DNA from: Clostridia bacterium | Lineage (GTDB): Bacteria > Bacillota > Clostridia > Oscillospirales > Acutalibacteraceae | Assembly (NCBI GenBank): GCA_017548045.1 | Contig: JAFYNR010000036.1 | Span: 1 to 42,553 of the forward strand | Direction of reading: 5' to 3' | DNA: 42,553 nucleotides | Shown here: in pieces, positions 1 through 42,553 of the stretch | Numbering within the stretch: position 1 is the first letter of the stretch | How the letters are laid out: every line of letters starts with the position of its first letter | Notes under the pieces: generated by a model | Database searches by the model: none | The model's input: only the letters and a program-made list of their open reading frames with translations | Told to the model about the DNA's origin: nothing | Made by a program: the position numbers and the translations under genes

Positions 1-684
1 CTTCTTACCTGTGGTGCCGTCTGCAAGACCGTCTTTTACCTTGTACTGCCAGCATAAAAGCCATTCATCACTTCTGAAGTCGAATGCTGTAGTTGCTTTG
101 GAGCCTGAGTTTGTGATAGCATCCTGGATGAAATCCCAGCCTGCCATCTGTTCTGCGGTGTAGCCTGTATTCTTTGTCATCCATGTGTTTGTTGAACAAG
201 CACCTGACGTAAGAGCACAGTTAAGACCGTTGCTGATTTCAACGGGATGTGCAGGGTTTGCAACACCCTTTGCGTTGGTTGAATAACCATTTGAGCCGGG
301 GGCTGTTGTTGAAACCTGTGTTACATCGAAGAAATCATTTTCATAGATGTTAACGAAGGTTGAGTTACCGAAGTAGAAGTCACCCTTGATGTAAAGTCTT
401 TCTTCAAGGATCTGGCCTGCCTCAACATAGTAGTCGGTAAGAACTGCTGAATCTGCATCAACTGCCGTGTTAAGTGTGCCGTCTGCTGTTTCAACTTCGT
501 ATACTTCTGAACCGAGGTAGATGAAGTTATCATACAGAGCATCAAGCTCTGCATATGACTTAACCTTTGACGTACCGTCTGCAGCAGATGCATCGGGTGT
601 TGCAAGACCGCCCAGCATAGTAAACGAGCCTGCAAGCATTGCAATGCAGAGCATTATGCTGACAATCTTCTTAAAAGTGGACAT
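1..684 (-). CDS. Secreted protein of unknown function, C-terminus cut off by window edge
   Basis: This frame stays open from an ATG at 684 to the window edge (228 codons), so the C-terminus is missing. A GGAGGA ribosome site sits 6 bases upstream. The first ~36 residues form a Sec signal peptide: MSTFKK, a hydrophobic core, then an Ala-rich cleavage region (ATPDASAA). The mature part is rich in Asn, Thr, Tyr and Asp, with FYFGNSTFVNIYENDFF near residue 95 and few charged clusters, as in extracellular or surface proteins. I do not recognise a family. Its 5' leader contains a perfect GTGCCG-GA-CGGCAC palindrome at 729-742. A weak promoter (TTGCTT, 17 bases, AATAAT) may lie near 788-765 on the minus strand. 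It is separated by 172 bases from the malic enzyme gene upstream. The reading frame is sure; the function is unknown. Confidence 0.8.
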   Translation of the reverse strand, partial: MSTFKKIVSIMLCIAMLAGSFTMLGGLATPDASAADGTSKVKSYAELDALYDNFIYLGSEVYEVETADGTLNTAVDADSAVLTDYYVEAGQILEERLYIKGDFYFGNSTFVNIYENDFFDVTQVSTTAPGSNGYSTNAKGVANPAHPVEISNGLNCALTSGACSTNTWMTKNTGYTAEQMAGWDFIQDAITNSGSKATTAFDFRSDEWLLCWQYKVKDGLADGTTGKK

Positions 685-856
685 AAGTTTTCCTCCTTCT
701 TTTACAGGAATAAATCCTTCAGGATCCGGTGCCGGACGGCACTCCAATCCATTTTATCGATTCATTATTGCACATTTATAAAAATAAAGCAATAGACAAA
801 AGCAAAAAATAATATTATGAAAGTTCTTTTTGTGAATATTCGCCAAAATTCAAAGT

Positions 857-2026
857 TCAGATTCGTGCAATTCCACAACTGCGTGCAGCCTCGCCCACTG
901 CCCTTGCAACGGCGGGACCCACCCTTTCGTCAAAGGCCTCGGGAAGAATATATTCGGGGCAAAGCTTATCCTCCGAAACAAGGTCTGCAATGGCATACGC
1001 TGCCGCCAGCTTCATCTGCTCGTTTATATCGGAAGCTCGCACGTCAAGTGCACCTCTGAAAATTCCGGGGAAGGCAAGCACGTTGTTTATCTGGTTGGGG
1101 AAATCGCTTCTGCCGGTGCCTACAACCGCCGCACCTGCCGCAAGAGCCTCGTCGGGCATAATTTCAGGAGTGGGATTTGCCATTGCCATAACAACTGCGC
1201 CCTCTGCCATGGAAGCAACCATTTCCTTGCTTACAATACCTGCCGCAGAAACGCCTATAAACACGTCTGCACCCTTCATTGCGTCGGCAAGAGTGCCCGT
1301 GACACGGTTTTTATTGGTGAAATCCGCAAGCTCATCAAAAGCAGGCGTCAGCTCCTGACCCTTGCAGATAATTCCCTGACGATCACTCATAATTATGTTA
1401 CCCGCACCGCAGGCATTAAGAAGCCTTGCAATTGCCGAGCCTGCCGAGCCTGCACCGCTCATTGCAACGGTACAGTTTTCCAGCTTTTTGCCAACGCATC
1501 TGAGTGCATTGAGCACAGCCGCAAGTACAACAACCGCCGTACCGTGCTGATCGTCGTGAAAAACGGGAATATCGCAGATTTCCTTGAGCCTTCTTTCAAT
1601 CTCAAAGCATCGGGGAGCCGCAATATCCTCAAGATTTATACCGCCGAAGCTGCCTGCAAAAAGCGAAACAGCCTTTACGATTTCATCCGTATCCTTTGAG
1701 CGCACGCAAAGAGGAATTGCATCAATGCCTGCAAATTCCTTGAAAAGCAGACACTTGCCCTCCATAACGGGCATACCTGCCTCGGGACCGATATCCCCGA
1801 GACCCAGCACGGCCGTTCCGTCGGTAATGACCGCAACCGTATTCCATCTGCGCGTAAGCTCGTAGCTTTTATTTATATCCTTCTGAATTTCAAGGCACGG
1901 TGCCGCAACACCCGGTGTGTAAGCAAGAGAAAGCTCCTGCTTATTTGATGCGGAAGTTCTTGAATTTATTTCAAGCTTGCCCTTCCATTCGTAGTGAAGT
2001 TTCAGTGATTCCTTTAAGTAGTCCAT
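857..2026 (-). CDS. NAD(P)-dependent malic enzyme
   Basis: Malic enzyme oxidatively decarboxylates malate to pyruvate in the cytoplasm. The 389-aa length fits the short bacterial class. The N-terminal malic domain shows the YTPGV motif with its catalytic-type Tyr36, the VITDGTAVLGLGDIG block (66-80) and the Lys of MEGK near 90. FHDDQHGTA (156-164) supplies metal and substrate contacts. The Rossmann half carries GAGSAG at 191-196 and the ANPTPE motif near 283. It lies 59 bases after glpK on the same strand, separated by a palindrome at 2052-2077, so it may share the uxaC-glpK transcript. Whether it prefers NAD or NADP cannot be decided from sequence alone. Confidence in the family is very high. 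Confidence 0.96.
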   Translation of the reverse strand: MDYLKESLKLHYEWKGKLEINSRTSASNKQELSLAYTPGVAAPCLEIQKDINKSYELTRRWNTVAVITDGTAVLGLGDIGPEAGMPVMEGKCLLFKEFAGIDAIPLCVRSKDTDEIVKAVSLFAGSFGGINLEDIAAPRCFEIERRLKEICDIPVFHDDQHGTAVVVLAAVLNALRCVGKKLENCTVAMSGAGSAGSAIARLLNACGAGNIIMSDRQGIICKGQELTPAFDELADFTNKNRVTGTLADAMKGADVFIGVSAAGIVSKEMVASMAEGAVVMAMANPTPEIMPDEALAAGAAVVGTGRSDFPNQINNVLAFPGIFRGALDVRASDINEQMKLAAAYAIADLVSEDKLCPEYILPEAFDERVGPAVARAVGEAARSCGIARI

Positions 2027-2051
2027 CAGTTTATCTCCGTTACCTGCACAC

Positions 2052-2077
2052 GCATAATTACGGATTCCGAATTATGC
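2052..2077. repeat. Intergenic palindrome between malic enzyme and glpK
   Basis: GCATAATT and AATTATGC form perfect 8-base arms around ACGGATTCCG, which itself contains CGG/CCG, giving a near-continuous hairpin. There is no T-tract after it in the direction of glpK transcription, so it is not a canonical terminator. It resembles the short palindromic intergenic elements scattered in many Clostridia genomes, and it could stabilise the glpK mRNA end or simply be a repeat. Confidence 0.6.
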
Positions 2078-2085
2078 ATTGCGAA

Positions 2086-3588
2086 TTATTTTGCCCAACC
2101 CATTGAGCACTGAACCGCACGCTTCCAGTCTGCATATACGCGGTTTCTCTGCTCAATATCCGTTTCGGGTGTAAATACTTTTTCGACCTCACGGTTATGC
2201 TTGATTTCGTCCATGCTTTCCCAAAGACCCGACGCAAGACCCGCAAGGTATGCGGCACCGAGGGCGGTTGTTTCAACATTCTTCGGTCTGTTGACGTTGC
2301 AGCGGATCATATCCGCCTGTATCTGCATCATAATATTGCTGACGCTTGCGCCGCCGTCAACACGCAGCTCGGTGAAATCAATGCCCGAATCCGACTTCAT
2401 TGCCTCAAGCAGATCCGTTACCTGGTAAGCGATTGCTTCAAGCACGCTTCGTGCAATATGCGCTCTGTTGACACCTCTTGTGATGCCCACAAGAGTACCT
2501 CTCGCATACATATCCCAGTAGGGCGCACCGAGACCCGTAAAGGCAGGCACAAAATAGATGCCGTTTGAATCGGGAACGCTTTCAGCAAGCTCATCACAGC
2601 GTTTTGCAGTGTCAATCATATGAAGCTCGTCACGAAGCCATTTGATAACCGAGCCTGCATTGAAAGCGGAGCCTTCAATGGCATACTCAACCTTATCGCC
2701 TACACCCCAGGCAACACCGGTAAGAAGATTATTCTTTGATTTTACACGGGTTTCGCCCGTATTCATCAGCAGGAAGCAGCCTGTTCCGTAAGTATTCTTT
2801 GCCTGACCTGCCTCAAAACAGCCCTGGCCGAAAAGTGCGGCAGGCTGATCGCCGATTGCACCGCAGATGGGAATACCTTCAAGGAATTCAAGACCCAGAA
2901 TACCCTTTGAAACTCTGCCGTAAATTTTGCTTGAAGGCACGGGTTCGGGGAGGATAGACATAGGTATACCCAACTTTTCGCAAAGGTACTTATCCCAGCA
3001 AAGGTTATCAACATCAAAAAGCATTGTTCTTGATGCATTTGAATAGTCGGTAACGTGAACGCTGCCGCCTGTAAGATTCCAGATAAGCCAGGTTTCAACC
3101 GTACCGAAAAGAAGTCTGCCCTGCTCGGCAAGCTCTCTGGCACCCTTTACGTTGTCAAGAATCCACTTGATTTTCGTGCCCGAAAAATACGCATCAATAA
3201 GCAGACCTGTTTTTTCTTTTATGTAATCCTCAAGACCCTGAGCCTTAAGTTCTTCGCAAATTTCCGCCGTTCTGCGGCACTGCCACACGATTGCGTTATA
3301 GACGGGCTTACCCGTCTGTCTGTCCCAGAGAATTGTGGTTTCACGCTGATTTGTGATGCCGATGCCCGCAATGTCACAGGGGTTGATTGAGCCCTGCATT
3401 ATGCATGATGAAACCGCCTGAAATTGGCTGTAAAGGATTGAAAGAGGGTCGTGCTCAACCCAGCCCGCACGGGGATAAATCTGCTCAAATTCATTCTGTG
3501 TTTTGCTTACGATATTGCCTTTTTTGTCAAAAACTATTGCTCTGGAGCTTGTTGTGCCCTGATCAAGAGCGAGAACGTATTTTGCCAT
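2086..3588 (-). CDS. glpK: Glycerol kinase
   Basis: Glycerol kinase makes sn-glycerol-3-phosphate from glycerol and ATP. The 500-aa length is standard for GlpK. Family marks are the phosphate-binding [13 protein letters not shown] at 9-21, GITNQRETT near 77, the ATP-site GTGCF segment, and the C-terminal [16 protein letters not shown] segment of the FGGY kinases. The start codon lies 2 bases after the uxaC stop, and the GAGGTG ribosome site is made of the last Glu-Val codons of uxaC, which implies translational coupling. No glycerol facilitator or glycerol-3-phosphate dehydrogenase lies nearby. The pairing with uronate isomerase is unusual for a glycerol operon. Confidence 0.98.
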
Positions 3589-3590
3589 AT

Positions 3591-4994
3591 TTACACCTCA
3601 ACGCCAAAGTATTTTATCGCATTGTTATATGAAATATCTTCTGCTATTTTGCAGATTGCTTTTTCGTCGTAAGGATAAAGACCGTCTGCAACCATATCTC
3701 CCAGAAGTCCGCACATAATTCTGCGGAAATATTCGTGTCTGGGATATGAAAGGAATGAGCGTGAATCCGTTACCATACCTACGAATTTTCCTATTGCACC
3801 AAGATTTGCAAGAGCCTTCATCTGCTCTCTCATACCATCAATATTATCATTGAACCACCAGGCTGAACCGAACTGAATTTTGCTTTCCGCATCGCTGTTC
3901 TGGAAGTTGCCCAGCATTGTGCCGAGAACGTAATTATCCTTGGGATTAAGAGTAAAAAGCACCGTTCTGGGCAGGCATTCCTTCACTGCAAGGCTGTCAA
4001 GGAAGCGTGAAAGCTTCCGGGCGATTTCTCTGTCGTCAATTGAATCAAAGCCTGCGTCGGCACCGATTTTATTGAACATCAGAGTGTTGTTGTTTCTCAT
4101 CGGTCCGATGTGAAGCTCCATACCCCAGCCTCTCTTTGCATATTCCTCTGCAAGGTATGCAAGAAGTGCGGTTTTAAATTTATCAGCCTCAACAACGCTT
4201 GCTTCGCCGCCGTTTTTTACTTTCGCAAAAATTTCTTCAAGCTCATCGGCGGTTGCTTCTTCGTAGGGCACGTAAGCGAATGCGTGGTCGCTTGCACGGC
4301 AGCCCATTTCCGCAAAGAAATCAATTCTTTCACGGAGTGCCTCACAAAGCTGCGCAAAGCCGTTTATCTCTCTGCCTGCGGTCTTTTCCATATCGGAAAG
4401 CCAGCCTCTCCACGAAGGAAGGTCGATGCCCAGAGCCTTGTCGGGTCTGAATGCGGGAAGCACCTTGCACTTGAAATCAGACTGTGCGATAAGCTTGTGG
4501 TATTCAAGGCTGTCTGCGGGGTCATCGGTTGTGCAGAGATGCGAAACATTTGATTTTTCAATAAGCTCACGGGGTGTGAAACCGCCTGCTTTAATTGCCG
4601 CATTTGCTCTTTCCCATATGCTGTCTGCATTTTCTTCATTAAGAATATCCGTAATTCCGAAATATCTTCTCAATTCAAGATGGCACCAATGATACATGGG
4701 ATTGCCGATAAGATTGGGCATTATGCTTGCGAATGCCTTAAATTTTTCATAGCCGCTTGCATCGCCCGTGATATATTTTTCATCTACTCCGCAGGAACGC
4801 ATTGCACGCCATTTATAGTGGTCGCCTGCAAGCCACAGCCACGCTATATCCTCGGGCTGTTTATTTTCATATATTTCCTTGGGTGAAAGGTGGCAGTGCC
4901 AATCGAAAATCGGCATTTTATCCGCCGCTTCAAACATTTTAACGGCAGGTTCACTGCTCAGAAGAAAATCCTTGCCCATAAATTCTTTAACCAT
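3591..4994 (-). CDS. uxaC: Uronate (glucuronate) isomerase
   Basis: UxaC converts D-glucuronate to fructuronate (and galacturonate to tagaturonate), the first step of hexuronate breakdown. The amidohydrolase-like zinc motif HCH is at 33-35 ([13 protein letters not shown]). Other family blocks are [17 protein letters not shown] and the C-terminal [18 protein letters not shown] chose the ATG at 4994, giving 467 aa, the normal family length. It has GGAGGAA 6 bases upstream, and the longer upstream extension of the frame runs through the promoter. It is the first gene of the uxaC-glpK unit. A TG-extended -10 promoter and a GTGTACAC palindrome precede it, consistent with a sugar-acid-responsive repressor. 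No other uxa or uxu gene is in the window. Confidence 0.97.
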
Positions 4995-5016
4995 AGGTAG
5001 TTCCTCCAATACATAA

Positions 5017-5056
5017 GTGTACACGATAATTATACCACATATAAAGTCAGTTTCAA
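5017..5056 (-). promoter_or_regulatory. uxaC promoter with GTGTACAC operator-like palindrome
   Basis: On the minus strand a -35 TTGAAA (5056-5051) and a -10 TATAAT (5034-5029), preceded by TGG (extended -10), are separated by 16 bases. The 8-base palindrome GTGTACAC at 5017-5024 lies just downstream of the -10, where a repressor would block initiation. The promoter match is strong; the operator role is inference. Confidence 0.7.
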
Positions 5057-5072
5057 GTGCAAAATAAAAATA

Positions 5073-5096
5073 CAGCCGCATCATACGACACGGCTG
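5073..5096 (-). terminator. Rho-independent terminator of the XRE gene
   Basis: Reading minus, CAGCCG and CGGCTG arms enclose a 12-base loop, followed by TATTTTTATTTT. It begins 11 bases after the stop of the small XRE gene and sits just upstream of the uxaC promoter, so it insulates uxaC from that gene. Confidence 0.8.
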
Positions 5097-5106
5097 CATG
5101 CATTAT

Positions 5107-5355
5107 TCATTCATCAATTCCAAGAAGCTCGTTAACCGTCATACCCAGAACTTCGGAAAGGACTTTGAGTTCAAAATCCGTAACATATCTGAGCTGGCCT
5201 TCAAGCTTTGAAAGACCCGATGCGTTAAGGTCAATACCCTTGATCTGAAGCTGTGTGAGAAGATCCTTCTGCTTCATATTGATTGCCTTGCGTCTTGCCT
5301 CTACTTTTGCTCCCACGATGTTTCTGTCCCCGAGAGTCTGTTTTCTGATTCTCAT
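5107..5355 (-). CDS. Small XRE-family helix-turn-helix protein
   Basis: An 82-aa protein made up almost entirely of one helix-turn-helix domain: VGAKVEARRKAINMKQKDLLTQL for helices 1-2, a recognition region around IDLNASGLSKLEGQ, and VLGMTVNELLGIDE at the end, as in the lambda Cro/C1 (XRE) fold. It is presumably a DNA-binding regulator, with no sensor domain. AGGAGGTATAAA ends directly at the ATG. Its leader (5376-5443) holds nested inverted repeats, and a terminator follows the gene, so it is a single-gene unit. It may bind the perfect TTTTATAC/GTATAAAA palindrome in its own leader; that is inference. Similar stand-alone domains occur as Cro-like or toxin-antitoxin regulators, but no toxin partner is seen. 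Confidence 0.88.
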   Translation of the reverse strand: MRIRKQTLGDRNIVGAKVEARRKAINMKQKDLLTQLQIKGIDLNASGLSKLEGQLRYVTDFELKVLSEVLGMTVNELLGIDE

Positions 5356-5375
5356 TTTATACCTCCTGTATGGTT

Positions 5376-5443
5376 AAGAATACGCAAGATTTTATACTCT
5401 CTGTATAAAAACGAGCGTCTTCGGCTTGTTTTTGTGTATTCTT
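5376..5443 (-). promoter_or_regulatory. Nested inverted repeats in the XRE gene leader
   Basis: Three structures are stacked within 68 bases. The outer arms AAGAATACGCAA (5376-5387) and TTGTGTATTCTT (5432-5443) pair with one mismatch. Inside are the perfect palindrome TTTTATAC-TCTCT-GTATAAAA (5390-5410) and a hairpin AAAACGAGC (5408-5416) with GCTTGTTTT (5424-5432), which on the minus strand is followed by T residues like a terminator. The structures overlap and so are mutually exclusive in RNA. This suggests an attenuator or a protein operator; which one is not decided by sequence. Confidence 0.55.
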
Positions 5444-5607
5444 TTAAATTTCGTTACAATTTTAACACACATATATTGAAATTGCAACCGATTTTTCAGA
5501 CATAAAGCATTTTTTGTCTGACATTGTATTTCCCGATCAACAAGGTAAAAAACGATTTTTTATTAAAAGTGCCGATTTGAGCACACTGATTTTGTTTGAA
5601 ATGCATA
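5444..5607. other. Intergenic stretch upstream of pncB promoter
   Basis: AT-rich, no supportable gene. The only structure I see is CAGACA (5497-5502) paired with TGTCTG (5515-5520) around a 12-base loop, without a convincing T-tract. A long frame on the minus strand here overlaps pncB and has no ribosome site. Confidence 0.4.
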
Positions 5608-5637
5608 TTGTAAAGTGCAAATCCGCGGGAGTATAAT
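5608..5637 (+). promoter_or_regulatory. pncB promoter
   Basis: -35 TTGTAA (5608-5613), 18-base spacer, -10 TATAAT (5632-5637), placing the transcript start about 25 bases before the AAAGGAAG ribosome site of pncB. Confidence 0.65.
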
Positions 5638-5669
5638 AGTTTCAAATATCCTACGAAAGGAAGCAGATT

Positions 5670-7118
5670 ATGAATTATACAAAGCCTCAGCGTAATCTTA
5701 CGATGCTTACGGATTTTTATGAAATTACTATGGCAAACGGTTATTTCAAAAACGGTTTTGAAGATACCATTGCGTATTTTGATATGTTCTACCGCAAGGT
5801 TCCCGACGGCGGCGGTTTTGTAATTATGGCAGGTGTTGAACAGCTTGTTGATTACCTTGCCAACCTTAAATTTGACAGTGAGGATATCGAATATCTCCGC
5901 AGCAAGGGCTTCGGAGAGGACTTCCTCAGCTACCTTGCAAACTTTGAGTTTGCCTGCGACGTATGGGCAATCCCCGAAGGCACTCCCGTTTTCCCCGGTG
6001 AGCCTATCGTAAAGGTGAAGGGTCCCGTTATTCAGGCACAGTTCATCGAAACAATGCTTCTTCTTTGCATCAATCATCAGAGTCTTATCGCAACAAAGGC
6101 AAACCGCATTTCCCGTGCTGCGGCAGGCAAAGCGGTTATGGAATTCGGCTCAAGGCGTGCTCAGGGTGCCGACGGCGCAATTTACGGTGCAAGAGCCGCG
6201 TATATCGGCGGATGCTCGGGCACTGCCTGCACAATCAGCGATGAGATGTTCGGAGTGCCTGCACTGGGCACAATGGCACACAGCTGGGTTCAGCTTTTCG
6301 ACAGCGAGCTTGATGCCTTCAGAGCCTACGCAACCGAATACCCCGATGCCTGTACCCTGCTTGTTGATACCTACAACACCCTCAAATCGGGCATTCCCAA
6401 CGCAATAAAGGTTTTTGACGAGGTGCTCAAGCCTCTGGGCAAGCGCCCCAAGGGAATCCGCATTGACAGCGGCGATATTGCCTACCTTTCACGCAAGGCA
6501 AGAAAAATGCTTGACGAAGCAGGCTACCCCGACTGCGGCATTGTCGCTTCAAACTCGCTTGATGAATATATTATCAGAGATATGCTTCTTCAGGGAGCGA
6601 AAATCGATTCCTTCGGCGTAGGCGAAAGACTTATCACCTCATCCTCAAGCCCCATGCTGGGCGGTGTTTATAAGCTTTGCGCCGTCGAAAAAAACGGTGA
6701 GCTTGTTCCTAAAATCAAGCTCAGCGAAAACGTTCAGAAGATTACCACACCCGGCAACAAAAGAACCTACCGCCTCTACGATAAGGATACGGGCAAGGCG
6801 ATTGCCGACCTTATGACCCTCGCAAGCGAGAAAATCGACGAAACTCAGCCCTATGAGCTTTTTGACCCCGACTACACCTGGAAGCGGAAAACCGTTACAA
6901 ACTTCGAGGTACGCGAGCTTCTTGAACCCATTTTTGCAAAGGGCAAGTGTGTGTTTGAAAGAAAAAGCGTAAAGGAAATCCGTGATTACTGCGCCGCTCA
7001 GGTTGACACCCTCTGGGACGAAGTAACACGCTTCGAAAATCCTCATAATTACTACGTTGACCTTTCTCAGCCCTTGTGGGACCTCAAGCGTGAAATGCTC
7101 AGCAAAAACGGAAAATAA
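5670..7118 (+). CDS. pncB: Nicotinate phosphoribosyltransferase
   Basis: PncB joins nicotinate to PRPP (with ATP hydrolysis) to give nicotinate mononucleotide in the NAD salvage pathway. The 482-aa length fits the Firmicute type. Visible family blocks are LTDFYEITMANGYF (13-26), FGSRRAQGADGA (159-170) and GTMAHSWV, whose His204 is at the position of the phosphorylated histidine. IRIDSGDIAYLSRKARKML is the PRPP-side segment, followed by the C-terminal Cys-containing region. AAAGGAAG lies 8 bases before the ATG. The gene stands alone between the divergent XRE gene and a terminator at 7126-7156. No niaR or transporter gene is adjacent. Confidence 0.97.
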   Translation: MNYTKPQRNLTMLTDFYEITMANGYFKNGFEDTIAYFDMFYRKVPDGGGFVIMAGVEQLVDYLANLKFDSEDIEYLRSKGFGEDFLSYLANFEFACDVWAIPEGTPVFPGEPIVKVKGPVIQAQFIETMLLLCINHQSLIATKANRISRAAAGKAVMEFGSRRAQGADGAIYGARAAYIGGCSGTACTISDEMFGVPALGTMAHSWVQLFDSELDAFRAYATEYPDACTLLVDTYNTLKSGIPNAIKVFDEVLKPLGKRPKGIRIDSGDIAYLSRKARKMLDEAGYPDCGIVASNSLDEYIIRDMLLQGAKIDSFGVGERLITSSSSPMLGGVYKLCAVEKNGELVPKIKLSENVQKITTPGNKRTYRLYDKDTGKAIADLMTLASEKIDETQPYELFDPDYTWKRKTVTNFEVRELLEPIFAKGKCVFERKSVKEIRDYCAAQVDTLWDEVTRFENPHNYYVDLSQPLWDLKREMLSKNGK

Positions 7119-7125
7119 AAAACAC

Positions 7126-7156
7126 CAGACCCCCCGGCAATATGTCGGAGGGTCTG
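7126..7156. terminator. Bidirectional terminator between pncB and the small membrane protein gene
   Basis: CAGACCC-C-CCG pairs with CGG-A-GGGTCTG around a short loop. Minus-strand reading ends in GTGTTTTTTATTTT, a strong terminator for the gene at 7184-7462. Plus-strand reading has ATTTATG only, so it is weaker for pncB. Confidence 0.8.
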
Positions 7157-7183
7157 ATTTATGCAATAAAATCGAAAGACAAA

Positions 7184-7462
7184 TCAAGCGACTCTGTGGG
7201 AGCCTTTCTTGCTTACAACGGTAAGCACGGGTGCCTCTGCCTCTTCGTAAACATCCTCGGGTGCTCTGGTCTGAACCTTTGCGGCATATGCAGCCTGAGC
7301 CTCTCTCTGCTTGCGGAGACGGTAGTTGCGGATATGGATTCTGATTGCTCTTGCAAGCTTAACCTCAAAAGCAATAACCTTTTTTTCATTTATGAAGCCC
7401 ACAATGAGAAGAACCACTGCGGCAAGCTCAAGGAATGTTTTCATTATTTCTAAGAATGTCAT
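7184..7462 (-). CDS. Small single-pass membrane protein, candidate damage-inducible
   Basis: A 92-aa protein. I chose the ATG at 7462 because GAGGAGG lies 8 bases upstream; the longer frame runs back through the promoter. Residues 8-25 (KTFLELAAVVLLIVGFIN) form one membrane helix. A strongly basic stretch follows (KLARAIRIHIRNYRLRKQR), then an Ala-rich segment, an acidic patch (APEDVYEEAEAP) and a basic tail (SKKGSHRVA). No known domain is recognised. The promoter is perfect consensus and is overlaid by GAAC-N4-GTTT boxes like Gram-positive LexA sites. In size and layout it recalls YneA or SidA-type SOS division inhibitors, but no LysM domain is present, so a functional link is only a hypothesis. 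A terminator follows it. Confidence 0.75.
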   Translation of the reverse strand: MTFLEIMKTFLELAAVVLLIVGFINEKKVIAFEVKLARAIRIHIRNYRLRKQREAQAAYAAKVQTRAPEDVYEEAEAPVLTVVSKKGSHRVA

Positions 7463-7489
7463 TTTATATACCTCCTCGGGAGAACGAGT

Positions 7490-7551
7490 GAAACATTTGT
7501 TCTGTGACTTTATTATAGCAGGTGAACATTCGTTTGTCAATACAAATGTTC
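7490..7551 (-). promoter_or_regulatory. Consensus promoter overlaid by LexA-like boxes
   Basis: Minus strand: -35 TTGACA (7540-7535), 17-base spacer, -10 TATAAT (7517-7512). Two sites match GAAC-N4-GTTT: GAACATTCGTTT at 7524-7535 (plus) and GAACAAATGTTT at 7502-7491 (minus). A third, weaker one (CGAACATTTGTAT) covers 7552-7540. The 10-base arms GAACATTCGT and ACAAATGTTC also form an inverted repeat (one mismatch) centred on the -35. The LexA assignment rests on similarity to the Gram-positive SOS box. Confidence 0.65.
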
Positions 7552-7825
7552 GATTTTTTCAGATATTTTTTTACAGTGTCATTCTACCACAACATATGCC
7601 CAAAGTCAAACAAACAGACCACAATAAGTGCTATTTACGGCGAAACACGGCACCTGCAAAAAATATTTTTGTGCTTTTCGGGGTGAACAAAAAAATTATT
7701 TTGGTATGTTCTGTTCTGTTTGAGTGCGGCAAGTCACGGAAATATGCTTCTTTGTCGGCTCCCTTTCTTTATCCTGACTTCATTATATCCGCATATGTGT
7801 CCCATAAAAAGGACTTCGGCACGGA
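7552..7825. other. Intergenic stretch with no supportable gene
   Basis: This is the remainder of a 424-base gap between divergent genes. It is AT-rich, with frames lacking ribosome sites on either strand. I see no tRNA, clear hairpin or repeat in it. Confidence 0.4.
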
Positions 7826-7853
7826 TTGACAAAAATAATTTACGGAATATAAT
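7826..7853 (+). promoter_or_regulatory. Promoter of the metallophosphoesterase operon
   Basis: -35 TTGACA (7826-7831) and -10 TATAAT (7848-7853) with a 16-base spacer, 33 bases before the start codon. Confidence 0.8.
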
Positions 7854-7886
7854 ATAAATGTAACTCTTATAAAGGCGGTAATACAT

Positions 7887-9053
7887 ATGCAAAACATACT
7901 CTATAACGTATGGGGATTTTTCAGACAGACGGCGGTTAGGCTTCATCTTTCCGTGGGAAAAATCATTTACAAATTAAGCGGCGGCAAGATGCCCAAATCC
8001 CTTTTCTGCACAAGGGCAAACCCCGAAAAGGTGGGCACTGACGTTAAAATCCTTTCAAGCGATAAGCATTCAACCACCATTGCAAAGGTTGACGAAAAGG
8101 GTAATATCAAGGATGAGGATTTTGTAATCGTAACCTCAACGGACTTCCATTTCAGCGAGGATCACGACCTTAACACTAAAACGGTTAACCGTTTTGTCCG
8201 TCACATAAAGGAAGTAAAGCCCGACCTTGTAATAATTACGGGCGACAACATTCTTTCCAAATATCAGCAGATTGATGCCATTCAGTTTGCACAGATGATG
8301 GAAGAAATCGGTGTTTACTGGGCGGCAACCTTCGGCAATCACGAAACAAGAGAGGACCGCGGCTTCTATAAATGGCTTCTCTGGAAAAGCTTCTGCGATT
8401 ACGACCACTGCCTTTGCAAATACGGACCCGATGAGCTTTTCGGCTTCGGCAACTACACAATCAACATTCTCGGTGAAGGCGGCAAACTGAAAAAAACACT
8501 TTTCCTTATGGACTCGGGCAGAGATATACTTGAAAAAGACAAGGCAAAATATAAGCTCCCTGCAGATTCAAAGGGCTATGACTTCCTCAAAAACGAGCAG
8601 ATTGAGTTCTTCAGAAACGAATCGGATAAACTTGCCGCAAAATACGGCAAGGCAGAATCGTTCCTCTATTTCCACATCCCCCTCGTTGAGTATAACAACG
8701 TATTCAAAACCGACGAAAACGGCAAATTTGTTCCCTCGGGCGAGGCTGAGATTCTCTACGGCGAGCAGTATGAAAGCGTAGGCTCATCCTGCTACAACAG
8801 CGGAATGTTTGACGCTATGCTCGAAAAGGGCGGTCAGGCAGTATTCTGCGGCCACGACCACGTTAACGACTGGTGTGCGGTCTACAAGGGTGTTCACCTC
8901 ACCTACAACCTTCCCGGCGGCTACGCCTGCTACAATATGGGCGATAAGACGGGCAAGCCCGAAACCGAATGGGTCGAAGGCGTGACGGTTACCGCAATAC
9001 ACAGCGACGGCACATTTGACATTTACCCCAGATACAACAGAATTTATCTTTAA
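7887..9053 (+). CDS. Calcineurin-like metallophosphoesterase
   Basis: This protein carries the five dimetal motifs of the calcineurin-like phosphoesterase fold: TDFHFS (Asp86, His88), GDN (119-121), GNHE (150-153), FHIP near 263 and GHDHVND near 313. The substrate is not predictable; relatives act on phosphomonoesters, nucleotides or cell-envelope phosphates. The first ~35 residues (MQNILYNVWGFFRQTAVRLH and on) are hydrophobic and basic but not a clear signal peptide, so membrane association is possible. The ATG has AAAGGCGG upstream. The next gene begins 12 bases after the stop, so the two form an operon with an integral membrane acyltransferase-like protein, which hints at envelope work. 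Confidence 0.92.
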   Translation: MQNILYNVWGFFRQTAVRLHLSVGKIIYKLSGGKMPKSLFCTRANPEKVGTDVKILSSDKHSTTIAKVDEKGNIKDEDFVIVTSTDFHFSEDHDLNTKTVNRFVRHIKEVKPDLVIITGDNILSKYQQIDAIQFAQMMEEIGVYWAATFGNHETREDRGFYKWLLWKSFCDYDHCLCKYGPDELFGFGNYTINILGEGGKLKKTLFLMDSGRDILEKDKAKYKLPADSKGYDFLKNEQIEFFRNESDKLAAKYGKAESFLYFHIPLVEYNNVFKTDENGKFVPSGEAEILYGEQYESVGSSCYNSGMFDAMLEKGGQAVFCGHDHVNDWCAVYKGVHLTYNLPGGYACYNMGDKTGKPETEWVEGVTVTAIHSDGTFDIYPRYNRIYL

Positions 9054-9065
9054 GGTGAGATTCAT

Positions 9066-10121
9066 TTGGTAATTTATCTTATTGTTCTTGCGGCAATATG
9101 CCTTTTCGGAATCCGTTTCAAAGGGAAAAACGGGTTTGAAGACTATATGTCACCGCAGAAAACAGGCTCGATAAAAGGTATATTCGTAATCATTGTTCTT
9201 TATTCGCATATCAGACAATACATTGCCTATGACCCTGCATCCTTCAACGCTCCGTTTCAGAAATTCCTTTGGGAAGTGGGGCAGCTTATGGTTGTTGCCT
9301 TCCTTTTCTATTCGGGCTACGGCATCACCTTCGGGCTGAAAAATAAGGACGGATATGCAAAAACCCTGCCCAAAAGCAGGATTCTGAAGGTTTTCATTCA
9401 TTTTGATATTGCGGTTATCCTTTTCTGGATAACAGGTCTTATCCTCGGCAAAAGCTACCCCGTGAAGCGTGTTCTTCTTTCGCTTATCGGCATTGATGCC
9501 CTGGGTAACAGCGTATGGTTTATATTTGATATCATTATCCTTTATTTCATTACGTTCATTGTTTTTGCCGTTGCCAAAAAGCATATGATTGCAGGCACGA
9601 CGGCACTCACCCTGCTTTCGGTTGCCGCAACGGTAGGAATTTATCTGTGGAAAGGCGAGCAGAACTGGTGGTATGACACAATAATGTGCTTCCCTCTGGG
9701 CATGTGGTATGCACTGGCAAAGCCCCATATTGACAAAGCCCTGCTTAACAGCCCCGTAAAATGGACGGTAACAACATCAGTTACTCTCGCCGCCTTCCTT
9801 ACTCTGCATCACTTTGCAGACGGCGGATACAGAGTTATATTCATCCTTGAAGCTCTTGTTTTTGCGCTGCTTGTTTCGTTCCTTTCAACGAGAATAAGCA
9901 TCAACAACAGAATTCTTCAATGGTTTGGCAAAAGAGTTTTCGGAATTTACATTCTTCAAAGAATACCGATGATGATTCTTTATCAGTACGGCGCACAGGA
10001 AAATCCGTTCCTTTTTGCCGCCGTCAGCTTTGCAGTAACCGTCGTTATGGCAGAAATATTTGAAAGGGCTATGGATAAGCTTGACAATGCCTTGGGACTG
10101 AACAAAAAACGAAAAGTATAA
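9066..10121 (+). CDS. Acyltransferase-3-type integral membrane protein
   Basis: A 351-aa protein with about ten predicted membrane helices. Near residues 37-54, GSIKGIFVIIVLYSHIRQY resembles the first helix of the acyltransferase 3 family, with the His of YSH at the expected catalytic position; such proteins O-acylate surface polysaccharides or peptidoglycan. The start is TTG, with AAGGTGAG 7 bases upstream, and no better ATG exists. The protein ends in a short basic tail. It is co-directional with and tightly linked to the phosphoesterase gene, and it is followed by a 12-base-pair terminator. The family call is moderate because only the helix-1 motif is diagnostic by eye. Confidence 0.82.
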   Translation: MVIYLIVLAAICLFGIRFKGKNGFEDYMSPQKTGSIKGIFVIIVLYSHIRQYIAYDPASFNAPFQKFLWEVGQLMVVAFLFYSGYGITFGLKNKDGYAKTLPKSRILKVFIHFDIAVILFWITGLILGKSYPVKRVLLSLIGIDALGNSVWFIFDIIILYFITFIVFAVAKKHMIAGTTALTLLSVAATVGIYLWKGEQNWWYDTIMCFPLGMWYALAKPHIDKALLNSPVKWTVTTSVTLAAFLTLHHFADGGYRVIFILEALVFALLVSFLSTRISINNRILQWFGKRVFGIYILQRIPMMILYQYGAQENPFLFAAVSFAVTVVMAEIFERAMDKLDNALGLNKKRKV

Positions 10122-10124
10122 CAA

Positions 10125-10152
10125 AAACCGACTTGAATGTTCAAGTCGGTTT
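10125..10152. terminator. Bidirectional terminator between acyltransferase and murD
   Basis: AAACCGACTTGA and TCAAGTCGGTTT are perfect 12-base arms around ATGT, flanked by A-rich and T-rich sides. It serves both convergent genes. Confidence 0.9.
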
Positions 10153-10158
10153 CTTTAT

Positions 10159-11460
10159 TTATCCTCTGCTTTTGACAAGCTCTTTGAAGTGATTGCCCTT
10201 ATGTTCAAAATCTTTATATACGTTATAGCTGGATGCTGCAGGTGACATTATGCAGCTTTTACCGGGAAGGGTATATCTGAACGCCGCATCAACCGCCTGC
10301 TCCATATCCTCGGCAAGAACAATATTTTTTCTGCATCCTCTTTCAAGCAGAATGTTGCAGAGATTTGTGCCCGTATCGGGCAGACCGATAAGGTTTTTAA
10401 CCTTACAGGTTTCAAGATATTTCACAAAGCCCGAATAATCAATTCCTCTGTCCATACCGCCGAAAATAAGGGTATCAACATCACCCAGTGCTTCAACGGC
10501 ACACTCAACTGCGTGAGGAATGGTGGCGATTGCATCGTTGTAGAATTTTATTCCGTTATATTCACCGATGGGCTCCATACGGTTTTCAATACCCTTGAAA
10601 TTCTTAACTGCTTCAAGAATATCCTCGTTGCTTACACCGATGCATCTTGCGGCGGTTGCGGCAAGGCACACGTTCTGCCTGTTATGCAGACCTCTCAGCC
10701 TTTCGTTTGCGGCGGCGGCTTCAACAATGGGGGCATCCTCCTCACTGCCGTCAAGAAGAACCTTAAGCACCGTCGACTCCACGTTTGCGAAGTTGTGGTA
10801 TTTGTCAAAATCCTGCTGAGCGTTACAGATGAAATAATCGCAGCCGGTCTGATGGCGGAGAATATTCAGCTTTGCGCCTACGTATCCGCCGAAGCCGTTG
10901 TAATGGTCAAGATGCTCGGGATAAATATTGGTCATAACCGCAACGTGAGGCGATGCGGTTGTGAATTCAAGCTGGTGTGACGACATTTCAATAACCGCAA
11001 CCTCGGTTTCACCCTCCGCAAGGTTATCAAGCACGGGCACGCCGATATTGCCGATAAGGCTTACGGTTTTACCCGACTGCTTCACCATTTCATAAATAAG
11101 GGTTGATGTGGTGGTCTTGCCCTTTGTGCCCGTAATGCCAACGCATATGCACTTTGAAAAACGGAGGAACAAATCCGTCTGGCAGGTAACCTCAACACCC
11201 TCGGGCACGGTTACGTCTCTGAAGGACATACCGGGGGTTTTAACGATAACGTCGTAATCACCCATTGCGTCAAGATAGTTTTCACCGCAGTGAAGGGTTA
11301 CGTTTTCATCGTTAAGGTCAAGGTCGCGGCGGTCTGCAATGCCGATATGCTTATCGGGCAGATTGCGCCTTATTACATCGTATGTTGAGCGTCCTTCCCT
11401 GCCGAAGCCCAGAATGAGAACTCTGCGGCTGTTAAAATATTCAATCAACTGCTGAAACAT
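10159..11460 (-). CDS. murD: UDP-N-acetylmuramoyl-L-alanine--D-glutamate ligase
   Basis: MurD adds D-glutamate to UDP-MurNAc-L-Ala in cytoplasmic peptidoglycan synthesis. Three domains are visible: an N-terminal Rossmann-like part with VLILGFGREGRST (14-26), a central ATPase with GTKGKTTT (111-118) and the NIYPEHLDHYNGFGGY block, and a C-terminal ligase domain with FYNDAIATIP and GGMDRGIDY. At 433 aa it is slightly shorter than typical. GGGAGAA precedes the ATG, and an extended -10 promoter lies upstream. It stands alone here rather than inside a dcw cluster, which is unusual for Firmicutes but known in Clostridia; a second copy elsewhere cannot be excluded. Confidence 0.96.
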   Translation of the reverse strand: MFQQLIEYFNSRRVLILGFGREGRSTYDVIRRNLPDKHIGIADRRDLDLNDENVTLHCGENYLDAMGDYDVIVKTPGMSFRDVTVPEGVEVTCQTDLFLRFSKCICVGITGTKGKTTTSTLIYEMVKQSGKTVSLIGNIGVPVLDNLAEGETEVAVIEMSSHQLEFTTASPHVAVMTNIYPEHLDHYNGFGGYVGAKLNILRHQTGCDYFICNAQQDFDKYHNFANVESTVLKVLLDGSEEDAPIVEAAAANERLRGLHNRQNVCLAATAARCIGVSNEDILEAVKNFKGIENRMEPIGEYNGIKFYNDAIATIPHAVECAVEALGDVDTLIFGGMDRGIDYSGFVKYLETCKVKNLIGLPDTGTNLCNILLERGCRKNIVLAEDMEQAVDAAFRYTLPGKSCIMSPAASSYNVYKDFEHKGNHFKELVKSRG

Positions 11461-11492
11461 AATAATATTCTCCCGATTTAGACTTACACTCT

Positions 11493-11521
11493 ATTATAAC
11501 AAATATTTTTAGCATAATCAA
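11493..11521 (-). promoter_or_regulatory. murD promoter
   Basis: Minus strand -35 TTGATT (11521-11516), 17-base spacer, extended -10 TGTTATAAT (core 11498-11493). Confidence 0.7.
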
Positions 11522-11526
11522 GAAAA

Positions 11527-11549
11527 AAAGGTCTGCATTGCAGACCTTT
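11527..11549 (-). terminator. Terminator of the 60-aa peptide gene
   Basis: AAAGGTCTG and CAGACCTTT are perfect 9-base arms around CATTG. Minus-strand reading continues in TTTTTTTCTT. It ends only 6 bases before the murD -35 box. Confidence 0.9.
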
Positions 11550-11564
11550 CATCTTTCATAACTC

Positions 11565-11747
11565 TTAGAAGCCGAAGTTTGCTTCAAGCCACTGGCTTAC
11601 TGCCGCCCAGATGGGGTTCCAGATGGGAGCAAAGAATGTAAGAAGCGTTGCGAGATAATCAAAGTCAAGAGTTTTAAGGTCGAGGTTTGCGATCATCTCA
11701 AAAAAAGTAAAAATAAGCTCCTGGAGTCCTGTGGTATCGATATTCAT
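11565..11747 (-). CDS. 60-aa hydrophobic/aromatic peptide of unknown function
   Basis: The start is the ATG at 11747, with GGGGGAT 7 bases upstream; the frame upstream of it lies in the promoter. The peptide is acidic and aromatic: one half (LQELIFTFFEMIANLDL) is amphipathic helix-like, and the C-terminal half (FFAPIWNPIWAAVSQWLEANFGF) has three Trp and many Phe. It has no signal peptide, no Cys and only one Lys. A perfect-consensus promoter with an inverted repeat over the -35 precedes it, and a strong terminator follows, so this is a dedicated, probably well-expressed transcript. It could be a membrane-active peptide or a small protein partner. No family is recognised. Confidence 0.72.
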   Translation of the reverse strand: MNIDTTGLQELIFTFFEMIANLDLKTLDFDYLATLLTFFAPIWNPIWAAVSQWLEANFGF

Positions 11748-11790
11748 TGAATTATCCCCCTTTTCATTATGTATGCATTTCTGCACACAC

Positions 11791-11832
11791 ATTATAAACC
11801 ATCAAACATTTATTGTCAACTGCCAATAAATG
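11791..11832 (-). promoter_or_regulatory. Consensus promoter with inverted repeat over the -35
   Basis: Minus strand -35 TTGACA (11819-11814), 17-base spacer, -10 TATAAT (11796-11791). The perfect 9-base arms CATTTATTG (11807-11815) and CAATAAATG (11824-11832), spaced by 8 bases, overlap the -35 and so form a likely operator. Confidence 0.7.
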
Positions 11833-11841
11833 AACATTTTG

Positions 11842-12984
11842 TTACTTGTAAAAATTCTGACCCGCATACAGCGGATAGCTTGCATTGCCCTTTGCGGCAC
11901 CTACGCCCACGTAATCAAAATCTTTTTCCAAAAGATTCCTTCTGTGACCCGAGGAATTATACCAGCCGTCAACCAAGCCGAAGGCATCCTGCCAGCCTGC
12001 CGCCAAATTTTCGCCGCACTTTGTATACTCAATCCCGTCTTTTTTCAGCCTTTGTGCGCTTGTAACGCCCTCGGGAGTATCGTGGCTGAAATAATTCCTT
12101 GCCGACATATCGTCGCAGTGCTTACGCACACAGTCCGCCGCCTTATCCGAGTATTTAAGTGCCTTCACTCCGTTTAACGCTCTGAGCGCATTGGTGGTGT
12201 GGAAAATCAGCCTTTCCTGTCCGTCAAGGCTTTCAAGGTCCGACGGTGCATAATCAAATCCGTTGAAGCCTGCCTTGAAGGCATATGCCCTGCCGCCGCT
12301 TTTTCCGTCCGTATATTCGGTGATGCTCACATTGCCGATTTGCTTTTCACCGCCCGTACGGATTGAATAGGATTTGCTTCCGTCCGTAACAAGAGTATCC
12401 TTAACACAGGTGTAAAAGCCGAAAAACCTGCCGTTGAGAAGCACGAACACCGCAAACTCACTGTAATCCCCGGCATAAACAAGGCTTGTCACCGTACCGC
12501 CGTCAAGAAGCTTTTCCGTAACGGTTTCGGCGGGATTGCCCATAATATCGGTTATCTTCTGTTTATCAACGCCGAAATCAATTCTTTTAAGACCGATAAT
12601 CACACTGTCACTGCCCTGTACAAGCAGAGTTTCCGCCGCCGTCTGTGTTTCGGCTTCGGTGGTCGCGGGAGCCGTTGTAACGGCTTCGGTCACTTTTGTC
12701 GTGTGTATCTTTGCGGTTTCGGTCGGTTTTACGGCTACGGATTGAGTCACGGGCCGAGTAACAGCCTCTGCGGTTGTTTTTGCCGTTGTTGATTTCGCTG
12801 TCTGCACGGCAGTTGTCTGCACTGCTTCTGCTTCCGTTTCCGTTACAGCTTCATTGAAGGAATACACGGACACTGTCTCTGCCACAGTTGTTTCAGCCGT
12901 AACGTTATCCGTTTTTATTTTTGCGCATCCCCCTGCAACCGCAAAGGTGAGAAGGATGCAGAAAATCTGTTTTAATCTGTTCAT
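11842..12984 (-). CDS. CAP (SCP/PR1) domain lipoprotein
   Basis: This is an extracellular lipoprotein. Residues 1-20 form a type II signal ending in the lipobox VAGGC, with Cys20 lipidated. A Thr/Ala/Val-rich flexible linker follows to about residue 125. Next comes a region resembling the CAP-associated N-terminal domain (VIIGLKRIDFGVDKQKITDIMG and on). The C-terminal CAP domain (about 255-378) has NYFSHDTP, GENLAAG and SSGHRRNLLE, giving the two His and Glu of the CAP cavity. Clostridial CAP proteins of this type are linked to the envelope or spores, but their activity is not established. Its ATG overlaps the hflX stop as ATGA, so it is translated downstream of hflX. Confidence 0.92.
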   Translation of the reverse strand: MNRLKQIFCILLTFAVAGGCAKIKTDNVTAETTVAETVSVYSFNEAVTETEAEAVQTTAVQTAKSTTAKTTAEAVTRPVTQSVAVKPTETAKIHTTKVTEAVTTAPATTEAETQTAAETLLVQGSDSVIIGLKRIDFGVDKQKITDIMGNPAETVTEKLLDGGTVTSLVYAGDYSEFAVFVLLNGRFFGFYTCVKDTLVTDGSKSYSIRTGGEKQIGNVSITEYTDGKSGGRAYAFKAGFNGFDYAPSDLESLDGQERLIFHTTNALRALNGVKALKYSDKAADCVRKHCDDMSARNYFSHDTPEGVTSAQRLKKDGIEYTKCGENLAAGWQDAFGLVDGWYNSSGHRRNLLEKDFDYVGVGAAKGNASYPLYAGQNFYK

Positions 12985-14231
12985 TCCACGCAGTAATCCT
13001 GATATCTGTCAATCATGGTCACATCCGCAACAAGCTCAAAATAAAGCCCGTCTGCTCTGTATTCTTCAACGTTTATAACACTGTCCTTGCGGAGAATTGC
13101 CGCCGCACCGCCGTCGGAATAGGGAATAAGCATTTTTGCCCTTGCCCTCGTGGGAGGCAGTGCCCTTGAAACCGCATCAAGCAGTTTATCAAAGCCCTTT
13201 TCCTCAAGTGCGGATATCATAACCGCATCCGGCTCGTGGAGCAAGTTATCCTTGGCTTCGGGCTTGTCGCACTTATTGAAAACGGTTATGACGGGCTTAC
13301 CTGCACAGCCAAGCTCGTCAAGAAGTTCTCTCGTAACATTGATATGCTCGCCGCATTCGGGGTCTGAGGCATCGCACACGTTAAGAATAACCTTTGCACA
13401 GGCGGCTTCTTCAAGGGTTGACTTGAACGCCTCAACAAGATGATGAGGCAGACGGCGGATAAAGCCTACCGTATCAATAAGCATAACCTTTCTGCCGTCG
13501 GGAAGCGTCAATGCTCTCGAGGTAGGGTCAAGGGTTGCAAAAAGCTTATCCTGAGCAAGCACACCTGCCTGCGTAAGTGCATTCATAAGGGTTGATTTGC
13601 CTGCGTTGGTGTAGCCTACGATAACAACGGTTTCAACGCCGTCCTTTTCACGCCTTGCTCTTGCAAGACTGCGCCTTTTTTCAAGGGCTTCAAATTCTTC
13701 CTCAAGGGATTTTATTCTGCGTCTGATATGACGCTTATCGGATTCAAGCTTCGTTTCACCGGGACCTCTCGTACCGATACCACCGCCCAGCCTTGAAAGC
13801 TTGACACCCTGGCCCGTAAGCCTGGGCAGTGAATAACGAAGCTGAGCAAGCTCAACCTGAAGCTTACCCTCGTTGCTTCTTGCTCTCTCTGCAAATATAT
13901 CAAGAATGAGTGTGGTTCTGTCAATAACCCTTATTTTCGTTGCCTTTTCGATATTACGAAGCTGTGCGGGAGAAAGCTCGCTGTCTGCAATAACAAGGTC
14001 AATCTCGTTATTTTCGCAGAATTCGCCCAGCTCTTCCAGCCTGCCCGAGCCGAGAAACAGTGCGTTATCCGGCTTATCCCTTTTCTGCCACAGTCTGCCT
14101 ATAACCTCGGCGCCTGCGGTTTTGGCAAGCTCTTCAAGCTCGTCAAGGGATACCTCGCAGTCGTATTCACCCGTGTCAACGGCAATAAGCACCGCCTTTT
14201 CGGGTTCTTGCTTATTTTCATAAAATTCCAT
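12981..14231 (-). CDS. hflX: Ribosome-associated GTPase HflX
   Basis: HflX binds 50S or 70S ribosomes and splits stalled or heat-damaged ribosomes using GTP. I start it at the ATG at 14231 (416 aa) because GGGAGAA lies 5-6 bases upstream; the in-frame extension crosses a palindrome. The N-terminal HflX domain ends in the glycine-rich GGGIGTRGPGE (149-159). A coiled linker follows, then the G domain: G1 GYTNAGKST (206-214), G3 DTVGF, G4 NKCD and G5 SAL. A small C-terminal domain ends the protein. The stop overlaps the start of the CAP lipoprotein gene by 4 bases. Confidence 0.96.
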   Translation of the reverse strand: MEFYENKQEPEKAVLIAVDTGEYDCEVSLDELEELAKTAGAEVIGRLWQKRDKPDNALFLGSGRLEELGEFCENNEIDLVIADSELSPAQLRNIEKATKIRVIDRTTLILDIFAERARSNEGKLQVELAQLRYSLPRLTGQGVKLSRLGGGIGTRGPGETKLESDKRHIRRRIKSLEEEFEALEKRRSLARARREKDGVETVVIVGYTNAGKSTLMNALTQAGVLAQDKLFATLDPTSRALTLPDGRKVMLIDTVGFIRRLPHHLVEAFKSTLEEAACAKVILNVCDASDPECGEHINVTRELLDELGCAGKPVITVFNKCDKPEAKDNLLHEPDAVMISALEEKGFDKLLDAVSRALPPTRARAKMLIPYSDGGAAAILRKDSVINVEEYRADGLYFELVADVTMIDRYQDYCVE

Positions 14232-14256
14232 AAGAATTTCTCCCAAAATCAAAGAC

Positions 14257-14276
14257 GGCGGGAGCAAGCCCCCGCC
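14257..14276. repeat. GC-rich palindrome upstream of hflX
   Basis: GGCGGG-A-GC and GC-C-CCCGCC pair around AA. It sits between the stop of the 592-aa membrane protein gene and the hflX ribosome site, with no T-tract. This is the form of short GC-rich intergenic repeats seen in many Clostridia. It may also attenuate or protect the transcript. Confidence 0.5.
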
Positions 14277-14288
14277 CTACTTTGAAAA

Positions 14289-16067
14289 TCAGTTTATTTT
14301 TATTGATTCTGCGGCAATGATTGCGCCTTCACCCTCGTAGGTGATTGTTACGCTGTCGCCCTTGTTGAGAATAACAACGGTTTCATCCTTTGCGGCAGTG
14401 ATTGAGAAATAAGCTCCGTTGGAGTCGAGCTTGATATAATAGTAGCTGTCGCCGCCCTTAACAGCCGTTCTGATTTCGGTAATTGCACCTGTTGCAGTAA
14501 GCTTTTCAATAACAGGTTCGTCAGAAGGCTCTTCGGGATTTACGGGATCAACAACCTGGCTGGGGTCAATATCAACCTTGATGCCGCTTTCTTCAAGTGC
14601 GGCAACGTAGCTTGCAAGGCACTTTGAAAGGTCTGTGCCCGTAGCGCCCATCTTGTTGTTGTTATACTGAGCAACGTTAATCAGCGCATACTGCTGAACA
14701 ATGTTGTTGGTGGGGTCTTTGAGTGACATAAAGTAAGTGGGTTCACCGCCGATATTAAGAAGCAGGGGGAAGGTTGCACTGTAACCAAGGTCCTTTACAC
14801 GGCCTTCTGCTGCCTGCTGTGCCGAATATTCGGTACCGCCTGTAACTCTGTAATAAACAGCTTCCTTATTTCTCTGGTTAATGAGGATGAAGCCTGTGAT
14901 TGACTGGTCGGATGTAACGGAGGTAACGCCTGTATACATCCATACGTCATCGTCTTTTGCAAGGTAGTTGTAGTTTGCGGTTGTGGTGATAACACCCTTC
15001 TGACCGAGAATTGAGTTCCAGAAGCCGTCCTGATACTTGCCGTAGAAATTATACTGCTGAACAAGAAGGTCTGAATCGTAAATTCTGTCAAGCCACTGAA
15101 GTGAAGGCTCGCTCTTGATTTCGTCGATTGAATAGTATGCGCTTTCGCCTGTTGCGCTGTCTGCCTTTACAACAACTGCGCCGATAACGTCCTTACCGCC
15201 GAAAAGACCGATGGTATTGTCAAGACGTGCACAAATCCAGTAGGGATTACCCTCATCGTCAATCTCGAAGGTTGCCTCTGCAAACATATATGTGGGGTAC
15301 TCAAAGCGGAGATGACGCTTGAGAAGCTTGTTGAAATGCTCGGCAGGTGAATACTTGATGCCGTTTTCAACCTCAACGAACTGAGTTGACTCGTTAGCCA
15401 TATCGATAACAACATAACCGGGCAGACCGTTCTTTGTGTTGGTGAACCACTTGATGATGTTATCATATTTAAGGGGAGCAACTCTTACGGGAGTACCCTT
15501 ATAGTTAATCTGAGTATACTGGGGATAGATTGCAAACTGCGAAACGTAGCCCTTTTCCTCAAGAACACCCAGTGCTCTTGTTGCAAGCTGTGCAGCCGCA
15601 TCCTCGTCAAGCTTGGGAATAACGCTGAAGCTGCCTGCATCCTCTTCGGGAATATCCTCAGAGAAGTTACTGTCTGTTCTTACGTCAATTATTTCGCTGT
15701 AGCTTGATGCTCTGAAAAATTCGCTTGATACAAGGTAACCGATACCTACGGCAACAACAAGAATGCCGATAATCACGCCGGGCACGATGGCGTGCTTTTT
15801 AACGTAGGGAATGTATTCGGGCTTAGCCATAACGTTGGCAAAAAGTCCGTTAAAAACAACGTATGAAGCGGCAACCATACCGATGTAAAGGTAAAAATCA
15901 TAAGCCTTCACGTTGATTGCAGGCATCATAACATAGAATGCAACCACTGCAAAAACAAGGGTGCAGAGTATGCTGATAACGGTTTTGAGAGCAGCCTTTT
16001 CGGGAGGAATTACAATCTCCTTCTTGCCGCTGTTTTTCTTGGAAAAATCAACTTTGATGGGATCCAT
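14289..16067 (-). CDS. Three-helix membrane protein with large extracytoplasmic region, unknown
   Basis: A 592-aa protein. It has a short basic N-terminus, then three membrane helices at about 28-48, 56-76 and 93-113, then a ~470-residue soluble part. That part holds repeated alpha/beta segments reminiscent of PepSY-like units (for example LATRALGVLEEKGYVSQFAI and the segment around VKDLGYSATFPLLL). Near 505-525 is a Pro/Glu/Asp linker. The last ~70 residues (ATGAITEIRTAVKGGDSYYY and on) look like a small beta-barrel or OB-like domain. No catalytic motif is seen. AAGGAG precedes the ATG, and a TTGTAT/TATACT promoter lies upstream. It could share transcripts with hflX, 57 bases downstream. Function unknown. 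Confidence 0.85.
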   Translation of the reverse strand: MDPIKVDFSKKNSGKKEIVIPPEKAALKTVISILCTLVFAVVAFYVMMPAINVKAYDFYLYIGMVAASYVVFNGLFANVMAKPEYIPYVKKHAIVPGVIIGILVVAVGIGYLVSSEFFRASSYSEIIDVRTDSNFSEDIPEEDAGSFSVIPKLDEDAAAQLATRALGVLEEKGYVSQFAIYPQYTQINYKGTPVRVAPLKYDNIIKWFTNTKNGLPGYVVIDMANESTQFVEVENGIKYSPAEHFNKLLKRHLRFEYPTYMFAEATFEIDDEGNPYWICARLDNTIGLFGGKDVIGAVVVKADSATGESAYYSIDEIKSEPSLQWLDRIYDSDLLVQQYNFYGKYQDGFWNSILGQKGVITTTANYNYLAKDDDVWMYTGVTSVTSDQSITGFILINQRNKEAVYYRVTGGTEYSAQQAAEGRVKDLGYSATFPLLLNIGGEPTYFMSLKDPTNNIVQQYALINVAQYNNNKMGATGTDLSKCLASYVAALEESGIKVDIDPSQVVDPVNPEEPSDEPVIEKLTATGAITEIRTAVKGGDSYYYIKLDSNGAYFSITAAKDETVVILNKGDSVTITYEGEGAIIAAESIKIN

Positions 16068-16097
16068 TGATACAACTCCTTAAATGTGTTATCATAC

Positions 16098-16126
16098 AGT
16101 ATAACCTATTTATCAGAATAATACAA
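16098..16126 (-). promoter_or_regulatory. Promoter of the 592-aa membrane protein gene
   Basis: Minus strand -35 TTGTAT (16126-16121), 17-base spacer, -10 TATACT (16103-16098). Confidence 0.65.
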
Positions 16127-16149
16127 GTATTTTTTGTTAACTATGCGAT

Positions 16150-16179
16150 TTGACACATATTTAACTTTTATGTTATTAT
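16150..16179 (+). promoter_or_regulatory. glyA promoter
   Basis: -35 TTGACA (16150-16155), 18-base spacer, -10 TATTAT (16174-16179). A transcript starting around 16186 leaves a ~30-base leader, which excludes the upstream GTG at 16187 as the glyA start. Confidence 0.72.
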
Positions 16180-16216
16180 CTTAGAGGTGAAAATATTAAA
16201 ATTACGAGGTGTTTTT

Positions 16217-17467
16217 ATGTTCCCCGATTACATTGATACCATAGCTCACGTAATTAAGGCTGACGAAGAAGTAGGCCTTGCAATGCAGGCAGAGCTCAAC
16301 AGACAGAGAAGAAACCTTGAACTCATCGCATCCGAGAATATCGTATCCCCTGCCGTTATGGCGGCAATGGGCAGCGTACTCACAAACAAATACGCAGAGG
16401 GCTACCCCTCAAAGAGATACTACGGCGGCTGTGAAAGCGTTGACGTTGTTGAAACCATCGCCATCGAAAGAGCAAAGAAGCTTTTCGGTGCCGAGGCGGC
16501 AAACGTTCAGCCCCATTCGGGTGCTCAGGCAAATATGGCGGCATATGCGGCTATCCTTGAGCCGGGCGACGTTGTTATGGGTATGAACCTTGCACACGGC
16601 GGACACCTCACTCACGGCTCACCCGTCAACGCCAGCGGTAAGCTTTATAAATTCGTTCCCTACGGCGTAAACGACGACGGCTTCATCGATTATGACGAGC
16701 TTGAAAAAACCGCAAACGAAGTTAAGCCCAAGCTTATCGTTGCAGGTGCATCGGCATACCCCAGAGTTATCGACTTTGAGCGTATCGGTAAAATCGCAAA
16801 GTCAATCGGTGCATACTTTATGGTTGATATGGCTCACATTGCAGGTCTTGTTGCCGCAGGTCTTCATCCCTCACCCGTGCCCTATGCGGATATCGTTACA
16901 ACAACAACCCACAAAACTCTCCGCGGTCCCAGAGGCGGTCTTATTCTCTCAACAGCAGAGCTTGCCCCCGCCATCAACAAGGCTATCTTCCCCGGCAACC
17001 AGGGCGGTCCCCTTATGCACATCATTGCCGCAAAGGCAGTGTGCTTCGGTGAGGCACTTGACCCCTCGTTCAGAGTATATCAGGAAAACATCGTAAAGAA
17101 TGCCGCCGCACTTGCAAAGGGACTTCTTTCAAGAGGCATTAACCTTGTTTCGGGCGGTACGGATAACCACCTTATGCTGGTTGACCTTCGTTCAATGGGC
17201 ATCACAGGCAAGGAGCTTGAACACAGACTTGACGAGGTATACATCACCGCAAACAAAAACGCAATTCCCAACGACCCTGAGAAGCCCTTCGTCACAAGCG
17301 GTGTAAGACTGGGCACTGCCGCAGTTACCTCAAGAGGTCTTAACGAAGAGGATATGGACAAGATTGCAGAATTCATTTATCTTTGCGCTACGGATTTTGA
17401 AAACAGTGCAGATAAAATCCGCGAAGGCGTAAATGAAATCTGTCAGCGTTACCCCATTTACGAATAA
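16217..17467 (+). CDS. glyA: Serine hydroxymethyltransferase
   Basis: GlyA interconverts serine and glycine with tetrahydrofolate, feeding one-carbon metabolism in the cytoplasm. I use the ATG at 16217 (416 aa, family-normal) with ACGAGGTG upstream. PLP-enzyme landmarks are [41 protein letters not shown] and [14 protein letters not shown], where Lys233 forms the internal aldimine. The C-terminal part, with [15 protein letters not shown], is intact. It is a single gene with its own promoter, ending in a terminator shared with the convergent ypeB. No glycine riboswitch or T-box is visible in the short leader. Confidence 0.98.
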
Positions 17468-17475
17468 TATTCCGA

Positions 17476-17504
17476 AAGGACAGCCTCGGCTGTCCTTATT
17501 TTTT
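17476..17504 (+). terminator. glyA terminator
   Basis: AAGGACAGC and GCTGTCCTT are perfect 9-base arms around CTCG, followed by ATTTTTTT. The 3' arm overlaps the end of convergent ypeB by two bases. Confidence 0.9.
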
Positions 17505-18722
17505 TAACTCCGTCTTAATTATTTCATAGGAATTATAATCAATATAATATACAACGTCTTTTCCGCTTACGTTACAGCACGCATAAATGCAAAGCCTTTC
17601 TCTGCCCTCAATATCCGCAAGGCAGAGCAAGGTTTTTTTAACATTCGCCTCCTTTGGCAAAAGAAAGCCTGCGTCGGGCATATCACCTGCATAAATATCC
17701 GTGCGGTAGTTTTTCAGATAATTTCCGCCGTCAAAATAAGTAACCCTTCCGCTTGAAAGACAAATATCCGCCTCAACGGTGCTTGTGAGAAGAAAAACTC
17801 CGTTGACCTGAGGCGCAAGCATAACCCGTGCCGTAAAGGTCTGCATATCCGTCTCAAAAGCCGTCAGCGTGCCGTATCCGCAAAGCTGTGCAAATTCCGC
17901 CGCCTTTCCTTCCGCATCGGCTTGGCTGAGCACGCTTTTATCGCAGGCAACGGGGTTTACGAGCCTTACGAGCATTCCGCCCCGTCTGCTTATCTGCACC
18001 GAAGCATCGCCGTGATGAAGGCTGTATATCTCGCTCTCCCCATTCTCGCTCCGCCATAAAACAGCCTCGGTGCCCGTAAGCCTTTCCGCCTCATTCTTCG
18101 CCTGCGCGAGAGTGACGGTCTGCCTGCCCGAAAGAAGCCTGCCCACGTGCCTGACTGAAACCGACGACGTAAAAAGTTCGTTTTCACTGCCGTTTGAATA
18201 ATCCAGAAAATCCTCAAAATACGGCTTTTCTTCAACCGTGTATATTCTGCCGTATTCTCTCAGACGGTATTCGCCGTTCATCACCGCAACCGAAAGGTCA
18301 CTGAGATGATAATATATTTCCTCTGCATAATCGGAAAGCTGCGATGCTTTTTCTTTTTTGCCCTCGTTTTCGGAATAGCTCTGCGAAAAATCATAAACAT
18401 ATTCAATGAATGTATTTATATTTTCAATCCGTGCAGGCTCAAAGCAAATGGTACAGCCCTCAGCACCCAAAGCCCGTGAGCCCACGTAATAAGCGGCTTC
18501 GGCAACGCTCTCCCCTGCCGATACCGAAAGCAGGCTGAGGCCTCCGCTGATTTCGTGCATATATTCGCAAAGGGAGGTAAGCCCCTCAAACCGAAGACTT
18601 TCGAGCCTTTCTTCATAGGCTGCCTTTGCACGGAATGACGCATAGCCCGTTGCGGCAACAACCACGCACGCCGCAACGAGATAAGAAACCGTTCTTATGA
18701 ATTTTCTGCGTTTTACAGACAT
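17496..18722 (-). CDS. ypeB: Germination protein YpeB-like
   Basis: YpeB is an inner-membrane spore protein that in Bacillus protects and localises the cortex-lytic enzyme SleB. This 408-aa protein has one N-terminal helix (11-29), a long helical region with many acidic and Leu residues, then C-terminal PepSY-type repeats ending in VVYYIDYNSYEIIKTELKK, the family's usual closing pattern. A SleB gene is not next to it, unlike the Bacillus sleB-ypeB pair, although a degenerate SleB-like gene lies at 38 kb. It follows gpmI by 57 bases, and its GAAGGGTGA ribosome site lies in the 3' arm of a strong hairpin (18727-18759), so expression from the glycolytic transcript is probably limited. Confidence 0.85.
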   Translation of the reverse strand: MSVKRRKFIRTVSYLVAACVVVAATGYASFRAKAAYEERLESLRFEGLTSLCEYMHEISGGLSLLSVSAGESVAEAAYYVGSRALGAEGCTICFEPARIENINTFIEYVYDFSQSYSENEGKKEKASQLSDYAEEIYYHLSDLSVAVMNGEYRLREYGRIYTVEEKPYFEDFLDYSNGSENELFTSSVSVRHVGRLLSGRQTVTLAQAKNEAERLTGTEAVLWRSENGESEIYSLHHGDASVQISRRGGMLVRLVNPVACDKSVLSQADAEGKAAEFAQLCGYGTLTAFETDMQTFTARVMLAPQVNGVFLLTSTVEADICLSSGRVTYFDGGNYLKNYRTDIYAGDMPDAGFLLPKEANVKKTLLCLADIEGRERLCIYACCNVSGKDVVYYIDYNSYEIIKTELKK

Positions 18723-18726
18723 AAAA

Positions 18727-18759
18727 AATCACCCTTCACTTTAATTGTGGAGGGTGATT
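18727..18759 (-). terminator. gpmI terminator hairpin that buries the ypeB ribosome site
   Basis: AATCACCCTTCAC and GTGGAGGGTGATT pair over 13 bases (one G-U) around TTTAATT. Minus-strand reading ends in six T then ATG of ypeB. The 3' arm contains AAGGGTGA, the only ribosome site for ypeB, 7 bases from its start. Plus-strand reading also has a T-tract. Confidence 0.85.
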
Positions 18760-18779
18760 GTTTTTTTATACAAGGAAAT

Positions 18780-20300
18780 TTATTTCACAATAAGGCTTTC
18801 GCCTGTCATCTGTGCAGGCTGTGCAATACCCATAATATCAAGCATTGTGGGAGCGATATCGCAAAGCTTGCCGCCGTTTTCTTTCAGCTTGCAGTCGTGA
18901 CCTACAACAACGAAAGGAACGGGATTTGTTGTGTGTGCGGTGAAGGGTGAACCGTCGGGCTCATACATCTTATCCGCATTACCGTGGTCGGCAGTGATAA
19001 GCATTACACCGCCCTTTGCGGAAACAGCATCACAGATCTTGCCTACGCAGGTGTCAACAGCTTCAACTGCGGCAACGGCTGCTTCAAACACACCTGTATG
19101 GCCAACCATATCGCAGTTAGCGTAGTTGAGAATGATAACATCATATTTATCTGTACCGATAGCTTCAAGAAGCTTTTCGGTAACTTCGTATGCGCTCATT
19201 TCGGGCTGCATATCGTAAGTTGCAACAGCAGGTGACTTAACAAGGATTCTGTCTTCACCCTCATACTGCTTTTCAACACCACCGTTGAAGAAGAATGTTA
19301 CGTGAGCATACTTCTCGGTTTCGGCAATTCTGAGCTGTGTAAGACCGTTTGATGAAAGATATTCGCCAAATGTGTTATCAAGAGTCTGGGGCTTGAATGC
19401 AACATGAACATTGGGCATTGTTGCATCATACTGAGTCATGCATACATAGTAGAGATTCTTGATCTGCTCACGCTCAAAGCCGCTGAATTCACCGTCAACA
19501 AAAGCTCTTGTGATTTCTCTTGCTCTGTCGGGACGGAAGTTGAAGAATACAACCGAGTCATTATCTGAAACAGGCTGTGCATCCTTTGAAACAGCAGGAA
19601 CAATGAATTCGTCGGTAACATCGTTCTTGTATGATTCTTCCATCATTTCGCAGCCGCAGTCAAACTTAACGCCTTCGCACTTTGTCATTGCATCGTATGC
19701 CTTGACTACTCTTTCCCAGCGGTTATCTCTGTCCATTGCATAATATCTGCCGATGATGGTTGCAATTTTGCCGACACCGATTTCAGCAAGATTCTTGTAA
19801 AGGTCGGCAATGAAATCCTTACCCGAGGTAGGAGGAACATCTCTGCCGTCCATAAGGCAATGAACAAAAACCTTCTCAACGCCCATATTTTTCGCCATTT
19901 TAACGATGCCGTAAAGATGAGTGTTGTGGCTGTGAACGCCGCCGTCTGAAAGCAGACCCATAAGATGAAGTGCGGAATTATTCTTTTTGCAGTTTTCCAT
20001 TGCACCTACAAGAGCTTCGTTCTCAAAGAAATCGCCGTCATTGATTGACTTTGTGATTCTTGTAAGCTCCTGATATACAACTCTGCCTGCACCGATATTG
20101 GTATGACCAACCTCACTGTTACCCATCTGACCGTCGGGCAGACCTACGTCCATACCCGAAGCGCCGATATATGTCATGGGGTTTTCAGCCATAATCTTAT
20201 CAAGATTGGGAGTTTTTGCGGCACAAATGGCATTACCGTAATCGCTGTCATTTCTGCCGAAGCCGTCCATAATGCAAAGAAGAACGGGTTTCTTGCTCAT
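18780..20300 (-). CDS. gpmI: 2,3-bisphosphoglycerate-independent phosphoglycerate mutase
   Basis: GpmI converts 3-phosphoglycerate to 2-phosphoglycerate with two metal ions (usually Mn). I start it at the ATG at 20300 (506 aa), preceded by AAGGAAG at 7 bases. Features are the metal site VLLCIMDGFGRND (6-18), the phosphoserine Ser62 within MGNSEVGHTNIGAGR, HLMGLLSDGGVHSH, the FFNFRPDRARE segment and the C-terminal ITADHGNADKM. It is the third gene of pgk-tpiA-gpmI, with a hairpin at 20325-20347 in the gap after tpiA. Enolase and gap are not in the window. Confidence 0.98.
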   Translation of the reverse strand: MSKKPVLLCIMDGFGRNDSDYGNAICAAKTPNLDKIMAENPMTYIGASGMDVGLPDGQMGNSEVGHTNIGAGRVVYQELTRITKSINDGDFFENEALVGAMENCKKNNSALHLMGLLSDGGVHSHNTHLYGIVKMAKNMGVEKVFVHCLMDGRDVPPTSGKDFIADLYKNLAEIGVGKIATIIGRYYAMDRDNRWERVVKAYDAMTKCEGVKFDCGCEMMEESYKNDVTDEFIVPAVSKDAQPVSDNDSVVFFNFRPDRAREITRAFVDGEFSGFEREQIKNLYYVCMTQYDATMPNVHVAFKPQTLDNTFGEYLSSNGLTQLRIAETEKYAHVTFFFNGGVEKQYEGEDRILVKSPAVATYDMQPEMSAYEVTEKLLEAIGTDKYDVIILNYANCDMVGHTGVFEAAVAAVEAVDTCVGKICDAVSAKGGVMLITADHGNADKMYEPDGSPFTAHTTNPVPFVVVGHDCKLKENGGKLCDIAPTMLDIMGIAQPAQMTGESLIVK

Positions 20301-20324
20301 AATATATCTTCCTTTCATCAAATA

Positions 20325-20347
20325 CAGGGGTCGCGTGACGACCCCTG
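20325..20347. repeat. Perfect hairpin in the tpiA-gpmI gap
   Basis: CAGGGGTCG and CGACCCCTG are perfect 9-base arms around CGTGA, without a following T-tract. It may be an mRNA-processing or stability element, or a dispersed palindromic repeat. Confidence 0.65.
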
Positions 20348-20363
20348 CAATCGGTTGTTTTTC

Positions 20364-21131
20364 TTATTTTGAAGCTGCTGCAACGATAGCTGCAAACTTC
20401 TCTGCAACAAGTGATGCACCGCCGATAAGACCGCCGTCAACATCATACTGAGCAAGGAGCTCTGCTGCGTTTGCATCGTTCATTGAACCGCCGTACTGAA
20501 TAACGAACTTATCTGCCGCATCCTTTGTGTAAAGCTCTGCGATAAGAGCACGGATAACAGCGCAAACCTCGTTTGCCTGCTCGGGAGTAGCGGTAAGACC
20601 TGTGCCGATAGCCCATACGGGTTCATAAGCGATGATGATGTTTGCAAGCTCAGCTTCGGATACACCTGAAAGTGCAACCTTTGTCTGAAGTCTTACAACC
20701 TCTGCTGTAATACCAAGCTCTCTCTCTTTGAGAACTTCACCAACGCAAAGGATAACCTTAAGGCCTGCATTGAGAGCAGCTCTTACACGGTCACGGACTG
20801 TTTCGTCTGTTTCACCGAAATACTGTCTTCTCTCTGAGTGACCGATGATAACGTAGGGAACGCCTGCTGCTTTGAGCATTTCAGCAGAAACTTCACCTGT
20901 GAATGCGCCTTTTTCTGCCCAGTGGCAGTTTTCGGCACCGATTTTGATGTTTGAGCCTTCAGCCGCTTCCATAGCTGCATAGAGGTCAATATAGGGAGCG
21001 CAGATAACAACGTCGCAATCTGCATCTGCAACGAGGGGCTTCATAGCTTCGATGAGAGCCTTTGTCTGCTCGGGATTGTTGTTCATTTTCCAGTTACCTG
21101 CAATAACAGGTCTGCGAAGTGATTTATCCAT
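20364..21131 (-). CDS. tpiA: Triosephosphate isomerase
   Basis: TpiA interconverts dihydroxyacetone phosphate and glyceraldehyde-3-phosphate. The 255-aa length is normal. Catalytic residues are visible: Lys15 in AGNWKMN, the His of VIIGHSERRQYFGE, and the Glu of IIAYEPVWAIGTG (loop 6 follows). The phosphate-binding GGSMNDANAAELL and GGLIGGASL are also intact. AAAGGATTA precedes the ATG. It lies between pgk and gpmI, the standard lower-glycolysis order in Firmicutes. The gap to pgk holds an unusual long imperfect inverted repeat. Confidence 0.98.
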   Translation of the reverse strand: MDKSLRRPVIAGNWKMNNNPEQTKALIEAMKPLVADADCDVVICAPYIDLYAAMEAAEGSNIKIGAENCHWAEKGAFTGEVSAEMLKAAGVPYVIIGHSERRQYFGETDETVRDRVRAALNAGLKVILCVGEVLKERELGITAEVVRLQTKVALSGVSEAELANIIIAYEPVWAIGTGLTATPEQANEVCAVIRALIAELYTKDAADKFVIQYGGSMNDANAAELLAQYDVDGGLIGGASLVAEKFAAIVAAASK

Positions 21132-21185
21132 TTTAATAATCCTTTCGATTTATAAATCTCTTTTGGTTTTACTGAATGACAGTAG

Positions 21186-21271
21186 AATTTTCGATGAGAT
21201 TTGGCTTTCGCAGTGAGCGTAGCGTATTAAAGATACGTAAGCGAGCGAGAAAGTCAAAGATCGCGAAAATT
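21186..21271. repeat. Long imperfect inverted repeat between pgk and tpiA
   Basis: Arms of about 40 bases start AATTTTCG and end CGAAAATT; the centre is GCGTAT-TAAAG-ATACG. Inner blocks (TTTGGCTTTCG/GAAAGTCAAAG, GAGCG/GCGAGC) pair with several mismatches. It overlaps the last two bases of pgk. No T-tract follows. It looks like an inserted palindromic element and could fold in the pgk-tpiA mRNA. Confidence 0.6.
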
Positions 21272-22481
21272 ATTTGTCATTAACTGCTTCGATACCGGGA
21301 AGAGCCTTACCCTCAAGGAATTCAAGTGATGCGCCGCCGCCTGTTGAGATGTGAGTCATCTTGTCACCGAAGCCGAGAGTGTTAACAGCCGCTGCTGAGT
21401 CACCGCCACCGATGATTGTAACTGCATCTGTTTCAGCAAGTGCCTTTGCAACCGAAATTGTACCTGCTGCAAGAGTGGGGTTCTCGAATACGCCCATAGG
21501 TCCGTTCCATACAACGGTCTTTGCGCTCTTTACTGCTTCTGCGTAGAGCTCTGCAGTCTTGGGGCCGATATCAAGGCCTTCTCTGTCTGCAGGGATTGCA
21601 TCTGCCGCATAAACTTCTGTTGCGATTTCAGCATCGATGGGGTTGGGGAAGCCTTCTGCTGTTACAACGTCAACGGGAAGAAGAATCTTAACGCCCTTTG
21701 CGTCTGCCTTTGCAAGCATATCCTTGCAGTAGTCAATCTTGGTTTCGTCAAGAAGTGACTTGCCTACGCCGTAGCCCTTAGCAGCAAGGAATGTGTAAGC
21801 CATACCGCCGCCGATGATGAGTGTGTCAGCCTTGTTGAGAAGGTTTTCAATAACGTTGAGCTTATCTGCAACCTTTGCACCGCCGAGGATTGTAACGAAG
21901 GGTCTTTCGGGGTCTTCAACTGCGTTGCCGAGATATTTGAGCTCTTTGCCCATAAGGTAACCTACTGCTGCTTCTTCAACATAAGCTGTAACGCCTACTG
22001 TTGAGCAGTGTGCTCTGTGAGCAGCACCGAATGCATCGTTAACATACATTTCGCAGATGCTTGCAAGGTCCTTTGAGAAAGCTTCGCCGTTCTTTGTTTC
22101 TTCTGCACGGAAACGGGTGTTTTCAAGAAGAACTACATCGCCGTCGTTCATAGCGGCAACAGCAGCCTTTGCGTTTTCGCCTACAACTGTATCGTCAGCA
22201 GCAAAAACAACTTCCTTGCCAAGCTTCTCGCTGAGTCTCTTTGCTACGGGAGCAAGTGAGAACTTTGCTTCGGGGCCGTTCTTGGGCTTGCCGAGGTGTG
22301 AGCAAAGGATAACCTTTGCACCGTCATTTATAAGTTTCTGAATGGTGGGAAGAGCAGCGTTGATTCTGTTTTCGTCTGTGATAACGCCTTCCTTGAGAGG
22401 AACGTTAAAGTCGCAGCGAACAAGCACCTTCTTGCCCTTTGCATTGATGTCGTCAACTGTTTTTTTGTTAAGTAAGCTCAT
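21270..22481 (-). CDS. pgk: Phosphoglycerate kinase
   Basis: Pgk makes ATP from 1,3-bisphosphoglycerate. I choose the ATG at 22481 (403 aa), with GAAAGGATTG upstream; the extended frame adds 15 residues before the ribosome site. Signature pieces are [11 protein letters not shown] near the N-terminus, [17 protein letters not shown], the GGAKVADKL hinge region, and the C-terminal nucleotide-binding [10 protein letters not shown] and GGGDSAAAV. It is the first gene of pgk-tpiA-gpmI. The upstream gap holds a CGTAATATTACG palindrome and a small hairpin that could bind a regulator. No gapA or cggR precedes it. Confidence 0.98.
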
Positions 22482-22572
22482 TTTTTTCAATCCTTTCAAA
22501 AATTTTGTAGGAACATACTTTACCAATTATTTATTTTATAATATTATGTCAAATATTTCAAGCATTATTTAT

Positions 22573-22603
22573 CGGCAAAACGCCGAATATACGTAATATT
22601 ACG
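22573..22603 (-). promoter_or_regulatory. Palindromes upstream of pgk
   Basis: A perfect 12-base palindrome CGTAATATTACG (22592-22603) lies 6 bases from a CGGC-AAAAC-GCCG hairpin (22573-22585), about 90-125 bases upstream of the pgk start. Between them and the gene are TTGACA and TATAAA-like blocks on the minus strand, so these could be upstream operator sites for the glycolytic operon. The sites also lie next to the tRNA promoter on the other strand. Confidence 0.4.
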
Positions 22604-22617
22604 GAGCATTTTTCGGC

Positions 22618-22646
22618 TTGACTTTACAATGGGTTTTTGATAAAAT
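22618..22646 (+). promoter_or_regulatory. Promoter of the tRNA-Arg cluster
   Basis: -35 TTGACT (22618-22623), 17-base spacer, -10 TAAAAT (22641-22646), 27 bases before the first, interrupted tRNA copy. No separate promoter is visible for the intact tRNA at 22838, so it is probably co-transcribed with the broken copy. Confidence 0.7.
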
Positions 22647-22672
22647 GGGTAGGCTGAAGAAATTGAATATTT

Positions 22673-22807
22673 GCCTCCTTAGTTAAATGGATAGAAGAAC
22701 CTGACGCTGACGCGTCAGAACCTTGTTACTCGCTTTGCTCGTAATAAGAACTTGTCGCTCCGCTCCAAAACCTTGTTACTCGCTTTGCTCGTAATAACAG
22801 GCCCCTC
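22673..22807 (+). pseudogene. Interrupted and truncated tRNA-Arg copy (copy A)
   Basis: Bases 22673-22693 match the first 21 bases of the intact tRNA-Arg (acceptor 5' strand and D arm). Matching resumes at ATAACAG (22794-22800) and continues through GCCCCTC to 22807, then is lost inside the anticodon loop. Between the two parts are about 100 bases of palindromic modules. The T arm and acceptor 3' strand are missing, so it cannot fold as a tRNA, although it sits directly after the promoter. Confidence 0.8.
22694..22797 (+). repeat. Array of palindromic modules inside tRNA copy A
   Basis: Modules starting GAACCT, GAACTT or AAACCT are each followed by a hairpin: TGACGC-TGAC-GCGTCA, TTACTCGC-TTT-GCTCGTAA, and GTCGCTCCGCTCC. 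A 29-base unit (starting AACCTTGTTACTCGC) is repeated exactly at 22719-22747 and 22769-22797, 50 bases apart. A variant of the unit occurs in copy C at 22983. Confidence 0.75.
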
Positions 22808-22837
22808 TCAGCAAACGACACATTAAATATAACATCT

Positions 22838-22912
22838 GCCTCCTTAGTTAAATGGATATAACAGGCCCCTCCTAAGGGTCAGTTGTGGGTTCGATTCCCG
22901 CAGGGGGTGCCA
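22838..22912 (+). tRNA. tRNA-Arg (anticodon CCT)
   Basis: A complete 75-base cloverleaf. Acceptor GCCTCCT pairs with AGGGGGT (two G-U), discriminator G and encoded CCA. D stem GTTA/TAAC with the GG loop. Anticodon stem GGCCC/GGGTC with loop CTCCTAA, giving anticodon CCT (reads AGG). T stem GTGGG/CCCGC with loop TTCGATT. A terminator follows two bases after CCA. It is flanked by broken copies A and C. Confidence 0.96.
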
Positions 22913-22914
22913 TT

Positions 22915-22943
22915 CTCCGATGATTTTTTCATCGGAGTTTTTT
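22915..22943 (+). terminator. Terminator after intact tRNA-Arg
   Basis: CTCCGATGA and TCATCGGAG are perfect 9-base arms around TTTTT, followed by TTTTTT. It separates the intact tRNA from broken copy C. Confidence 0.92.
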
Positions 22944-23066
22944 GTTAATGGATATAAGAACCTCTCGAACTTCGTTCTCGAGAACCTTGTTACTCGCATA
23001 CGCTCGTAATATACATTGGCCCCTCCTAAGGGTCAGTTGTGGGTTCGATTCCCGCAGGGGGTGCCA
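22944..23066 (+). pseudogene. 5'-truncated, interrupted tRNA-Arg copy (copy C)
   Basis: GTTAATGGATATA (22944-22956) matches the D arm minus one A; the acceptor 5' strand is absent. After about 60 bases of palindromic modules, 49 bases (23018-23066) are identical to the anticodon arm, T arm, acceptor 3' strand and CCA of the intact gene (22864-22912). It lies beyond a terminator and lacks half of its acceptor stem, so it is presumably non-functional. Confidence 0.8.
22957..23011 (+). repeat. Palindromic modules inside tRNA copy C
   Basis: Two modules: AGAACC followed by the hairpin TCTCGA-ACTTCGT-TCTCGAGA, then GAACC followed by TTGTTACTCGC-ATAC-GCTCGTAAT. The second is a loop variant of the 29-base unit in copy A. 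The modules enter the D arm at almost the same place as in copy A. Confidence 0.72.
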
Positions 23067-23067
23067 A

Positions 23068-23112
23068 AAAGAGCTGTAAACACCTTGATAGGCAAGGAGT
23101 TCGCAGCTCTTT
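23068..23112. terminator. Bidirectional terminator between copy C and the winged-helix protein gene
   Basis: AAAGAGCTG and CAGCTCTTT are perfect 9-base arms enclosing an inner hairpin CCTTG-ATAGG-CAAGG. Plus reading continues CTTGTTT; minus reading continues TTGG after five T, serving the gene that ends at 23137. Confidence 0.8.
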
Positions 23113-23136
23113 CTTGTTTATCTGATTTTCTGCGCT

Positions 23137-24873
23137 TTATTTCACTCGCCTGAAATACGCCATTCTCTCTTTCTCTATGCGTTCAATGTGAGAGGGTATC
23201 ATTTGCCTCACAAGAGCAGCAACCCTCTGGTTTGTCAAATCATATGCCTCCGGACAATTCTGAATAATCTCGGCGATCGTGTATAATTTCCCAATCTCCA
23301 TACTTGCAAGGATTGCCTCTCTCAGCATCTCATTTGCTATACGCACGGCATCGGACGTTACAGCGGGTTTCTGTTTTGCAGATTGCTTAGCAAGCCTGAA
23401 ATACGCTTTTCTGTTCCTCTCTATGCGTTCAATGGAAGAAGGTACCAATTGCCTTACAACAGAGGCAACTCTCCGATTTGACAAATCGTTTATTTCAGAA
23501 CAGTTATTAACCAAATCAGTGATTGTATATAACTTTTGGGGCTCCATGCTTGCAAGAATAATATCTTTCAGCTCCCCGTCTGTCACACAATCTGCACTAC
23601 GTGTTGTTAGGCTTTGCGGTTTCAGGCACTGACTCGTTGCAAGTCTGAAACGCGCCAAGTCCTTGCCCTCTACACGCTCAATATGCGAGGGAATTAATTG
23701 CCTCACTATAGTGGAAACCCGCTGATTTGTCAAATCACGTGCCTCCGGACAATTCTGAATAATCTCGGCGATCGTGTATAATTCTCCGGGCTTCATGCTT
23801 GCAAGAATAGCCTCCTTCAGCGTCCAATTTGTCTCATATACAGCACTACTCATCGTAAGATTCTGCGGTTTCTGAGGTTTGGGAGGAACAGGATATTTTT
23901 CCTTTATTTTCTTTTCCAGCTCTTTTTTTCTTTTGCCCAGAAGCATTTGAACTTTTTTCTCTTTATTTGCATATTCCTTTTCTGCCGTTTCAAGTGATTT
24001 CTCTACGTCAGCAATAGCCTGCCGACTCTCTGCAACCTGAGCTTTTGCTTCTTTTTTTGCAGAAAAGGCAAAAAAACCTGCATTTGCCAATTTCTCCTGA
24101 GCATCGTTCAAAGCTTGCTCTGCATTTTTTCTTTTTTCATAAAGCTTATGTTTCTTGTCACTGTAAGCTTTGTCAAATTTTTCTTCTAAAACAGCCTTCT
24201 CTTGAAAAATTACTGCAGAAAGTTCCTTTTCGTAAAGACCCTGCTGGTTTTTGCTGATGGCTTTCCATTTTTTACACTCTTCTTCGTACGCCTGCATTTT
24301 TCTGTCATATTCAGCTCTTTTTTCCGCCTCTTCCTTTTCTCTTGCTTCGCGCTGAATGCGCAATTTTTCATTACGTTCAGCCTGTGCCTTTGCTTCCGCT
24401 TCTGCTCTGCCGGGAAAGGTCATATACTTATCTTCCCAATAGCGTTCAATCATCTTGCTTTCTATTGAAGGTATGTATCTGCGGCTTGCAACATCCCCTA
24501 AGTCTCTGCCGTTAAAAGATGCAGTAAAATTATTTTCTATTTCTGATTCTTCGTTGAGCCATCTGATGAGGTCTTTGACCTCGCACACAGCGGTGACATC
24601 GGGATTTTGTGCAAGTAACGGTCTGCATTCCTCATCAACAGTGATAATAAGCGACTGATATGTTGCAAAAAGATTATCACAAGCAATACGGGCATCACGG
24701 GCAATATCAACAACGCTGCTCGCAACCCTGCCGCCGAACAGATCGATATTTCTGTTCGCTTTTCTCTGTATGTCGTAATTAGCTCTGTCGAACTCGCTTT
24801 CCGCTTGTTTTGCACGACTTCTCGCGTATTCAACTGCACTTTTCATTGCCTGTGTGGTATTTATATCGCTCAT
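23137..24873 (-). CDS. Coiled-coil protein with three tandem winged-helix-like repeats
   Basis: A 578-aa protein. The start is the ATG at 24873 with GGGAGGG 6 bases upstream; longer forms run into the promoter. The N-terminal ~150 residues are helical (a possible globular or dimer domain). Residues ~155-340 are a highly charged coiled coil rich in Glu, Lys, Ala and Gln, followed by a Pro-rich hinge (YPVPPKPQKPQ). Three repeats of ~61 residues (about 352-412, 435-495, 517-577) share LK-ILASM-LYTIAEI, DLTNQRV-VRQLIPS-IERIE and YFRLA. These read as helix-turn-helix plus a beta wing, so DNA binding is likely; this is inference from pattern, not a recognised family. Repeats 1 and 3 share 44 identical bases, indicating recent duplication. 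It has its own promoter and terminators on both sides. Confidence 0.85.
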   Translation of the reverse strand: MSDINTTQAMKSAVEYARSRAKQAESEFDRANYDIQRKANRNIDLFGGRVASSVVDIARDARIACDNLFATYQSLIITVDEECRPLLAQNPDVTAVCEVKDLIRWLNEESEIENNFTASFNGRDLGDVASRRYIPSIESKMIERYWEDKYMTFPGRAEAEAKAQAERNEKLRIQREAREKEEAEKRAEYDRKMQAYEEECKKWKAISKNQQGLYEKELSAVIFQEKAVLEEKFDKAYSDKKHKLYEKRKNAEQALNDAQEKLANAGFFAFSAKKEAKAQVAESRQAIADVEKSLETAEKEYANKEKKVQMLLGKRKKELEKKIKEKYPVPPKPQKPQNLTMSSAVYETNWTLKEAILASMKPGELYTIAEIIQNCPEARDLTNQRVSTIVRQLIPSHIERVEGKDLARFRLATSQCLKPQSLTTRSADCVTDGELKDIILASMEPQKLYTITDLVNNCSEINDLSNRRVASVVRQLVPSSIERIERNRKAYFRLAKQSAKQKPAVTSDAVRIANEMLREAILASMEIGKLYTIAEIIQNCPEAYDLTNQRVAALVRQMIPSHIERIEKERMAYFRRVK

Positions 24874-24901
24874 AAGAACCCTCCCTAAAGCTTCTGGTTT
24901 C

Positions 24902-24930
24902 ATTATATCACAGAGAACAATAACATTCAA
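24902..24930 (-). promoter_or_regulatory. Promoter of the winged-helix repeat gene
   Basis: Minus strand -35 TTGAAT (24930-24925), 17-base spacer, -10 TATAAT (24907-24902). Confidence 0.75.
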
Positions 24931-24961
24931 CAACCAAATGTAAATTCGTATTCCCGAAAAC

Positions 24962-24995
24962 AAAAACAGGCTTACGAAACCGCAAGCCTGTTTTT
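24962..24995 (-). terminator. Terminator of the two-gene membrane protein operon
   Basis: AAAAACAGGCTT and AAGCCTGTTTTT are perfect 12-base arms around a 10-base loop. It lies 7 bases after the stop of the gene at 25003-25539. Confidence 0.9.
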
Positions 24996-25002
24996 ATTAT
25001 AT

Positions 25003-25539
25003 TCAGAACACAAAACTGATTACAAGAACGATTATCCAGAGGAGTGTTGTAATGCAGTATTTCTCCGCATATGCGCCTGCATAGGCAATCATCGTGGGGA
25101 TATATGCAAGAATTCTGCCGATTACATTGCCTTTTTTCTGGCGGTAAAGCAAATCGTGAAGATTAATTGCATCCTCAACAAGAGGAAATACATTGCAGAG
25201 CATTGATACTCCCACGTACGCCATAAGAACGTAGAGAACGAAAAGCCCTACGGAATCCTGCGGTGTAATTCCCATATATCGGAGATTCATAAAGCCAGCA
25301 AGAAAAATCCACAGACCCGAGCTGAAATTCATAAACGCGGGACCCGTTGCAAGAAGATATGCCGCAAAGCCCTTCGAGGCAAGAACGTGCTCAGCGTGAC
25401 CGCACGCCTCATCTATGCGGAGATATCCGGGCACTTCAACGGGCAGACCGAGCATTTTGCAGGTCAGATGCTCCCAGAAGCCTTTGAGATAGGCACCGGG
25501 AAAGGTCAATATTTTTGAAGCTATATAAAGAGCTGTCAT
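25003..25539 (-). CDS. Integral membrane protein of unknown function
   Basis: A 178-aa protein with about four membrane helices: residues ~60-85, 95-115 and 150-176, plus a shorter hydrophobic N-terminal stretch. Conserved-looking polar spots are FWEHLTCKMLG (20-30), CGHAEHVL (46-53) and NVFPLVEDAINLHDLLYRQKKG. The His/Glu pairs facing the membrane recall membrane metalloproteins, but no HExxH motif is present, so I do not claim a peptidase. It overlaps the stop of the upstream zinc-ribbon/TPR-like gene as ATGA, so the two are translationally coupled and probably work together. A strong terminator follows. Confidence 0.82.
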   Translation of the reverse strand: MTALYIASKILTFPGAYLKGFWEHLTCKMLGLPVEVPGYLRIDEACGHAEHVLASKGFAAYLLATGPAFMNFSSGLWIFLAGFMNLRYMGITPQDSVGLFVLYVLMAYVGVSMLCNVFPLVEDAINLHDLLYRQKKGNVIGRILAYIPTMIAYAGAYAEKYCITTLLWIIVLVISFVF

Positions 25540-27083
25540 GCCAGATCACACTCTCCTTCCGTAAGAACCTGCGCCGCAGTCTTTTTGCCTGCGATAATTT
25601 CTTTTGTAACGTCTTCAAGTACGCTTTGGTCAAACTGACCGAGAATTTCCTCAACATCTTCCGAATATTCTTCATCCATCTTGTCACTGTTCTTCAAAAG
25701 GTATGCGCTCAGGTAAAGAGTATTGTAGAACGCAGGGTCATCCAGCGTGCTTGTATCATAGGTTGACTGATAAATATAGTACGCATAATTGTATGCCTGC
25801 ATCATTTCGTCAAACGCATTCACGTAATCGCTGTCTGCAAGATAAATGAGCGCAAGCTGACGGTGAAGCTCGGGAATTGAGCCGAAGGTTTCAAGTGCAT
25901 CGTGACAAAGGGGCTTTGCCTTATCCTGCTGAGCAGTTCTTCTGAGGTATACGATTTCAAGCATATATGCGGTTTCGGCATCTTCGTTGTTAACCTTGAA
26001 CTCTGCAAGAGTTTTGCTTGCCGCATCCTTGTTGCCCGAATCAAGCTCAATATCCATTTTAAGGCTGTATGCATCATATTTTGAGGTGTCGTTTTCGATT
26101 ATCTTGCTCAGATACTCAATCGCTTCCTCGCCTCTGCCTGCCGCCGCAAGGGTTTCTGCCATAGGCTGATAATAAATCCAACCGTAGTCCTTGCCCGTTG
26201 CAAGTGCTGATTTTTCAAGATCTTTGAGAATTTCAACCTGAACATTCACATCTGACTTCAACAAATCCGCAACTGCAAACTTATAAAAATCGATGTAAAC
26301 GTCGGTAACGCCTTCCTTGCCCTTGAAGGAATCAAGCTCGGCATAAATTTTTTCCGCATCGGGATTTTCGTCATATGCCTTGTTGAGAGTTTCTTCGATA
26401 AGGTCAAAGGTAGCGTCGTGCTCTTTGCTGACGGCCTTATACTGCTTCATAAAGCCAAGCTCGTCCGTCTTTGTGCTGCCGAACATATTCTGCGCAACGT
26501 AATAAGCATCAATGGGACTGCTGTAATTTGCAACCGCATTGATAATGCGCTTGTTCACGCCCATACCAACCTTTGTATACTGAGATTCCATACCCAGAAT
26601 ACTGTTGATTTCGTCAGCCATTGTCTGCACGTCTGCATATGCGGTGTATGCGCCGTACCAGTTTTTATTCTTTGCGAAGGCATCGCCCTTCACAACCTGC
26701 AGTGAGGGTGCGCTTGCAAGAAGCACAAGCACAGAGGCAAACACACCGAAGCCCAGAGTAACGAAAGCACTGAGCCAGGCAAGAAGCGGTATTCTGCGTT
26801 TAAGCATTTTCGTTTCGCACTCGGTGCAGTAGCCGCTTTCCTCCGTAGCCTCTCTTTCACCGCAAACGGGGCATATTTCAGCAGGCTCAGCTTCTTCCTC
26901 AACGGCTTCTTCCGACTCTGCCAAATCTTCTTCGGCAGTATCTTCGGTCTCCTCAGCCATTTCTTCAGCCTGCTCCGTTTCGTTTTCTTCCTCACAAACA
27001 GTTTCTTCCTTCACGGCTTCTTCATCAGAAAGCATTTCTGTTTTTTCTTCCTCGGGAATACCGTTCAAATTTTCTTTATCCAA
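25536..27083 (-). CDS. Membrane protein with acidic N-terminus, zinc ribbon and TPR-like C-terminus
   Basis: A 515-aa protein starting at TTG (27083), with AGGAGG 7 bases upstream. Residues 9-69 are extremely acidic (mostly Glu with Ala/Thr). A zinc ribbon follows with Cys71, Cys74, Cys86 and Cys89 (CPVCG and YCTECE). One membrane helix spans ~98-124. The remaining ~390 residues are helical repeats resembling TPRs (AAAGRGEEAIEYLSKIIEND, AETAYMLEIVYLRRTAQQDK, IPELHRQLALIYLADSDYVN). By topology the acidic and zinc parts should be cytoplasmic and the repeats outside. It is the first gene of a pair with the 178-aa membrane protein. Function unknown; a scaffold or protein-interaction role is inferred. 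Confidence 0.87.
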   Translation of the reverse strand: MDKENLNGIPEEEKTEMLSDEEAVKEETVCEEENETEQAEEMAEETEDTAEEDLAESEEAVEEEAEPAEICPVCGEREATEESGYCTECETKMLKRRIPLLAWLSAFVTLGFGVFASVLVLLASAPSLQVVKGDAFAKNKNWYGAYTAYADVQTMADEINSILGMESQYTKVGMGVNKRIINAVANYSSPIDAYYVAQNMFGSTKTDELGFMKQYKAVSKEHDATFDLIEETLNKAYDENPDAEKIYAELDSFKGKEGVTDVYIDFYKFAVADLLKSDVNVQVEILKDLEKSALATGKDYGWIYYQPMAETLAAAGRGEEAIEYLSKIIENDTSKYDAYSLKMDIELDSGNKDAASKTLAEFKVNNEDAETAYMLEIVYLRRTAQQDKAKPLCHDALETFGSIPELHRQLALIYLADSDYVNAFDEMMQAYNYAYYIYQSTYDTSTLDDPAFYNTLYLSAYLLKNSDKMDEEYSEDVEEILGQFDQSVLEDVTKEIIAGKKTAAQVLTEGECDLA

Positions 27084-27119
27084 ACGCTTATCCTCCTTTT
27101 CATTCTGTTACGAATTCAT

Positions 27120-27148
27120 ATTTTACCATTTATTTTTGCCGATTTCAA
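27120..27148 (-). promoter_or_regulatory. Promoter of the zinc-ribbon/TPR-like gene
   Basis: Minus strand -35 TTGAAA (27148-27143), 17-base spacer, extended -10 TGGTAAAAT (core 27125-27120). Confidence 0.7.
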
Positions 27149-27189
27149 TAAATTCTGAAATATTTACATATTATTAATATTAACATCAC

Positions 27190-27218
27190 TTTTCATTCCC
27201 GTAAAAGTATGCTATACT
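27190..27218 (+). promoter_or_regulatory. Promoter of the flavin reductase-like gene
   Basis: -35 TTTTCA (27190-27195, weak), 17-base spacer, -10 TATACT (27213-27218), 33 bases before the ATG. Confidence 0.5.
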
Positions 27219-27251
27219 CTAAACAGTAATGACCTACGGAGGTATTTATCA

Positions 27252-27746
27252 ATGAAAGAAATCAACATCAGAGATATCAAAAAAAGTCCCGTTGAGCTTA
27301 TTTCCGACGGTTGGGGTCTTGTTACCGCAGGCAGTGAAAAAGGCTTCAACACAATGACCGTAAGCTGGGGCGCTTTGGGTGAAATATGGGGCAAGGATGC
27401 GGCATTCGTATTCATCCGTCCTCAGAGATACACCTATGAATTCACCGAGAAGGAGGATATTTTTACCCTTTCCTTCTACGGCGGTGAGTACAAGGACGCC
27501 CTTAAAATCTGCGGTTCAAAAAGCGGCAGAGATATTGACAAGGCGGCTGTCTGCGGTCTTACTCCCGTTTTCACCGACGGCGGAGTAACCTTCGAGCAGG
27601 CGGAATACACCCTTGTGTGCCGTAAAATGGCTTCGCAGTTTATTGACCCTGCCGGCTTTGCGGATGCATCAATAGAAAACAACTACGCCAACAAGGATTA
27701 TCATAAGATGTACGTTGGCGAAATTATAAAAGTTTATCAAAAATAA
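27252..27746 (+). CDS. Flavin reductase-like FMN-binding split-barrel protein
   Basis: A 164-aa protein of the flavin reductase-like (FMN-binding split barrel) family. Family pattern: WGLVTAGSEKGFNTMTVSWGALGEIWGKDAAFVFIRPQRYT (cut here into its two halves, residues 21-40 and 41-61), where NTMTVSWG and RPQRYTYEF line the FMN site. ILTLS-type FTLSFYGGEYKDAL follows, and then KDYHKMYVGEI at the end. Such proteins reduce flavin or act as small NAD(P)H-dependent flavoproteins; the true substrate is unknown. TACGGAGGT lies upstream of the ATG. It is a single gene whose terminator overlaps the next promoter. Confidence 0.9.
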   Translation: MKEINIRDIKKSPVELISDGWGLVTAGSEKGFNTMTVSWGALGEIWGKDAAFVFIRPQRYTYEFTEKEDIFTLSFYGGEYKDALKICGSKSGRDIDKAAVCGLTPVFTDGGVTFEQAEYTLVCRKMASQFIDPAGFADASIENNYANKDYHKMYVGEIIKVYQK

Positions 27747-27755
27747 AAAAATTTG

Positions 27756-27805
27756 TGTCACCTTTTGCCTTTCCCGTTCGTTTATATTGTGAGAGGCAAA
27801 GGTGA
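27756..27805 (+). promoter_or_regulatory. Candidate ECF-type promoter overlapping an upstream-gene terminator
   Basis: TGTCACC (27756-27762), 16 bases, CGTTTATA (27779-27786) has the look of an autoregulated ECF promoter. The same bases form arm one of an inverted repeat, TCACCTTTTGCC (27758-) with GAGAGGCAAAGGTGA (27791-27805), followed by TTTTGCTTTTTT: a terminator for the flavin reductase gene. The ECF assignment is inferred from position and motif shape. Confidence 0.55.
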
Positions 27806-27835
27806 TTTTGCTTTTTTCTGAGAGGAGGCGATGCT

Positions 27836-28324
27836 TTGACCGCCGACAAACAAAAAATCCCGCCCGACCCGGAGCGTGCCGTTGAAGAATACGGCAACAG
27901 TCTTTACCGTCTGTGTACCGTTATGCTTCAGAATTGTGATGATGCACAGGATGCGGTGCAGGATTGCTTCCTGCGTTACATAACCAGAGCTCCCGATTTC
28001 AGGTCGGCCGACCACGAAAAAGCCTGGCTGATCCGTGTGGCAACCAATATATGCAAGGATATGCTCAGATACCGCAAGCATTCAAGTTATCTGAGTACGG
28101 ATGAAATCCGCAATCTCACTTCAAGCGAGGATAATGCGCAAATCCTCGGTATGCTGGGATTGCTGGAAGAAAAATACAGAACGGTTATTCATCTGCACTA
28201 TGTCGAAGGCTACGGCACAAATGAAATTTCGGATATGCTGGGCATAACCTCTGCCGCCGTAAGAAAGCGGCTGCAGAGAGGCAGAGAAAAACTGCGTGAA
28301 ATTTACGAAAAGGAGGCGATATGA
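27836..28324 (+). CDS. ECF-type RNA polymerase sigma factor
   Basis: A 162-aa extracytoplasmic-function sigma factor. Region 2 spans ~15-80 (YRLCTVMLQNCDDAQDAVQD, then KAWLIRVATNICKDMLR). Region 4 spans ~105-155 (LLEEKYRTVIHLHYVEGYGT, ISDMLGITSAAVRKRLQRGR). There is no region 3. The start is TTG at 27836, with GAGGAGG 7 bases upstream; the ATG at 27831 is out of frame and stops after two codons. The next gene, a single-pass membrane protein, overlaps as ATGA and is the likely anti-sigma factor. It probably activates its own promoter. Confidence 0.94.
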   Translation: MTADKQKIPPDPERAVEEYGNSLYRLCTVMLQNCDDAQDAVQDCFLRYITRAPDFRSADHEKAWLIRVATNICKDMLRYRKHSSYLSTDEIRNLTSSEDNAQILGMLGLLEEKYRTVIHLHYVEGYGTNEISDMLGITSAAVRKRLQRGREKLREIYEKEAI

Positions 28325-28890
28325 CAATGGATTTCAGCAAAATCAGGCCCGCCGTTGATGATATAGTCCTTTCCGATGAGCAAAAAGAAAAAATACTGGA
28401 TGCCTGTCGGGGCAAAAAACGCAAATTCAATTATAAACCTCTTGCTTTTGCCGCCGCTGCGGCGGTAACCGTTGTTGTGGTTGCCTCCCCGGGTTTTCTG
28501 TTCAGGGCAGGCTCATCCGACAATGCCGCAGAAAACGTAAAAGAGGATTATTACAACAGTGCAGGCGGTGATTTTTACGTTTACACCGCAGACGAAGATT
28601 TCAGCCCTCAGAGTGCAGAAGAAAACGGAGCAGCGTCCGATATGAGCGTATTTGACGTATCCTTGTTTTCAGAGCAGTATTCCGTTATTCCCCGTGAATT
28701 TGCCACACTTGCAGACAGCACCGAATACGAAAGCTGGGTGGCTGAAATTTCCCCCGACGGCGGTATGGCACTGATGCAGTTTGTGAAGCATTTCGGCATT
28801 GAGCGCAGTGATTTTGACAACGCAAACATAGCCTATGCCGCAAGAACAGGCAAATTTTTCAATGCGGACGAGATCTATTCCCAAAAATAA
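28321..28890 (+). CDS. Probable membrane anti-sigma factor
   Basis: A 189-aa protein with a short cytoplasmic N-terminus (~38 residues, with LSDEQKEKILDACRGKKRK), one membrane helix at ~40-60 and an extracytoplasmic part rich in Asp, Ser and Tyr. This is the size and topology of single-pass anti-sigma factors, but no zinc HxxxCxxC motif is seen. The start overlaps the sigma gene stop (ATGA); AGGAGG lies 4 bases before this ATG and 10 before a second ATG at 28327, so either may be used. Its role is inferred from position. The outer region could sense a signal, which I cannot identify. Confidence 0.8.
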   Translation: MTMDFSKIRPAVDDIVLSDEQKEKILDACRGKKRKFNYKPLAFAAAAAVTVVVVASPGFLFRAGSSDNAAENVKEDYYNSAGGDFYVYTADEDFSPQSAEENGAASDMSVFDVSLFSEQYSVIPREFATLADSTEYESWVAEISPDGGMALMQFVKHFGIERSDFDNANIAYAARTGKFFNADEIYSQK

Positions 28891-28892
28891 AA

Positions 28893-28913
28893 ACCGCCCT
28901 CAGTGAGAGCGGT
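28893..28913 (-). terminator. Terminator between anti-sigma gene and the minus-strand lipoprotein gene
   Basis: ACCGC-C-CTC pairs with GAG-A-GCGGT around AGT. Minus reading ends in TTTTTATTTTT. It is only 10 bases after the lipoprotein stop. Confidence 0.75.
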
Positions 28914-28923
28914 CTGATGCGGA

Positions 28924-29466
28924 TTACTCAACAAGCTGATAGCCCAGTGCAATTACCTCGGGCTTCTTGTATGTTTCATAAAGCTCGTCATAGGAAGACG
29001 GTGTTACGTCTGTATATTTGACAACAACCATCAGTTTATCTTTATCTTTTTTCACAACGGATCTGTATTTATCTTCTTCTGTAACAGCTATGCATGAGTT
29101 GTAATCTTCTTTTTTGTTGAAGAAATAGTAGTTGAGTCTGTAATCGATTTCACCCTTTTTGTTGTAAACATACTTCTGATATTCTGTGCTTCTTTCAGAA
29201 ACAATTTTGATAACCACAGCCTTGTTTTTCTTGGTTTTGCCTACTTCTTCTTCAACATAATCGGCAATTTCGTCGTTAATCTTATCCTTTTCCTTCTGCT
29301 TTTCAGCTTCCTCCGACGCTCTTTCAGCCTGAAGCTGGCTGACCTGTGCCTGGAACTCCTCAGGTCTGTAAGGCTCTGTTTCTTTGTTTCCCGAAGGCTT
29401 CACCTTGCAGGCGGCAAGAGTAAGAAGCGCCGCAACGGCAAGAATAACGGATATTATCTTTTTCAC
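28924..29466 (-). CDS. Lipoprotein of unknown function
   Basis: A 180-aa protein with a type II signal peptide, MKKIISVILAVAALLTLAAC, so Cys20 is lipidated. Next is a charged helical segment (~40-85: many Glu, Lys and Gln, coiled-coil-like), then a compact beta-rich domain with KAVVIKIVSERSTEYQKYVY and NYYFFNKKEDYNSCIAVTEE. No known family is recognised. AAGGAGGAG precedes the ATG. It is divergent from the DUF4349 lipoprotein gene, sharing a 129-base control region with the AAAAGTC/GACTTTT palindrome. It is followed by a terminator, so it is a single-gene unit. Confidence 0.85.
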   Translation of the reverse strand: MKKIISVILAVAALLTLAACKVKPSGNKETEPYRPEEFQAQVSQLQAERASEEAEKQKEKDKINDEIADYVEEEVGKTKKNKAVVIKIVSERSTEYQKYVYNKKGEIDYRLNYYFFNKKEDYNSCIAVTEEDKYRSVVKKDKDKLMVVVKYTDVTPSSYDELYETYKKPEVIALGYQLVE

Positions 29467-29522
29467 GGATATCTCCTCCTTATTATTTCGTTCTACATAA
29501 TATATGTGGCATATTTTCTTGA

Positions 29523-29538
29523 AAAAGTCAAGACTTTT
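29523..29538. promoter_or_regulatory. Palindrome in the divergent lipoprotein control region
   Basis: AAAAGTC-AA-GACTTTT is perfect. It lies between two divergent genes and could be an operator for either; the promoters there are weak by eye (TTTACA/CAATAT at 29547-29575 on plus). Confidence 0.4.
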
Positions 29539-29595
29539 GAAGAAATTTTACATTTACGCAAACCGGACACAATATTTAAGAAAGGTGATGTTAAA

Positions 29596-30495
29596 ATGAA
29601 AAAATTATTTGCAATCATCCTTTGTGCCGTAATCGCATTTTCATTTGCGGCCTGCGGAGCAAAAATGAGCGATTCCGCGCCCAACGAATCGGGTATGGCA
29701 ATAACTCAGGATTCCGCAATCAAATATACGGCGGATGAAAAGTTTGAGCTTTATTCCGATGCCGCAGGCGGCTCGGGCGGTGCGGAAGCACCTGCATCCC
29801 AAAGCACTCAGAACGAAAAAATCATCAAAACAGTTGAGCTTTCCGTTGAAACCAAGGAGTACGAGGCTTATCTCAAATCTCTCACTGCAAGCGTAAGTGC
29901 CGCAGGCGGATACGTTGAAACCTCCTCAACAGACCTTGGCAACAGTGCCTATTCAAACCGATATGCAACCTACACCGTGCGTATTCCTTCCGCAAATATT
30001 GATGCATTTATCAATGCGGCAAACGAAAAAGGCACCATTGTTTCCAAAACGGAAAATCAGCAGAACGTAACTCTCGAATACGTTGACCTTGAAAGCAGAA
30101 TCGAAGCCTACAAAACAGAAAAGGCTACTCTCACGGGTCTGCTTGAAAAAGCCGCATCCCTTGAAAACGTTCTCGCCATTCAGGAAAGGCTTTCAGAGGT
30201 AAACTACCAGATTGAAACCTACACCTCACAGCTTAAGGTTCTTGAAAACAGAGTAAGCTACAGCACCGTTACGATGCGTATAAATGAGGTTGAGCGGGTT
30301 ACGGAGGCGAAGCCTACGGTTTGGACAAGAATCAAGAACCGCTTTCTCAACAGCCTTGATATCCTTAAGGAAGGCTTTATCGATCTTGTTGTTACCGTTG
30401 TGGGCGGTCTGCCCGTAATTATACCTCTGGGCGTCGGAATCTTCCTTGCAATCGTTATCATCAAAAAGATTATAAGAAAACGCAGAGGATATTAA
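29596..30495 (+). CDS. DUF4349 domain lipoprotein
   Basis: A 299-aa protein starting at the ATG at 29596, with AAAGGTGATG upstream; the longer frame is not supported by a ribosome site. The signal ends at the lipobox FAACG (Cys20). Residues ~80-245 match the DUF4349 pattern: IIKTVELSVETKEYEAYL at the start, YVETSSTDLGN, VRIPSANIDAFI, a coiled-coil middle (LESRIEAYKTEKATLTGLLE) and YSTVTMRINEVE. A C-terminal membrane helix (~262-288) is followed by IIRKRRGY. Membrane-anchored at both ends, it is probably a surface protein; the domain's function is not known. A strong terminator follows. Confidence 0.92.
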   Translation: MKKLFAIILCAVIAFSFAACGAKMSDSAPNESGMAITQDSAIKYTADEKFELYSDAAGGSGGAEAPASQSTQNEKIIKTVELSVETKEYEAYLKSLTASVSAAGGYVETSSTDLGNSAYSNRYATYTVRIPSANIDAFINAANEKGTIVSKTENQQNVTLEYVDLESRIEAYKTEKATLTGLLEKAASLENVLAIQERLSEVNYQIETYTSQLKVLENRVSYSTVTMRINEVERVTEAKPTVWTRIKNRFLNSLDILKEGFIDLVVTVVGGLPVIIPLGVGIFLAIVIIKKIIRKRRGY

Positions 30496-30506
30496 ACATT
30501 TACCGC

Positions 30507-30540
30507 AGGCGGTACGCTTTTGCAGCGTGCCGCCTCTTTT
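30507..30540 (+). terminator. Terminator of the DUF4349 gene
   Basis: AGGCGGTACGC and GCGTGCCGCCT pair over 11 bases (one G-U), followed by CTTTTT. Confidence 0.92.
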
Positions 30541-30633
30541 TATTAAATTTATTTTAATTCTTTTTTAGAAAATATAATTATATTCTTTTTGTTATCATAT
30601 AATATGGAATATTATAACAGCGAAAGGATGCTG

Positions 30634-32817
30634 ATGATTTTGGCTAAAACGCTTGTTTTAACCGAAAAGCCCTCTGTTGCAAGAGATATTGCCCGTGTGC
30701 TGGGCTGCAAAAAGAACGGCAACGGATGTATAATCGGCGATAAATATATAATTACTTGGGCGCTGGGTCACCTTGTCACTCTTGCAGACCCCGAAGCCTA
30801 CGACAATAAATACAAGACCTGGCGTATGGATGACCTTCCCATGCTTCCCAAGCATATGAAGCTGGTTGTTATCGGTCAGACCTCAAAGCAGTTCAAGGCA
30901 GTAAGCTCCCTGCTTGGCAGTAACGAGGTTGACAAGGTTGTTATCGCAACCGATGCAGGCCGTGAAGGCGAGCTTGTTGCACGCTGGATTATTCAGAAGG
31001 CAAATTGCAGAAAGCCTATGCTCCGACTGTGGATTTCATCACAGACAGACAAGGCAATCCGCGAGGGCTTCGCTTCCCTGAAGCCCGCTTCTCAGTACGA
31101 TAATCTTTACCGCAGTGCACAGTGCAGGGCGGAGGCAGACTGGCTTATCGGTCTTAACGTAAGCCGCGCACTCACCTGCAAGCACAACGCTCAGCTTTCC
31201 GCAGGCAGAGTGCAGACACCTACCCTTGCAATGATAGTTAAGCGTGAGGAAGAAATCCTCAAGTTCAGGTCAAAAGATTATTTCACCGTCAAGGCGGATT
31301 TCGGCGGCTTCACCGCAATATACAAAGACAGCCGCAATCAGGCAAGGTTTTTTGATGCATCGGCGGCACAGCAGGTTGCAGATGCGGTAAAGGGCGGCAG
31401 AGGAATTATTTCCGAAGTGAAAAAGGTTTACCGCTTCAAGGCACCGCCCCCTGCATACGACCTTACCGAGCTTCAGAGGGATGCCAACAAAAAATACGGC
31501 TATTCCGCAAAGCAGACTCTTTCGCTTATGCAGAGTCTTTACGAAACCCATAAGCTCCTCACCTACCCCAGAACGGATTCACGTTACATCACAAAGGACG
31601 TTGCCGCCACTCTTCCCGAAAGGCTCCGTGCAATAGCCGTAGGTCCATACAAGGATGCGGCAAATGCGGTGCTCCGTGCAAAGCCCGTTCAGACAAAATA
31701 TATTGTTAACGATGCCAAGGTTACGGACCATCACGCAATAATCCCCACCGAGCAGTACGTTGACCTCAACAAGCTTTCAAGGGAAGAACGCCATATCTAC
31801 GACCTGGTTGTGCGCCGTTTTCTTGCAGTTCTGAGTGCACCCTTCGAATATGACGAAATGCAGGTTACGGTAACCGTCGGCAAGCACAAATTCTATACCA
31901 AGGGTCAGGCTGTTAAATCAGCCGGCTGGAAGGCACTCTACGATTCATCCCTTTCCGACGATGACGAGAGTGACGACGATATTTCGTCACAGTCACTGCC
32001 TCCCCTTGTGCAGGGTGCAAGCGTAAACGCAGGCGTAGTGCGCCTTGTTGCAGGAAAAACCTCACCGCCTGCAAGATATACGGAAGCAACCCTCCTCTCC
32101 GCAATGGAAAACCCCACAGGCCAGGTTGACGACGGCTCCCTCAGAGATGCCCTCAAAACCGCCGGGGGTCTCGGCACTCCTGCCACAAGAGCCGATATTA
32201 TCGAAAAACTGTTCGATTCCTTCTGTGTTGAGCGCAGAGGCAAAGAAATCTTCCCCACCTCAAAAGGCAAACAGCTTATTGATATCGTTCCTGCCGACCT
32301 TAAATCCGCCGAGCTTACCGCAAGATGGGAGCAAAGGCTTTCGCTTATAGCCAAAGGCAGTGCGGACAGCAGAAAATTCATTGAAGAAATGCGCGGCTAC
32401 GCAACCTCGCTTGTAAGCAGTGTCAAATCCGACGATGCAAAATACAAGCACGACAATATGACCCGCGAGCCCTGCCCCGAATGCGGCAAATACCTGCTTG
32501 AAGTCAACGGTAAAAAGGGTAAAATGCTTGTATGTCAGGACAGAGAATGCGGTTACCGCAAAAGTATATCAGTTATCACCAACGCACGCTGCCCCGAATG
32601 TCATAAGAAGCTTGAAATGCGCGGCGAGGGAGATAAAAAGGCCTTTTTCTGTGTCTGCGGATACAGAGAAAAGCTTACCGATTTTGAAAAGAGAAAAGAA
32701 AGTGCAGGCGCAGGCAAAAGTGATGTTGCCAAGTATATGCAGCAGCAGTCAAAGCAGAAAGCCTCAAGCAATCCCCTTGCCGACCAGCTTGCAAAATGGA
32801 TGGAGGAAAACCAATGA
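30634..32817 (+). CDS. topB: DNA topoisomerase III
   Basis: A type IA topoisomerase that relaxes or decatenates DNA through a 5'-phosphotyrosine bond. I choose the ATG at 30634 (727 aa) because GAAAGG lies 6 bases upstream. The Toprim domain has LTEKPSVARDIARVLG and VVIATDAGREGELVARWI. The core has LSAGRVQTPTLAMIV, and the active Tyr lies in LLTYPRTDSRYI. The C-terminus carries two zinc ribbons (CPECG with CQDREC; CPECH with CVCG), as in Firmicute TopB. It is the first gene of a four-gene overlapping run with an oligopeptide-binding lipoprotein, VanZ and a GH5-like protein, which is an odd set of partners. Confidence 0.96.
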   Translation: MILAKTLVLTEKPSVARDIARVLGCKKNGNGCIIGDKYIITWALGHLVTLADPEAYDNKYKTWRMDDLPMLPKHMKLVVIGQTSKQFKAVSSLLGSNEVDKVVIATDAGREGELVARWIIQKANCRKPMLRLWISSQTDKAIREGFASLKPASQYDNLYRSAQCRAEADWLIGLNVSRALTCKHNAQLSAGRVQTPTLAMIVKREEEILKFRSKDYFTVKADFGGFTAIYKDSRNQARFFDASAAQQVADAVKGGRGIISEVKKVYRFKAPPPAYDLTELQRDANKKYGYSAKQTLSLMQSLYETHKLLTYPRTDSRYITKDVAATLPERLRAIAVGPYKDAANAVLRAKPVQTKYIVNDAKVTDHHAIIPTEQYVDLNKLSREERHIYDLVVRRFLAVLSAPFEYDEMQVTVTVGKHKFYTKGQAVKSAGWKALYDSSLSDDDESDDDISSQSLPPLVQGASVNAGVVRLVAGKTSPPARYTEATLLSAMENPTGQVDDGSLRDALKTAGGLGTPATRADIIEKLFDSFCVERRGKEIFPTSKGKQLIDIVPADLKSAELTARWEQRLSLIAKGSADSRKFIEEMRGYATSLVSSVKSDDAKYKHDNMTREPCPECGKYLLEVNGKKGKMLVCQDRECGYRKSISVITNARCPECHKKLEMRGEGDKKAFFCVCGYREKLTDFEKRKESAGAGKSDVAKYMQQQSKQKASSNPLADQLAKWMEENQ

Positions 32818-34433
32818 AACGTTTTCTTTCTTTAATCGCGGTCCTTGCCCTGCTTGTTACCTGCACCTCCTGCTCGGGCGGCGGCAACAAAGCCATATCC
32901 TACAGCCTCAGCACTTCACCCTCAACCCTTGACCCTCAATATGCAACGGATACGGGTGCTCATATAATCATCGGCAACACCTTCGAAGGGCTTATGCGTA
33001 TTTCCGAAAACGGCGAGGTTGAGAATGCCCTTGCGGAAAGCCATACCGTTTCTCCCGACGGGCTTATCTACACCTTCAGCCTTAAACACGACACCGAGTG
33101 GTACTGCCCTTCGGTGCTGAAAAGCGAATTCGGTGAGGAATTCTACAACAGATTCTCAACCGAAAAGGTAACGGCAAAGGATTTTGTTTTTGCAATGCAG
33201 AGGGCAGTTTCTCCCCATACGGGCTCACCCTCGGCACACCGCCTTTTTATCATCGAAAATGCGGCGGAAATTCACTCCGGCAAAGCAGACGTTTCAACCC
33301 TGGGCGTTACCGCACCCGATGATTACACACTTGTAATAAAGCTTACCGAAAAAAGTCCCGATTTCCTTGAAAGGCTGACGGAAAGCGTATTTATGCCCTG
33401 TAACGAGGATTTCTTCAATTCAATGAATGGCAGATACGGCCTTACTCACAAGCATATTCTTTGCAACGGCCCGTTTTACGTAGGCTCCTGGGCAAAGGAT
33501 AACTCTCTTTCAATCAGAAGAAACAAATATTATTCGGGCTCCCGTGAGGTATTGCCGAGCTCCGTTAACTTTGATTTCGGCTTTGACCTCAAAACCGTTT
33601 CTTCCCGCATATCCTCCGCATCCCTTTCGGCGGCAATGCTGCCGCCCGACTGCGCTTTGCCCGAAAACTCAACCGTTGTGAAAGAAAACAAAAACTCCGT
33701 TTTCGGCTTTGTTTTCAACTGCAGAGACAAATACGTTCAGAATCTCAACGTAAGGCTTGCACTGTGCAACGCCATTGACCGAAGCCTCTTTTCGCAGGAA
33801 ACAAACGGAGCTGTGCCTATGAGCGGATTTGTGCCCGAAAGCTGCATAATGGGCAGTACGGGCTACCGCGAAACCGTAGGCGGCAGAACTCCGCAGATAA
33901 ACCAAAATACCGCCGCGGCTCAGGCATACTGGCGAACGGCACTTGCGGAGCTTGACGAGGATGTTGTTCAGCTTACCGTACTTTGCCCCGAATGGCTTGA
34001 CAATCAGGTGCGCCGCCAGCTTCAGATATGGCAGCAGACACTGGGCATAAGCCTCGGCATAACCGTTGAAACCAAAACCTCCGAAGAAATACGGGCGGCT
34101 GTAAACTCGGGCAGCTTTCAGATTGCCCTTACGGGCATAGAAGCCGAGCAGGAGAGCGCAGTTGACTTCCTGGCTTCGCTCAGAAACGGTGGGGTTATGG
34201 GCTTTGGCTCCGATGAATACGGCATTGTTATTGACCGCCTTCTCACCGTTGAGGACGAAAACGACCTTCTCGGCGGATGCTACACCGCAGAAAATTATAT
34301 TCTTCAGCAGGGCTACTGCTACCCCCTCTACTGCCGTTCAAGCCGCTTTGTTGTGAATAATGAGGTTGAAGGCATTACTCTGGGCAATTCCGAAAGCACG
34401 GTCTGCTTCATCGGCACAAAGAGGTATAACTGA
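32814..34433 (+). CDS. Oligopeptide-type ABC transporter substrate-binding lipoprotein
   Basis: A 539-aa solute-binding protein of family 5. The lipoprotein signal is MKRFLSLIAVLALLVTCTSC. The family opening is SYSLSTSPSTLDPQYATDTG; HIIIGNTFEGLMRIS and YTFSLKHDTEWY follow, with FVFAMQRAVSPHTGS and LNVRLALCNAIDRSLF later. It probably binds a peptide at the cell surface, but no permease or ATPase gene is adjacent, so it is an orphan here. It may serve a distant transporter or act as a sensor. The start ATG overlaps the topB stop (ATGA), with GGAGG inside the topB end; its own stop overlaps the vanZ start (TGATG). Confidence 0.93.
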   Translation: MKRFLSLIAVLALLVTCTSCSGGGNKAISYSLSTSPSTLDPQYATDTGAHIIIGNTFEGLMRISENGEVENALAESHTVSPDGLIYTFSLKHDTEWYCPSVLKSEFGEEFYNRFSTEKVTAKDFVFAMQRAVSPHTGSPSAHRLFIIENAAEIHSGKADVSTLGVTAPDDYTLVIKLTEKSPDFLERLTESVFMPCNEDFFNSMNGRYGLTHKHILCNGPFYVGSWAKDNSLSIRRNKYYSGSREVLPSSVNFDFGFDLKTVSSRISSASLSAAMLPPDCALPENSTVVKENKNSVFGFVFNCRDKYVQNLNVRLALCNAIDRSLFSQETNGAVPMSGFVPESCIMGSTGYRETVGGRTPQINQNTAAAQAYWRTALAELDEDVVQLTVLCPEWLDNQVRRQLQIWQQTLGISLGITVETKTSEEIRAAVNSGSFQIALTGIEAEQESAVDFLASLRNGGVMGFGSDEYGIVIDRLLTVEDENDLLGGCYTAENYILQQGYCYPLYCRSSRFVVNNEVEGITLGNSESTVCFIGTKRYN

Positions 34434-34867
34434 TGAAAAAGAAAACCGTCACAGCCCTTTGCTGGCTTGCGGTTGCGGTGTGTATGGGCGTTATATTTTA
34501 TTTTTCAGCCCAGCCCGCCGAGGTTTCACAATCCGTAAGCGATGATTTTGCATTTGCATTCAACCTGCCCTTCGGCAGTTTTATAATCCGCAAAGCCGCA
34601 CATTTTCTTGAATTTGCAGGGCTTTCCGTTCTCATTTTCAACGCACTTCACAGTACCTGCGGCAAATTCAGACCCTTTACGTCGTTCATAATTACAGCCG
34701 CTTACGCCCTGACAGACGAAATTCATCAGATTTTTGTTGACGGGCGTGCCTGCCGCTTCTTTGACTGGACTGTTGACTGCTCGGGTGCGGCGGCGGCACT
34801 TATATTCGTAAGCCTGATTATTTATATTTCGGGCAAAAACAAAAGGAGATGTTCCGATGACCGATAA
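34433..34867 (+). CDS. VanZ family membrane protein
   Basis: A 144-aa protein with four membrane helices (about 6-24, 60-78, 85-103 and 118-138). It has the VanZ motifs SAQPAEVSQ, FIIRKAAHFLEFAGL, ALTDEIHQIFVDGRACRFFDW and DCSGAAAA. VanZ proteins are linked to teicoplanin resistance and, in some species, to envelope stress; the mechanism is unclear, and a resistance role should not be assumed from one gene. No other van genes are nearby. Start and stop overlap neighbours by 1 and 11 bases, so it is translated within the topB run. Confidence 0.95.
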   Translation: MKKKTVTALCWLAVAVCMGVIFYFSAQPAEVSQSVSDDFAFAFNLPFGSFIIRKAAHFLEFAGLSVLIFNALHSTCGKFRPFTSFIITAAYALTDEIHQIFVDGRACRFFDWTVDCSGAAAALIFVSLIIYISGKNKRRCSDDR

Positions 34868-36146
34868 CGAAAAAATTATGATTGCAGGCTGTGCGGCAGG
34901 TGCCGCGGCGGCAACCGTGCCTGCGGTTTACGGCTTTATGAAAGCCACCGCAAGGCAACCCATCTGCGATAAGGATTTTCTCCGCACGGAAAACGGCGGA
35001 TTCATTTCCGAATGCGGTGCACCAACCGTACTCAGAGGAATAAATCTTAACGACGACCTTTTCTGGTATAAGAAAGACGATCTTGACGAAGGCGCAAAAA
35101 CTGCCGACGTTTTTGCCGCACTGGAGGAACGCTTCGGAAGATACGGTGCAGGTCAGCTTGCAAAAAAATATAACGAGGGCTTCATCACCGCCTCCGACAT
35201 TAAAAAAATCTCAAAGCTGGGTGCAAACTGCGTAAGAATACCTTTGCGTTATAAATTCCTTTTAACAAAAGAAAACTGCAAGGGCGATATTGATTTTGAC
35301 CGCCTTGATTATATCATCGAAAAATGCAGAAAGGCAGGGCTTTACGTTATTCTTGACCTGCACTCCGCACCGGGATACCAGAATACGGATTCCGCCTGCG
35401 GCAAGGATGAGGAAAGCGTGCTTTTCAGCTCGTCAAAAGACGGCTTTGAGGCAAGAAACGCAACGGTAAGGCTGTGGACACAGATTGCCGCCCATTACAA
35501 GGATGAGCCTGCAGTTGCGGCATACGACCTGCTTAACAGACCTCTTAACCGCATTGCACAGTGGGAAGAAAGCCTTGATACACTTCATAAGTTTTACAGA
35601 AGACTTCTCAAGGCCATCCGCAACGTTGATGAAAAGCATATAATAATTTTCGAAGCCGCAGGTGCACCCGACACCCTGCCCTCACCCGAAAAATTCAAGA
35701 ACGAAAATATTGCATACGGTATTTATTCACATTGCAACACCACCTTTGAAATTCAGGCAATGGTAAACGGTGTGAAGCAATTCAAAGAAAGCGGCATACC
35801 CTTTGTTATCTGCAAGCTCCGTGCAGAAGATAATCTTGCATCATCCCTTGAAGCAATGAACGACAACGGTATTTCCTGGCTTGCAGGTGATTACAAGGGT
35901 GCAGGGCTTAAATCCGCCTTCCTTTACGGCGGCAGTGTGCCCGAAGCGGACCTTACCTTTGACAGTTATGATATTATAGGCGAAAAGTGGTCAAAGCCTC
36001 TTGCCACAAAGAATTTTGAGCTTAACAAAGAAATGAGCGCAATCCTCAAAAACGCCTTCAGGTATGGTGCAATAAGCATCGCAAAACCCGAAGGAAAGCC
36101 GAAATTCAAGGTGAAGGTAGGTTCAAAACTCATTTACGGTAAATAA
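34857..36146 (+). CDS. GH5-fold protein lacking both catalytic glutamates
   Basis: A 429-aa protein. Residues 8-28 are a small-residue-rich hydrophobic segment (GCAAGAAAATVPAVYGF), probably a membrane anchor or signal. The rest follows the glycoside hydrolase family 5 TIM barrel: LRGINLNDDLFWY, the Arg of CVRIPL (127), GLYVILDLHSAPG (His169) and VAAYDLLN. At the acid/base site the usual NEP is NRP (Arg228). At the nucleophile strand the usual GEF is CKL (Lys320, from PFVICKL). Both substitutions predict no hydrolase activity, perhaps a carbohydrate-binding pseudoenzyme. AAGGAG lies upstream, and the gene overlaps vanZ by 11 bases. The alignment at the second site is by eye and less certain. 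Confidence 0.85.
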   Translation: MTDNEKIMIAGCAAGAAAATVPAVYGFMKATARQPICDKDFLRTENGGFISECGAPTVLRGINLNDDLFWYKKDDLDEGAKTADVFAALEERFGRYGAGQLAKKYNEGFITASDIKKISKLGANCVRIPLRYKFLLTKENCKGDIDFDRLDYIIEKCRKAGLYVILDLHSAPGYQNTDSACGKDEESVLFSSSKDGFEARNATVRLWTQIAAHYKDEPAVAAYDLLNRPLNRIAQWEESLDTLHKFYRRLLKAIRNVDEKHIIIFEAAGAPDTLPSPEKFKNENIAYGIYSHCNTTFEIQAMVNGVKQFKESGIPFVICKLRAEDNLASSLEAMNDNGISWLAGDYKGAGLKSAFLYGGSVPEADLTFDSYDIIGEKWSKPLATKNFELNKEMSAILKNAFRYGAISIAKPEGKPKFKVKVGSKLIYGK

Positions 36147-36152
36147 AAATCA

Positions 36153-36178
36153 CAGCCGTCGGTGTATTCCGACGGCTG
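36153..36178. terminator. Bidirectional terminator after the GH5-like gene
   Basis: CAGCCGTCGG and CCGACGGCTG are perfect 10-base arms around TGTATT, with A-rich and T-rich flanks. It serves both the topB run and the convergent XRE gene. Confidence 0.93.
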
Positions 36179-36182
36179 ATTT

Positions 36183-36716
36183 TTATTTTATACCGTATTT
36201 ATCCGCATATCCGAGAACGATATCCCGAAATCTTTCGTGCTTAAAACTGTTTTTCACATCCGTAAGGTCAATATACGCCCCTGCTTTCAGATTCTGGATT
36301 ATCGCCTCTGCAACAAAGCACTCAAATATTCTTTCGTCTGTAAATGCCTGCTCTATATCGGTATTCATTCTCTCGTTTATCCCTTCAACCGCACTGCGGT
36401 AAATAAGGTTATCCTTCCCCAAAAGTCTGCCGCATTTTTCAAGGCAGGCAATACCCTCACGCATATCCTCAACCGAAATTTTCCCTTTGTAGCTTACTGC
36501 TTTTTCACCGCCCGTAAGTATTGAATCAACCGATGTTCCCAGAACCGATGCAAGGTCAATAAGTATCCCCGTGTCGGGCAACGCTTCGCCGCGCTCCCAT
36601 TTGCTGACAGCCTGAAAAGAAATATTAAGCCTCTCTCCCAACTGGGCCTGTGTTATACCCTTTGACTTTCTCAGTGCAGCTATCTGCAAACCGATTTTTT
36701 TCATATCAACTGACAT
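36183..36716 (-). CDS. XRE-family transcriptional regulator
   Basis: A 177-aa regulator. The N-terminal helix-turn-helix (about 6-62: IGLQIAALRKSKGITQAQLG, ISFQAVSKWERGEALPD, LASVLGTSVDSIL) is the classic XRE domain. The C-terminal ~110 residues form an uncharacterised helical region with ACLEKCGRLLGKDNLIYRSA and VAEAIIQNLKAGAYIDLTDV, perhaps an effector or oligomerisation domain. AAAGGAG precedes the ATG. Its promoter contains tandem TTGAAA-type palindromes, which suggests autoregulation. A terminator follows at once. Its other targets are unknown. Confidence 0.93.
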   Translation of the reverse strand: MSVDMKKIGLQIAALRKSKGITQAQLGERLNISFQAVSKWERGEALPDTGILIDLASVLGTSVDSILTGGEKAVSYKGKISVEDMREGIACLEKCGRLLGKDNLIYRSAVEGINERMNTDIEQAFTDERIFECFVAEAIIQNLKAGAYIDLTDVKNSFKHERFRDIVLGYADKYGIK

Positions 36717-36749
36717 TGCAAGTGCTCCTTTTGTTTTTATTCATCTATT

Positions 36750-36800
36750 ATTATAATCTCAGGCATTGAAATTTCAATAATCTGTCGGTTGAAACTTCGG
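36750..36800 (-). promoter_or_regulatory. XRE gene promoter with tandem palindromic operators
   Basis: Minus strand -35 TTGAAA (36777-36772), 16-base spacer, -10 TATAAT (36755-36750). The perfect palindrome TTGAAATTTCAA (36766-36777) covers the -35. A second, imperfect copy TTGAAACTTCGG (36789-36800) is centred 23 bases upstream, about two helical turns away. Confidence 0.7.
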
Positions 36801-36829
36801 GCTGTAATTTCTCCCGTATGAAACGTGTA

Positions 36830-36857
36830 AACCCCCTTGGTATATCCCAAGGGGGTT
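36830..36857. terminator. Terminator after the zinc-ribbon gene
   Basis: AACCCCCTTGG and CCAAGGGGGTT are perfect 11-base arms around TATATC, with short T-rich flanks. It insulates the XRE gene from the zinc-ribbon gene on the minus strand. Confidence 0.85.
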
Positions 36858-36882
36858 CTTTAAGCATAATATAAGTCAGAGC

Positions 36883-37161
36883 TTATGCCTGCTCCTGCTT
36901 CTTAGCAAAGCACTCGCTGCAATAAACAGGTCTGTCCTCACGGGGCTTAAAGGGAACCTTTGCAACTCCACCGCAGGAATCACATGTTGCTTCAAACCAC
37001 TCACGCTCGCCACGTGCAGCATTCTTGCGTGCAGCACGGCAATCCTTGCAACGCTGGGGCTCATTTACAAAGCCTTTTTCAGCATAGAATTCCTGTTCGC
37101 CTGCAGTGAAAGTGAATTCATTGCCGCATTCCTTACAGATGAGAGTCTTGTCTTCGTACAT
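36883..37161 (-). CDS. Four-CxxC zinc-ribbon protein
   Basis: A 92-aa protein with eight Cys in four CxxC pairs: 9/12, 38/41, 60/63 and 81/84, forming two zinc ribbons. The first (LICKECGNEFTFTAGEQEFY, then RCKDCR) is the trcl-type probable zinc ribbon. The second (ATCDSCGGVAKVPFKP, then VYCSECF) is the 20-residue-spaced CxxC form common in Firmicutes and environmental bacteria. Its function is not known; roles in RNA or ribosome handling have been guessed. AGCGAGGTT lies upstream of the ATG. It follows the SigH-like gene on the same strand by 50 bases and has its own terminator. Confidence 0.92.
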   Translation of the reverse strand: MYEDKTLICKECGNEFTFTAGEQEFYAEKGFVNEPQRCKDCRAARKNAARGEREWFEATCDSCGGVAKVPFKPREDRPVYCSECFAKKQEQA

Positions 37162-37211
37162 TGTTTTTAACCTCGCTTGAAAATATTTTTTATTCTACCC
37201 CTCACGGAGCA

Positions 37212-37790
37212 TTATAAACCCAATAAAATGCGCATCTTTTTGCGTATGCGCTGTAAAGCATTGTCGACCGCTTTATCACTGCACCCCAGCTTGCGTGCAA
37301 TCTGAGAATAACTCATATCAAGCAGTCTCAGATCAACAACCTGCTTTTCAAAATCCGATAGCTCCTGTATGAGAAGCGCTCTGATATGCTCCGAGCCTTC
37401 TTTTTCGGAGATTATGTTGGCAGGGTCAGTGCTTGAATCCGACACGTCAACGTCGGACGTTTCGTAGGGCACAGCCTTTGAAAGCGCCGCATTCTTGTTA
37501 TTGAAGCTGGTCCTGACCGCCGAAACAATACGGTTGTTTATGCAGACCTCGGCATATGCTTTGAACGAACCTTTTGAAGCGTCGAATGTTTTAACCGCAT
37601 CCAGAAAACCCAGCATACCCTCCTGAGCAAGGTCATCTCCGGAAATTCTGGGACCTGCAAAGCCCGAAGCCTTTGCCCTTGCGATGGGCGTTACCGCCGC
37701 AATGAGAAGTGCCATTGAGCCGTCGTCACCGTTAGCGGCACGGACTGCAAGCTCTTCATCCGTAAGGGTTATTTTGCTTTTTTCGCACAT
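37212..37790 (-). CDS. SigH-type RNA polymerase sigma factor
   Basis: A 192-aa sigma-70 family protein. Region 1.2/2 has DEELAVRAANGDDGSMALLI and GDDLAQEGMLGFLDAVKTFD; a 2.3-2.4 segment FKAYAEVCINNRIVSAVR follows. Region 4 has LSDFEKQVVDLRLLDMSYSQ and IARKLGCSDKAVDNALQRIR, close to the SigH (Spo0H) pattern. SigH drives the entry into sporulation in Bacillus, but Clostridia carry several SigH-like factors, so I give no gene symbol. The promoter is strong (TTGACA, 17 bases, TATGAT). GAGGTAG precedes the ATG. It is divergent from the SleB-like gene. Confidence 0.92.
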   Translation of the reverse strand: MCEKSKITLTDEELAVRAANGDDGSMALLIAAVTPIARAKASGFAGPRISGDDLAQEGMLGFLDAVKTFDASKGSFKAYAEVCINNRIVSAVRTSFNNKNAALSKAVPYETSDVDVSDSSTDPANIISEKEGSEHIRALLIQELSDFEKQVVDLRLLDMSYSQIARKLGCSDKAVDNALQRIRKKMRILLGL

Positions 37791-37820
37791 TGAACTACCT
37801 CATTTTTATTGTTCCGTATT

Positions 37821-37849
37821 ATCATAATCCTTTTTTTGAATTTTGTCAA
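37821..37849 (-). promoter_or_regulatory. Promoter of the SigH-like gene
   Basis: Minus strand -35 TTGACA (37849-37844), 17-base spacer, -10 TATGAT (37826-37821). Confidence 0.72.
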
Positions 37850-38010
37850 CAACATTTTTGCAACACATCCGTTTATTTTTTGTTAATTGTGACGAAAGCA
37901 TACAAAAGTTCAACATATTGTGCTTTTTTATCGATTCAATTATTCCGCAGTCAGAATTTTTCATCTCTAAAACATCTCAATCGGCAAAAAATACACACGG
38001 AGTGATGCAA

Positions 38011-38544
38011 ATGAACAATCAAAAAAAATTGTGGCAGATAGTGACTCTGCTTGCGGCGGACCTTGCGCTGCTGGTTCTGATTTCACTGCTCACCTCACCT
38101 GCGGCAGACGCAATGCATATGGGGCACAGCGGAGAAAGGGTGGCGGTTATTCAGCGGCAGCTTCATAAAAGCAATTTTTATACGGGAGAAATCAGCGGCA
38201 AATACGGTCTTGAAATGCGCTCCGCCGTCAGAAATTTTCAAAAAAGCGCAAGCCTTGACGCAAACGGAGAAACGGATTACGCAACCGTCACCGCTATGGG
38301 AATAAGCTCCCGCACTCACCTGTGCTTTACCGCAGAAGCGGAGCTTCTTGCAAGATGCGTGCAGGGAAGCGGCAGTGCGGGCTATGCATCAATGCTGAAA
38401 ACCGCAGAAGAAATTCTGAGCAAAACAAAAGCTGCCCGTACTCTGGGCAGCTATGCTTGTGAATATTATCCCGATGCCGTAAGCTCTCCCGAGCCTTCAC
38501 CCGACGCTTACGCCGCCGCATTGCAGGCAATGAGAAAATACTGA
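38011..38544 (+). CDS. SleB-like protein with peptidoglycan-binding domain and degenerate hydrolase domain
   Basis: A 177-aa protein starting at the ATG at 38011, with GGAG 8 bases upstream (the ATG at 38005 is too close). Residues ~9-30 form a membrane/signal helix. Residues ~38-93 form a peptidoglycan-binding type 1 repeat (SGERVAVIQRQLHKSNFYTG, SAVRNFQKSASL). The last ~75 residues align by eye with the start of the SleB/CwlJ hydrolase_2 domain (AEAELLARCV, then SPDAYAAALQAMRKY), but the expected Glu-rich GEARGE-type catalytic turn reads QGSGSAG, and the domain ends early. It is probably not an active cortex-lytic enzyme. Its stop abuts the convergent flavodiiron stop with no gap. Confidence 0.8.
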   Translation: MNNQKKLWQIVTLLAADLALLVLISLLTSPAADAMHMGHSGERVAVIQRQLHKSNFYTGEISGKYGLEMRSAVRNFQKSASLDANGETDYATVTAMGISSRTHLCFTAEAELLARCVQGSGSAGYASMLKTAEEILSKTKAARTLGSYACEYYPDAVSSPEPSPDAYAAALQAMRKY

Positions 38545-39699
38545 TTATCTGCAAAGCTCCTCTGCAAGAGCTTCAAGCTGGGCAAGGTTATCTTCGTTGA
38601 CGGCGGATTTGATATGAACACCTGCATCCGTGTAGGTTATATCCTTGCTCTTTTCAAGCATTTTTCTCATAAACTTTTCAGCCATAAGACCCCAGGTACC
38701 GTTTTCGATAAAGCCCACGGTACGCTTCTGATAGTTGCGCTCGGTGAGGTGCTTAAGGAATTCGTGCATAAAGGGGAAAATTTCGCCGTTGTAGGTGGTG
38801 GTTGCAAGAACCTGCTTGCCGTAGCGAAAAGCATCCTCAACCGCCTCAGCCATATCACAGCGTGCAAGGTCGTTTACAACAACCTTGGGGCAGCCCTTCT
38901 CACGAAGCTTTTCCGCAAGAATTTCAACAGCCTTTTTTGTGTTGCCGTAAACAGAGGTATATGAAATCAGCACGCCTTCGCTTTCAACACCGTAGGATGA
39001 CCATATATCATAGAGATTGATGTAGTAACCGAGATTTTCCGTAAGCACGGGTCCGTGCAGAGGGCAGATGATTTCAATATCAAGCCCTGCCGCCTTTTTA
39101 AGAACAGGCTGTACCTGAGGGCCGTATTTGCCTACGATGCCGAAATAATAGCGTCTTGCCTCGCAGGCCCAATCCTCATCCGCATCAAGGGCGCCGAATT
39201 TGCCGAATGCATCTGCGGAGAAAAGCACCTTATCTTTGCTGTCATAACTCATAATAACTTCGGGCCAGTGCACCATAGGTGCGGTAACGAAGTTAAGAGT
39301 ATGTGCGCCAAGCTCAAGCTGACTGCCTTCGCCCACAACAACCTGTCTGTCCGCAAAATCGTTGCCGTAAAACTGCTTCATCATTGTGAAAGCCTTGGCT
39401 GACGAAACAATCTTTGCCTCGGGATAGCTTTCTGCAAAAAGCAGAATATTGGCTGAATGGTCGGGCTCCATATGCTGAACAACAAGGTAATCGGGAGCCT
39501 TGTCACCGATAACCTCTTTAAGATTATTCAGCCACTCATCACCGAAACGGGCATCGACAGTATCCATAACAGCAATCTTCTCATCGGTAATAACGTATGA
39601 ATTATACGCCATACCGTTTTCAACAACATACTGACCCTCAAAAAGGTCAACCTCTCTGTCATTGACGCCTATGTATCTGATATCTTCCGTAATTTTCAT
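38545..39699 (-). CDS. FprA-type flavodiiron protein
   Basis: A 384-aa protein that reduces O2 to water and/or NO to N2O in anaerobes. The N-terminal metallo-beta-lactamase-like diiron domain has HMEPDH (76-81), the WPEVIMSYD and LFSADAFGKFG blocks with Asp ligands, and CPLHGP. The C-terminal flavodoxin domain binds FMN (LISYTSVYGNTKKAVEILAE, with ATTTYNGEIFPFM and GFIENGTWG). No rubredoxin is fused or adjacent, so its electron donor is elsewhere. It is likely an oxidative or nitrosative stress defence. AAGGAGAAAA precedes the ATG. A TG-extended promoter lies in the end of the upstream symporter gene. Confidence 0.97.
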   Translation of the reverse strand: MKITEDIRYIGVNDREVDLFEGQYVVENGMAYNSYVITDEKIAVMDTVDARFGDEWLNNLKEVIGDKAPDYLVVQHMEPDHSANILLFAESYPEAKIVSSAKAFTMMKQFYGNDFADRQVVVGEGSQLELGAHTLNFVTAPMVHWPEVIMSYDSKDKVLFSADAFGKFGALDADEDWACEARRYYFGIVGKYGPQVQPVLKKAAGLDIEIICPLHGPVLTENLGYYINLYDIWSSYGVESEGVLISYTSVYGNTKKAVEILAEKLREKGCPKVVVNDLARCDMAEAVEDAFRYGKQVLATTTYNGEIFPFMHEFLKHLTERNYQKRTVGFIENGTWGLMAEKFMRKMLEKSKDITYTDAGVHIKSAVNEDNLAQLEALAEELCR

Positions 39700-39730
39700 A
39701 TTTTTTCTCCTTGGTTTTGATATACGGTTT

Positions 39731-39760
39731 ATTATAACATAAATTCTTTCTTTTTTACAA
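39731..39760 (-). promoter_or_regulatory. Promoter of the flavodiiron gene inside the symporter 3' end
   Basis: Minus strand -35 TTGTAA (39760-39755), 18-base spacer, extended -10 TGTTATAAT (core 39736-39731). It overlaps the last codons and stop of the AGCS gene. Confidence 0.6.
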
Positions 39761-41087
39761 CAGTATTTCGCGTAAATACATTATTTTTCAGTTCGTTCGT
39801 CGCCTCTTTTGAAAGCATCAGCAAAGCAAAAATATTAGGCACAGCCATAAGCCCGTTAAGTGTATCGGAAAAGCTCCATACACTTTCAAGGCGGATAACA
39901 CTACCTGCAAAGGCACAGACAACATATATTACATTGTATATCTTACCGCCTTTTTCACCGAAAATATATTCCGCACCGCTTTTGCCGTAATATGACCAGG
40001 CTGTAAGGGTTGCAAATGCAAAAAGACATATGCAGATATTCAGAAAATATCCTCCTGCTCTGCCGAATACGCTTTCAAAAACCGCAGCGCAAAGCGCACC
40101 GCCGTTAAGACTTGTGTCAGGCGACCACACTCCGCTTGTGAGAATTGCGGCGGCGGTTACCGTGCACATAAGCACAGTATCGATAAACACCTCAAGAATT
40201 CCCCACTGACCCTGACGTGCAGGGCTTTCGCAGTCTGCGGCGGCGTGAATTACCGCACTGCTTCCCAGACCTGCTTCATTTGAAAAAACTCCCCTTGATA
40301 TTCCGTATCTTGCCGCCTTAGCCATACCGAAGCCCGAAACCGATTTAACGGTGAAGGCCTCTTTCACAATGCATTTCAGACTCGGCAAAAGATTTTCCGC
40401 ATTTCTGCCGATTATTATGAGGCACGCAAGAATGAACGCCGCCGATAAAACGGGTATCAGCTTTTCGGATATGGCGGAAATTCTTTTAAGACCGCCCGAA
40501 ACGGAAAAGCCTGCAAGCACCGCAAGAATCAGACCTGCCGCAACAGACGGAAGCCCGAAGCCCGAAAGCCCCTGTGAAACAGAATTTGCCTGAGTCATAT
40601 TCCCCATTCCCAGCGAGGCGCCCGTAAGAAAAACCGCATATGCGCCTGCAAGCGGCTTTATGCCCACACCGTGTTCAATATACTGCATAGGACCGCCCCG
40701 CCACTGACCGTCGGCACCCGTCACTCTGTATTTTACGCCCAGAATATTTTCGCAGCAGCAGGTCATCATACCCAGCACCGCAGAAACGCACATCCAAAAC
40801 ACCGCACCGGGTCCTCCGGAGCAAAGGGCTGTTGCGACCCCAACAATATTACCCGTACCCAGGCAGGCGGCAAGGGCTGTGGTCAGCGCACTCATCTGAG
40901 AAACGGAGCCTTTTTCTTTTTTGAATTTTGATTTTGAAAATATGGTTGACCTGAGCCAGTCACCCATACCGAAAATCTGATAAAACCCCGTTTTGGCAGA
41001 AAGAAAAAGCCCCGTGCCGAGAAAGACCGCCAGCATGGGCGCACCCCAGACAAAGGAGCTTATTGCAGAATTAACAGTATAAAACAA
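39732..41087 (-). CDS. Sodium/alanine (AGCS) symporter
   Basis: A 451-aa transporter of the alanine or glycine:cation symporter family with about 11 membrane helices. It takes up alanine or glycine with Na+ or H+. Family blocks are FVWGAPMLAVFLGTGLFLSA near the N-terminus, SALTTALAACLGTGNIVGVA (66-85), WRGGPMQYIEHG, and SRGVFSNEAGLGSSAVIHAA. The start is TTG at 41087, with GAGGTGA 6 bases upstream; starting there keeps the whole first helix. That ribosome site is inside the 3' arm of a strong hairpin, as with ypeB. The C-terminus ends in VVKKKEFML. Confidence 0.96.
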   Translation of the reverse strand: MFYTVNSAISSFVWGAPMLAVFLGTGLFLSAKTGFYQIFGMGDWLRSTIFSKSKFKKEKGSVSQMSALTTALAACLGTGNIVGVATALCSGGPGAVFWMCVSAVLGMMTCCCENILGVKYRVTGADGQWRGGPMQYIEHGVGIKPLAGAYAVFLTGASLGMGNMTQANSVSQGLSGFGLPSVAAGLILAVLAGFSVSGGLKRISAISEKLIPVLSAAFILACLIIIGRNAENLLPSLKCIVKEAFTVKSVSGFGMAKAARYGISRGVFSNEAGLGSSAVIHAAADCESPARQGQWGILEVFIDTVLMCTVTAAAILTSGVWSPDTSLNGGALCAAVFESVFGRAGGYFLNICICLFAFATLTAWSYYGKSGAEYIFGEKGGKIYNVIYVVCAFAGSVIRLESVWSFSDTLNGLMAVPNIFALLMLSKEATNELKNNVFTRNTVVKKKEFML

Positions 41088-41088
41088 T

Positions 41089-41124
41089 AGCCGTCACCTC
41101 ATTAAATGTTATGAGGCAACGGCT
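41089..41124 (-). terminator. Hairpin between the BspA-like gene and the AGCS gene, burying the AGCS ribosome site
   Basis: AGCCGT-CA-CCTCAT pairs with ATGAGG-CA-ACGGCT around TAAATGTT (12 pairs with a symmetric internal CA/CA bubble). Minus reading continues ATTGTTTTAT, where TTG is the symporter start. The ribosome site GAGGTGA (41100-41094) is within the 3' arm. It acts as terminator for the gene at 41132 and probably as a translational brake. Confidence 0.75.
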
Positions 41125-41131
41125 CTGATTA

Positions 41132-41740
41132 TTATTTTACGTCTGTGAACTTTACTTCGAATTTATACATATCCGCATAGCTTTTCACGTTTGTTGACGT
41201 GCTCTTTATGTAGAATACCGCTTTGGGGCAGGCATCAAAGGCAAACTCTCCGATTTTAACGTTATCACCTCTGAACTGTGCGATTTTAAGATTTTCGCAG
41301 TAATAAAAAGCATAAGTGCCGAGGTTTTCAAGATCTCTGGGCATATCGGTCTGAACAAGATTTTTGCACTCTGAGAATGCGTATGCGCCGATTTCGGTAA
41401 GAAGGGGCGATCTGTTCATAAGTGCCTTCTTAACGGAGCTGTTTGCGAAAGCATAATCTTCGATTTTGGTGAGAGTATCGGGTGTTCTTATTACGGTTAT
41501 TGTCTGCACGTCCTTGAAGGCTTCGGTGCCGATAACGGTTACCGTGTAGTCATCAAGCGATGAGGGGATTTCAAGCTCAACAACAGGCTCAGTGCCGTTG
41601 TATTTTGTGATTTTTGCGGTATCGTCGTCAAGAACAACGTAGCTGTAAAGACCCGTTTCATCAACCTTTTCTTTGTTGCAGGCGCAGAAAAGAGTGAGAA
41701 CGCTTGCAATAATAAGTATAATTGACAGTACCTTTTTCAT
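41132..41740 (-). CDS. BspA-like leucine-rich repeat lipoprotein
   Basis: A 202-aa lipoprotein. MKKVLSIILIIASVLTLFCAC gives a lipobox with Cys19/Cys21. The mature part is a ladder of BspA-type (LRR_5) repeats: VTVIGTEAFKDVQTITVI, LTKIEDYAFANSSVKKAL, LTEIGAYAFSECKNLVQTDM, LENLGTYAFYYCENLKIAQF and VKIGEFAFDACPKAVFYI, about 22 residues each. These are common surface ligand or adhesion proteins in gut Firmicutes. The ATG at 41740 has GAAAGGAT upstream. It follows mltG by 26 bases, so the two may share a transcript. Confidence 0.93.
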   Translation of the reverse strand: MKKVLSIILIIASVLTLFCACNKEKVDETGLYSYVVLDDDTAKITKYNGTEPVVELEIPSSLDDYTVTVIGTEAFKDVQTITVIRTPDTLTKIEDYAFANSSVKKALMNRSPLLTEIGAYAFSECKNLVQTDMPRDLENLGTYAFYYCENLKIAQFRGDNVKIGEFAFDACPKAVFYIKSTSTNVKSYADMYKFEVKFTDVK

Positions 41741-41766
41741 TTTGAAAATCCTTTCGGTTTTATTTA

Positions 41767-42553
41767 TCAAAGACCTGCCTTGCGGCAGTTCTCTTTGTGC
41801 TGGCTGAACGTTTCGGCATATATATATCTGCCTTCGTTATCGGTTATGAAATAATAATAATCCGTATCCTCGGGATAGAGGGCGGCATTTATGGCATCCG
41901 TACCCACGTTGGTTATGGGACCTGCCGGCAGGCCCTCGCAGTTGTAGGTGTTATAAAGATCAACAAGTTCATTATAACGGACATCCGTCACGTAAGGCTT
42001 AACGTAATCCCTTAAATAGAACGTGGCTACGTCACACTGAAGTCTGGGAAAGGCACGGCTTTCAAGGCGGTTATGGATAACCGACGAAACCTTGCCCATT
42101 TCAGCAGGGTCGCCTGCCTCCTCCTGAATTATTGAGGCAAGGGTCAGAATTTCATCAACGGTGTAGCCCAATTCTTCGCACCTTGCATAAACGCTTTCGT
42201 CAAGCTTTGCCTGCGTATTTTTCAGAAATCTTTTCAATGCGGATTGTGCACTTTCTTTTCTGTAAAATTCATAAGTATCGGGGAAAACGTAGCCCTCAAG
42301 CAAAAAAGCTCTTTCCTCGGGATTGTTTATTTCAAACGAAAAACCCTCAAGGCTTGCAGGGTCATTTGCCGCCGCCATAAATTCCTCTGCGGAGCAAACG
42401 CCGTTTTCATCCAGTATATCCGCAATCTGCGAAACGGTTGAGCCCTCGGGAAAGGTAAGCCGCACTGTGTGGGAGGTTGTGGGCTCGTCCACGGTAATGG
42501 TGGGGTTGCTTGTGTTGCAGGCTGAAAGGGACAAAACCGACAGCACCGCAAGA
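41767..42553 (-). CDS. mltG: Endolytic transglycosylase MltG-like, N-terminus cut off by window edge
   Basis: MltG cleaves nascent peptidoglycan strands at the membrane and releases them from the synthase. The frame is open to the window edge, where a GTG at 42546 appears but the true start is outside. The visible N-terminal part is a lipoprotein signal tail (LAVLSVLSLSAC). A LysM-like subdomain follows (RLTFPEGSTVSQIADILDEN), then the YceG catalytic domain: LASIIQEEAG with the active-site Glu, LQCDVATFYL, YNTYNCEGLPAGPITNVGTD, and YYYFITDNEGRYIYAETFSQ near the end. A lipoprotein anchor instead of a membrane helix is a variant. It lies upstream of the BspA-like gene on the same strand. Confidence 0.93.
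   Translation of the reverse strand, partial: LAVLSVLSLSACNTSNPTITVDEPTTSHTVRLTFPEGSTVSQIADILDENGVCSAEEFMAAANDPASLEGFSFEINNPEERAFLLEGYVFPDTYEFYRKESAQSALKRFLKNTQAKLDESVYARCEELGYTVDEILTLASIIQEEAGDPAEMGKVSSVIHNRLESRAFPRLQCDVATFYLRDYVKPYVTDVRYNELVDLYNTYNCEGLPAGPITNVGTDAINAALYPEDTDYYYFITDNEGRYIYAETFSQHKENCRKAGL

Follow-up and report, generated by a model that had tools for sequence, protein, structure and literature searches.

A REP-like palindromic element recurs in partial copies of tRNA genes, including tRNA-Arg(CCT), in a Clostridia bacterium and its relatives

The window analysed here is a stretch of 42,553 nucleotides, contig C33 of a Clostridia bacterium assembly of 2.38 Mb that is 85.7% complete. 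It contains a single tRNA gene, tRNA-Arg(CCT), next to a divergent phosphoglycerate kinase gene (pgk), and neighbour comparison found this pairing again in several relatives. The intact tRNA gene lies between two partial copies of itself, A and C, each interrupted by a palindromic element that we call E. The features of the locus are listed below.

21270-22526, minus strand: pgk, the divergent neighbour of the tRNA locus (Pfam PF00162)
22618-22646, plus strand: sigma-70-like promoter TTGACT-17-TAAAAT, the best plus-strand match of a consensus scan (10/12)
22673-22695, plus strand: copy A, tRNA-Arg(CCT) nucleotides 1-23 (sequence comparison)
22696-22796, plus strand: E in copy A, two tandem units at 22696-22746 and 22747-22796 (unit structure taken from relatives)
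22797-22807, plus strand: copy A resumed, tRNA nucleotides 24-34, ACAGGCCCCTC, after which tRNA homology stops
22838-22912, plus strand: intact tRNA-Arg(CCT) (ARAGORN; Rfam RF00005, 56 bits)
22915-22943, plus strand: intrinsic terminator-like stem and T run, 3′ of the intact tRNA
22944-22956, plus strand: copy C, 13-nt D-arm piece GTTAATGGATATA
22957-23011, plus strand: E in copy C, one unit, a 55-nt insert
23012-23066, plus strand: copy C, 3′ part of the tRNA, from TACATTGG to CCA
23068-23112, plus strand: inverted repeat with 20-nt arms, 85% complementary, 3′ of copy C

An initial annotation of this DNA had described two tRNA-Arg(CCT) copies interrupted at the same D-arm site, and this was confirmed: in both A and C the insert follows tRNA nucleotide 23, a bond in the D loop. 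The insert of copy A is 101 nt long and its 5′ piece differs from the intact tRNA by one change (GGATAGA for GGATATA), and the final 49/49 nt of copy C are identical to the intact gene. The promoter-like site stands 5′ of fragment A, suggesting that fragment A, E and the intact tRNA would be carried in one transcript; two weaker plus-strand promoter matches were found at 22519-22547 in the consensus scan. No ORF of at least 100 aa overlapped 22527-23136, and no integrase or cargo was seen between the full and partial tRNAs.

Comparison of E copies revealed a unit of AGAACC, a variable hairpin, AGAACCTTGTTACTCGC, 2-6 nt and GCTCGTAATA, with AGAACC standing before both hairpins; the second unit of copy A deviates, with AGAACT and AAAACC. 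Across 26 distinct 50-nt units, 176/182 cells of the variable hairpin were Watson-Crick over seven pairs, compared to 26/182 with the pairing shifted by one. All but one of the seven pairs varied, with up to four pair types, in a set whose unit filter fixed the first letter as C or T and the last as G or A and so favours the outermost pair. The constant hairpin kept a TC/TC double mismatch in 26/26 units. Furthermore, stems of at least 4 bp were present in 70% of 115 distinct variable segments versus 8% of shuffles. Hairpin sequence and array length varied freely between relatives, with inserts of ~50-320 nt across loci, and tandem units met at the junction TAATA|AGAACC. The array of a Patescibacterium (L076, 4045-4344) had seven units with a 45-nt period, its core being conserved across phyla.

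An exact-pattern scan of species genomes found at least 116 stretches carrying E. Among the matches listed, 110/116 were Clostridia by NCBI rank, and Patescibacteria (L076, L123 and L137) and a Blackburnbacterium (L135) were also among them. Gut or rumen samples were named for many of the 80 listed of at least 116 stretches. In the window's genus a 17-nt core (at most two mismatches) was present in 36 of 45 genomes, with 101 core matches versus 11 for a reversed-pattern control, some of the two-mismatch matches not being E. This recurrence in relatives rules out chance. The initial annotation had looked to further palindrome-tRNA associations in the same genome; in the window's own assembly, 85.7% complete as it is, no other E copy was found, so that the tRNA association rests on the other genomes. 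Copy number was low, at 0-9 core matches per genus genome. Carriage by phages was considered and set aside, E being present in only one contig of the viral collection. We found no prior description of E among the listings of the open-access literature searched.

We then read the genus arrays by hand and found that 43 of 68 distinct E arrays lay in extra tRNA pieces. These occupied the D loop of tRNA-Arg(CCT) in 14 cases, tRNA-Pro(CGG) after U8A9 in 15, and the 3′ end of tRNA-Gln(CTG), with E on the opposite strand, in 14, two of which (L032 and L046) stop at contig ends of one genome and are possibly one array counted twice. The 25 arrays at other sites include a degenerate one (L285), and nine rows had been dropped from the genus set as not E (L203, L210, L258, L261, L272, L281, L287, L291 and minus-strand L047). 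The exact-pattern set had been assembled without regard to tRNAs, and 28/119 of its arrays among the matches listed satisfied a strict tRNA rule, with 19 at Arg, 5 at Pro and 4 at Gln. A lenient rule was passed by 40/119 among the matches listed, compared to 275/3021 control ATA sites, the controls being scored by the lenient rule only and the strict rule applied to E arrays. Of 140 arrays, 15 had no left end, and 119 were kept after flank-length cuts and de-duplication. Since tRNA genes make up well under 1% of a genome, the bias of E towards them is strong. Arg(CCT), Pro(CGG) and Gln(CTG) are all C34 isoacceptors, whose codons the U34 isoacceptor can usually also read, a status that would make the three tRNAs tolerant targets. 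The plain gene, with neither fragment nor element, was found in many relatives (12 rows for Arg, 14 for Pro and 18 for Gln, counted as rows rather than genomes, in a tally made without the CCA end and therefore too low for Gln fragments). Those rows with a fragment and no E that were inspected included two anticodon-loop inserts (L375 and L376), a degenerate E (L308) and three unclassified cases (L025, L305 and L313).

The trinucleotide RTA stood directly 5′ of E at 59/67 collapsed non-tRNA sites. The preference for the D arm as such that had been suggested for this locus was not borne out: E used RTA sites in many places, and one fixed site per tRNA gene. RTA is common and therefore does not explain the use of only one site in each of the three tRNAs. 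A longer target motif taken from the three tRNA sites, GGNNRTA, was rejected (GG at 7/67 versus a 5% background, p 0.06). At one well-preserved site, L072, the one that was compared letter by letter with an uninterrupted copy at that locus, E lies in the D loop of nearly complete tRNA-Arg copies. If E is taken to be AGAACC...GTAATA, the letters on its two sides are GGATATA|ATAAACCCCTCCTAAGGGT, which is also the sequence of the intact copy, indicating that insertion there was precise and without target duplication; further 3′ the interrupted copies diverge from the intact one. A preference for hairpin-prone targets was considered and set aside: non-tRNA E sites lay in more foldable DNA (n=83, mean −17.5 kcal/mol) than 767 control intergenic ATA sites (mean −13.1 kcal/mol; p 2e-8), but the junction was not unpaired more often at these 83 sites. 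Stop-to-stop frames of at least 100 codons held 36/83 non-tRNA E sites versus 83% of ATA positions.

Two other kinds of site recurred. One is the stop codon of a GGGtGRT-family gene, where E supplies the end of TAA or directly follows it (L044 at 459-464, L047, L236, L293, L067, L074, L106, L110 and L171); PF14057 was tested for L044 only, and the other cases were judged by like letters. The second lies within another palindromic repeat (GGGCGAC/ATT...GCCCCTACG; L041, L052, L267, L277 and L279), an arrangement that resembles IS elements inserting in REPs.

In a pgk tree of 30 genomes, all eight genomes with E in tRNA-Arg fell within one clade of 14, suggesting that inheritance explains much of the genus pattern; three more such genomes (G009, G011 and G025) are outside this tree. 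Genomes with E in tRNA-Pro or tRNA-Gln were spread over other branches. The arrangement in the tRNA-Arg D loop was found in about 11 unlike gene neighbourhoods. At the loci that are not linked to pgk (L060, L072, L090, L105, L108, L122, L157, L160, L173 and L023), the neighbours within 3.5 kb (E-value 1e-20) were unlike those of the pgk locus and unlike each other, the exceptions being one protein common to L086 and L122 and a distant one common to L088 and L160. The bond that E uses in tRNA-Arg is taken in four relatives (G001, G005, G006 and G041) by an unlike element, E2, whose core matches in the 45 genomes were at tRNA-Arg(CCT) in 3/3 cases. We conclude that the arrangement is real and recurrent, with members of a REP-like palindromic element family lying in partial copies of tRNAs.

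We also compared the geometry of the tRNA pieces. At 14 Arg loci where E accompanies a 5′ fragment, 2-12 tRNA letters remained to the right of E and the next tRNA 5′ end followed 25-46 nt after it. The letters after E mostly matched the genome's own tRNA (ACAGGC, ATAAACC, ACGGGCC, ATAGCC and ACAAACC). The leader was clearly duplicated in 4/16 loci (L108, L160, L122 and L060) and not clearly so in 12/16, with an own mean of 10.7 and a cross mean of 7.7 in the leader duplication test (p 0.02). An intact tRNA of the same anticodon was mostly kept near the E-bearing pieces. Among the exceptions are L128 and L298, which lie at contig ends or close to them and whose retrieved parts showed no intact tRNA; in the genome of L128, G046, contig C38 had a full-length match (91%). 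The only match of the tRNA query in G052 was a 5′ piece, and in G022, G026, G048 and G049 the nearby intact tRNA-Arg(CCT) was of another type.

A separate class of locus was seen at pgk. In L012, L036, L369, L375 and L376 the pgk-linked tRNA-Arg(CCT) is broken in the anticodon loop (CCTCCTAA), and the break is followed by a hairpin stretch and then by a different intact tRNA-Arg(CCT) (genomes G012, G013, G026, G032 and G033). At these loci one tRNA has been exchanged serially for another, with nesting in G026.

Based on these observations, we consider that E is probably a non-autonomous REP-like or IS200-like palindromic mobile element, which persists where part of a tRNA has been duplicated locally, mostly with an intact gene remaining. 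An element of about 45-105 nt, with two hairpins and AGAACC before each as its ends, would be placed 3′ of an RTA trinucleotide without target duplication. Its own end, TAATA, offers an RTA site again, which would give rise to the tandem arrays. In tRNA-Arg(CCT) the target would be GGATATA in the D loop, and partial local duplication of the tRNA would yield the broken pieces A and C that carry E beside an intact tRNA that keeps the function. Mobility would be that of a single-strand (HUH-type) system, and selection for an intact tRNA would decide which insertions survive. The initial annotation had pictured much the same combination, a small palindromic element with a preferred site and a local tRNA duplication, and copies A and C and the relatives bear it out. 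The tRNA bias, the unlike neighbourhoods and the use of one Arg bond by both E and E2 favour this reading as well. A local origin is supported by the letters after E, which mostly follow the genome's own tRNA, and by the duplicated leaders. Points against this reading are that no enzyme is linked to E, that its copy number is low, unlike that of classical REPs, that RTA is too common to account for the single site in each tRNA, that much of the genus pattern is possibly vertical, that most leaders are not clearly duplicated, and that some broken pieces have no intact tRNA next to them, or one of another type.

E shares several properties with known systems. Like REP/REPIN sequences and their RAYT (TnpA-REP), it has short hairpins, a fixed 5′ motif, internal mismatches and clustered placement, and its covarying palindrome is kept as a structure, as in REPs. 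Passages of PMC3733652 on GTAG/CGTC REPs describe REPs that supply stop codons and insert in palindromes, and E does likewise. E differs from REPs in its low copy number and strong tRNA association, in having AGAACC before its hairpins rather than a GTAG/CGTC tetranucleotide, and in that no RAYT flanked by E was found among 29 Y1 loci. In IS200/IS605 ends and the related MITEs, as laid out in passages of PMC6006769 on HUH transposases and guide motifs, a guide motif precedes each hairpin, and insertion takes place 3′ of a short target that is repeated at the right end, without target duplication; AGAACC is a putative counterpart of the guide, and E follows RTA in the same manner, also without duplication at L072. 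E differs from IS200/IS605 in that no tnpA was linked to it and no ends shared with a TnpA-coding copy were found in the 116 stretches, in a variable hairpin that is unlike between most copies, and in the looser target RTA. This comparison draws on details of IS608. A classical MITE, defined by terminal inverted repeats and target duplication, does not describe E, since no target-site duplication was found at L072. Rickettsia palindromic elements and 23S rRNA intervening sequences are palindromic inserts in genes for structured products, whereas with E an intact gene usually stands beside the interrupted tRNA pieces.

The search for a mobiliser revealed Y1 transposases at 29 loci in 21/45 genus genomes. 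E (core, at most three mismatches) was present in the flanks (up to 1.5 kb) of 0/29 of these loci, and five E-bearing genomes that are 96-100% complete (G007, G033, G036, G042 and G044) had no Y1 match at 1e-5, so that a resident Y1/RAYT mobiliser was not supported. When four TnpA/RAYT queries were compared with the 116 stretches, only L123 gave a match, a weak one lying about 3 kb away from E. It is possible that E is inactive in the species to which the window belongs.

A possible, if unlikely, alternative is that E enters together with a tRNA half after GGATATA, breaking the resident gene and restoring it at once. The inserted units would be either E, spacer, leader and tRNA 1-23, or tRNA 24-75, terminator, D-arm piece and E, and both kinds are bounded by RTA sites. 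Several mosaics agree with this. L173 alternates halves of two tRNA-Arg types, its order being the 5′ half of one type, E, the 5′ half of another type, E, and the first type again as an intact gene. In G001, G005 and G006 the fragment is of another type than the intact gene (GCCCCCA versus GCCTCCT), and in G014 copy C likewise departs from the intact gene. The few tRNA letters and the short distance between E and the next tRNA 5′ end also agree, as does the finding that, relative to the window, G003 has the one-unit and the two-unit array swapped between copies A and C, suggesting that arrays are exchanged or renewed. However, the duplicated leaders are a prediction of plain tandem duplication, and the letters after E are mostly those of the genome's own tRNA. 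In the genomes with E2, furthermore, it is the new 5′ half and not the old one that pairs with the 3′ strand (A66). Insertion of a composite unit explains the mosaics and not the duplicated leaders; plain tandem duplication fits some loci well and others poorly.

The same idea can be carried further, in a form that we regard as doubtful. E would be the core of the smallest tRNA-restoring mobile elements, each a gene-less unit of ~100-200 nt with two hairpins and half a tRNA that enters a tRNA gene at one bond, mends it with its own half and is moved in trans by a single-strand DNA enzyme. E2 and a further element, E3, would follow the same strategy. E3 is palindromic, has the core AACAGTCCGGTGGACTGTT, is bounded by T-arm-like inverted repeats and lies between tRNA-Gln(CTG) and a partial 3′ copy (L334, L345, L352 and L358; genomes G011, G021, G026 and G039).

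It is quite improbable that the fragments are attL/attR scars left by ordinary tRNA-integrating elements after island loss, with E as a passenger. Passages of PMC9897764 describe tRNA fragments as att scars, and the window resembles such islands in that a partial and a complete copy of one tRNA adjoin. The locus is also an integration hotspot, with 3′ halves about 1.0 kb (G009) and 1.3 kb (G026) past the intact gene and with the anticodon-loop inserts and different tRNA-Arg(CCT) of the five genomes named above. However, the inserts are only of the short lengths given, the locus has neither an ORF of at least 100 aa nor any integrase or cargo seen at that size, and E breaks both fragments at one bond with tRNA sequence on either side. 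E loci further differ from islands in having 5′ fragments, such as copy A, as well as 3′ ones, and the same site recurs in about 11 neighbourhoods.

A conserved functional leader, in which fragment and hairpins regulate or process the downstream pre-tRNA and are kept for that reason, is very improbable. Fragment A and E do sit between the promoter-like site and the tRNA, E lies at a fairly constant distance from the next tRNA, and the leader in the window gives a better fold than its shuffled versions (z −2.7). At tRNA-Pro loci, the stretch that follows E includes a reverse complement of the tRNA 5′ end, which yields an outer stem like that of an acceptor. Against such a function, the plain gene is common among relatives, and the hairpins and the length of the arrays vary freely; in the fold of the window the tRNA letters that remain after E pair with the acceptor strand, but several relatives retain too few of these letters for such pairing. 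The other RNA roles that the initial annotation had allowed for gained no positive support from the folding. Bacterial tRNA introns of group I are anticodon-loop inserts with a group I core, and a D-loop intron was rejected as the main reading, in agreement with the view that this is not a recognised intron, since the insert is in the D loop, intact copies are present in the window and in L072 and Rfam (gathering threshold) found only tRNA and no intron; the idea that A and C supply the halves of a split tRNA, to be joined in trans, had no support and is needless with an intact gene present.

Large integrating elements that carry their own recombinases classically settle in tRNA genes. The palindromic element E extends this to gene-less hairpins of about 50-100 nt that use exact sites in three tRNA genes, and it looks like a small mobile element whose liking for tRNA genes is unusual. 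If a mobiliser were found, it would join REP/IS200 biology with tRNA-targeted integration. The E-interrupted pieces also call for caution in annotation, as ARAGORN takes some of the 3′ pieces for tRNA genes: in L009 (1501-1574) and L014 (1501-1574) it called the E-interrupted 3′ piece (copy C) a tRNA-Arg whose 5′ strand lies inside E, which is probably a false annotation.
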